A stretch of DNA of 39,174 nucleotides, taken from the NCBI GenBank assembly GCA_016779165.1, contig JADHOE010000010.1:1-39174 (forward strand), written 5' to 3'. The position numbers and the translations under genes were made by a program. The notes below the pieces were generated by a model. The model was given only the letters and a program-made list of their open reading frames with translations, was not told the origin of the DNA and made no database searches. Each line of letters opens with the position of its first letter. Position 1 is the first letter of the stretch. Origin of the DNA: Candidatus Margulisiibacteriota bacterium. GTDB lineage: Bacteria; Margulisbacteria; Marinamargulisbacteria; UBA817. Below are positions 1-39,174 of this stretch, in pieces.

Positions 1-183
1 GTGCCATGCCTATTTTTTGGTATTTTGGGCGTTTTTGACGATAAATCACTAACATTAGACAGTGTTAAGGCTGTATGTTGATGACATTTAGACAAACCTT
101 GAACACACTTTAAATCGTTTACAGGTTAATGGGGCAGTTTATGGGGATTGCAAGTTTGGCGCCATTCGATACGATAATACAGT
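1..183. other. Intergenic region upstream of the giant gene
   Basis: No supported coding region lies here. An ATG on the minus strand at 5-7 would be followed by only two codons before the window edge, so no upstream gene can be called. The only readable signal is a weak promoter just before the giant gene at 184. Confidence 0.5.
148..178 (+). promoter_or_regulatory. Putative promoter giving a nearly leaderless mRNA for the giant gene
   Basis: A -10-like GATAAT (173-178) ends 5 bases before the ATG at 184. TTGCAA (148-153) could be the -35 for GATAAT (19-base spacer) or for TACGAT at 170-175 (16-base spacer). Either choice puts the transcript start within about two bases of the start codon. 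No Shine-Dalgarno sequence precedes the ATG. The boxes are imperfect, so the call rests partly on the same layout at other genes in this window. Confidence 0.45.
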
Positions 184-3100
184 ATGGGAACGATAAGCGA
201 ATTGAATATTGATCAACCACCAGTTCACGCGCTAGACCGGCCCTTGGTGCATGCTGATCAGGCATTTGAAATTTTGGATGCCCCTACACCAAATATGGCA
301 CCGCCAGAATCGACCATCCAACCTTCAGCTGTGGCACATGCATGGGATGCATTGATCGATCATCTTAGCAGTGGCCAGTCCATTGACCAACACCACCCAT
401 TGTTGGTGGCATTGTTGCAAGCGCTAATGGAAACGGGGGTATTGCCAACCAATGCCCCACTAACTGAATCAGGCATCGCCCAGTTCCACGATTGGATGAT
501 GGGCATGATGCCGAATCGGCCACAGGACATGATGCTCATTGAAGGCTGGTTATTGGCGCAGCTAAGCGACGCCAATCCTCAAAGCGGTGTGCAACAAATT
601 AGCGTGTGCCATGGCATTAACGAGTTTCAACAATTCAGCGTCACCACTCATGTGAAGCGTGGGGATGCCTGGCTGACACTCGGCCCATTTTCAGCCACCC
701 CCAGCGTATATGACCATGCCTTGCATGCCAGCAGTACCACCATATTTACCCATGTGGTTGAACACCAGGGCCCCACATTGGATTACAGCCAGGCCCATAC
801 GGCCTTGGCACTAAGCGATGCCGATACGGTCGCATTGAATAATTGGTTTGAGGCACGTTTTCCACAGGGCATTGAATCGGATTCAGCCGTTGGCATGGCC
901 GATGCCATTTACACGGCACTATTGGACGATGGGTTTGAATACCTGCCTGACAATGGGGATTCCTGGGCCTCGGTTGCCGACACCCTGGGCAGTGGATCGG
1001 GGGATTGTGAAGATTTTTCCCATTTGCTGCACGCCGCTTTTTCTTACGGATTTGCCGCATGGCCCCCAAGCGATGCCCCACAACTAAGTGTGGTCGCTGG
1101 GTTGGTTGGCCAAGGGGCGTATGTGTTGGGCCACAGTGTGTTGCACCTGCAGGTGAATGGTGACACCCACGTGTACGATATGGCCCGTACGGTGGTAGCC
1201 GATTCCACCAGTCGCGGCACCCTGTTGGCCAATTATCGCCAACAGGTCGCCTTTAACGAGGTATTGCATTATAATGACCAAGCCACCACCATTACGGCCA
1301 GTCAGGTGGACTTGGCATCGTTTTCAACCGCCAGTAGCCAAACATCGTCACCTTCTCGGCCCTTTATAACGTATGTGGATAGCATGCTTCAAAGCAGTGG
1401 TATTACCGATTCAAGCTTATCGTATTCTGATCTGATTCGTTCGGTGATTGAAGCAGAGACGGGCGCATTTGAAGAAAACAAGGGGTTGCTGGCGCGTCCA
1501 GAAGATGAATTGGTGTTTGATACTGATTTGGTGGATTTTCAGGTGGTTAACTTTTTTGGCCCTGAGGAGATTGATAACCTAATAGGGAATTACGAACTCA
1601 GTATGGATGAGGTTGTTCAGTTGAATGAAATTGTGCATGAAGCAATGGCAACGAATCAACCAATAACACTTGATTCCTTGGATTACTTGCTTGAAACAAG
1701 CCCGTATACAAATATCAGAGAAGTTATTTATATGTACTTGGAATTTGAAAAAGTGATTGGATATGATTGGTTTCCTAATACAAAGTCTTTTAGTAAATCC
1801 TACACAGACATTCATCAAAAACTTATGGAGTTGGGCATCATCAGTGCTCACGGGGAAATTGATCCAGAAAAGTTGGAAGATTCAGCAACTTTAACGGCCT
1901 TTAAGGCGTTCATGACCATAGATTTTGGTGGAGAACAAATGGTATCAAGCCAAGCCGATCGGGTATTGGCCATGATTCGAAACAAGCACTATGTGTTTAG
2001 CAGCGGCGGTGGTGTGCCCCAAGGGGATAATGGCTTGGCCCGCGCCCTTGGTGAATTTGAAGCATTGAGTGAAACCTTATTTAAAGGGTTTTTGGGGTCT
2101 CCAGTGGGAACTAAACTTGATGGCGGACACACCCTTGGCCAATCGCGATTTGCCAAAGGTGATTCCGATAGCTTATTCATTCGCACCGACCACAACGCCA
2201 TTCAAGAATTTATGTCGCGATTTTTAACCGTTCAGAATATTATTTCGGCACATTTAACGGCGATTTTTAGCTTTTGTGATATGGTGGAAAGCCTTTCCGC
2301 AAAGCTGGGCAATGAGCACAGCATGGCATCGGAATCGGCCAACCACCGGCAAAAAATCATGCAAGCGTTTAATAGTTATTCCGGTGCAATGAACGAGTCT
2401 TTGCACAACGTTATGGACATGTTTGAAAAATCGGTTCAAAAAGTGAACGAGGCCCGTTACCAAACAGCTGTTGCTAAGATTGAGGACGAATACAAAGGTG
2501 TGCTTAATCAATTGAAAGACCAGATGTTAGCAGATCAATCCAGCATCCATAAAAACCAGATAATGATGGCATTGTCGCAAGATTACTACCGCATGTTGTC
2601 GGACAACCGAAAGAGCATGCAGTCGGCCATGGTGGACGTCCCTAATTTTGGGCCAAACCTGCTGCCCAGCACCTTCAGTGGTTTTTTGATTGAGCACTCA
2701 GATGAAATGGGCGAGCTTACGTCCATTCAAATATGGAGCTATTTGGTGGCCAGTGGGGTGATTAACGAACAAGGCATGTTAACCGATGGGCATAAAACGA
2801 AATCAGATATTGAAGCCAAAGTAGTGATAAATCGGGACGACAGTATATCGGTTGCAGATAGTGACAACGAAGGCATGAAACAATTTAAGGCATTGCTGCA
2901 ACAAGAATTGGTTAAGTTTAAGGGCTGGATGAGGAGCGCCACCAGTGATCAAAAAACCCAATTGCGAGCCACAATTCATGCCCGTTTGGGCAGCCATGCC
3001 TCAACCCAACAAGACATGGCCAATGGCAAGGTATTGCAGATTGTTCATCCGAGCATTAGCTCCTTCGATACGTCATCATTTATTCCGTCCATTATGGACA

Positions 3101-6100
3101 TGATGGCCCGAGATTCCGATGAACTGTATTACGACCCAAAAACCACTGGGGTGATTCCCTTCCACGGGATTGACGACGACATTGATATTGATATTGCTGC
3201 CCAACACAATCGGTTCAATGAAATGTTGTTAAGTGAAGACAGTTGGATAGATTATCTTAAGAAATTTGAAAAAGAGCCAGTTGATCTGCTGTTTCCAATT
3301 GATTTTAAAACCTTTGGTGACGAAGGTGAATATAACTTAACGCCAGTTCAGAAGGAGCAGTTGAGTCAGATTTTAGAGACACACTATCATGATAGGTTGC
3401 TAGGGTTTGATTATTTTTCCTTAGGTCCGCTGGGTTTATCGCCAAAAGCAAATTATGAGCTAATGCGAAAACTATATTTTGAACGTTATATAAACGGTAT
3501 GAATCAAGTGATATATCGACCTGAAATTATTCAACCTTCGCACCAGCCATTCACCAGTGAAGATCTTTTTAACAGTTTGAAAGATTCGGGAATGTTAGTG
3601 GAAGATGATGCTGGTAAGTTTAACGTTGACTTAACCAACATTAACAATTTCAGTAATAAATATTCCGATGAATACAGTAGCGCCATTGTTGATGCAATTA
3701 TTCAAGAATTAAGGGCAACTAAAAATCCAAACGCGTTGCATTTATCGCGCAATGCGGCAGCTGTTACTGAACCTGGATCTGGCTTTCAAATGGTGAATGT
3801 TGAAATGATGGCCATGGCCAAAAAAAATCTTGCCATGATGAATATGGTGCGACGCATTTTTATGACCCTGGTATCCGCTCAAGCCCAATTTATAGATAGG
3901 CTGGCCGCGCGGATGTCTGAACACGCGACACAATCGTCCCACTATTTAGATACGCCCATGCAGTTAATGGAATCCCACATGCGCTTGGCAGACCGCCAAT
4001 TATCCACCATTCAAACCCAAACACGCCAAATGGTTGACAGAATCAACGACCTTCACAAGCTTCGCTTGAATTTGGTGAAACAAACCGACCCGACGAAGCG
4101 GCGGTTATCCTTGGCATCCGAATACTTGCAGATGGTTGGGGCGATTTTAATGGTGGTTCCCAATGCATATTTTCAGGGCATAGGGGTTTTAATAACAATG
4201 GCGTCTTTGGCGCTGGGTACGGTTGAAACGTACCGCGATCACCAACTAGAAAAAAAGTTACATCAGACCATGGTGGAATATGATGACTGGTTTGATGACG
4301 TTCGACAACAATCGCTTGAATTTTTTTCAGCCAATGGTGTAACACCCAATCCATTTGGATCCTCAGCAGGACATTCATCGGAATTGGTAATTGATGATTT
4401 GCCACGCTCAGTGGTGGATTACAGCAATGCCCACAGCTACATTAACCCCGATGCTCCCCAGGTGCAACAGCTGTTAAACGAGCGCGTGTTCCCAAATGGT
4501 TTGCCCGATTCGCCCGATGCCATTATTGAAGGGGTGCATGCGTTCATGCTTGAAAACACCCAATATGTATCGGATGGCACCCACGATGATTGGGCGGATG
4601 TGAACGATGTGGCTAGCAGCTTGCGAGGAGATTGTGAAGATTTGATCAATTTGGAACACAGTTTATTGTTGGCAGCATTTTCCAAGAGCGGTCAACCGTG
4701 CCCTACCCCAGTGAACCATGCGGCCTACGTTACGGTGGATGGTGACCCAGTGGGGCATGTGTTTTCAACCATTGAATACAATGGGCAAACCATGGTGCTA
4801 GATCCATCGTTGGAGCATGGGGGCATGGTGGCATACGACGACTACAAACGTCGGTACGCTGTCAACGAGGTTTTTACATATACGGCTGGCCAAACTCATG
4901 TTATTGAGCCAGCAGCCTTGGGTCTTGAAACGGCATCGGGTATGGATTCGGTTTTTGATGATGAGTTTTTAAATGATATTTGCACGACTTTTTCGAATGT
5001 TAAGATAACGCCTGGGGCCTCGGATGACGATATTATAAGGATCTTGGGCGGCAGCATGATTGACAAGATATTGGATAAAATTCCTGGTTTGAATATTCCT
5101 CTAATTGGAGATGGCTTTGGTTTGTTCATGAAACAATTTCTGCCGGGTAATGCATTTGCTGGTATTGTTGGTTATGCGGATGATTTTAAGCGCTCAGACG
5201 TATATCAAAAAGTAATGAATGGTCTTACTTTACCAATCACAAGTATTTTAGAGTCGTTATTTGATTATGACTCATATTTTGATGAGTTGACAGACGAATC
5301 CAAAAAACAAATTTTAGAAAATGTTGCTAATGGGAATGTAAATGACCTAAGTCCAATACGTGATCAATTAATCCGCTCTGGAATGGACTTATTTAATTCA
5401 AACGCTGGGCGTCGGCGTGAGTTTAATGCCCAGGCAGGCAGAAGTGCCAATGCCTTGGATTTTCCCATTTACTTTGACAGTGTGACATACACGGATGGCG
5501 ACGGAAATGAACAAACCTTGGATTTGCCCTTGGCCAAGCGGCAGAAACTTGCTGAAATATTAAGCAATGCGTATAACACCAATCAATACAAATATATTGA
5601 ATTGATAGCTATCAGCGAATCTTTGGGACTCACTGATGCCGAAACCATTGGCCTTATAAATCAATTGCAGGCGTTGGGTTATATGGTGAATTTTCAGGTT
5701 GTTCTTCCTTTATCATACTCAGTGTCGGGTTCATTTTTAGATCGTTATATTAAAGAGGATTATAGGTATAAATTTAGTGATCGCTTGTCCAAGTTTCTTC
5801 AAGACAATCGAGGGCTTAACTTTCGTGAATTTACACTATCGGGTGAGTTTGAAGACCTCTTTGGTGACGATAGCCATTGGTTTAATGCCGGCTTCGATAA
5901 ATTTGACGTAACGGAAGGAATTATGGATGAACTATTGGCTCTCAATATTTTGAAATATGATCAAGATCAACGCATCTATACTATTAACACCTTTACCATG
6001 CCTGTAACGACCAATTTAAATACAGAGCCGAGCATTCAAGCGCTGCTGCAACAACAGGTGGCATCGCTTGGGGATATGCATGGGACTGACAGTCATGATT

Positions 6101-9100
6101 TACGGTCGCGGTTTTTAATTGACATGGACTCAAAAGGCCAACGGGTAACCACCGACCACATTGCCATTGAAGGATTCAAGGATGATATTCGAATCACCCA
6201 AGAAAAATTACGGCTGGTATTTATGGTTACAAAAATGATAACGGAGTCATTGCTCACCTTAGCGGCCATTATCGGAGATGAGCAAAAAGCCAAAGTGGCC
6301 AATGGATTGCAAGAAATTTTTGAATCGAACTTTGATTTGGTGAATGCAGACGTTCAAATGTTTGAACAAATTATGTCGCATATGGAAACGGCCATTAACC
6401 ATAATGTGCAAGTAGAAAAAACTCGCTACGAAAAAAAATATGATTTCCAGTTTAAACTGGCAATATTGCCAGCATCTATGGTGTTTGCAAAAGTTGCTCA
6501 ACCCATTCAAGTGGTGGCCGATATTTTCGAAACCACCATGCTTCATTACGATACCTTTGGGCACAATCAATGGTCGGAACGGTATTTGAACACCAATCAA
6601 TTTGGTGAAGAGGGGTTTATTCAACAAGCAGCCTACCATCGTTTTGGCAAGTATTATGATATCGGTGGGGGGCCATATTCTTCAGCCTATAATTTAAAGT
6701 ATGTCAATATAAGGCTTCTTCGATCTAAAAATTTTGATTTACTGTGGGACGCTGCTACAGGAGATGCCTCCATTCAAAAAACAACAGGGTTGGCTTTTAA
6801 GGACATTATAGGGGGTGAGTTGAATGGCGATTCGGCGCATTACTTAGATCTCGATTACAATCGATTTGCCAGTATTCGGCAGCAAATGGTTAGCAATGGC
6901 ATGCGAGCTCAAATGTTGTTGGTCTATGTCATGGCCAAAGCAGGGTTTTTGGCCTCCCTTACTAAATCCATTCGTGGGGATGGAAAGGTTGCTTCGTCGC
7001 AAGCGTTGGCCACCAGTATCGATATCCTAGAGCGGGAAGTCATGCATGACATGGACTCATTAAATGCCATACAGAGCATGCATCAGGAAGCAGTGCGCGT
7101 GCATAACATGCACATTGATGCGCTGCAACGGGTTGAAAAATCGGTAATTGAGGGTGTTCTTTTTGGTGCTTTTTTTAGTGTTGGATTCGTTGCCCCAAGC
7201 CTGTTTCAGAGCTTGGGTGGGCTTGCCAGCATGTTAACAATTAAGGCCATTGCCAACATGTTGCATGGGTTTCTTACTGGGTTTGATGCAATGGACAAGG
7301 CACAGACTCGTTTAGAACGCAAAACGTTTGCTAAACAGGATGCCCCTCAGGAACCAGAATCCCCCGATGGCGATGCCAATCGACGCAGTTATCAGCCACA
7401 AACCAAGGCGTTGACGAACCCCTACGAGCTGCCTGAATGGATGACGAAGGCTGAAGCAAATTATTTAGAGGATACCTACGATAAAAACAAGGTAATATAT
7501 TATCAATCCACCCCCATTGGCGATGCGTTTGGGTTTGGCCATGCAGGGGTCAATTGGTATGAGTTGGCCATTCAACAAGTCGAGTTAAAAAAATTGTTTG
7601 CGGCATGGGATGCAATTTTAAAGGTCAATCAAAGCCGATCAGAAGCCATTCAGGCCATTGCAGAAGACCTGGGCGCTGTGGTGAGTAGTTTGTCGTTTAC
7701 ACGGGGGCTAAAATCCAGTATGGCGTTCCAAAAGTCGCTAATGACCACCACCCTTGACCAACGCTACAAAATGATTCAGGCGGTTGTTGACTTGTTTAAC
7801 CGTGTTCAAAAAGAGCGTCGGGAAACCATTATCCAACTTGTTAAGGGCGTTTTGATGGGTCTCATTGGAAAAAGCATTGCAAAGCAACGGAGTATAACTG
7901 ACAGGAATAAAATGAGTTTTTCTCAGTCGCTAACAATAAAACAAAGACTGAATCCAATGAGTGCTAAGTTTTTGGGTCGTGGGGATAACCGATTTCTCGA
8001 TGCATTTAACCGTTTTGGCGAAGACATTATGCGTTTGGTTGGCGCCCTTATTCGTCGGGAGCAATTGGAAAGCGCTCGAGCCGAACGAAGCAACCAGCTT
8101 GCATCAGCCACACATCGCATGGGGGCTGGGTCGGGTGCTGAGGCAGTGCTTTACATTGCCAGTGCTCAAGCCTCATCTAAAAAAATCGAATCCGACGTTA
8201 TTGGTGAAATTAAATCTTATGAAAACGACTTTAAAAATGTGATCTTGGACATGAAACGTGTTGTGGAAGCGCAAGCAAGGGAGATTGCGAAATTGCAAAC
8301 AAGCGGAGATGCCGAATTCATTAAGCAAAAACATAAGGAACTGAGTAAAAGCATTCTAAAAGACGACATGGTCAATACTCAGCGCATTATGAAGGAAGTT
8401 GCCGCAGGGCTGGCTAAACCAAATATTAAACAGACATGGAACCTGCCCACCATTGGTGGTGCGCTACTTACTGCCGACAACCTGCGCAGATCCATTGTTA
8501 GGGCCTTTCTTCCCCTGCTAAAGCTGGTGGGAATGGAACGGCTAGAAGCCCCAATGCACCCCACCCAAATTCGCTCTATTGGCAGGTTATGGAAAACCGT
8601 TGATAATGCAGAAACAATCATTAAAGAAAATGGTGGAAACCAACAAGCACTTGAAGAATTTCAGGATGAGAAAGATGGCCTCATCACATTGGTAGACGAT
8701 TTTCAGAAGAGTGTGTCACAGGATTCCTTTGGCGAAGATACCCTGATTCAGTCCATCCGGTTGTTGCAAGATATATCCAATAAATTTGATACGCTAAGTC
8801 GAATTGTTGGCCAATTTGACGATTATCAATCCCGGACAATGACACAAAAGCTTAACCAGCTCGTTTTTTCATCAACGTCAAATATAAAGGCCGCATCCGC
8901 CAATATTCAATCCTTTGTTGTATTTGCAACCGCAGCCACTGTGGTGCATTTAAACCCACATGCAAAAGCGCATCAACATCAATCAGGGCAACACCACAAT
9001 TTAACCAGCTTTTATAGTTGGTTGGACAATCAAGAAGCTCGATCACCTGGTCGGGTCTACGCCCCGCTAGCCCAACAATTTGCACAACTGTCCAATCAAG

Positions 9101-12100
9101 ATAATGCCAATCAACAGGCCTTGTTTAACTTTTTTAAGCAAGCACTTAACGATAACAATGAAACGTCAGCACAAAGGCAATTGGCCATAAAGTTATTGGC
9201 CTACCAACAACGAAATGCCAGGGCAACCATTCAATTTTTAAATGAAGAAGTTAAAAATAAAGATCGCCGTGCGAGTCTAAGATCAATTCTAAACCAGGCG
9301 CAACAACAAAATAACCCAAACTTTGCGAAGCATTTGCTGTACGGCCATTCGCCGCGAATGAGTGGTATTGTGCCCAAGGTTTTTAGAAAAAAAGGAGACC
9401 AATACCACCCATTGGTGACGCAATGGATGATGGACGCCGAAGAGAACAACACACTTGTTAATTATTTCAATCAACTTGAAATGGACGATCAACTTCAGCG
9501 CCCAGACCTATCAGACGGATGGTTAAGTGCGGCTGCAAGCCGTCTGCAACCAACGGGGCGTTTAAAAAAATGGGAATATGAAAAGGAATGGGATAACCTA
9601 GTTAGTGAACTTTCCTTGGATGATGCACCTGATACGCAATCAAAGGTTCAACGATTGAAAGGGGTTGTCAACTTTGCCGCTGCATTAACAATCAGTGAAA
9701 CCAATAAACAAAAGCTTTATAAGCGTATTGAAATACTATTTAAATCTTTGACAACAGATGTCAGGGGTATCGGGCCTGATCAAAATGATTCGTTTTTTGA
9801 ACTGTTATCAGCAACCTTGGCATTCCAATCGTTAAACCCAACGTTTGAATCGGCATTTCTAGAGCAATTGGCTGAAAAATACCACGCAAATAATCCCAGC
9901 GATTTTTCAGTGCCTTCAGCTACCAGTAAACAGCCACTGTATCAACAATTGGAACTTCAAATGGCAAGCCATAGGCATTCTTATAATTCTCGTGCTCTTA
10001 TAGTGTCAATGTTCGACGATATTCAAAGTAAAATAGATGATCACCCTTATGGCACTACATATCCAAACCAACAATCCAAATTCGACCGCATGTCTGATGA
10101 AGATTTAATTAATCATGACAAGGTGTTGGACAACGATCTTCGGGTGGTGCAGGCACTGTTAAACAGGGTTAAATTACATGGCGCTAACGCTGACACGTTA
10201 AGGTTTTTGGTCGATCATCAGTTCACTGCCCTTTGGTCCTTTTTAAATCAACAGGTGAGCAAGAACCCTCATGATTTTAATGCCATTGCCGAATCGTTCA
10301 GTCAAATGGTTCAATGTGGGGCAATTACCCCCATTCCAGATTCCCCCCAAAGGCTAATGATGGAATTGCTTTTTGGCGATGGGACTCAATTCAATGATGC
10401 CTGCAACCGGTTAAACGCACAAATTCTGCCACAAATGCAAGCGTTGCCATTGTCAGATGACACCATCATTCATTTGCTTAACCAATCCCGGAATCAGAAA
10501 AACTTATGGGAACAAGCCATCAGGGATGATGATGGGCCACTTCGGAATCTTGTACTCAGTCGCATGGCGTTATCTAACGAATTAATGGGCGACATGAAGA
10601 TGACAGACAGTAAGTTAACCCATGCCTTTATCGAAAAGCAACCCGACATTGCGTTTCAGCGTCTACTTAACGGTCCGCCTATCGATACTTCCATCATCAA
10701 TGGCTTGCTTCCAACCATTGCATCAAGCATGGCGTGGCTGGAAAAACCCCAGCTTGCTGCGAAATTGTATGAAAAACTGAAAACCAATCAAAAAGATATT
10801 CTTTACAATCATTTATGGCGTGAAAAACAAAATTATAGGGCATTGGATGTGCTGTACCATGCCCTTGATGATGCTCAAAAAAAAGAGCTTAAGAGCCGTT
10901 TTGATACGTGGTGCAAATCCCAAAAAGAAACCATAGATCAGCTGACAGATAACACAGAAAAAGGAATGAAATTGGAGAAAATTAAAAAAATTGTCCACAC
11001 CATTTACCCAGTGTTCGAGGGGTTTGGCCACACACTTAATAATGTGTTGCAAGTCAGTCCCTTTGAACCCGAGTTGGTGAATCACGTCATGAGCCACATG
11101 GACCAAGGGCAATATCCGCAATATATTCAAGACCTAACAACCCATTGGGATAAGAGAGACACCCCTAACTATGACATCCAAAAACGCCACATTGTTGAAT
11201 TGGATCAGACGTTTCAAGCACAACCAGATGACCAAATGGCCACTGATTTTATAAAGGATTGGGTTGAATCGCAGGAACCAAACCGCCGCGTGGCGGCCCA
11301 TGTGTGGTTGAATGCCCAATTGAAAGTTGATCAAAAAAAACAAGCGTGGCAGGAATTGGCCCAACGAGACTCAGATATTCGCTGGTTGCTTGGTGCCCAT
11401 GGCATTGCCTTGCCTGCAACCGAGCGCATTCAAGATGTTTCTTCACAAATGGTGACACGATTATTTTCACCCCATCAATCTACGAAGAATACAACACAGG
11501 CTTGCCTGAGTGATTTAGCTGCAATATCAAACGCCACCATTCGGGGGCAGGTGCTCAGTGACATGTTGCATCAATTGAGACCTTCACTTCAAATGGGGTT
11601 TATTAAATATCGCTTGTGCATCAATATTATAGCCGATATTTTTAAGAAATTCCCAGAACTGGCCAATCATTCGGATGAATTGAATGGTGCCATGACGGCA
11701 TTTTTAACCGATATATTGAATCCACCTGCTGGTGTGACTTACCAGATTCATGATCAAAAAGCAGCATTTTTAACCCTGTTGGATACCATGCCAAACGACC
11801 CCTTTTCCAGGTACATGGCAAAAATTGAACAGTTGGTGGGTTATGATGCATTGTATGAATTTAGCATTAAAAACCCGCATGCTACCAGTGCTACGCCATT
11901 TGAACAGGCGGTATCCCGGCGGGTGGCGCTGATGGCAACTCAAGCTCAAAATATTGACAAAACTAAGTTTGATAGCTACAAACGGTACATTGAATATAGT
12001 CAAGGTCGCTTAACACCGGATGATTTTTTCCGCCAACCGACCATAACTGAAGACCGCCAACCGACCATAACCGAAGATTTGGCCCATTTGCATCAATGGC

Positions 12101-13398
12101 ATCCCCATGAATTTGGTCGGTTGTGTTATGATTTATCGAAAACAAAGAATGCCGCCTATCGCAACCACATTTTTGAGCAAATGGCCGAAAAAATTCCTAG
12201 AGGGTTAACGAATGACGTAGACATCAATTTCGCTTTGGCCATTCAATCCATGGTCGTTGAAATTGACCGTTACTACACCATGCCTGGTCAAAGTGTGTTG
12301 CAGGAGTTTTTTACTGTCGTTCAAAACCAACAAAAATATGATTCTATCGACGATTTATTTAAGGAATCTGCGTGGTGTGATTTTATCTGCGTTAGCAGTT
12401 TGCCCAACAAGTCGTCCAATAGGTTTCAAACACTTATTATTGAAAACCTACTGGAAGCCAAGCTTAAACCCACATGGTCGATTGGAAATGTGCTAAATCT
12501 AAAAAGGCACCCGCTCTACGATAGCTTTCCAACACTTAGTGGCGCTGCATTTGATGCCTTTGTTGGCCGGTTGATTCAGGGCAATCGGATCCAGCATCAT
12601 CATGCATTGGCAGGGATTGTTGAAAAAGCCCCAGGCCTTAATGCCCCACGAAAGAAAACAGAGACGATCATTCAAGGCATTGTTCAAAAAATCGTAACGA
12701 AACAGGGCGGTGGCATCGATACCCTTTTAGGGGTTGCTGATGAATTGGGCGCCAAGAAAGATTTTTGGTTTGCTGAAGTTGGGCATTATTTTAAACATAA
12801 GAGTCGGCTCCCAATTAAGGGTAAGGTGCTGCATGGCCAAACATCATTGCCAGACAAGGACAGCACCCATCGAAGGCCTCAGTACACGGAGCTCCTTGAT
12901 CAGCTGGTTCAATTGCAACGACAAACCGATTCATCTAAGCTATTAATGGCCCATTTGGTTGCAGCATTGCCTGGGCATTTGGGTAAGGACACATTGCCGG
13001 ACCGTTGGGTAACTTTATTTAACAGTTGGTTCGATAAAGTGAGTCAAGGCATGCGACAACCTGAAAAGGATAAGTTATTAACGGATTCTATTGATGATGT
13101 TCAAAGACTTATGACAAAACCAAACATCACATCACTGCAAAGTAAGATTAAAGATTCAGGCAATCCATTCACAAAAGTTGTCAACGGATTAACACTTGGT
13201 CAGGCAAGGGCTGGTCAATTTAACATTCGGGCTCAACTTTTTAAGCAACAACATTTAATGGTCGAAGGTATGAATAGTAATAAACTGCTTGATATCATTG
13301 ATGCACTAGAAAAATTCGATGCTTACAACCGAAAAAATGAGTTATCTAAACAATCAGGGTTTAGTGTGGGGCATGTTCCCCTTGCATCTGTTGTATAA
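184..13398 (+). CDS. Giant 4404-residue protein with two transglutaminase-like cysteine peptidase domains
   Basis: Function unknown. I recognise two related domains of the bacterial transglutaminase-like cysteine peptidase type (papain-fold Cys-His-Asp triad). Domain 1 is about residues 210-365, with GDCED at 273-277 (Cys275), His317 in GHSVLH and Asp332 in VYDMA. Domain 2 is about 1405-1600, with GDCED at 1482-1486 (Cys1484), His1525 in GHVF and Asp1540 in VLDPS. Flanking sequence is also conserved between the two (LDYSQAH against VDYSNAH before the Cys; FNEVLHY against VNEVFTY after the Asp), so they arose by duplication. The rest looks mainly helical. There are amphipathic and coiled-coil stretches, strongly hydrophobic segments at about 1316-1347 and 2322-2362, and a helical C-terminal third from about 2950. 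No N-terminal signal peptide, lipobox, autotransporter, dockerin or sorting motif is seen. The reading frame is intact over 13.2 kb with codon use like its neighbours. The start fits the adjacent -10 box. A protease, a cross-linking or deamidating effector, or a surface or contact-dependent protein are all possible; none is shown. Confidence 0.9.
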   Translation: MGTISELNIDQPPVHALDRPLVHADQAFEILDAPTPNMAPPESTIQPSAVAHAWDALIDHLSSGQSIDQHHPLLVALLQALMETGVLPTNAPLTESGIAQFHDWMMGMMPNRPQDMMLIEGWLLAQLSDANPQSGVQQISVCHGINEFQQFSVTTHVKRGDAWLTLGPFSATPSVYDHALHASSTTIFTHVVEHQGPTLDYSQAHTALALSDADTVALNNWFEARFPQGIESDSAVGMADAIYTALLDDGFEYLPDNGDSWASVADTLGSGSGDCEDFSHLLHAAFSYGFAAWPPSDAPQLSVVAGLVGQGAYVLGHSVLHLQVNGDTHVYDMARTVVADSTSRGTLLANYRQQVAFNEVLHYNDQATTITASQVDLASFSTASSQTSSPSRPFITYVDSMLQSSGITDSSLSYSDLIRSVIEAETGAFEENKGLLARPEDELVFDTDLVDFQVVNFFGPEEIDNLIGNYELSMDEVVQLNEIVHEAMATNQPITLDSLDYLLETSPYTNIREVIYMYLEFEKVIGYDWFPNTKSFSKSYTDIHQKLMELGIISAHGEIDPEKLEDSATLTAFKAFMTIDFGGEQMVSSQADRVLAMIRNKHYVFSSGGGVPQGDNGLARALGEFEALSETLFKGFLGSPVGTKLDGGHTLGQSRFAKGDSDSLFIRTDHNAIQEFMSRFLTVQNIISAHLTAIFSFCDMVESLSAKLGNEHSMASESANHRQKIMQAFNSYSGAMNESLHNVMDMFEKSVQKVNEARYQTAVAKIEDEYKGVLNQLKDQMLADQSSIHKNQIMMALSQDYYRMLSDNRKSMQSAMVDVPNFGPNLLPSTFSGFLIEHSDEMGELTSIQIWSYLVASGVINEQGMLTDGHKTKSDIEAKVVINRDDSISVADSDNEGMKQFKALLQQELVKFKGWMRSATSDQKTQLRATIHARLGSHASTQQDMANGKVLQIVHPSISSFDTSSFIPSIMDMMARDSDELYYDPKTTGVIPFHGIDDDIDIDIAAQHNRFNEMLLSEDSWIDYLKKFEKEPVDLLFPIDFKTFGDEGEYNLTPVQKEQLSQILETHYHDRLLGFDYFSLGPLGLSPKANYELMRKLYFERYINGMNQVIYRPEIIQPSHQPFTSEDLFNSLKDSGMLVEDDAGKFNVDLTNINNFSNKYSDEYSSAIVDAIIQELRATKNPNALHLSRNAAAVTEPGSGFQMVNVEMMAMAKKNLAMMNMVRRIFMTLVSAQAQFIDRLAARMSEHATQSSHYLDTPMQLMESHMRLADRQLSTIQTQTRQMVDRINDLHKLRLNLVKQTDPTKRRLSLASEYLQMVGAILMVVPNAYFQGIGVLITMASLALGTVETYRDHQLEKKLHQTMVEYDDWFDDVRQQSLEFFSANGVTPNPFGSSAGHSSELVIDDLPRSVVDYSNAHSYINPDAPQVQQLLNERVFPNGLPDSPDAIIEGVHAFMLENTQYVSDGTHDDWADVNDVASSLRGDCEDLINLEHSLLLAAFSKSGQPCPTPVNHAAYVTVDGDPVGHVFSTIEYNGQTMVLDPSLEHGGMVAYDDYKRRYAVNEVFTYTAGQTHVIEPAALGLETASGMDSVFDDEFLNDICTTFSNVKITPGASDDDIIRILGGSMIDKILDKIPGLNIPLIGDGFGLFMKQFLPGNAFAGIVGYADDFKRSDVYQKVMNGLTLPITSILESLFDYDSYFDELTDESKKQILENVANGNVNDLSPIRDQLIRSGMDLFNSNAGRRREFNAQAGRSANALDFPIYFDSVTYTDGDGNEQTLDLPLAKRQKLAEILSNAYNTNQYKYIELIAISESLGLTDAETIGLINQLQALGYMVNFQVVLPLSYSVSGSFLDRYIKEDYRYKFSDRLSKFLQDNRGLNFREFTLSGEFEDLFGDDSHWFNAGFDKFDVTEGIMDELLALNILKYDQDQRIYTINTFTMPVTTNLNTEPSIQALLQQQVASLGDMHGTDSHDLRSRFLIDMDSKGQRVTTDHIAIEGFKDDIRITQEKLRLVFMVTKMITESLLTLAAIIGDEQKAKVANGLQEIFESNFDLVNADVQMFEQIMSHMETAINHNVQVEKTRYEKKYDFQFKLAILPASMVFAKVAQPIQVVADIFETTMLHYDTFGHNQWSERYLNTNQFGEEGFIQQAAYHRFGKYYDIGGGPYSSAYNLKYVNIRLLRSKNFDLLWDAATGDASIQKTTGLAFKDIIGGELNGDSAHYLDLDYNRFASIRQQMVSNGMRAQMLLVYVMAKAGFLASLTKSIRGDGKVASSQALATSIDILEREVMHDMDSLNAIQSMHQEAVRVHNMHIDALQRVEKSVIEGVLFGAFFSVGFVAPSLFQSLGGLASMLTIKAIANMLHGFLTGFDAMDKAQTRLERKTFAKQDAPQEPESPDGDANRRSYQPQTKALTNPYELPEWMTKAEANYLEDTYDKNKVIYYQSTPIGDAFGFGHAGVNWYELAIQQVELKKLFAAWDAILKVNQSRSEAIQAIAEDLGAVVSSLSFTRGLKSSMAFQKSLMTTTLDQRYKMIQAVVDLFNRVQKERRETIIQLVKGVLMGLIGKSIAKQRSITDRNKMSFSQSLTIKQRLNPMSAKFLGRGDNRFLDAFNRFGEDIMRLVGALIRREQLESARAERSNQLASATHRMGAGSGAEAVLYIASAQASSKKIESDVIGEIKSYENDFKNVILDMKRVVEAQAREIAKLQTSGDAEFIKQKHKELSKSILKDDMVNTQRIMKEVAAGLAKPNIKQTWNLPTIGGALLTADNLRRSIVRAFLPLLKLVGMERLEAPMHPTQIRSIGRLWKTVDNAETIIKENGGNQQALEEFQDEKDGLITLVDDFQKSVSQDSFGEDTLIQSIRLLQDISNKFDTLSRIVGQFDDYQSRTMTQKLNQLVFSSTSNIKAASANIQSFVVFATAATVVHLNPHAKAHQHQSGQHHNLTSFYSWLDNQEARSPGRVYAPLAQQFAQLSNQDNANQQALFNFFKQALNDNNETSAQRQLAIKLLAYQQRNARATIQFLNEEVKNKDRRASLRSILNQAQQQNNPNFAKHLLYGHSPRMSGIVPKVFRKKGDQYHPLVTQWMMDAEENNTLVNYFNQLEMDDQLQRPDLSDGWLSAAASRLQPTGRLKKWEYEKEWDNLVSELSLDDAPDTQSKVQRLKGVVNFAAALTISETNKQKLYKRIEILFKSLTTDVRGIGPDQNDSFFELLSATLAFQSLNPTFESAFLEQLAEKYHANNPSDFSVPSATSKQPLYQQLELQMASHRHSYNSRALIVSMFDDIQSKIDDHPYGTTYPNQQSKFDRMSDEDLINHDKVLDNDLRVVQALLNRVKLHGANADTLRFLVDHQFTALWSFLNQQVSKNPHDFNAIAESFSQMVQCGAITPIPDSPQRLMMELLFGDGTQFNDACNRLNAQILPQMQALPLSDDTIIHLLNQSRNQKNLWEQAIRDDDGPLRNLVLSRMALSNELMGDMKMTDSKLTHAFIEKQPDIAFQRLLNGPPIDTSIINGLLPTIASSMAWLEKPQLAAKLYEKLKTNQKDILYNHLWREKQNYRALDVLYHALDDAQKKELKSRFDTWCKSQKETIDQLTDNTEKGMKLEKIKKIVHTIYPVFEGFGHTLNNVLQVSPFEPELVNHVMSHMDQGQYPQYIQDLTTHWDKRDTPNYDIQKRHIVELDQTFQAQPDDQMATDFIKDWVESQEPNRRVAAHVWLNAQLKVDQKKQAWQELAQRDSDIRWLLGAHGIALPATERIQDVSSQMVTRLFSPHQSTKNTTQACLSDLAAISNATIRGQVLSDMLHQLRPSLQMGFIKYRLCINIIADIFKKFPELANHSDELNGAMTAFLTDILNPPAGVTYQIHDQKAAFLTLLDTMPNDPFSRYMAKIEQLVGYDALYEFSIKNPHATSATPFEQAVSRRVALMATQAQNIDKTKFDSYKRYIEYSQGRLTPDDFFRQPTITEDRQPTITEDLAHLHQWHPHEFGRLCYDLSKTKNAAYRNHIFEQMAEKIPRGLTNDVDINFALAIQSMVVEIDRYYTMPGQSVLQEFFTVVQNQQKYDSIDDLFKESAWCDFICVSSLPNKSSNRFQTLIIENLLEAKLKPTWSIGNVLNLKRHPLYDSFPTLSGAAFDAFVGRLIQGNRIQHHHALAGIVEKAPGLNAPRKKTETIIQGIVQKIVTKQGGGIDTLLGVADELGAKKDFWFAEVGHYFKHKSRLPIKGKVLHGQTSLPDKDSTHRRPQYTELLDQLVQLQRQTDSSKLLMAHLVAALPGHLGKDTLPDRWVTLFNSWFDKVSQGMRQPEKDKLLTDSIDDVQRLMTKPNITSLQSKIKDSGNPFTKVVNGLTLGQARAGQFNIRAQLFKQQHLMVEGMNSNKLLDIIDALEKFDAYNRKNELSKQSGFSVGHVPLASVV
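12031..12078 (+). repeat. 24-bp tandem duplication inside the giant gene
   Basis: Two adjacent 24-base units (12031-12054 and 12055-12078) differ at two bases. They encode RQPTITED twice, at residues 3950-3957 and 3958-3965. Both differences are synonymous third-position changes, so the protein repeat is exact and the frame is kept. Confidence 0.9.
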
Positions 13399-13399
13399 T
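13394..13399 (+). promoter_or_regulatory. -10 box overlapping the giant gene stop codon
   Basis: A perfect TATAAT covers the last sense codon and stop of the giant gene (stop at 13396-13398). It ends 6 bases before the ATG at 13406. No good -35 is seen at 17 bases. The position predicts a leaderless transcript for the small downstream gene. Confidence 0.5.
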
Positions 13400-13405
13400 G
13401 AAAGC

Positions 13406-13663
13406 ATGACGCCACTTAATATAAGCATTTTTCTTGGTTTTTTTCTGCTGTTTCTTGTTTTTTTGCGTTTGGAATATTTAAGTTTTGTAAAAAAACGAGA
13501 GGCGATTCGTGTAGCAAAAGCCAACACTGAAGCCACCATCGCGTCGTATATCAAGCGCCAATCCAATGCCCCAGACATGCAGGCGTATCGAAAGGCCCAT
13601 CAGCAGTTCAAGAAAAACGAATTGGACACCTTAAGCGATCAAGCATCATCGAATTCAAATTGA
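13406..13663 (+). CDS. Small single-pass membrane protein, unknown function
   Basis: An 85-residue protein starts 8 bases after the giant gene stop. Residues about 5-25 form one strongly hydrophobic helix. A basic stretch (VKKREAIR) follows, suggesting an N-out/C-in anchor with a short charged helical cytoplasmic tail ending in a Ser/Asn-rich sequence. I do not recognise a family. A longer frame opens upstream at 13319 inside the giant gene. I prefer the ATG at 13406 because it starts right at the hydrophobic helix and lies 6 bases after a TATAAT box. The position directly behind the giant gene suggests, but does not prove, a functional link such as membrane anchoring or co-regulation. Confidence 0.65.
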   Translation: MTPLNISIFLGFFLLFLVFLRLEYLSFVKKREAIRVAKANTEATIASYIKRQSNAPDMQAYRKAHQQFKKNELDTLSDQASSNSN

Positions 13664-13688
13664 TTTATTTTTAAATTCAATTTAGTCT
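13660..13688 (+). promoter_or_regulatory. Promoter of the SMR-SMR-aminotransferase operon
   Basis: TTGATT (13660-13665), a 17-base spacer and TAGTCT (13683-13688) precede the GTG start at 13695 by 6 bases, and there is no Shine-Dalgarno sequence. The predicted transcript starts at or next to the start codon. Confidence 0.5.
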
Positions 13689-13694
13689 ATTTCT

Positions 13695-14048
13695 GTGGTT
13701 GCAATACTCATAACAGCATTGGTAATCCGAGTATTAATGGACATTTTTTTTAAATTGTCTGTTAAGAATGTCACATTTGCATCTGCAGGCACATTTTTTT
13801 CATCATTTAAATTGGTTGTATCAACCTGGGCGTTTTGGGCGGCTATTCTTGTTTCAGCCCTTAATTTTTGGTTGTGGATGATTGTGTTGTCGGTCTATGA
13901 TCTTAGTTTTGCTTACCCCTTATTTGGCATTTGCTTTGCAATGATTATCATCAGCGGCAAACTGTTTTTTAACGAGGAGTTGGATCGTAATAAATGGATA
14001 GGGATTGGGTTTATTTTACTCAGTTCATTGGTTCTTTTTTTCGGATGA
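13695..14048 (+). CDS. SMR/EmrE-like four-helix membrane transporter subunit A
   Basis: 117 residues with four hydrophobic helices, the size and pattern of the small multidrug resistance (EmrE/ArnE-ArnF-like) part of the drug/metabolite transporter superfamily. Helix 1 carries an acidic residue followed by FFK (motif MDIFFK), aligning with the essential Glu of EmrE-type proteins but with Asp instead. The motif LSFAYPLFGI in the third helix is typical of the family. The start is GTG at 13695, with no Shine-Dalgarno sequence and a -10 box 6 bases upstream. Its stop overlaps the next gene by 4 bases (ATGA), so the two subunits are probably made together and may pair as an asymmetric dimer. The substrate is unknown; amphipathic lipids, polyamines or drugs are all handled by relatives. 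Confidence 0.8.
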   Translation: MVAILITALVIRVLMDIFFKLSVKNVTFASAGTFFSSFKLVVSTWAFWAAILVSALNFWLWMIVLSVYDLSFAYPLFGICFAMIIISGKLFFNEELDRNKWIGIGFILLSSLVLFFG

Positions 14049-14425
14049 AACACATTATTTACTTTATTATTCTACCCATATTACTCACAGTCGTGGGTGA
14101 ATTTTTGCTAAAATTTGCTGTACAGCATCAATCCATTGGCTTAGACATCAGTAGCCTATTGCTAATTTTAGCCTCACCCAAGATCATTCTTGGTGTGGCC
14201 CTCATTGGGGTGTCTGCCATTTTGTGGATTATTGGCATGAGCAAATTTCAGTTATCCTTCATGTACCCGTTTTTAAGTTTGAACTATGGCCTTATTATTG
14301 TTGGGTCAGATCTTATTTTAAACGAAAACGTGTCATTCAATCGTTATCTATCCATTGGTCTAATTGCCATTGGATTAATTATTATTTCTAGAAGTAACCA
14401 CATAAAAATTAAGGAGTCATCATGA
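14045..14425 (+). CDS. SMR/EmrE-like four-helix membrane transporter subunit B
   Basis: 126 residues with four hydrophobic helices, homologous to the preceding gene. Helix 1 has the canonical Glu in GEFLLKF, matching the proton- and substrate-binding Glu14 region of EmrE. Helix 3 has the LSFMYPFLSL motif, similar to LSFAYPLFGI in subunit A. I chose the ATG at 14045, which overlaps the stop of subunit A (ATGA); the frame is open further upstream, but that would add a non-homologous tail. It ends with another ATGA overlap into the aminotransferase gene. Paired small SMR genes usually encode obligate heterodimers, for example ArnE/ArnF or EbrA/EbrB. Which of these this pair resembles in substrate cannot be told from sequence alone. 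Confidence 0.8.
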   Translation: MKHIIYFIILPILLTVVGEFLLKFAVQHQSIGLDISSLLLILASPKIILGVALIGVSAILWIIGMSKFQLSFMYPFLSLNYGLIIVGSDLILNENVSFNRYLSIGLIAIGLIIISRSNHIKIKESS

Positions 14426-15621
14426 CAAAATCATTATCTGCGACCATTGAAAACATTCAGCCAAGCCTTACCATGAGTATTACGGCACTGGCCAACAAGC
14501 TAAAAGCGGATGGCGAAAACATTATTGGTTTTGGGGCAGGTGAACCAGATTTTGATACCCCTGAACCCATTAAGGCAGCTGCCATTGCGGCCATTCAGGC
14601 CGGAAAAAGCAAATACACCCCTGCAGGTGGCCTTCCCGAATTAAAAACCGCCATTTGCAACCGCCTGTTGGCTGATTATTCGGTGGACTATGCCCCCAAT
14701 CAAATTGTGGTGTCTTGTGGCGCCAAGCATAGTTTGCACAATGTATTTTTAGCCGTGTTGAATCCGGGCGATGAGGTATTGGTGCAAGCGCCCTATTGGG
14801 TAAGCTACCCTGAACAAATTGCCTTAAGTGGTGCCAAAATGGTGCCAGTCGAAACCACAGCGGCCAGCAATTTTAAGTGGACCCCTTCAGATATTTTGTC
14901 CGCAATTACCCCCAACACAACAGCCATTGTTATCAATTCACCCTCCAACCCAACAGGAACCGTGTATTCAGCCGATGAATTACGGGCCATTGCCAATGTG
15001 GCATTGGATCATGATTTATGGATAATTTCAGATGAAATTTACGACAAATTGGTGTATGTTGGCCAGCACACGTGCATGGCTTCGTTATCGGATGCCATTA
15101 AACAAAAGACAGTATTGGTCAATGGGGTGTCAAAATCCTATGCCATGACTGGCTGGCGCATTGGTTATTTTGCTGCTCCAGTTGAGGTTTCGGCAGCTGT
15201 CTCTCGATTGCAGTCACATACCACATCCAATCCAACATCCATTGCGCAGTATGCGGCCATTGAAGCATTTCAAATGGATCAATCGGTGTTGCATCATATG
15301 CAGGACCAGTTTAATGCCCGTCGACTTAAAATGATCGCATTGCTCACCGACATTCCTGCCATTGGCATGAACCAGCCCGCGGGTGCCTTCTATGCATTTC
15401 CATCAATTGCAAACTTTTTTGGAAAAACTACAAAAAGTGGCAAGAAAATTCATGATTCAATTTCGTTTTGCGAGGCCTTGTTGGCCGAGGCTAAGGTCGC
15501 ATGTGTTCCAGGGATTGGGTTTGGATCAGAGGGCTACATTCGCCTGTCATATGCCACTTCTGAAGCTCAAATTGAAGAGGGGTTATCCAGATTGGCATCG
15601 TGGACGAGCACATTGCAGTAA
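14422..15621 (+). CDS. Class I PLP-dependent aminotransferase (aspartate/aromatic type)
   Basis: A 399-residue fold-type I aminotransferase, probably aspartate aminotransferase or an aspartate/prephenate aminotransferase. It transfers the amino group between aspartate or glutamate and 2-oxo acids. Visible motifs are GAGEPDFDTP near the N-terminus, YTPAGGLPEL, NSPSNPTGTVY, the SDEIYDKL motif with the cofactor-contacting Asp and Tyr, the PLP-binding Lys238 in VSKSYAMTGWR, and the C-terminal substrate-binding Arg in GYIRLSYA. Length is normal. A Shine-Dalgarno sequence (aaggag) precedes the ATG, which overlaps the upstream SMR gene by 4 bases, so it is co-translated with the transporter pair. 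The grouping suggests export or import of an amino compound, but this is inference. A tract of eight T residues follows the stop codon without a convincing hairpin. Confidence 0.92.
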   Translation: MTKSLSATIENIQPSLTMSITALANKLKADGENIIGFGAGEPDFDTPEPIKAAAIAAIQAGKSKYTPAGGLPELKTAICNRLLADYSVDYAPNQIVVSCGAKHSLHNVFLAVLNPGDEVLVQAPYWVSYPEQIALSGAKMVPVETTAASNFKWTPSDILSAITPNTTAIVINSPSNPTGTVYSADELRAIANVALDHDLWIISDEIYDKLVYVGQHTCMASLSDAIKQKTVLVNGVSKSYAMTGWRIGYFAAPVEVSAAVSRLQSHTTSNPTSIAQYAAIEAFQMDQSVLHHMQDQFNARRLKMIALLTDIPAIGMNQPAGAFYAFPSIANFFGKTTKSGKKIHDSISFCEALLAEAKVACVPGIGFGSEGYIRLSYATSEAQIEEGLSRLASWTSTLQ

Positions 15622-15666
15622 GCTTTTTTTTGGAGGAATTTTTACTATCATAAAGTTTTTTTTAAC

Positions 15667-15683
15667 TTGGCATAAAAGTTGCA
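15667..15683 (+). promoter_or_regulatory. Sigma-54 (RpoN) type -24/-12 promoter
   Basis: TTGGCATAAAAGTTGCA matches the -24/-12 consensus TGGCAC-N5-TTGCW at all but one position. The invariant GG (15669-15670) and GC (15681-15682) are separated by exactly 10 bases. Transcription would start near 15694 and run through the structured region toward nusA. No activator-binding site was identified. Confidence 0.6.
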
Positions 15684-15707
15684 TGGTATTAATTGGGAAA
15701 AGCAATC

Positions 15708-15793
15708 AAATTGGGTCAGTATGGTTTCATGCTGACCTACTAATCTTTCAACGGCCCCTGCCATCGGTTTTTTACAAGAGGTTGACCCAATTT
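15708..15793 (+). ncRNA. Structured leader or small RNA with two alternative stems
   Basis: An 11-bp perfect long-range stem pairs AAATTGGGTCA (15708-15718) with TGACCCAATTT (15783-15793). A local hairpin pairs GGTCAGTATG (15714-15723) with CATGCTGACC (15728-15737) over a 4-base loop, with one G-U pair. Both use GGTCA of the left arm, so they exclude each other. This fits a regulatory switch in the nusA leader or a separate small RNA made from the sigma-54 promoter. I recognise no known RNA family, and no clear intrinsic terminator follows. Confidence 0.4.
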
Positions 15794-15922
15794 AAGGGTT
15801 TGTAGCCAATTTTTCATCATTCGTTTTGGTTGGTTGGGGTCGTTTTAACGCAGAAATGTGTACTTTTTTTGTTTTTCCTGTAAACTGTAATGAGTTGAAA
15901 GGACAACATAAAGGACAATATT

Positions 15923-17329
15923 ATGATTTTAATAGAAAATTTTTCACAGGTTATTGCTCAGATTGAGTCTGAGCGAGGCATCGAAAAGCATTTAATACTC
16001 GATGCAATAGAAAAGGCATTGGTGTCTGCTGCAAAAAAGAAGTATGGCAATGAGTTAAATGTTAAAGCGGTCATTAACGAACATTCTGGTGAGGCCAGGT
16101 TATGGATGGAAAAATTGGTGGTCAGCAATCATGAGGACCCCTTAAATGAATTGTTGCTTGATGAGGCAACTGAACTTAGTGATGAGGCTGAAATTGGGGA
16201 TACCCTTGAAATCGACTTGGATGTCGATGAGTTTGGTCGAATTGCGACTCAGGCGGCAAAACAGGTGATTCTTCAGTGCATTCGCGAGGCAGAAAAAGAC
16301 CTGGTCATTCGCGAATTTTCAGATAAAGTCGGTCAAATTGTTACTGGTACTGTTCAAAACATTGAAGGAAATACATATTTAATTAACTTAGGAAAAATTG
16401 AAGCATTTTTGCCCCCCAGAGAGCAGGCAATGGGCGAAGTATTCAATGTAAAAGACCGCATTCGCGTCTTTGTCGTTGATATTCAAAAAACCAGTCGCGG
16501 CCCAGCCGTAAAGATTTCCAGGTCCCACTCTGGCCTTATTCGCCACTTGTTTCATTTAGAGGTGCCTGAAATACAAGACGGCATTATAACAATTAAAAGC
16601 ATTTCACGTGATCCAGGCAGAAGAACCAAGATTGCCGTTGCATCGAATAATCAAAGTGTTGGCGCGGTTGGCACATGTGTGGGGCATATGGGCGGTCGAA
16701 TTCAGGCTGTTCTTCGTGAAATTAACAACGAGAAAATCGATATACTTGAGTGGAGTGAAGATCCAAGAGTCTTCATTGGCAATTCCTTAAAGCCTGCTAC
16801 CATTTCACAAGTCATTATTGACAGTGAGGAAAATCGAGAAGCCACCGTTGTGGTCCCTGATGATCAATTGTCCTTGGCCATTGGAAAATCAGGCCAGAAC
16901 GTTCGCTTGGCTGTGAAATTAACCAATTGGAAGTTGGATATCATGAGTGATACCGATTTTAAGAATAAAGGAAATGAAGGGGAAGCCGTGGCAGCAGTGA
17001 GTTTGTCGGATAAAATTAAAACGGATGCTGAGCAACAGTCGTTAGATGCCACTAATAATGTTGAGGATGATGAATCATCATCTGATTCAACGGATACTTC
17101 TGGTGATGACCCCAATGACGATTCAAATCAACCAGAAGCCAGTAGCGATGACCCACAAGTTAGCGAAGCAGATCCTTCAAACGACGATGTTGAATCCGAG
17201 ACTCAAGGTGAGCCTGATGCCATCGAACAACTTAGTGAAGACGTTGTTAGTGAGACTGATGGTGCTGCTGTTGCCGATGATGTTACTGAAAACAACACAC
17301 AAGAAGTAGAAGCTAAGACGGAGGGGTAA
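15923..17329 (+). CDS. nusA: Transcription termination/antitermination factor NusA
   Basis: NusA binds RNA polymerase and controls pausing, termination and antitermination. The 468-residue protein has the N-terminal polymerase-binding domain (about 1-130), an S1 domain (about 138-203, GQIVTGTVQNIEG), and KH1 and KH2 domains including GHMGGRIQAV and AIGKSGQNVRLA, ending about residue 350. The tail (about 370-468) is low-complexity and highly acidic, rich in Asp, Glu and Ser. It takes the place of the acidic repeats seen in some other NusA proteins. The ATG at 15923 follows AAAGGA at a normal distance. It heads the operon nusA-infB-rbfA-nrnA-truB-ribF. The usual rimP upstream and the small ylxR-type gene between nusA and infB are both missing. 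Confidence 0.96.
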   Translation: MILIENFSQVIAQIESERGIEKHLILDAIEKALVSAAKKKYGNELNVKAVINEHSGEARLWMEKLVVSNHEDPLNELLLDEATELSDEAEIGDTLEIDLDVDEFGRIATQAAKQVILQCIREAEKDLVIREFSDKVGQIVTGTVQNIEGNTYLINLGKIEAFLPPREQAMGEVFNVKDRIRVFVVDIQKTSRGPAVKISRSHSGLIRHLFHLEVPEIQDGIITIKSISRDPGRRTKIAVASNNQSVGAVGTCVGHMGGRIQAVLREINNEKIDILEWSEDPRVFIGNSLKPATISQVIIDSEENREATVVVPDDQLSLAIGKSGQNVRLAVKLTNWKLDIMSDTDFKNKGNEGEAVAAVSLSDKIKTDAEQQSLDATNNVEDDESSSDSTDTSGDDPNDDSNQPEASSDDPQVSEADPSNDDVESETQGEPDAIEQLSEDVVSETDGAAVADDVTENNTQEVEAKTEG

Positions 17330-17330
17330 G

Positions 17331-19277
17331 TTGAAAGTTAGAGATTTAGCCAATGAATTTGGCAAAAAGCCAAAAGATTTTATTAAATTATTAATGGAAT
17401 TTGACATTGTTGTTAAATCTGAAAACACCCGATTGGATGACGATACCATTGGCACCATTAAAGAGTTGTTCAATGATGATAAAAGCTATTTGGATGAAAA
17501 AATTGCAGAGAATCGGTCGTTTCAGTTGTCAACAGATCAAATTAAATTGTCTGATTTAGCGAGGCTGATTGATGCTCCTATTAAGGATATCATGACCATT
17601 ATTCTTAAAAAGGGCTTGTTATTAAACCTTAATTCAGTCATCGACTCAAATCTGGCAAAAGACATTGCCGCAGATTTGGAGATTCAACTGACAGTTGCCA
17701 GTGCAAAACAAACCGATCCCTCAACAACATTAAAAGACCAAATTCAAGAGCTTAAAGACAATCAAGATCAATCCTTGTTAAAATCTCGACCCCCAGTTAT
17801 TGCGGTTATGGGACATGTTGATCACGGAAAAACCTTGTTGCTTGATTGCATTCGATCCACCAATGTGATTGACTCTGAGTCCGGGGGCATTACCCAGCAC
17901 ATCGGGGCGTACCAGGTTCAAAAAAATAAGAAAAAAATGACGTTTTTAGATACCCCTGGCCATGAAGCGTTTACAGCGCTTCGTTCCCGCGGTGCTCAAG
18001 TAACCGACATTGCGGTGTTGGTCATTGCGGCAGACGACGGCATTAAGCCTCAAACGGTTGAGGCCATTAATCATGCCAAAGCAGCCGAAACCCCAATCAT
18101 AGTTGCAATCAATAAAATTGATGCCCCAGGGGCGGACATTGAGCGTGTAAAGCAACAGCTCATGGAGCATGAGCTTGTATCGGAAGAGTGGGGTGGGAAC
18201 ACGGTGGTTTGCCCTGTATCTGCAAAAACAGGGAAGGGCATTGAGGAACTTCTTGAAATGATTCAATTAACCGCTGATGTATTGGAGCTAAAAACCATGT
18301 ACGATGGTCTTTCAAAAGCCGTTACCATTGAAGCGTATCTTGATAAAAAAAGAGGCCCAGTCACCACCGTATTGATTCAATCTGGCATATTGGAAGTGGG
18401 TGACTTCATTACCATCAATCATGTGTATGGTAAAATCCGTGCCATGGTGAATCACAATGGCGAAGCAGTTGCTAAAGCCCTGCCAAGCACGCCTGTGGAA
18501 TTGTTGGGTCTGTCAGAAGTGCCAATCCCTGGCGATATTTTGATTGAACATGACAATGAGCAACAGGCCAAAAAAGTTGCTCAAGAAAATTTAGAGAATC
18601 TAGGCGCTCGCAACCAAAGCCTCAACAAGAGTGTGTCGTTGGATACCTTATCCAAGCAGATTCTAGACGAAGACATTAAAAAGATGAACTTGATCATCAA
18701 AACAGATGTTCATGGCACCTTGGATGCCTTATTGTTATCGCTTCAGCAAATTGAAATTAAAGATATTTCCATTAATGTGCTTCATGCCGCTACAGGAAGC
18801 ATCACAGAATCCGACATTCTATTGGCAAAGACCGCCCATGCCAAAATTATAGGGTTTCAGGTACCACTAACCACAGAGGCAAAGAAAGCGAACGAGTCGG
18901 CTGACATTGACATCAGGAACTACAACGTTATCTACGACATTTTAAATGACCTTGAGGCCATTATGTCTGGCATGCAAACAAAGGTATCTGTTGAAACAAA
19001 AATTGGAGAGGCAGAGGTTCGAGAGGTATTTAAGTTTTCTAAGGTGGGGTCAATTGCTGGTAGCATGGTTAGCAGTGGTAAGTTGGTTCGAAATCATTTA
19101 ATTGTCGTAAAGCGAAAAGGCGAGACCCTTTATAAAGGAAAGCTAACGTCATTAAAGCGATTTAAAGATGATGCCAAGCAAGTTGAAAAAGGGTATGAAT
19201 GTGGGGTTGTTATCGATGGGTTTTCAGACTTCGAATCTGGCGATACCATTGAATGTTTTGATGTTCGTGAAGAATAG
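17331..19277 (+). CDS. infB: Translation initiation factor IF-2
   Basis: IF-2 is the GTPase that places initiator tRNA on the ribosome. 648 residues, short for the family because the variable N-terminal region is brief; an IF2-N type segment (VRDLANEFGKKPKDFIKLL) is present at residues 2-20 and a second related segment near 70-110. GTPase motifs are GHVDHGKT (161-168), DTPGHEAF (207-214), NKID (261-264) and VSAKTG. The domain order then continues to the C-terminal IF-2 domains. The start is TTG at 17331, one base after the nusA stop, supported by a strong GGAGGGG 4 bases upstream that lies over the nusA end; no in-frame ATG lies near this N-terminal motif. Tight spacing implies coupling to nusA. 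Confidence 0.96.
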   Translation: MKVRDLANEFGKKPKDFIKLLMEFDIVVKSENTRLDDDTIGTIKELFNDDKSYLDEKIAENRSFQLSTDQIKLSDLARLIDAPIKDIMTIILKKGLLLNLNSVIDSNLAKDIAADLEIQLTVASAKQTDPSTTLKDQIQELKDNQDQSLLKSRPPVIAVMGHVDHGKTLLLDCIRSTNVIDSESGGITQHIGAYQVQKNKKKMTFLDTPGHEAFTALRSRGAQVTDIAVLVIAADDGIKPQTVEAINHAKAAETPIIVAINKIDAPGADIERVKQQLMEHELVSEEWGGNTVVCPVSAKTGKGIEELLEMIQLTADVLELKTMYDGLSKAVTIEAYLDKKRGPVTTVLIQSGILEVGDFITINHVYGKIRAMVNHNGEAVAKALPSTPVELLGLSEVPIPGDILIEHDNEQQAKKVAQENLENLGARNQSLNKSVSLDTLSKQILDEDIKKMNLIIKTDVHGTLDALLLSLQQIEIKDISINVLHAATGSITESDILLAKTAHAKIIGFQVPLTTEAKKANESADIDIRNYNVIYDILNDLEAIMSGMQTKVSVETKIGEAEVREVFKFSKVGSIAGSMVSSGKLVRNHLIVVKRKGETLYKGKLTSLKRFKDDAKQVEKGYECGVVIDGFSDFESGDTIECFDVREE

Positions 19278-19282
19278 CCCAA

Positions 19283-19612
19283 ATGTCCCGTATAATTCGA
19301 GTCGAATCGCTGCTTCGTGATCACATATCTAAAATCATACAAAAAGATTTTAGAAGTAATATCGGTTTGGTGTCCATTATATCGGTTCGTGTGTCAAAGG
19401 ATTTAGCCAATGCAACGGTTATTTACAGTCATTTTGGTTCAGATGCCGAGAAAAAAAAGACATTAAGCAAGCTTTCTAAGTCAACGGCCTTCATACGAAA
19501 AGAGTTGGGAAAAACAATTCGATTGAAGCGAATACCAAGTTTATCGTTTCAGTTTAATGATGCGTTAGAAAAAGGGTCCTTGGTAGTCGACCAATTAAAT
19601 CAAATGGAATGA
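19283..19612 (+). CDS. rbfA: Ribosome-binding factor A
   Basis: A 109-residue RbfA, a KH-like 30S maturation factor acting on the 5' end region of 16S rRNA. Family features are the N-terminal RVESLLRDHISKII helix, the VSIISVRVSKDLANATVIYS strand region and the C-terminal KTIRLKRIPSLSFQFNDALEKG segment. Length is normal. It starts 5 bases after the infB stop. Its stop overlaps the start of the DHH gene (ATGA), which fits the conserved infB-rbfA-DHH-truB-ribF order found in many bacteria. Confidence 0.94.
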   Translation: MSRIIRVESLLRDHISKIIQKDFRSNIGLVSIISVRVSKDLANATVIYSHFGSDAEKKKTLSKLSKSTAFIRKELGKTIRLKRIPSLSFQFNDALEKGSLVVDQLNQME

Positions 19613-20544
19613 CGCATATTCCATCCGATATCATTGGTGTATTTAACCATCTGCCGGACCAATTAATTGCAACGGTTCATAAGGATCCGGATGTTGATGC
19701 CATTGGGTCATTATTGGCGTTTCAGCGCCTTATAAACGGGCTTGGAAAACAAATTACATTGTACGTCCCTGATTTTAATCCAGCATTGTTTGCCTACTTG
19801 CCGGGTGTTGATACCATTGAAAAAGACGCCGAGGCACCATATGATATGGCCTTTTTTTTGGATTGTTCAGACCACTCTCGTATTGTAAAGCCCCAGGCGT
19901 TCCCAAATGCAACAACCATTGTTAATATTGATCATCATCAAGACAATACCAGATTTGGTCACCACAATTGGGTTGCGAATGCCTCTTCTGTTGGTGAAAT
20001 GCTGTACCATTTATTTCAGGCATTAAACCAGCCAATGTCATCGCAAACCGCCACACTGTTATATAGTGCCATTTGTTTTGATACAGGAAACTTTAAATTT
20101 GCAAATACCACAAGGGATACCTTTATTGCCGCTGCAGACCTCATTCAAAAAGGCATTAAGGCATCGTACATTAGTGAATGCATTTTTGAGCAAAAAACAA
20201 AAAAATATTTTGAGGATGTACGCATGGGGTTGAACAACATGTACATTGACCGCGAGCACCCCTTCATGATTGTTCATATACCAAATCACCCACAGATGTC
20301 AGGGGAAAGCACCATTAACTTTTTTAGGCAATTGGAGCAAATGGAATTGGTGATTGTATGCAAAGAAGTAAAAAAGCGGCAATATCGGTTGAGCTTCCGT
20401 TCCAAACAGCAGGTAAATGTAGCTAAAATTGCCAGCCAATTTGATGGTGGCGGTCATATTCGTGCCGCTGGAGCCACGGCAGAGGCGTCATTTGAAGAAC
20501 TGCAAGTGGCATTAATTGAGTATTGCACTGAGGCATTTCAATGA
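19609..20544 (+). CDS. nrnA: DHH/DHHA1 phosphoesterase, NrnA-like oligoribonuclease/pAp phosphatase
   Basis: A 311-residue DHH-superfamily phosphoesterase. NrnA-type members degrade 2-5 nucleotide RNA fragments and dephosphorylate 3'-phosphoadenosine 5'-phosphate. Metal-binding motifs are HKDPDVDAIGS (24-34), the Asp in FLDCSD (about 82-88) and IDHHQ with DHH at 108-110. The DHHA1 domain ends with GGGHIRAAG. The length and the position between rbfA and truB are typical. The ATG overlaps the rbfA stop by 4 bases and the stop overlaps truB by 4, so translation is coupled. The exact substrate is not determined by sequence; a pGpG or c-di-AMP-derived dinucleotide role is also possible. Confidence 0.9.
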   Translation: MTHIPSDIIGVFNHLPDQLIATVHKDPDVDAIGSLLAFQRLINGLGKQITLYVPDFNPALFAYLPGVDTIEKDAEAPYDMAFFLDCSDHSRIVKPQAFPNATTIVNIDHHQDNTRFGHHNWVANASSVGEMLYHLFQALNQPMSSQTATLLYSAICFDTGNFKFANTTRDTFIAAADLIQKGIKASYISECIFEQKTKKYFEDVRMGLNNMYIDREHPFMIVHIPNHPQMSGESTINFFRQLEQMELVIVCKEVKKRQYRLSFRSKQQVNVAKIASQFDGGGHIRAAGATAEASFEELQVALIEYCTEAFQ

Positions 20545-21227
20545 CTGGATTTTTGCTTGTAAAAAAGCCAGCAGGGATGACGTCTTACGATGTGATTCGT
20601 CATATCAAACAGTTTGTAGGGAAAAAAGAAAAAATTGGCCATTCGGGCACGTTGGACCCATTTGCTACTGGGTTAATGATTGTTGCAATTGGTCGTGGCT
20701 ATACTCGGCAATTGCATCAGTTACTGCACTTGGACAAAACATACCATGCCCAAGTAACATTTGGTATTCAAACGGATTCCTATGATTGCACAGGGAAAGT
20801 CACCAACACTCATTCATCGCCAGTTGTATTGACTGATGCCATGGTACTGCCGATGATCCAATCGTTTATTGGCGATATTCAACAAACACCACCCATCTTT
20901 AGTGCCAAAAAAATCAATGGAAAGGCTGCCTATGTGTATGCCAGAAAGAACATTTCGGTTGAATTAAATGACGCATCGATAACCATTCATGACATTAGGC
21001 TAATGGGTATTAACAATCACGTTATTGATATTGTTGTTCATTGCTCCAAAGGCACTTACATTCGATCGTTGGCCCATGACATGGGCCAACAACTGTCGGT
21101 TGGGGCCCATTTATCCCAATTGAGTCGCGAAGCGATTGGCGCCTTAACCTTGGATGACGCCGTTGAACTATCTGGGCTTTCTGAAGCAACAATTCCCAAC
21201 CTGCTTCGGCAAACCCTTCAGCCATGA
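20541..21227 (+). CDS. truB: tRNA pseudouridine-55 synthase, short form
   Basis: TruB makes pseudouridine 55 in the T loop of tRNAs. 228 residues against roughly 290-315 for long forms. The catalytic domain is complete: KPAGMTSYDVI at 9-19, the catalytic Asp39 in GTLDPFATG, DKTYHAQVTFG, PPIFSAKKINGKAAYVYAR and KGTYIRSLAHDMG. The C-terminal PUA or TruB-C domain is absent, and the protein ends soon after the region matching the catalytic core. It overlaps the nrnA stop and the ribF start by 4 bases each. No frameshifted remnant of a C-terminal domain is possible, because ribF begins at once. Confidence 0.94.
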   Translation: MTGFLLVKKPAGMTSYDVIRHIKQFVGKKEKIGHSGTLDPFATGLMIVAIGRGYTRQLHQLLHLDKTYHAQVTFGIQTDSYDCTGKVTNTHSSPVVLTDAMVLPMIQSFIGDIQQTPPIFSAKKINGKAAYVYARKNISVELNDASITIHDIRLMGINNHVIDIVVHCSKGTYIRSLAHDMGQQLSVGAHLSQLSREAIGALTLDDAVELSGLSEATIPNLLRQTLQP

Positions 21228-22123
21228 GCATTTCTATTATTGGGGTTGATCATTATATGGCAACCCAAGCACGTTCAATTTGCTTGGGATCCTTTGATGG
21301 GGTTCACTTGGGGCATCAAGCACTGTTAAAGCAAGCTGACTTTATGCTAACGTTTGACCCGCACCCAAAACAAGTATTGGCACCAGAAACCACGATTGAA
21401 CGCCTTACCTTTCCCAATGAACAGCATATTTTTTTTCCAAATCAGTTAATTGTTCCCTTTACAAAAGTTGTGGCGCAGATGCCTGCCATTGATTTTTTGA
21501 ATCATGGTATTGGGCCATTGCAACCAAAAAAAATTGTGGTGGGGGCCGACTTTAAATTTGGCCGCTATGGAAAGGGTGGGGCAACTTTATTAAAGGAGTG
21601 GGGGGCAATCAACCGCTGCACCATTGACGTAGTGCAAATTCAATACCATAGTCAGGCACTGCCTTATAAAAGCAGCATCATTCGAACAATGTTGAAGGCC
21701 GACCCCAATCAGGCGCTTGAGCTGTTGGGGCACCCCTACTTAATGATTGGCACTGTCGTTCCAGGCAATAGAAAAGGCCGAGAGATGGGTGTTCCTACTG
21801 CCAATTTGCAAGTGCCAGATAACAAATGTTTGCCAGCATATGGGGTATATGCCAGTTATGTGGTCATTGATGGTTGCAATTACCCTTCAATTACCAATAT
21901 CGGGGTTAAGCCAACGTTTTCAGATCATACTCCCAGCATTGAAACCCATATTCTTGATTCCTTTTCTGAGCACATTTATCATCAACAGATTCAGTTATTT
22001 TTGCTTCATTTTATACGGCCAGAACAAGCATTTTCTTCAGAATCAGCGTTGGTTAGCCAAATGCAGCAAGATATTATTCAGGTGAATCAGTATCATCAAA
22101 TGCACCCTCAGATTGTTTCTTGA
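21224..22123 (+). CDS. ribF: Bifunctional riboflavin kinase/FAD synthetase
   Basis: RibF phosphorylates riboflavin to FMN and adenylates FMN to FAD. 299 residues. The N-terminal nucleotidyltransferase has GSFDGVHLGH (22-31), TFDPHPKQVL and GADFKFGRYGKGG. The C-terminal kinase has GREMGVPTANLQ, YGVYASYV, TNIGVKPTF and a final ETHILDSF segment. About ten residues usually found between the GH motif and TFDPHP are missing, a short deletion that leaves both motifs intact. It overlaps the truB stop (ATGA). The end overlaps the end of the convergent fliJ by 50 bases. It is the last gene of the nusA operon. Confidence 0.94.
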   Translation: MSISIIGVDHYMATQARSICLGSFDGVHLGHQALLKQADFMLTFDPHPKQVLAPETTIERLTFPNEQHIFFPNQLIVPFTKVVAQMPAIDFLNHGIGPLQPKKIVVGADFKFGRYGKGGATLLKEWGAINRCTIDVVQIQYHSQALPYKSSIIRTMLKADPNQALELLGHPYLMIGTVVPGNRKGREMGVPTANLQVPDNKCLPAYGVYASYVVIDGCNYPSITNIGVKPTFSDHTPSIETHILDSFSEHIYHQQIQLFLLHFIRPEQAFSSESALVSQMQQDIIQVNQYHQMHPQIVS

Positions 22124-22631
22124 GTTTCTTTCGTTCCAATTCCGTTGTTTCTTTTTCTTCACGAGCGCGTTTAGAAAACGCAATCGATGCAATTTCATCC
22201 AAGAACTTCATGTCCTCTTTTTTCATTATTTTTTTCCAAAGCTCACGCTTTTTTTCTTTGTCTTCTTCTAATATTTTTTTGTCTTTCATGGCTTGAACCA
22301 AGGCCTCGCGTTGAATGTCTTTTTCTTCTTCAGCCCCTTCTCGAATGGTTACTTGGTCCACAATCTTTTCTTTTAACTGTTCAAGGTGGGCTTTTCTCAT
22401 CATGACTTGCTGAAAATCAATGGTTTTTCCCTCACTAAGTTCGCCCAAAAGGTGCTGGTGCTCCTGGTGTTCCTGGGCCTTCATCACTTCTTCTTTTTTT
22501 AATTCTTCTTTGTATTTTTTTTCCGCGGTATTAAACTTGTCTTGCTCTTGAGACTCCCTAAGTTCTCTAAACCCCAATGCTGATTCAAGGTTGTATTTAA
22601 AGCGTTTGGATTTTTTTGGTGGTTTGGTCAT
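22074..22631 (-). CDS. fliJ: Flagellar export chaperone FliJ-like protein
   Basis: 185 residues, highly charged and predicted to be almost entirely coiled coil, starting with a FliJ-like segment (FKYNLESALGFRELRESQEQDKF). FliJ-type proteins are stalks of the flagellar export ATPase and help recycle chaperones. The gene follows fliI by 3 bases, the classical place for fliJ. Sequence identity in this family is low, so the call relies on length, coiled-coil pattern and position. The tail (GAFDDTDSPE) is antisense to the end of ribF. Confidence 0.82.
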   Translation of the reverse strand: MTKPPKKSKRFKYNLESALGFRELRESQEQDKFNTAEKKYKEELKKEEVMKAQEHQEHQHLLGELSEGKTIDFQQVMMRKAHLEQLKEKIVDQVTIREGAEEEKDIQREALVQAMKDKKILEEDKEKKRELWKKIMKKEDMKFLDEIASIAFSKRAREEKETTELERKKLKKQSEGAFDDTDSPE

Positions 22632-22634
22632 GCA

Positions 22635-23936
22635 TTAATGAAAAATAGACGAGATTAATCGAACCGTTTCGTCAAAGGGGATATTTTCATCCGTTCGTTG
22701 CCTTAAAAACGAATTAACATCATCAATTTTATCAATGGCGTCATCAACTTTGGGGTTGCTGCCTTTCACATAGGCCCCAATGTTAATTAAATCTTCGGCT
22801 TCTTCGTATTTGGCTAAAATCTCACGCAATCGCCCAGCCGACACTTTATGTTCATCGGACGATACCACCGAAAATAATCGGCTGACACTATGCCCAATAT
22901 CAATGCAGGGGTAGTGGTTTTTTGATGCAAGGTCACGGCTTAGTAAAATATGCCCATCCAAAATACCTCTGGCGGCATCTGCAATGGGTTCGTCAAAATC
23001 ACCACCATCCACCAACACGGTATAGATGGCGGTAATGGTGCCTTGGTCAGATGTGCCTGCCCGTTCCATTAAACGTGGCAACATGGCAAATACGGATGGG
23101 GTATACCCCTTGGTTGTTGGCGGCTCACCAGTTGCTAGGCCAATTTCACGTTGGGCCATGGCAAACCGAGTAACAGAGTCCATCATAAACAATACGTCTT
23201 TTCCTTGGTCTCTAAAATATTCTGCCACGGCAGTGCCCACCATTGGGCATTTCGCTCTAATCAAGGGCACGGTATCCGATGTTGCACATATGACCACCGA
23301 TTTTTTTAGGCCGTCTTCACCAAGGGACTCTTCAATAAAATCATTGACTTCCCGGCCACGCTCTCCAACCAAACAAATCACATTCACTTCGCCGGTGCAA
23401 TTCCTGGCGAGCATACCCATTAAGGTGCTTTTACCCACGCCGGATCCGGCAAATATACCAATGCGCTGCCCTTTACCCAAGGTTAACACCCCATCTATTG
23501 ATTTTACACCAACACTTAAAACATCCTTAATTCGTGGTCGCCGAAATGGGTCCGGTGGGTCTTGATCAATCGGGTAATGCGCCTCGTATTCAATGGGCCC
23601 TTTACCATCAATGGGCTCGCCCAAACCATTCAGTACACGTCCAAGTAATTTTGGCCCCACTTTAATGGAGATTGGCATGCCCATGGGGTACACCTTGCTA
23701 CCTGGTCGAATTCCCGTAATTAAGCCCAATGGCATCATCAACACTTGGTCTTCTTTAAACCCAACAACTTCGGATCGAATCATGTCGCCGCCTGTCACTT
23801 CGACCATGCACAGATCGCCAACGCAAACCCCTTGAATTTGTGCTTCAATAACCAACCCAACCACTTTTACAACACGACCAACAATTCGAACCACATCGAG
23901 TTCGTCCAGGGCCTTTTTATAATGGTCGAGATTCAT
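22635..23936 (-). CDS. fliI: Flagellum-specific ATPase FliI
   Basis: The ATPase that energises flagellar type III export at the inner membrane. About 433 residues from the chosen ATG. Walker A is GSGVGKST (about 164-171), followed by ICLVGERGREVNDFIEE, the Walker B region DVLFMMDSVTRFA, GEPPTTKGYTPSVFAMLPRL and DGGDFDEPIADAARGILDGHI, all diagnostic of FliI/SctN. A longer start at TTG 23966 is open. I prefer ATG 23936 because the N-terminus then fits FliI length (MNLDHYKKALDEL). Either start overlaps the fliH end, by 20 or 50 bases. It lies between fliH and fliJ. FliI rather than a virulence SctN is favoured by linkage to fliH and fliJ, though no other flagellar gene lies in the window. Confidence 0.93.
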   Translation of the reverse strand: MNLDHYKKALDELDVVRIVGRVVKVVGLVIEAQIQGVCVGDLCMVEVTGGDMIRSEVVGFKEDQVLMMPLGLITGIRPGSKVYPMGMPISIKVGPKLLGRVLNGLGEPIDGKGPIEYEAHYPIDQDPPDPFRRPRIKDVLSVGVKSIDGVLTLGKGQRIGIFAGSGVGKSTLMGMLARNCTGEVNVICLVGERGREVNDFIEESLGEDGLKKSVVICATSDTVPLIRAKCPMVGTAVAEYFRDQGKDVLFMMDSVTRFAMAQREIGLATGEPPTTKGYTPSVFAMLPRLMERAGTSDQGTITAIYTVLVDGGDFDEPIADAARGILDGHILLSRDLASKNHYPCIDIGHSVSRLFSVVSSDEHKVSAGRLREILAKYEEAEDLINIGAYVKGSNPKVDDAIDKIDDVNSFLRQRTDENIPFDETVRLISSIFH

Positions 23937-24645
23937 GTTGTTTAATTTTTTTAAAGGTTTGGGCAATGATGGTTAATTTTTCTTTAATCGTAAGATCAAT
24001 GAATCCCAAATCTGTTTCAATCACGCACCCACCTTGTTCAATGTTACTATCTTGCTGGATTGTAATTTTTTCAACTCCCACCAGCCGAGATTCCAGCATG
24101 GGTTGAAAATCGTTAAATACATCCGCATCATTTGGGTTAATTTTAAATGTCACGCGGTCAGACCCTGCAATTTTATCCAGTGTATCGTTAACAACGCTGG
24201 TTATAATAGATTCATCCATTTCAATATTTTTTTGAATCACTTTCTCAGCAATCAACATGGCCAGATCAACCACTTGGTGCTGCATGGATTGAATGACACT
24301 TTCTCGGGCATCCCTTAACCCATGAATGGCTCGGGTTAAATCATCAAAATGATCGTTAAACTCATTGCGAATCGCCAGTGCCGCATCTTCAGATGGTGGG
24401 GCGGCATCGAATACATCAGAATCTGGAGCATCTTCAAAATCAAATGTTTCGTTGTTTGTTTCCGAGTATGTTGCCCAGTCATCCTCCATGGTTACGGCCT
24501 GTTTTGATGGCATTGATTGTGTTCGTATGGGTGGGTCTTCGGATGCTCGCAGTCGGGACGACTTTATAAGGTTTCCCTGCCGTTCATCCCTTAACTCAAT
24601 GGCTTCAAAAGAGTCTCCAATTTGATGGTTTTTAATAATTGGCAT
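23917..24645 (-). CDS. fliH: Flagellar export ATPase regulator FliH
   Basis: A 242-residue FliH/SctL family stator that binds FliI and links it to the export gate and C ring. The N-terminal 110 residues are acidic and disordered-looking. A helical segment (VVDLAMLIAEKVIQKNIE) follows. The C-terminal domain ends with the family-typical GGCVIETDLGFIDLTIKEKL. I chose the ATG at 24645 rather than the ATG at 24696, because a perfect TATAAT ends 7 bases before it and the upstream extension would be an unusual hydrophobic tail running into the lgt start. First gene of fliH-fliI-fliJ, divergent from lgt. Confidence 0.85.
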   Translation of the reverse strand: MPIIKNHQIGDSFEAIELRDERQGNLIKSSRLRASEDPPIRTQSMPSKQAVTMEDDWATYSETNNETFDFEDAPDSDVFDAAPPSEDAALAIRNEFNDHFDDLTRAIHGLRDARESVIQSMQHQVVDLAMLIAEKVIQKNIEMDESIITSVVNDTLDKIAGSDRVTFKINPNDADVFNDFQPMLESRLVGVEKITIQQDSNIEQGGCVIETDLGFIDLTIKEKLTIIAQTFKKIKQHESRPL

Positions 24646-24652
24646 CGCTAAC

Positions 24653-24690
24653 ATTATAGCGAATACAGCAATTAATTGATATATTAATAT
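24653..24690. promoter_or_regulatory. Back-to-back promoters for fliH (minus) and lgt (plus)
   Basis: On the minus strand TATAAT (24653-24658) ends 7 bases before the fliH ATG at 24645. On the plus strand TAATAT (24685-24690) ends 6 bases before the lgt ATG at 24697. Candidate -35 boxes at 17-base spacing are weak (AATACA at 24662-24667 for lgt, TATCAA read on the minus strand at 24681-24676 for fliH) and lie inside the same 38 bases. Neither gene has a Shine-Dalgarno sequence. The two promoters would compete for polymerase. Confidence 0.55.
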
Positions 24691-24696
24691 CCACAC

Positions 24697-25515
24697 ATGG
24701 TAAAAAAAAAATCATTGTTGAATCGCTTCATTCAATTACCTGCCATTGCATTCCCAACAATAAGCCCGGTGGCATTAAGCCTTGGCCCCTTTAATATTCA
24801 CTGGTATGGCATTTCATATTGCATGGCCATTGGTGTGGGGTATGTAATGGCCAATGCAAGTGTAAAAAAAATGAGTATCAACATTTCAGTATCTGACTTG
24901 ATATCCAATGTTATTTTAGGTGTTATTATAGGTGGGCGATTGGGCTATGTGCTTTTTTATGACGTGTCGTATTACATGGGGCAACCGTGGGATATTTTTG
25001 CTGTTTGGAAAGGTGGCATGTCGTTTCATGGAGGTGCTTTGGGGGCATTTATAGCCACCATACTCACATGCAATCGGTTTAAAGTGCCAATAAAACAGGG
25101 GGTGGACCTTCTTGCTTTTTGTGTTACTCCTGGGTTGTTTTTTGGCAGAATAGCTAATTTTATTAATGGTGAATTATATGGTCGGGTATCATTGGTACCT
25201 TGGGCAATGGTATTTCCAGGTGGTGGGACGATGCCACGTCACCCATCTCAATTGTATGAAGCCTTGCTAGAAGGCCTCGGGTTATTGCTGTTCCTTTGGG
25301 TGATCCTTCGATGGTTTTATAAACCTGGTCGATTATTCCTATGTTTTGTTATGGGGTACGCAATGGTTCGATTTTTTGTGGAGTTCACCCGTGAACCCGA
25401 TACGCAATTGGGCCTTTTGGCCTTGCAATTATCGATGGGGCAATATTTGTCATTGATTATGATCCTGTTTGGAATGGTGTGGGCATATGCGACGTCTAGA
25501 TTCAATATATCTTGA
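24697..25515 (+). CDS. lgt: Prolipoprotein diacylglyceryl transferase
   Basis: Lgt moves diacylglycerol from phosphatidylglycerol to the lipobox cysteine of prolipoproteins at the inner membrane. A 272-residue, seven-helix protein with HWYGISY (35-41), GGRLGYVLFYD (79-89), the conserved His111 in MSFHGG, the Lgt signature GRIANFINGELYG (150-162) and HPSQLYEALLEG. Length is normal. The ATG at 24697 lies 6 bases after a -10 box with no Shine-Dalgarno sequence. It diverges from fliH. A lipoprotein that would be its substrate is encoded at 29030-29854. Confidence 0.95.
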   Translation: MVKKKSLLNRFIQLPAIAFPTISPVALSLGPFNIHWYGISYCMAIGVGYVMANASVKKMSINISVSDLISNVILGVIIGGRLGYVLFYDVSYYMGQPWDIFAVWKGGMSFHGGALGAFIATILTCNRFKVPIKQGVDLLAFCVTPGLFFGRIANFINGELYGRVSLVPWAMVFPGGGTMPRHPSQLYEALLEGLGLLLFLWVILRWFYKPGRLFLCFVMGYAMVRFFVEFTREPDTQLGLLALQLSMGQYLSLIMILFGMVWAYATSRFNIS

Positions 25516-25957
25516 TACCCCCAAGCGGTTGGATCGGTCGGGGTTTAAGACAGGCTGCATGCATCGGCATTTTGGTCTGTCAACCAATACGGTATTGGGT
25601 GTTGTGAATACCCAAACGTACCGCACGTTAGATATCATTTTCGAAATGAAATGTGATCCCCATGCGTTATTAGGAGCAAGCAAACTCATGGTATTCATGA
25701 TGCAAAAGCATTTATGGAACGGCATTCGGATTGCAGGGTTTGATTTATGGTTGGACCCCCATCAATTATCCAAGCATCATCATCACCACACCCAACGCAG
25801 TGGGGTATTTTGCCATTCCATTAAATTATGGTCGCCAAAAGCTGACGCCTGTATTATAGGGTCGGATATTGACCCAAAGACGTTTGCGATCAAGGTTCTA
25901 AATGAATTTAAAACTCATGGGAATGATGTCTTTGGTCACCCCTTAAATAATGCCTAA
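25487..25957 (+). CDS. Hypothetical protein with a His-rich stretch
   Basis: About 156 residues from ATG 25487, overlapping the lgt end by 29 bases; TTG at 25469 is an alternative start. It fills an otherwise empty stretch before groES, and its codon use resembles the neighbours. I do not recognise a family. Visible features are a basic N-terminus (RRLDSIYLDTPKRLDR), a strand-rich centre, five consecutive His in SKHHHHHTQ, several Cys and Trp residues, and a C-terminal segment ICGSD-like in layout (ACIIGSDIDPKTFAIKVL). No signal peptide or transmembrane helix is evident. Co-transcription with lgt is likely from the overlap. Confidence 0.55.
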   Translation: MRRLDSIYLDTPKRLDRSGFKTGCMHRHFGLSTNTVLGVVNTQTYRTLDIIFEMKCDPHALLGASKLMVFMMQKHLWNGIRIAGFDLWLDPHQLSKHHHHHTQRSGVFCHSIKLWSPKADACIIGSDIDPKTFAIKVLNEFKTHGNDVFGHPLNNA

Positions 25958-25985
25958 CTCATCAAGGAATATCGATTTGTTCAGG

Positions 25986-26050
25986 TTGAAAAAAATTCGT
26001 TAAACTTAGTCTAGCAGTTTAATATTACGATTGCTAAAATAACTAGGAGG
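25986..26050 (+). promoter_or_regulatory. groE promoter region with a CIRCE-like HrcA operator
   Basis: CTAGCAGTT (26011-26019), a 9-base spacer and GATTGCTAA (26029-26037) match the CIRCE element TTAGCACTC-N9-GAGTGCTAA at 6 of 9 and 8 of 9 positions with exact spacing. TTGAAA (25986-25991) could be a -35. Candidate -10 boxes are TAGTCT (26007-26012) and TAATAT (26020-26025), the latter inside the operator spacer. A strong Shine-Dalgarno AGGAGG follows before the ATG at 26056. The layout predicts heat-inducible repression by HrcA; no hrcA gene is in the window. Confidence 0.5.
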
Positions 26051-26055
26051 AACGT

Positions 26056-26343
26056 ATGAAATATAAACCATTGGCAGATCGGGTGATTGTAGAGCAAGAA
26101 GCACCAGAAACAACAACCGCGTCCGGCATTGTATTGCCAGATGCAGCGCAAGAAAAACCTCAACTTGGAAAAGTATTGGCGGTTGGCCAAGGTCGTTACA
26201 ACGACAGTGGCGAACTGATTCCAGTTCAAATTAAAGTGGGTGATGTTGTTATATTTTCAAAGTATGGCGGCACCGCTTTCAAAGAAGGCGACAAAGAATA
26301 TTTAATCGTTAAAGAATCAGATATTCTTGCCATCAACAATTAA
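26056..26343 (+). CDS. groES: Co-chaperonin GroES
   Basis: A 95-residue GroES, the heptameric lid of the GroEL folding chamber. It begins with [13 protein letters not shown], has the mobile loop region ([20 protein letters not shown]), [16 protein letters not shown] and the ending [12 protein letters not shown]. The ATG follows AGGAGG. It is separated from groEL by 12 bases that contain a second strong Shine-Dalgarno sequence, so the two form a standard groESL operon. Confidence 0.97.
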
Positions 26344-26352
26344 GGAGGTTAA

Positions 26353-28011
<1,659 letters not shown>

Positions 28012-28027
28012 TTTTCCATTCACAGTG

Positions 28028-28052
28028 TGTCAGCTTGGTTGGGGGGCTGACA
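28028..28052 (+). terminator. Stem-loop after groEL
   Basis: TGTCAGC (28028-28034) pairs with GCTGACA (28046-28052) over an 11-base T/G-rich loop, just after the groEL stop. There is no T tract after it, so it may protect the mRNA 3' end or terminate weakly; it is not a textbook intrinsic terminator. Confidence 0.4.
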
Positions 28053-28082
28053 TGCCATGGGGGGGAACACAATCATTCTTGA

Positions 28083-28110
28083 TTCAATGACCCCTTTGAT
28101 TTAATATAAT
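28083..28110 (+). promoter_or_regulatory. Promoter of tRNA-Leu
   Basis: A perfect TATAAT (28105-28110) lies 12 bases before the mature tRNA 5' end, with TTCAAT (28083-28088) as a possible -35 at a 16-base spacer. Confidence 0.5.
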
Positions 28111-28122
28111 ATCAGTTTTGAT

Positions 28123-28211
28123 GCCGAGGTGGTGGAATTGGTAGACACGTTGGACTTAAAATCCAATGGACTTTAAAATCCGTGCCGGTTCAAGTCCGGC
28201 CCTCGGTACCA
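28123..28211 (+). tRNA. tRNA-Leu, anticodon UAA
   Basis: A class II tRNA with acceptor stem GCCGAGG/CCTCGGT, D arm, anticodon stem TTGGA/TCCAA around loop CTTAAAA (anticodon TAA, reading UUA), a long variable arm with GGA/TCC pairing, a T arm GCCGG-TTCAAGT-CCGGC, discriminator A and an encoded CCA (28209-28211). The end of ispE overlaps the T arm and acceptor antisense for 22 bases. Confidence 0.96.
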
Positions 28212-29029
28212 TCAATTGATCGACACTTCAAAACATTGCATGGTAGCGAGGCTCCACTAAGTTGTTGATAAATCTCCTCTTGTTCCTTTGTTGTGTTTGC
28301 AACAATATACAATGTCGAACCTGATCCCGATAGGTATACTGGTTTACTGGAAATGGCCCCGGCTTTTTGCTTTAGCAATAGAAGGTCAGGGTGCAAATGG
28401 AATGCAGGCTCTGCAAGCCGATTATAACCAATTGGCATCATCTCATGTGATTTAATTGAATTCAAATCATCAAATTTGCCACGTGTATCCAAACATTCGT
28501 AAACGCTTTTTGAGCTGCATTCAATGCGTGGCATCAATAAAACAAAGCAAAGAGGGGGCTGATTCGTTAAGGCATGAACAACATCACCCCGCCCAGAAAC
28601 ATCACAAAACCCCCCTGTCAAAAAATAAGGCGTATCTGACCCTACTGAAAAGGCCATTTTATTCATTGCACCTGGGTCTAAATTTAGCCCTTCAATGGCA
28701 TTCAGAGATCGCATTAGCGCTGCAGCATTGCTACTGCCTCCGCCAAGGCCGGAACCAAGGGGGATATGCTTTTTAATGCTTAAATCCCACATTGTTTTAG
28801 AGTAAGGTGCCATTGACTCAAATACTTTTGTGCACGTATTTTTTTTCGAAATATCTTGATTTAAGAATGTTACGGAGTGGCTTGGTAATGACGACTTTTT
28901 TAGGGTACATTCATCAAAAAGATCGATTTGGCAAAATATCGACCGTATTGGGTGAAAGTGATCCACTGGTTCCCCAACAAATAGCGATAAGTTTAATTTT
29001 GCGTAAGATCTGAATGAATATGAGGTCAA
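28190..29029 (-). CDS. ispE: 4-diphosphocytidyl-2-C-methyl-D-erythritol kinase
   Basis: IspE is the ATP-dependent GHMP-family kinase of the non-mevalonate (MEP) isoprenoid pathway. 279 residues with AKLNLSL (Lys11), PLGSGLGGGSSNAA (ATP loop, 90-103), the catalytic Asp132 in GSDTPYFL, and a C-terminal GSGSTLYIV motif. The start is TTG at 29029, directly abutting the stop of the upstream lipoprotein gene; no ATG precedes the conserved N-terminal motif. The gene ends inside the opposite-strand tRNA-Leu, with its stop codon formed by the T-loop sequence. It is the second gene of a two-gene minus-strand unit. Confidence 0.93.
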   Translation of the reverse strand: MTSYSFRSYAKLNLSLFVGEPVDHFHPIRSIFCQIDLFDECTLKKSSLPSHSVTFLNQDISKKNTCTKVFESMAPYSKTMWDLSIKKHIPLGSGLGGGSSNAAALMRSLNAIEGLNLDPGAMNKMAFSVGSDTPYFLTGGFCDVSGRGDVVHALTNQPPLCFVLLMPRIECSSKSVYECLDTRGKFDDLNSIKSHEMMPIGYNRLAEPAFHLHPDLLLLKQKAGAISSKPVYLSGSGSTLYIVANTTKEQEEIYQQLSGASLPCNVLKCRSIDGTEGRT

Positions 29030-29854
29030 TTATAGGTTTTCAATATTAATTACAGGGTTAAATGATTCTCGGCCATTTTCAATGATGGTTTTAAACCGGG
29101 AACGTTTTTTTTCGGCAACCAGCTCATTACGAATTGAATCAAACACAGAATCAAGCGATTGTTTCGGCATTGTTTTGCTGTCATTAAATTTAATGATATG
29201 AAACCCAAATTGTGTTTGAACAATGGGCGAAATTGGGTCCCGCTTGGTAAGAATAAATGCAGCTTCTGAGAATGCTTCAACCAGTTGTGATGATCGTACC
29301 CAGCCAAGTTTTCCGCCTTGGGCTTTGGATGGGTCTATGGAGTGCTTTTCCGCCAACGCCTCAAATGTGTCACCTTTTTTTAGTCGAGTGAGGATATTTT
29401 TTGCTTCTTGCTCTGTTTGAACTAAAATATGGCTCAGGTCACGTGTTTCATATGCATCAAACTGATTGCTATTTGAATTATAGTACGTTTCAACTTCTTC
29501 TTTACTTATATTGCTTAGCTCTTCTACTTTTTCTTGAATGAAAAAATTAATTAATGCTTGTCGTTTCAGTTCTTCCATTTTTTCCTTAAAATCTTTAGAG
29601 CGTTGCAACCGTTCTTTTTTTGCCAGTTGGTAAATAATTTCTTCCTCTACAATTTGTTCTAACAGTCGAACTTTGTTTTCTTTTTTTACAAAAAACTCTT
29701 GTAGCTGAGGATCGAGTGTTGATATGCGCTCGTTTATATCATCCACAGAGTACACTTTTGGCCCAATTGTTGCTATTACTTTTGATGGCTCTGTTTTATT
29801 AAAACATCCTGAAATAGATATTAAAATTATAAACAAAAATAGAGTATTCTTCAT
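29030..29854 (-). CDS. Parvulin-type peptidyl-prolyl isomerase lipoprotein (PrsA/SurA-like)
   Basis: A 274-residue extracytoplasmic folding factor. A lipoprotein signal peptide ends in ISGC with the lipidated Cys at 17. A SurA-N-like helical region covers about 25-125, with EEEIIYQLAKKERL and an ALINFFIQEKVEEL helix. A parvulin rotamase domain covers about 133-230 (LSHILVQTEQEAKNIL, KGDTFEALAEKHSIDPSKAQGGKLGWV, PIVQTQFGFHIIKF). A charged C-terminal helix follows. It probably helps fold exported or outer membrane proteins. The ATG at 29854 has a Shine-Dalgarno GGA upstream and a good promoter. It is followed without gap by ispE. Confidence 0.9.
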   Translation of the reverse strand: MKNTLFLFIILISISGCFNKTEPSKVIATIGPKVYSVDDINERISTLDPQLQEFFVKKENKVRLLEQIVEEEIIYQLAKKERLQRSKDFKEKMEELKRQALINFFIQEKVEELSNISKEEVETYYNSNSNQFDAYETRDLSHILVQTEQEAKNILTRLKKGDTFEALAEKHSIDPSKAQGGKLGWVRSSQLVEAFSEAAFILTKRDPISPIVQTQFGFHIIKFNDSKTMPKQSLDSVFDSIRNELVAEKKRSRFKTIIENGRESFNPVINIENL

Positions 29855-29888
29855 TGCAATTCCTTTTCATCAGTTGGATATATATCTA

Positions 29889-29917
29889 AGACTATAAAAA
29901 TTATGAAATAATCTCAA
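29889..29917 (-). promoter_or_regulatory. Promoter of the parvulin lipoprotein gene
   Basis: Read on the minus strand, TTGAGA (29917-29912), a 17-base spacer and TAGTCT (29894-29889) precede the ATG at 29854 by about 34 bases. A Shine-Dalgarno GGA lies in the leader. This gene therefore has a conventional leader. Confidence 0.55.
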
Positions 29918-29929
29918 TTAATTTTTGAT

Positions 29930-29958
29930 TTGACTTTCATGTTTTTTTAAAAAATAAT
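29930..29958 (+). promoter_or_regulatory. Promoter of the 102-residue hypothetical gene
   Basis: TTGACT (29930-29935), a 17-base spacer and AATAAT (29953-29958) end 6 bases before the ATG at 29965, with no Shine-Dalgarno sequence, giving a leaderless transcript. Its -35 is 12 bases from that of the divergent lipoprotein promoter. Confidence 0.6.
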
Positions 29959-29964
29959 AAATAT

Positions 29965-30273
29965 ATGTCATCGGTTATTACGTCTGGGGCACATTCCAAT
30001 AAAGATTTTAGTCCAAAAACTCCTCCGCCACAGTCGGAAACATTCAAAGAGCTTTATGATGAAATTATTAGTCAGTTATCGTATTTAGCTCAAATTGAAG
30101 ATCACGCACATTTTAAAATTGAGTTGCAAAAGTTAAGAAAAAAAATTCAAGCGATTATCATTAAGCACTTTAATCCATCATTATTGCAGTTATCAAATCA
30201 CAATCAATACCAAGCCATTGTAAAACAACACCAGCAAAAGCTAAAAAATATTGAATCCGTGCTGTGCAGATAA
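29965..30273 (+). CDS. Small hypothetical helical protein
   Basis: 102 residues. The first 25 are Ser/Pro-rich and polar (PKTPPPQ). The rest is predicted to be two or three amphipathic helices rich in Lys and Gln (ELQKLRKKIQAIIIKHF, then QHQQKLKNIESVL). No signal peptide, transmembrane helix or known motif is recognised. The ATG follows a good promoter with leaderless geometry, which supports a real gene. It is followed 12 bases later by a second small gene and may form a two-gene unit with it. The long stretches of helix would suit a small partner or chaperone protein, but that is only a guess. Confidence 0.65.
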   Translation: MSSVITSGAHSNKDFSPKTPPPQSETFKELYDEIISQLSYLAQIEDHAHFKIELQKLRKKIQAIIIKHFNPSLLQLSNHNQYQAIVKQHQQKLKNIESVLCR

Positions 30274-30285
30274 TCATAAAAAAAA

Positions 30286-30438
30286 ATGAGTTCATTTAGT
30301 CAGTACTCTTACGATGATCAATTGGAATTTATTGAAACATTCATTGATTTCTCGACCGAAGTTTTAGAAAAAATAGAAGAAAAACAGAGCAGTCAAACCA
30401 TTAATGACTCCGCGTTATTAAATTACCTTCTGAACTAA
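30286..30438 (+). CDS. Small acidic hypothetical protein of 50 residues
   Basis: Begins SSFSQYSYDDQLEF and ends LLNYLLN. It is acidic and helical, and the middle carries EVLEKIEEKQ. It starts 12 bases after the previous small gene, so the two probably share a transcript. There is no Shine-Dalgarno sequence. A possible own promoter (TTGAAT at 30251-30256, CATAAA at 30275-30280) has the leaderless spacing. No family is recognised. A gene this short could be chance; the clean open frame in an otherwise AT-rich gap and the position favour coding. Confidence 0.45.
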   Translation: MSSFSQYSYDDQLEFIETFIDFSTEVLEKIEEKQSSQTINDSALLNYLLN

Positions 30439-30439
30439 A

Positions 30440-30460
30440 ACCAAATAACGTTCATTTGGT
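30440..30460 (-). terminator. Hairpin terminator for the minus-strand small gene
   Basis: ACCAAAT (30440-30446) and ATTTGGT (30454-30460) form a 7-bp stem with a 7-base loop. On the minus strand it is followed by a short TTTT run, fitting termination after the gene at 30503-30754. On the plus strand it follows the 50-residue gene and is trailed by A residues, so it could also end that transcript weakly. Confidence 0.5.
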
Positions 30461-30502
30461 AAAATAGTTATGGAAAAATGAATTCTTTTGGTATGGTAGT
30501 GG

Positions 30503-30754
30503 CTAATCAATCTCTAGATTTAAGCCAAGAACAGTGTGAAGCTCTTTAGAAATCTCAGCTGCCAAAACACCAGGTATTTTTCTAAGAAAGAACATTTTTA
30601 CTTCATCTATTTGATCATAGTTAAAGCATCCTTTTTTATCGAGGTGGGCAAAAGCAGAGGCAATCACTCGGTTTGACACCTTATTGGTTGTGTCTTGAAT
30701 GCTCAATTTAATGTCTTGTATGAATTGTTCTTCACTCTTTGCAGCAGTTTCCAT
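30503..30754 (-). CDS. Small hypothetical protein with leaderless promoter
   Basis: 83 residues with no signal peptide or membrane segment. Predicted helices surround one Cys (KKGCFNYDQIDEVKMFFLRKI), and the C-terminal part resembles a regular helix bundle (AAEISKELHTVLGL). No known family is recognised. The promoter is the best of its kind in the window: TTGAGA, 17 bases, TACTAT, then 7 bases to the ATG. It stands alone between the small plus-strand genes and the M16 protease gene and converges with the former across a hairpin. Confidence 0.65.
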   Translation of the reverse strand: METAAKSEEQFIQDIKLSIQDTTNKVSNRVIASAFAHLDKKGCFNYDQIDEVKMFFLRKIPGVLAAEISKELHTVLGLNLEID

Positions 30755-30761
30755 AAATTTA

Positions 30762-30790
30762 ATAGTATTCTAATTTAAAAGATTTCTCAA
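30762..30790 (-). promoter_or_regulatory. Leaderless promoter of the 83-residue gene
   Basis: On the minus strand TTGAGA (30790-30785), a spacer of exactly 17 bases and TACTAT (30767-30762) end 7 bases before the ATG at 30754. No Shine-Dalgarno sequence is present. Confidence 0.6.
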
Positions 30791-30810
30791 TTATTTTTAA
30801 TTAAGGGTGG

Positions 30811-32052
30811 TTAAGGTTGTGGCGTCTGTCCCAATGTAACCGATACCAACTTGGTAGGATCAAATATATCTTTGATGGTTTGGTTAATGCGGTCTATTGT
30901 TAGGGCATTTAATTGTGACTCAATATCAGAAATTGCCTCTACCCCAGTATTGTAGATTAACTGGCGCCCAATCCAATTCGCCCAAGATGCAGACCCCTCT
31001 AAATTAATGATGATATTTCCTTTTAATTGATTGATTGAACGGTTGAATTCTTCGGCATTAATCCCGTTACTTACCAAGGATTCAATTTCTTTTGAAATTA
31101 GGAATGAGGTTTGCTTTAAATGAGTTGGCGATGTTCCAGCGTAAATAACCAAGGTGCCATTGTTTTTATAAAAACTTGGCGAGCTGTATATTGAGTACGC
31201 CAACCCCTCTTTTTCTCGAACGGATTGAAATAAACGAGAGCTCATTGATCCGCCCAAAATATTTGATAGAACTGTCAGTGAATATCGGTTTTGGTGGGTG
31301 TAATGGTGCCCAGGGTAACCAATGCATAGATGCACCTGTTCAAGATCTTTTTCTATATGTTTTTTGGAAGATGTTGTGCTAGGTATTTCAGATGTTATGT
31401 CATGTGCCGGGGGTATTGCCCATTGAACGTGATCAAGTACGCTTGTTAAGCTAGAAAAATTCTTGTCGGATGGCGTAATGGGGCCCGCAATCACACATTT
31501 AACACGGCTTGGATTAAAATAATTGGCATAAAACTGGCGCAGTGATGATGACGAGATATGATTGATGGAGTCAAATGTCCCCAATATTGGTTTGCCGAGG
31601 TACGCGTCATCGAACATTAACGCATTAAATTCATCATGAATTTTTTCATCAGGGGTGTCTTCATACATTTTAATTTCTTCGGCAATAATGGACTGTTCAA
31701 GTGTTATATCTGCATCGTTAAGCAAAGAGTGAAATACAATGTCGCTGAGTATATCAATGCCCTCTTTCAAGTTTTCAGGCAAGACGGTGATGAAAAAACA
31801 GGTAAATTCCTTTGTTGTATACGCATTGATTTGCCCGCCCAAAGCATCAACCTCACGTGTAATATCAAAACTACTGCGTCTGGATGTGCCTCTAAAACAC
31901 ATGTGCTCTAAAAAGTGAGATGCTCCCCCCATGTTGCGCTCTTCAGATGGAAGGCCAACATCAAAAAAATAAGCAATGGTAACGGATGTTGAGGATGGCA
32001 AATGCTTGATTTTGCACTCAACCCCGTTGTGGGTTAACAACGATGTGGTCAT
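30811..32052 (-). CDS. M16 family zinc metalloprotease (processing-peptidase-like)
   Basis: 413 residues, the size of single-unit M16B proteases such as YmxG/PepR and mitochondrial processing peptidase beta. The inverted zinc motif HFLEH gives His46, Glu49 and His50. The third ligand is Glu125 or Glu126 in IIAEEIKMYEDTP, at the usual distance. The C-terminal half has the conserved Arg/Tyr region LFQSVREKEGLAYSIYS. It has no signal peptide, so it probably acts in the cytoplasm as a homodimeric clamp. It starts 6 bases after pnp, and rpsO-pnp-M16 is a conserved order in Firmicutes and other phyla. No Shine-Dalgarno sequence is seen; translation may be coupled to pnp. Confidence 0.92.
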   Translation of the reverse strand: MTTSLLTHNGVECKIKHLPSSTSVTIAYFFDVGLPSEERNMGGASHFLEHMCFRGTSRRSSFDITREVDALGGQINAYTTKEFTCFFITVLPENLKEGIDILSDIVFHSLLNDADITLEQSIIAEEIKMYEDTPDEKIHDEFNALMFDDAYLGKPILGTFDSINHISSSSLRQFYANYFNPSRVKCVIAGPITPSDKNFSSLTSVLDHVQWAIPPAHDITSEIPSTTSSKKHIEKDLEQVHLCIGYPGHHYTHQNRYSLTVLSNILGGSMSSRLFQSVREKEGLAYSIYSSPSFYKNNGTLVIYAGTSPTHLKQTSFLISKEIESLVSNGINAEEFNRSINQLKGNIIINLEGSASWANWIGRQLIYNTGVEAISDIESQLNALTIDRINQTIKDIFDPTKLVSVTLGQTPQP

Positions 32053-32058
32053 TATGAA

Positions 32059-34131
32059 TTAGTCAAAAATTCGTGCCACATTGACTCGACCTTGCCGGTC
32101 GATTTCCATGACTTTAACTTTGACAGGGTCTCCGACACTAAAGTAGTCTTCAACTTTGTTTACCCGTTCTTCCGCAATTTTTGATATGTGAAGCAATGCC
32201 TCTTTGCCAGGAAGAAGTTCAACAAAGGCGCCAAAATTCATGATCTTAACGACCTTGCCATCGTAAACTTCGCCTTTTTCAACATCACGAACCAAGTCTT
32301 TAATGATTTGCTTGGCAACATTGATAATCTCAGTATTTTTACCGGAAATGCTAACTTCGCCTTTATCGCCATCAACAACATAAACAACAGCTTTGGATTC
32401 TTCTTCAATTTTCTTGATTTGCTTACCACCCGGTCCTATCAATAATCCAACCTTGTCAGGATTGATCATGATGGTTTCTACTTTAGGAGCACGATCAGTT
32501 ACAGTTGAACGAGGCGCATCAATAACCGCATTCATTTTAGATAAAATATGAAAACGACCGTCTTTTGCCTGAGCCAGTGCGTCAATTAAAATTTCTTTGG
32601 ATAATCCTTCAATTTTAATGTCCAATTGCAAGGCTGTGATGCCTTTGTCTGTACCCGCGACTTTAAAATCCATGTCACCGTAATGGTCTTCCAATCCTTG
32701 GATGTCAGACAAAATGGTGTATTCACCAGTTTTGTCCATCAATAGGCCCATGGCAATTCCTGCCACTTGACCCTTGGTGGGAACCCCACTGGACATTAGC
32801 GATAAGCTGCCAGAACAAACGGACGCCATGGAAGATGATCCATTGGATTCGAGAATCTCTGATACCAATCGAATGACATAGGGAAATTCTTCTTTTGAAG
32901 GAATGACTGGCTCAAGGGCGCGTTGGGCCAATTGACCATGACCCAGCTCTCGGCGGCCGGTTCGTAAAAACCCGCATTCCCCTACAGAAAAAGGTGGGAA
33001 GTTGTAATGAAAATAAAATGACTCAGATACTTGCTCACCAAATGCGTCGGAGTTTTGCTCGTCACCATCGGTTCCAAGGGTTAGAACACCAAGGCTTTGA
33101 GTTTCACCGCGAGTAAATACACTTGACCCATGCGTGGCAGGAAGAACGTCCAATTCAATAGAAATATCTCGAATTTCATCTGTTTTTCTGCCATCAGGAC
33201 GAACTTTTTGTTGGATAATTGACGCACGAATCTGTTCTTTTTTTAATTGCCCAAATAAGTCCACAACCTCTGCTTCATTATCAAGATCTTCGTTTACAAA
33301 CTTGCTCAGAACATCATCTTTCAATTGTGCAAGAAAATCATCCACCTGTTGTTTATTTCCATTTTTTAAATTATCTGGAATTCGAGTACCAATGAATGAC
33401 TCAATGTCACGCAACAATGCTGTATTTTTTTCTGGCGCTGCAATGGTTGCTTTGGCTTTGTTTACTTTTCTTGCTAATTCTTCCTGAAGTCGAATGCCTT
33501 CTTTAAGGGCATCGTGACCCGTATTGATGGCATCAATTATCCGTTCCTCTGAAAGCTCATGTGATCCAGACTCGATCATCAACACAGCGTCACTGGTACC
33601 CGCAACAATCATATCAAGCGATGACTGAGCCATGTCTTCGTGGCTTGGGTTAACAACCAGCGACCCATTGACATCCCCAACCAATGCGGCACCGACATGC
33701 TTGTTGAATGGAATGTCAGACACTGCCAATGCACTGGACGCTGCTAAAATCGCCAAATATTCCGGAGAAAAAGTTTCATCCAATGAAAGCAAGGTAATAA
33801 TTACTTGAACATCATTGTAAAATTCATCAGGAAAGCATGGGCGTAAAGGCCGATCAATTAATCGTGAAATTAGGGTGGCATTTTTTGATGGCCTGGCTTC
33901 ACGCTTGATGTATCCTCCAGCAAATTTTCCTGCTGCATAATATTTTTCAACAAATTCAACCATTAATGGGAAAAAGTCGACACCTTCACGAGCTTCCTTT
34001 GACATTGTTGCCGTGGCCAATAGCACAGTCTCGCCACATTTAAGAAGAACAGATCCATTCGCTTGTCTGGCAATACTGCCAGTTTCGATTGTAATTTCTC
34101 TCCCATGTATATTTCCTATTACTTTTTCCAT
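32059..34131 (-). CDS. pnp: Polyribonucleotide nucleotidyltransferase (PNPase)
   Basis: PNPase degrades RNA phosphorolytically from the 3' end. 690 residues, a normal length. The first RNase PH domain covers about 1-210 (FFPLMVEFVEKYYAAGKFAGGYIKREARPS), followed by a helical linker. The second, catalytic RNase PH domain covers about 310-540, with FTRGETQSLGVLTLG, FRTGRRELGHG-type residues (GFLRTGRRELGHGQLA) and the catalytic Asp region HYGDMDFKVAGT. The KH domain has GLLIGPGGKQIKKI near 555 and the S1 domain NFGAFVELLPGKEALLHIS ends the protein. AAGGA lies 8 bases before the ATG. It follows rpsO by 36 bases in one operon. Confidence 0.97.
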   Translation of the reverse strand: MEKVIGNIHGREITIETGSIARQANGSVLLKCGETVLLATATMSKEAREGVDFFPLMVEFVEKYYAAGKFAGGYIKREARPSKNATLISRLIDRPLRPCFPDEFYNDVQVIITLLSLDETFSPEYLAILAASSALAVSDIPFNKHVGAALVGDVNGSLVVNPSHEDMAQSSLDMIVAGTSDAVLMIESGSHELSEERIIDAINTGHDALKEGIRLQEELARKVNKAKATIAAPEKNTALLRDIESFIGTRIPDNLKNGNKQQVDDFLAQLKDDVLSKFVNEDLDNEAEVVDLFGQLKKEQIRASIIQQKVRPDGRKTDEIRDISIELDVLPATHGSSVFTRGETQSLGVLTLGTDGDEQNSDAFGEQVSESFYFHYNFPPFSVGECGFLRTGRRELGHGQLAQRALEPVIPSKEEFPYVIRLVSEILESNGSSSMASVCSGSLSLMSSGVPTKGQVAGIAMGLLMDKTGEYTILSDIQGLEDHYGDMDFKVAGTDKGITALQLDIKIEGLSKEILIDALAQAKDGRFHILSKMNAVIDAPRSTVTDRAPKVETIMINPDKVGLLIGPGGKQIKKIEEESKAVVYVVDGDKGEVSISGKNTEIINVAKQIIKDLVRDVEKGEVYDGKVVKIMNFGAFVELLPGKEALLHISKIAEERVNKVEDYFSVGDPVKVKVMEIDRQGRVNVARIFD

Positions 34132-34167
34132 GTTGTTAATCCTTAATTTTTACTTTAAACGATCAAG

Positions 34168-34449
34168 TTACTGACTAACTTTAAGGTTTAATTCTTTTGA
34201 TATCGAAATATAATCGTCGTAATTTTTCCGCTTTAAGTAGTTCAGAAGTCGGCGTCGCTGACCAACTAAATTAAGCAGTCCTCTTCGAGAGTGATTATCT
34301 TTTTTGTGAGTTTTAAGATGATCAACCAAGTAGTTGATTCGATCGGTGATGAGCGCAACTTGAATATGAGATGACCCAGTGTCTGTGTCATGTTGCTTAA
34401 AACTTTTGATGATGTCTTCTTTTCTAGTGGTGTCTTTTGTTTTCGACAT
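34168..34449 (-). CDS. rpsO: 30S ribosomal protein S15
   Basis: A 93-residue S15, a primary binder of the 16S rRNA central domain. It is recognised by HDTDTGSSHIQVALITDRI, LVDHLKTHKKDNHSRRGLL and VGQRRRLLNYLKRKN. The start at 34449 is preceded by AAGGAGG, at a slightly long 11-base spacing. An ATG closer to that site is in another frame and does not give S15. First gene of rpsO-pnp-M16, with its promoter in the shared divergent region with leuS. Confidence 0.97.
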   Translation of the reverse strand: MSKTKDTTRKEDIIKSFKQHDTDTGSSHIQVALITDRINYLVDHLKTHKKDNHSRRGLLNLVGQRRRLLNYLKRKNYDDYISISKELNLKVSQ

Positions 34450-34480
34450 TCTTCTTCATTCCTCCTTAAATTGCATAAGT

Positions 34481-34530
34481 AGTCTAACACAACAAAACAA
34501 CTTGAACAATTGAGATTTACATACTACCCT
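34481..34530. promoter_or_regulatory. Divergent rpsO and leuS promoters with overlapping -35 boxes
   Basis: For leuS, TTGAAC (34502-34507), a 17-base spacer and TACCCT (34525-34530) put the start about 5 bases before the ATG at 34542, with no Shine-Dalgarno sequence. For rpsO, read on the minus strand, TTGTTC (34509-34504), a 17-base spacer and TAGACT (34486-34481) give a leader of about 25 bases containing AAGGAGG. The two -35 hexamers share four base pairs, so simultaneous polymerase binding is unlikely. Confidence 0.5.
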
Positions 34531-34541
34531 ATTCATTTAAA

Positions 34542-36944
34542 ATGAAAAAAGAATATCATCCACTGGAAAGTGAACCAACGTGCATAGAAAAGTGGAAAAC
34601 CTTATCTTATTCATCTACCAAAAATGAGTCCCGATATATTTTAGAAATGTTCCCTTATCCATCGGGTCAACTGCATATGGGCCATGTTAGAAACTATACC
34701 ATTGGCGATGTTCAGGCGCGGTTCTTTCGAATGCAAGGGTATGATGTTGTTTACCCAATGGGGTTTGATAGCTTTGGCTTGCCCGCTGAAAATGCGGCCA
34801 TAAAAAACAACGTAAATCCGTTGCAATGGACTGAGCAAAATATCACGCAAATGAAACAACAATTGCAGCAGTTGGGGTGTAGCTATGATTGGGGCGCCGA
34901 GGTGTCGACATCACGCGCATCGTACTATCAATGGAACCAGTGGCTCTTTTTAAAATTGTATGAGGCTGGGTTTGTCTACCGTAAAAAAGGGTATGTAAAT
35001 TGGGACCCTGTGGATGAAACGGTGCTCGCTAATGAGCAAGTGGTTGATGGGAAAGGTTGGCGGTCTGGTGCGTTGGTTGAAAAAAAAGAAATCACGCAAT
35101 GGTACATAAAAATAACCGCGTTTGCCCACGAGCTTTTGGATGACTTAGAGCAATTAACGCATTGGCCTGAACGTGTTAAAAACATGCAGCGTCAGTGGAT
35201 CGGAAAAAGCACTGGTGCTGTAGTGACTTTTGATGTTGTAACGTGTAGTGGGGAGCATATTTCGCCATTGGATGTATTTACAACCCGTGTGGACACCCTA
35301 ATGGGAGCCACTTATGTATCGATTGCCCCGGAACATGATGCATTGGTTGGTTTGCTCAAACATTCAGAGCATCAACTTGCATGTGAGGAGTATATCCAAT
35401 TAAGCCTTAAAAAGCAGGTGGCTGAGCGAAGCGATCCTGCTTTAGAGAAAACAGGCATCAACACTGGCCTGTTTGCCGTTCATCCAATTACTGACCAAAA
35501 ACTTCCCTTGTTTATAGCGGATTATGTGTTAACAGATTATGGCACAGGCGCTGTAATGGCAGTGCCCGCCCACGATGAAAGGGATTATGCCTTTGCCAAC
35601 GCGTATCAGTTGCCTGTGGTTGAAGTGATTCAGCCTAGTCAGGTGACTGACTCAAACGGCGCCCCATACACTGGGCCTGGGGTATTGGTGAATTCGTTAA
35701 TGTTTGACGGGTTGTCCAACGAAGATGCTAAGAATCGCATTATTGACCATTTAAAACAAAAAAATAAAGGGCGATCGGCCACACAGTTTAAGTTGCGTGA
35801 TTGGCTAATATCGCGCCAGCGGTACTGGGGGACCCCCATCCCAATGGCTTACAATGCCGCAGGGGAACCCATACCTGTGCCCTATGATCAGTTGCCAATT
35901 GAGTTGCCAGCCGATGTGGACTTTTCCTGCCGAGGAAACCCCTTGCAGTCATCATCAACCTTTAAGCATGTCACCATAAATGGGGAATCATATGATAGAG
36001 AAACGGATACCATGGATACTTTTTTTGATTCATCCTGGTATTTCATGCGATATTTGGATGCGAGTAATACACAACTGCCGTTTTGTTCAGAAAAAGTAAA
36101 CGCCAAGTTGCCAGTGGATTATTACATTGGGGGAATTGAGCATGCCTGCCTTCATTTGCTGTATGCACGGTTTTTTACAAAGGCCTTAAAGCAGATGGGT
36201 GTCTTACGTGTTGGTGAGCCATTTAAGCAGTTGATATGCCAAGGGATGGTATTAAAAGATGGTGCAAAAATGTCAAAATCGTTGGGAAACACAGTGGACC
36301 CATCCTCAATTATTACAACGTATGGTGCAGATACTGCTCGGCTATTCATTTTGTTTGCGGCACCTGTTGAAAAAGACCTTGAATGGTCAGATGAAGGTGT
36401 GGAAGGCTCGTTTCGTTTTTTGAAGCGGTTCTACAATGTTACGGCAAATTATAAGGACTATCCATTGGCTAAAGAAGATGCCCAAATGGTTACCAGGCAA
36501 TGCCATAAAACCATTAAAAAAATAACGAATGATATTCAGCAGTTTCAATTTAATACAGCCATTAGCCAACTGATGACACTTGTAAACACCGTATTGAAAC
36601 ACGGCCTTACAAAGGATATGGCCGAAACCATGACAAAAATGATTGCCCCATTTGCCCCGTTTATTGCGGAAAGCATTTGGGAAGGCTTTGGGCACACTCA
36701 AAGTGTTCATAATGAGCCATGGCCGACGTTTGATGACGCACTAACAGTTGATGATGAATGCACAGTTGTGATCCAAATCAATGGGAAAGTGAGGGATAAA
36801 TGCCTGGTAAAACGTGGCGCTGATGATGATAGTTTGATTAAAATGGCTCAAACACAAGAAAAAATTCAACAATTGATGGATAATAAAACCATTGTGAAAA
36901 CCATTGTGGTTCCTGACCGTTTGATAAACTTTGTTGTAAAATAA
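34542..36944 (+). CDS. leuS: Leucyl-tRNA synthetase
   Basis: A class I synthetase charging tRNA-Leu. 800 residues. HIGH-type motif HMGH at 45-48 in [18 protein letters not shown], the editing (CP1) domain with [15 protein letters not shown] and [34 protein letters not shown], and KMSKS at 576-580. The anticodon-binding and C-terminal domains follow, ending with [13 protein letters not shown]. It seems complete. The ATG follows a nearly leaderless promoter. Its likely substrate, tRNA-Leu(UAA), is encoded at 28123-28211. accC starts 14 bases later. Confidence 0.97.
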
Positions 36945-36958
36945 GAAAGAGGTGACTG

Positions 36959-38323
36959 GTGTTTAATAAGGTATTAATAGCAAATCGTGGTGAAATTGCC
37001 ATTCGAATTATTCGAGCATGCAAAGAGCTTTCCATTCAAACGGTGGCCATATATTCTGAGGCGGATGCAAATAGTTTGCATGTGAAGTTGGCCGATGAGG
37101 CCATTTGTGTTGGCCCTGCTTTACCAAAAGACAGTTATTTAAATACCAAGGCGATTATATCTGCAGCTGAATTAACCGGTGCAAATGCCATTCATCCTGG
37201 GTATGGGTTTTTAGCTGAAAATGAACTGTTTTCACAAATGTGTGCGGACCATAACATTGTGTTTATTGGGGCAACGCCTAAAAATATTGCAAAGATGGGC
37301 GATAAAAACCAAGCCCGTGACACCATGAAAGCCGCTGGGGTGCCTGTTGTTCCTGGATCCGATGGGCTGGTGGGTTCAGAATCAGAATTGAAAGACATTG
37401 CCGCTGCTATTGGGTATCCAATTATAATCAAAGCAACGGCTGGTGGTGGGGGAAAGGGGATGCGAGTTGTTGAGAATTCGGATCAGTTGTTAACTGCGTA
37501 TCAAATGGCGACATCAGAAGCGCAGGCGGCATTTGGTAATGGGGCCGTTTATGTTGAGAAGTTTGTCAAACACCCCCGACATATTGAAATTCAGTTGTGT
37601 TCTGATCCTAGTGGTAATGCGGTCCACTTGTTTGAGCGTGATTGCTCCATTCAACGGCGGCATCAAAAATTGGTTGAAGAAAGCCCGTCACCGTTTATTA
37701 GTGAATCGGTGAGAGCGGCCATGGCGTCGGCAGCACTAACCGCTGCTCGTACCATACAATACAGGGGCGCAGGAACAGTCGAGTTTATTGTGGATGATGA
37801 ACAAAATTTTTATTTCATGGAAATGAATACCCGTATTCAAGTGGAACACCCGGTGACTGAAGCCATTACTGGGATTGATTTAATTAAAGAGCAAATTACC
37901 ATTGCCGGAACAAATGCATGTTCATTGGATCAATCAAACATTCACATGAATGGACATGCCATGGAATTTCGAATTAATGCCGAAGACCCTGACAACGGGT
38001 TCATGCCAATGCCGGGTACAATTGAGTTATTTTTACCACCTGGCGGACCAGGCGTTCGCATTGATAGCCATTGTTACCCAGGGTACAAGGTGCCACCCAA
38101 TTATGATTCTTTGTTAGCAAAATTAATTGTTTGGGCCCCCAATCGACTAGAATGCATTGAGCGATCAAAGCGAGCACTTAAAGAATTTATTATTGACGGT
38201 GTTCCGACAACCATTCCATTTCATTTAAAGGTGTTGGATCACCCAGAATTTGTTGCTGGAAATGTAACAACGGCGTTTATTGATCAGTATTTTTCCCCAA
38301 CCCATGTCAAAACGAGCCAATAG
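36959..38323 (+). CDS. accC: Acetyl-CoA carboxylase biotin carboxylase subunit
   Basis: AccC carboxylates biotin on AccB using ATP and bicarbonate, the first step of fatty acid synthesis. 454 residues with the N-terminal FNKVLIANRGEIAIRIIRAC, the ATP-grasp glycine loop TAGGGGKGMR, KHPRHIEIQL, ERDCSIQRRHQKLVEE and the catalytic EMNTRIQVEHPVTE. The catalytic residues Glu288, Asn290 and Arg292 carry the same numbers as in E. coli AccC. The start is GTG at 36959, with GAGGTG just upstream. accB is not adjacent. A stand-alone AccC is favoured over pyruvate carboxylase or other acyl-CoA carboxylases because there is no fused BCCP or carboxyltransferase domain. It overlaps nusB by 20 bases. Confidence 0.95.
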   Translation: MFNKVLIANRGEIAIRIIRACKELSIQTVAIYSEADANSLHVKLADEAICVGPALPKDSYLNTKAIISAAELTGANAIHPGYGFLAENELFSQMCADHNIVFIGATPKNIAKMGDKNQARDTMKAAGVPVVPGSDGLVGSESELKDIAAAIGYPIIIKATAGGGGKGMRVVENSDQLLTAYQMATSEAQAAFGNGAVYVEKFVKHPRHIEIQLCSDPSGNAVHLFERDCSIQRRHQKLVEESPSPFISESVRAAMASAALTAARTIQYRGAGTVEFIVDDEQNFYFMEMNTRIQVEHPVTEAITGIDLIKEQITIAGTNACSLDQSNIHMNGHAMEFRINAEDPDNGFMPMPGTIELFLPPGGPGVRIDSHCYPGYKVPPNYDSLLAKLIVWAPNRLECIERSKRALKEFIIDGVPTTIPFHLKVLDHPEFVAGNVTTAFIDQYFSPTHVKTSQ

Positions 38324-38714
38324 CCGTAAACTGGCCATGCGAATGTTGTATCAAATGGGGGTAAGGGATACCAATTTGGCCATGGTGTTTGATGACATTG
38401 AAAAGGATGCCTATGCCGAAGAAACAGTGAACTGGGCGTACCATTTGGCGAAGGTTGCCATTGACCATATGGTTGATATTGATGCGATTATTAAACAATA
38501 TTCGATTAGTTGGGATATGGATCGATTGAATCAGGTGGATAAAGCGCTTTTGCGTTTGGGAATTTGTGAAATTAACTATACAGACACCCCATACCAAGTG
38601 GTGTTGAATGAAATGATTGAGTTATCCAAAACGTATTCATCGGAAGAGTCGTCCAAGTTTATCAATGGTATTCTTGGAAAATATGTGACGGACACATGTT
38701 CACAGGACTCATAA
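38304..38714 (+). CDS. nusB: Transcription antitermination factor NusB
   Basis: A 136-residue all-helical NusB that acts with NusE (S10) in rRNA antitermination. It begins SKRANSRKLAMRMLYQM, with the conserved Arg-containing first helix, has WDMDRLNQVDKALLRLGICEI, and ends with VVLNEMIELSKTYSSEESSKFINGILGKY, all typical. The start at ATG 38304 fits the family N-terminus; an upstream in-frame start at 38280 would add unrelated residues from within accC. It overlaps accC by 20 bases and ribE by 19. Both nusA and nusB are thus in this window, in different operons. Confidence 0.95.
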   Translation: MSKRANSRKLAMRMLYQMGVRDTNLAMVFDDIEKDAYAEETVNWAYHLAKVAIDHMVDIDAIIKQYSISWDMDRLNQVDKALLRLGICEINYTDTPYQVVLNEMIELSKTYSSEESSKFINGILGKYVTDTCSQDS

Positions 38715-39174
38715 ACGCGCTTGGGAAAATCGAACACATTACCCCATTAGGAAAGGGATTGGATGTTCATATTAACGCCCCAACGGCGTTTATTAATGAC
38801 ATTCAAATTGGGGATAGCATTAATGTAAATGGGGTGTGTAGCACGGCAATAGCCACAACCCCGACCACCTTTAGGGTGCAGTATTTGGAGGAAACATTAA
38901 ATAAAACAACCATGGCATCCCTTAAGGTAGGTGCCGCGGTTAACTTAGAGCCGTGTTTAACATTGCAGACAAAATTGGGTGGCCACCTGGTGTCTGGTCA
39001 TGTGGACACCACTGGCCGAATTGGTGAATTAACAAATGACAATGGCTGGGCGGTTATTCAAGTGAGTTTTGATTCAACATTTGCGCCATTTTGCATTCAA
39101 AAAGGATCCATTGCTATTGATGGAATTAGCTTAACCATTGTTGATTTATCTCAGAACCATTTTTCCTGCCACTT
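38696..39174 (+). CDS. ribE: Riboflavin synthase alpha subunit, 3' end beyond window
   Basis: Riboflavin synthase dismutates two 6,7-dimethyl-8-ribityllumazines to riboflavin. The first 159 residues are present. It begins with the family-diagnostic MFTGLI. Two lumazine-binding repeats are visible: the first with INVNGVCSTAIAT (the usual Leu after Cys is Ser here), and the second beginning LGGHLVSGHVDTTG and containing IDGISLTIVDL. The gene is open at the window end; about 40-60 residues are missing. It overlaps nusB by 19 bases. Its product feeds the RibF kinase/FAD synthetase encoded at 21224-22123. Confidence 0.93.
   Translation, partial: MFTGLINALGKIEHITPLGKGLDVHINAPTAFINDIQIGDSINVNGVCSTAIATTPTTFRVQYLEETLNKTTMASLKVGAAVNLEPCLTLQTKLGGHLVSGHVDTTGRIGELTNDNGWAVIQVSFDSTFAPFCIQKGSIAIDGISLTIVDLSQNHFSCH

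What the first reader, a model, noticed from the sequence alone, without database searches (positions are those of the whole stretch)
184..13398. A 4404-residue protein carrying two transglutaminase-like Cys-His-Asp domains
One intact 13.2-kb frame encodes two complete triads (Cys275/His317/Asp332 and Cys1484/His1525/Asp1540) of the bacterial transglutaminase-like cysteine peptidase type, about 1200 residues apart, in a helical protein I cannot place in any family. Known relatives such as LapG are small, stand-alone and periplasmic. Two such domains in a giant protein without a signal peptide suggest a large protease, cross-linker, deamidase or contact-dependent effector. The sequence shows the triads and duplication; the activity is inference.
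Basis: partly seen in the sequence, partly recalled or inferred. Interest (0 to 1): 0.85.

Follow-up and report, generated by a model that had tools for sequence, protein, structure and literature searches.

The report
Giant Margulisbacteria protein with protease domains
An uncultured bacterium of the phylum Margulisbacteria makes a 4404-residue protein with two LapG-like (calcium-type, Cys-His-Asp) enzyme domains and five repeated helical hairpins; it belongs to an undescribed family of giant proteins that in related genomes sits beside rod/hook genes of a flagellum-type export machine, most of these bacteria having no detectable flagellin.

Summary
[quoted passage not shown] A 29-domain family profile finds the two LapG crystal structures first (E 3e-8 and 1e-7), the modelled first domain matches transglutaminase-like proteases (Foldseek E 6e-5), and the Asp and Glu flanking the catalytic Cys (calcium ligands in LapG/DvhG) are invariant. 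The protein belongs to a family of giants (about 2000-7400 residues, many cut by contig ends) in Margulisbacteria: N-terminal LapG-like domain(s), usually three to five copies of a ~115-residue helical hairpin, then a fast-changing C-terminus. New here: in nine Marinamargulisbacteria genomes the giant lies within about 10 kb of a conserved operon with a FlgE/F/G-type rod/hook gene; in a sister lineage small versions lie 1.4-2 kb upstream of flhA. The phylum mostly carries flagellar-type export genes but no detected flagellin (8 of 56 genomes have it). The giants are cysteine-poor, and termite-gut members carry PKD domains. Best reading: a surface or secreted giant, probably exported by this flagellin-less machine, with calcium-activated protease-type domains. 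Export and activity are inferred, not shown.

The parts
184..13398 (+). giant ORF, 4404 aa (P0001)
   Evidence: order- and class-level relatives
811..1281 (+). LapG/BTLCP-type domain 1 (about residues 210-366); Cys275 at 1006-1008, His317 at 1132-1134, Asp332 at 1177-1179; DCED calcium-type motif 274-277
4438..4884 (+). LapG/BTLCP-type domain 2 (about residues 1419-1567); Cys1484 at 4633-4635, His1525 at 4756-4758, Asp1540 at 4801-4803; DCED 1483-1486
2176..2514 (+). helical-hairpin module 1 (about residues 665-777)
   Evidence: independent E 1.7e-15
3784..4137 (+). helical-hairpin module 2 (about residues 1201-1318), followed by a hydrophobic stretch (1308-1347)
   Evidence: E 1.4e-17
6148..6483 (+). 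helical-hairpin module 3 (about residues 1989-2100)
   Evidence: E 3.2e-15
6841..7188 (+). helical-hairpin module 4 (about residues 2220-2335), followed by a hydrophobic stretch; modelled as two long helices
   Evidence: (E 3.5e-18)
7549..7860 (+). helical-hairpin module 5 (about residues 2456-2559)
   Evidence: E 3.2e-14
8281..13395 (+). fast-evolving C-terminal region (residues 2700-4404), no family match; 21% identity over ~310 residues to the same-family genome G002
22074..22631 (-). FliJ-like export protein on the same contig (context)
   Evidence: E 2.8e-8, below the curated cut-off
22635..23966 (-). FliI/SctN export ATPase (context)
   Evidence: 638.7 bits, over the 629.8 cut-off
23917..24696 (-). 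FliH-like stator (context)

Best explanation
The ORF encodes a member of a giant-protein family found in Margulisbacteria. Two LapG-type (BTLCP) cysteine-protease domains sit among five coiled helical-hairpin modules and before a rapidly changing C-terminal region. Most likely the protein is exported by the flagellar-type type III machine of these bacteria (a machine that in this class has rod/hook proteins and FlhA but no detected flagellin) and acts at the surface or outside the cell, where calcium would switch the LapG-like domains on to cut partner proteins or the giant itself. Shown here: intact gene, the two LapG-type domains with triad and calcium motif, predicted fold of domain 1, five modules, conservation of the layout, gene linkage in relatives, cysteine depletion. 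Inferred: export route, location, calcium dependence, proteolysis as the chemistry, the target.
For: LapG-type domains: profile-to-PDB hits 4fgo (E 3.3e-8) and 4u65 (E 1.2e-7); Foldseek of the domain-1 model to transglutaminase-like proteases (3isr E 6e-5, TglA 9crn E 9e-4; vasohibin and PeiP weaker), domain pLDDT mostly 76-94 over residues 211-330 with a dip to 68; invariant D-C-E, where DvhG D316A/E318A or C317A is inactive and activity needs calcium (PMC13090378). Modules: five copies, E 3e-14 to 4e-18, also found across the class and in termite-gut members. Type III link: operon with a FlgE/F/G-family gene (TIGR03506 91.4 bits against a cut-off of 70.25) next to giants in G001, G004, G008, G014, G016, G020, and its marker gene of ~585 aa also near giants in G011, G017, G019; in G000 the same operon begins at the very start of contig C28 while the giant begins 184 bases from the start of its own contig, so they may be neighbours; TGase genes upstream of flhA in G028, G034, G037. 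FHIPEP in 49 of 56 relatives against flagellin in 8 of 56. Outside the cell: PKD domains in termite-gut members; 14 Cys against 48 expected from the window's housekeeping proteins.
Against: No export or enzyme assay exists. No recognisable secretion signal. FHIPEP was not detected in G000 (71% complete), G003, G033 (93% complete) or G045, which do encode the domain. The rod-gene linkage was not seen for the two giants of G002, for G023, or for the termite-gut giants whose flanks were read. Some Margulisbacteria families have FHIPEP without flagellin and without a LapG-type hit, so co-occurrence is uninformative. FliG_C-like domains are present in the window's class, so a rotary function is not excluded, and a divergent filament protein could escape the flagellin profile. 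Exporting more than 4400 residues by a flagellar-type channel would be unusual. The AlphaFold model is poor outside the domain (mean pLDDT 56.5).
Confidence: 0.45

Rival explanations
1. A surface adhesin-like giant that is its own substrate: the LapG-type domains process the chain in cis (or neighbouring copies) after export, releasing it or maturing segments, a one-chain counterpart of the LapA-LapG pair.
For: LapG-type domain with calcium motif inside a giant, probably extracellular chain; PKD domains in termite-gut members; two intact-looking copies between modules.
Against: No [T/A/P]AAG site of the LapG substrate type in the protein (one AAG, within VAAG near 2740). No LapD-type receptor found in 36 relatives, though the control search was silent too, and no LapB-type ABC exporter over cut-off.
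Confidence: 0.2
2. A cross-linker: the domains form isopeptide bonds that reinforce the export appendage or the cell surface.
For: Foldseek's second distinct hit is S. pyogenes TglA, a TGase-like protein by name only as far as I checked; probable extracellular setting; position beside rod/hook genes in relatives.
Against: The sequence profile prefers LapG proteases, and the DCED calcium motif is a LapG/DvhG feature.
Confidence: 0.12
3. An effector delivered into a neighbouring cell or host, with the hairpins as membrane-active parts and the LapG-type domain as protease or deamidase.
For: Hydrophobic stretches after modules 2 and 4; type III linkage in relatives; some Margulisbacteria are host-associated (Ruthmannia in Trichoplax, PMC6784892).
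Against: No translocon or injectisome protein recognised; the size is extreme; no toxin or immunity family matched above cut-off. Weak needle-like similarity exists only in small relatives, below cut-off.
Confidence: 0.12
4. A cytoplasmic or periplasmic structural giant with no link to export; gene linkage is incidental.
For: No signal peptide or export signal evident; linkage missing in some genomes.
Against: Repeated linkage across several families, strong cysteine depletion, PKD domains in relatives.
Confidence: 0.11

Closest known systems
LapG / DvhG (BTLCP, Pfam PF06035 Peptidase_C93)
   Same: Cys-His-Asp triad, Asp-Cys-Glu calcium motif, profile hits to both LapG structures
   Different: LapG is small, soluble and periplasmic and DvhG is a separate protein; here two domains are inside a 4404-aa chain; no LapD found in 36 genomes (control silent); only 5 of 29 domains hit PF06035 at E<=0.01
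Other transglutaminase-like cysteine proteases (3isr, TglA, vasohibin, PeiP/PeiW)
   Same: predicted fold of domain 1
   Different: different sequence families; no giant helical partner in those entries
Large RTX adhesins (LapA type)
   Same: giant, cysteine-poor, probably surface protein; PKD repeats in termite-gut members
   Different: no RTX or Ig repeats in the window protein by Pfam; protease-type domain built in; no LapB-type exporter over cut-off
Flagellar and injectisome type III substrates
   Same: gene linkage to rod/hook genes or flhA in relatives; cysteine depletion; small relatives with weak needle-like C-termini
   Different: far larger than usual substrates; no known substrate family matched

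Membership tests
BTLCP / LapG (C93) | Cys-His-Asp triad in order and context | tested here: met
BTLCP / LapG (C93) | Asp and Glu flanking the catalytic Cys (calcium site) | tested here: met
   DCED in both domains, D-C-E invariant in 29; role from PMC13090378
BTLCP / LapG (C93) | transglutaminase-like fold | tested here: met
   domain 1 only; domain 2 by sequence homology
BTLCP / LapG (C93) | curated Pfam score reached | tested here: not met
   window protein: PF01841 18.3 against 23 bits; no PF06035 match at E<=1
Lap system (LapA-LapD-LapG) | small secreted LapG protein | tested here: not met
   domains lie inside a 4404-aa ORF with no evident signal peptide by inspection
Lap system (LapA-LapD-LapG) | LapD receptor and LapB exporter | tested here: inconclusive
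   PF16448 0 of 36 but control silent; TIGR03375 none over cut-off
Lap system (LapA-LapD-LapG) | [T/A/P]AAG cleavage site in cis | tested here: not met
Type III export substrate | encoded with export or axial genes | tested here: met
   relatives; in the window itself only FliH/FliI/FliJ ~9 kb away and an unproven contig neighbour
Type III export substrate | export dependent on the machine | not testable with these tools
   needs a cultured or surrogate host
T3SS needle (PF09392), small relatives only | curated score reached | tested here: not met
   best 19.0 against 29.4 bits
RTX adhesin / CDI / Rhs effector | their diagnostic repeats or domains | tested here: not met
   no such Pfam match

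The most novel reading that the evidence does not exclude
Margulisbacteria run a flagellin-less flagellar-type secretion machine whose cargo or appendage is a giant protein with a built-in calcium-gated LapG-type protease, a kind of type III substrate not described before.
Probability: 0.3. Interest if true: 0.85.

Novelty: new variant of a known kind. Interest (0 to 1): 0.6.

Why it matters
It defines a giant-protein family widespread in an uncultured phylum related to Cyanobacteria, moves LapG-type proteases from small periplasmic regulators into giant multi-module chains, and gives a handle on what a flagellar-type export apparatus does in bacteria with no detectable flagellin. Both domains are small enough to express and test.

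Tried and rejected
Single-protein scan of genome contigs with the first 672 residues: no relative. Whole protein against PDB, NCBIfam and PHROGs: nothing useful. Helical module against Pfam, PDB sequences and PDB folds: only coiled-coil noise, including single weak YopD and Flagellin_N matches that I do not count, and one PDB match at E 1.4e-6 to a coronavirus S2 helical construct that I read as coiled-coil similarity. First combined module/domain alignments were misaligned and not used for modelling. Small proteins upstream of the TGase genes in different lineages looked alike by eye but profile comparison did not support it. Needle-like C-terminus of small relatives: T3SS_needle_F is the best Pfam match but below cut-off, and there is no PDB match, so left as a hint. 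Flagellin-less state as a predictor of the giant: not informative.

Full report
Observation. The frame 184-13398 is intact and complete at its start. Pfam alone gives a sub-threshold Transglut_core match (18.3 against 23 bits), so I built a family profile. Searching relatives with residues 1-672 found matches in 24 of 95 genomes at E<=0.001. Iterating gave 33 domains above my cut; aligning 29 shows Y, W, G-D-C-E and H invariant and the Asp at least 90% conserved. That profile's best PDB hits are the Legionella (4fgo) and Pseudomonas (4u65) LapG-type structures (the organism and LapG names are from my own knowledge and PMC13090378's references, the tool calls them periplasmic protein and putative cystine protease). 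In Pfam 22 of the 29 match Transglut_core, 12 CEP76 peptidase and 5 Peptidase_C93 at E<=0.01. A profile search finds the domain in 36 of 75 relatives.

Taxonomy. The tool hides names for genome handles. A pattern scan returned named contigs whose lengths equal those of several handles (38956, 28981, 60921, 153408, 164375, 39029, 11505), so I infer that the same-genus genome G001 is UBP8_UBA817, the same-family genome G002 is Candidatus Marinamargulisbacteria HJD.5, and other same-phylum genomes are Termititenax and termite-gut Margulisiibacteriota. Hence the window is Margulisbacteria, class Marinamargulisbacteria.

Fold. AlphaFold2 on residues 1-440 with 17 aligned sequences gave mean pLDDT 56.5, but the domain is well modelled (ten-residue block means 84, 94, 92, 91, 68, 85, 89, 91, 79, 80, 76, 93 from residue 211). 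Foldseek found 3isr (E 6e-5) and TglA 9crn (8.9e-4), then vasohibins and pseudomurein endoisopeptidases above 1e-3. Coordinates were not given, so triad distances were not measured; domain 2 was not modelled. DvhG loses activity when the Asp and Glu flanking its Cys, or the Cys, are replaced, and is calcium-dependent (PMC13090378); both window domains read DCED.

Layout. Besides the two domains, a ~115-residue helical module occurs five times (stop-to-stop residues 667-779, 1203-1320, 1991-2102, 2222-2337, 2458-2561; subtract 2 for P0001 numbering), with E-values from 3.5e-18 to 3.2e-14 against an iterated profile that includes them. Relatives read over enough length mostly have three to five copies, including Termititenax; distant ones match more weakly. 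Module 4 models as two long helices with a hydrophobic continuation (mean pLDDT 75.1) and has no PDB fold match below E 0.7. In G002 and G004 both LapG-type domains are at corresponding places. In termite-gut f18 members a second, adjacent copy lacks the Cys and His, and some members have PKD repeats after the domain. The C-terminal 1700 residues share only 21% identity over ~310 residues with the same-family genome G002 and nothing detectable with the others compared. The giant has 14 cysteines where the window's housekeeping proteins predict 48, and nine relatives have 0.09-0.35%.

Context. In the window, FliH, FliI and a FliJ-like gene lie ~9 kb downstream. In relatives, comparing neighbours showed a conserved operon beside the giant: a FlgE/F/G-family gene, a ~585-residue protein, and smaller unknowns, with a small gene directly upstream of the giant in several genomes. 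By positions, the giant (in G004, a relative cut by the contig end) and this operon lie within about 10 kb in G001, G004, G008, G011, G014, G016, G017, G019 and G020; it was not seen beside the two giants of G002 or in the 6 kb upstream in L044 (G023 by matching hit). In several other genomes a contig end prevents a test. In the window's own genome the operon starts 68 bases into contig C28 while the giant starts 184 bases into its contig; comparison with G001 would put roughly 0.9 kb between them, so adjacency is plausible, not shown. In G028, G034 and G037 smaller LapG-type proteins lie ~1.4-2 kb upstream of flhA. Their C-termini form a small family, also in a G043 protein without a LapG-type domain and at the end of a 588-residue G028 protein; the best Pfam match is the T3SS needle, E 0.0016 but 19.0 against a cut-off of 29.4 bits.

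Export machine. FHIPEP (FlhA/SctV) is found in 49 of 56 relatives and rod-protein C-termini in 54 of 56, but flagellin in 8 of 56, and those 8 carry two or three FHIPEP hits; G042 also has two hits that look like one split gene. FliG_C-like domains occur in the window's class, often in larger proteins and with weaker scores than the FliG of the flagellin-bearing genomes. So these bacteria mostly have a flagellar-type apparatus with no detected flagellin. Library searches for this found nothing on point, but the library is partial.

Mechanism. I put 0.45 on a surface or released giant exported by that apparatus with calcium-switched LapG-type proteolysis. Each step beyond domain identity and gene linkage is inference. 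Lap-system membership is not claimed: the small-protein format and the in-cis cleavage site are not met, and LapD/LapB searches were negative or uninformative.

Novelty. The domain is of a known kind; the giant, repeated-module architecture and its linkage to a flagellin-less export locus are, as far as I could check, undescribed.

Noticed in passing
56 relatives: Most Margulisbacteria genomes have FHIPEP and rod genes but no detected flagellin; the 8 with flagellin carry extra FHIPEP copies.
   Followed up: partly
L058:89-7966, L038:2025-8963: Termite-gut giants carry PKD repeats between the LapG-type domain and the helical modules.
   Followed up: partly
L017, L034, L016: A second, adjacent LapG-type copy in f18 members has lost the Cys and His (GASQN or GNSQG; EKQW or EKQY), an apparent dead domain.
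   Followed up: no
L133:9349-10500, L134:1602-2765, L160:7794-9488, L164:7875-8576: Proteins beside flhA share a C-terminal domain with weak T3SS-needle similarity; the G043 one has no LapG-type domain.
   Followed up: partly
L022:16430-18187 and homologues: An unknown ~585-residue protein is found in 29 of 36 relatives, with no Pfam or NCBIfam match.
   Followed up: partly
L161 (G000:C28:1-12000): The rod/hook operon of the window's genome starts at a contig end, as does the giant's contig; possible assembly break between them.
   Followed up: partly
   Followed up: no
L060-L120: Many archaeal MAGs encode small GGDCEDL-type transglutaminase-like proteins, often ~370 residues.
   Followed up: no
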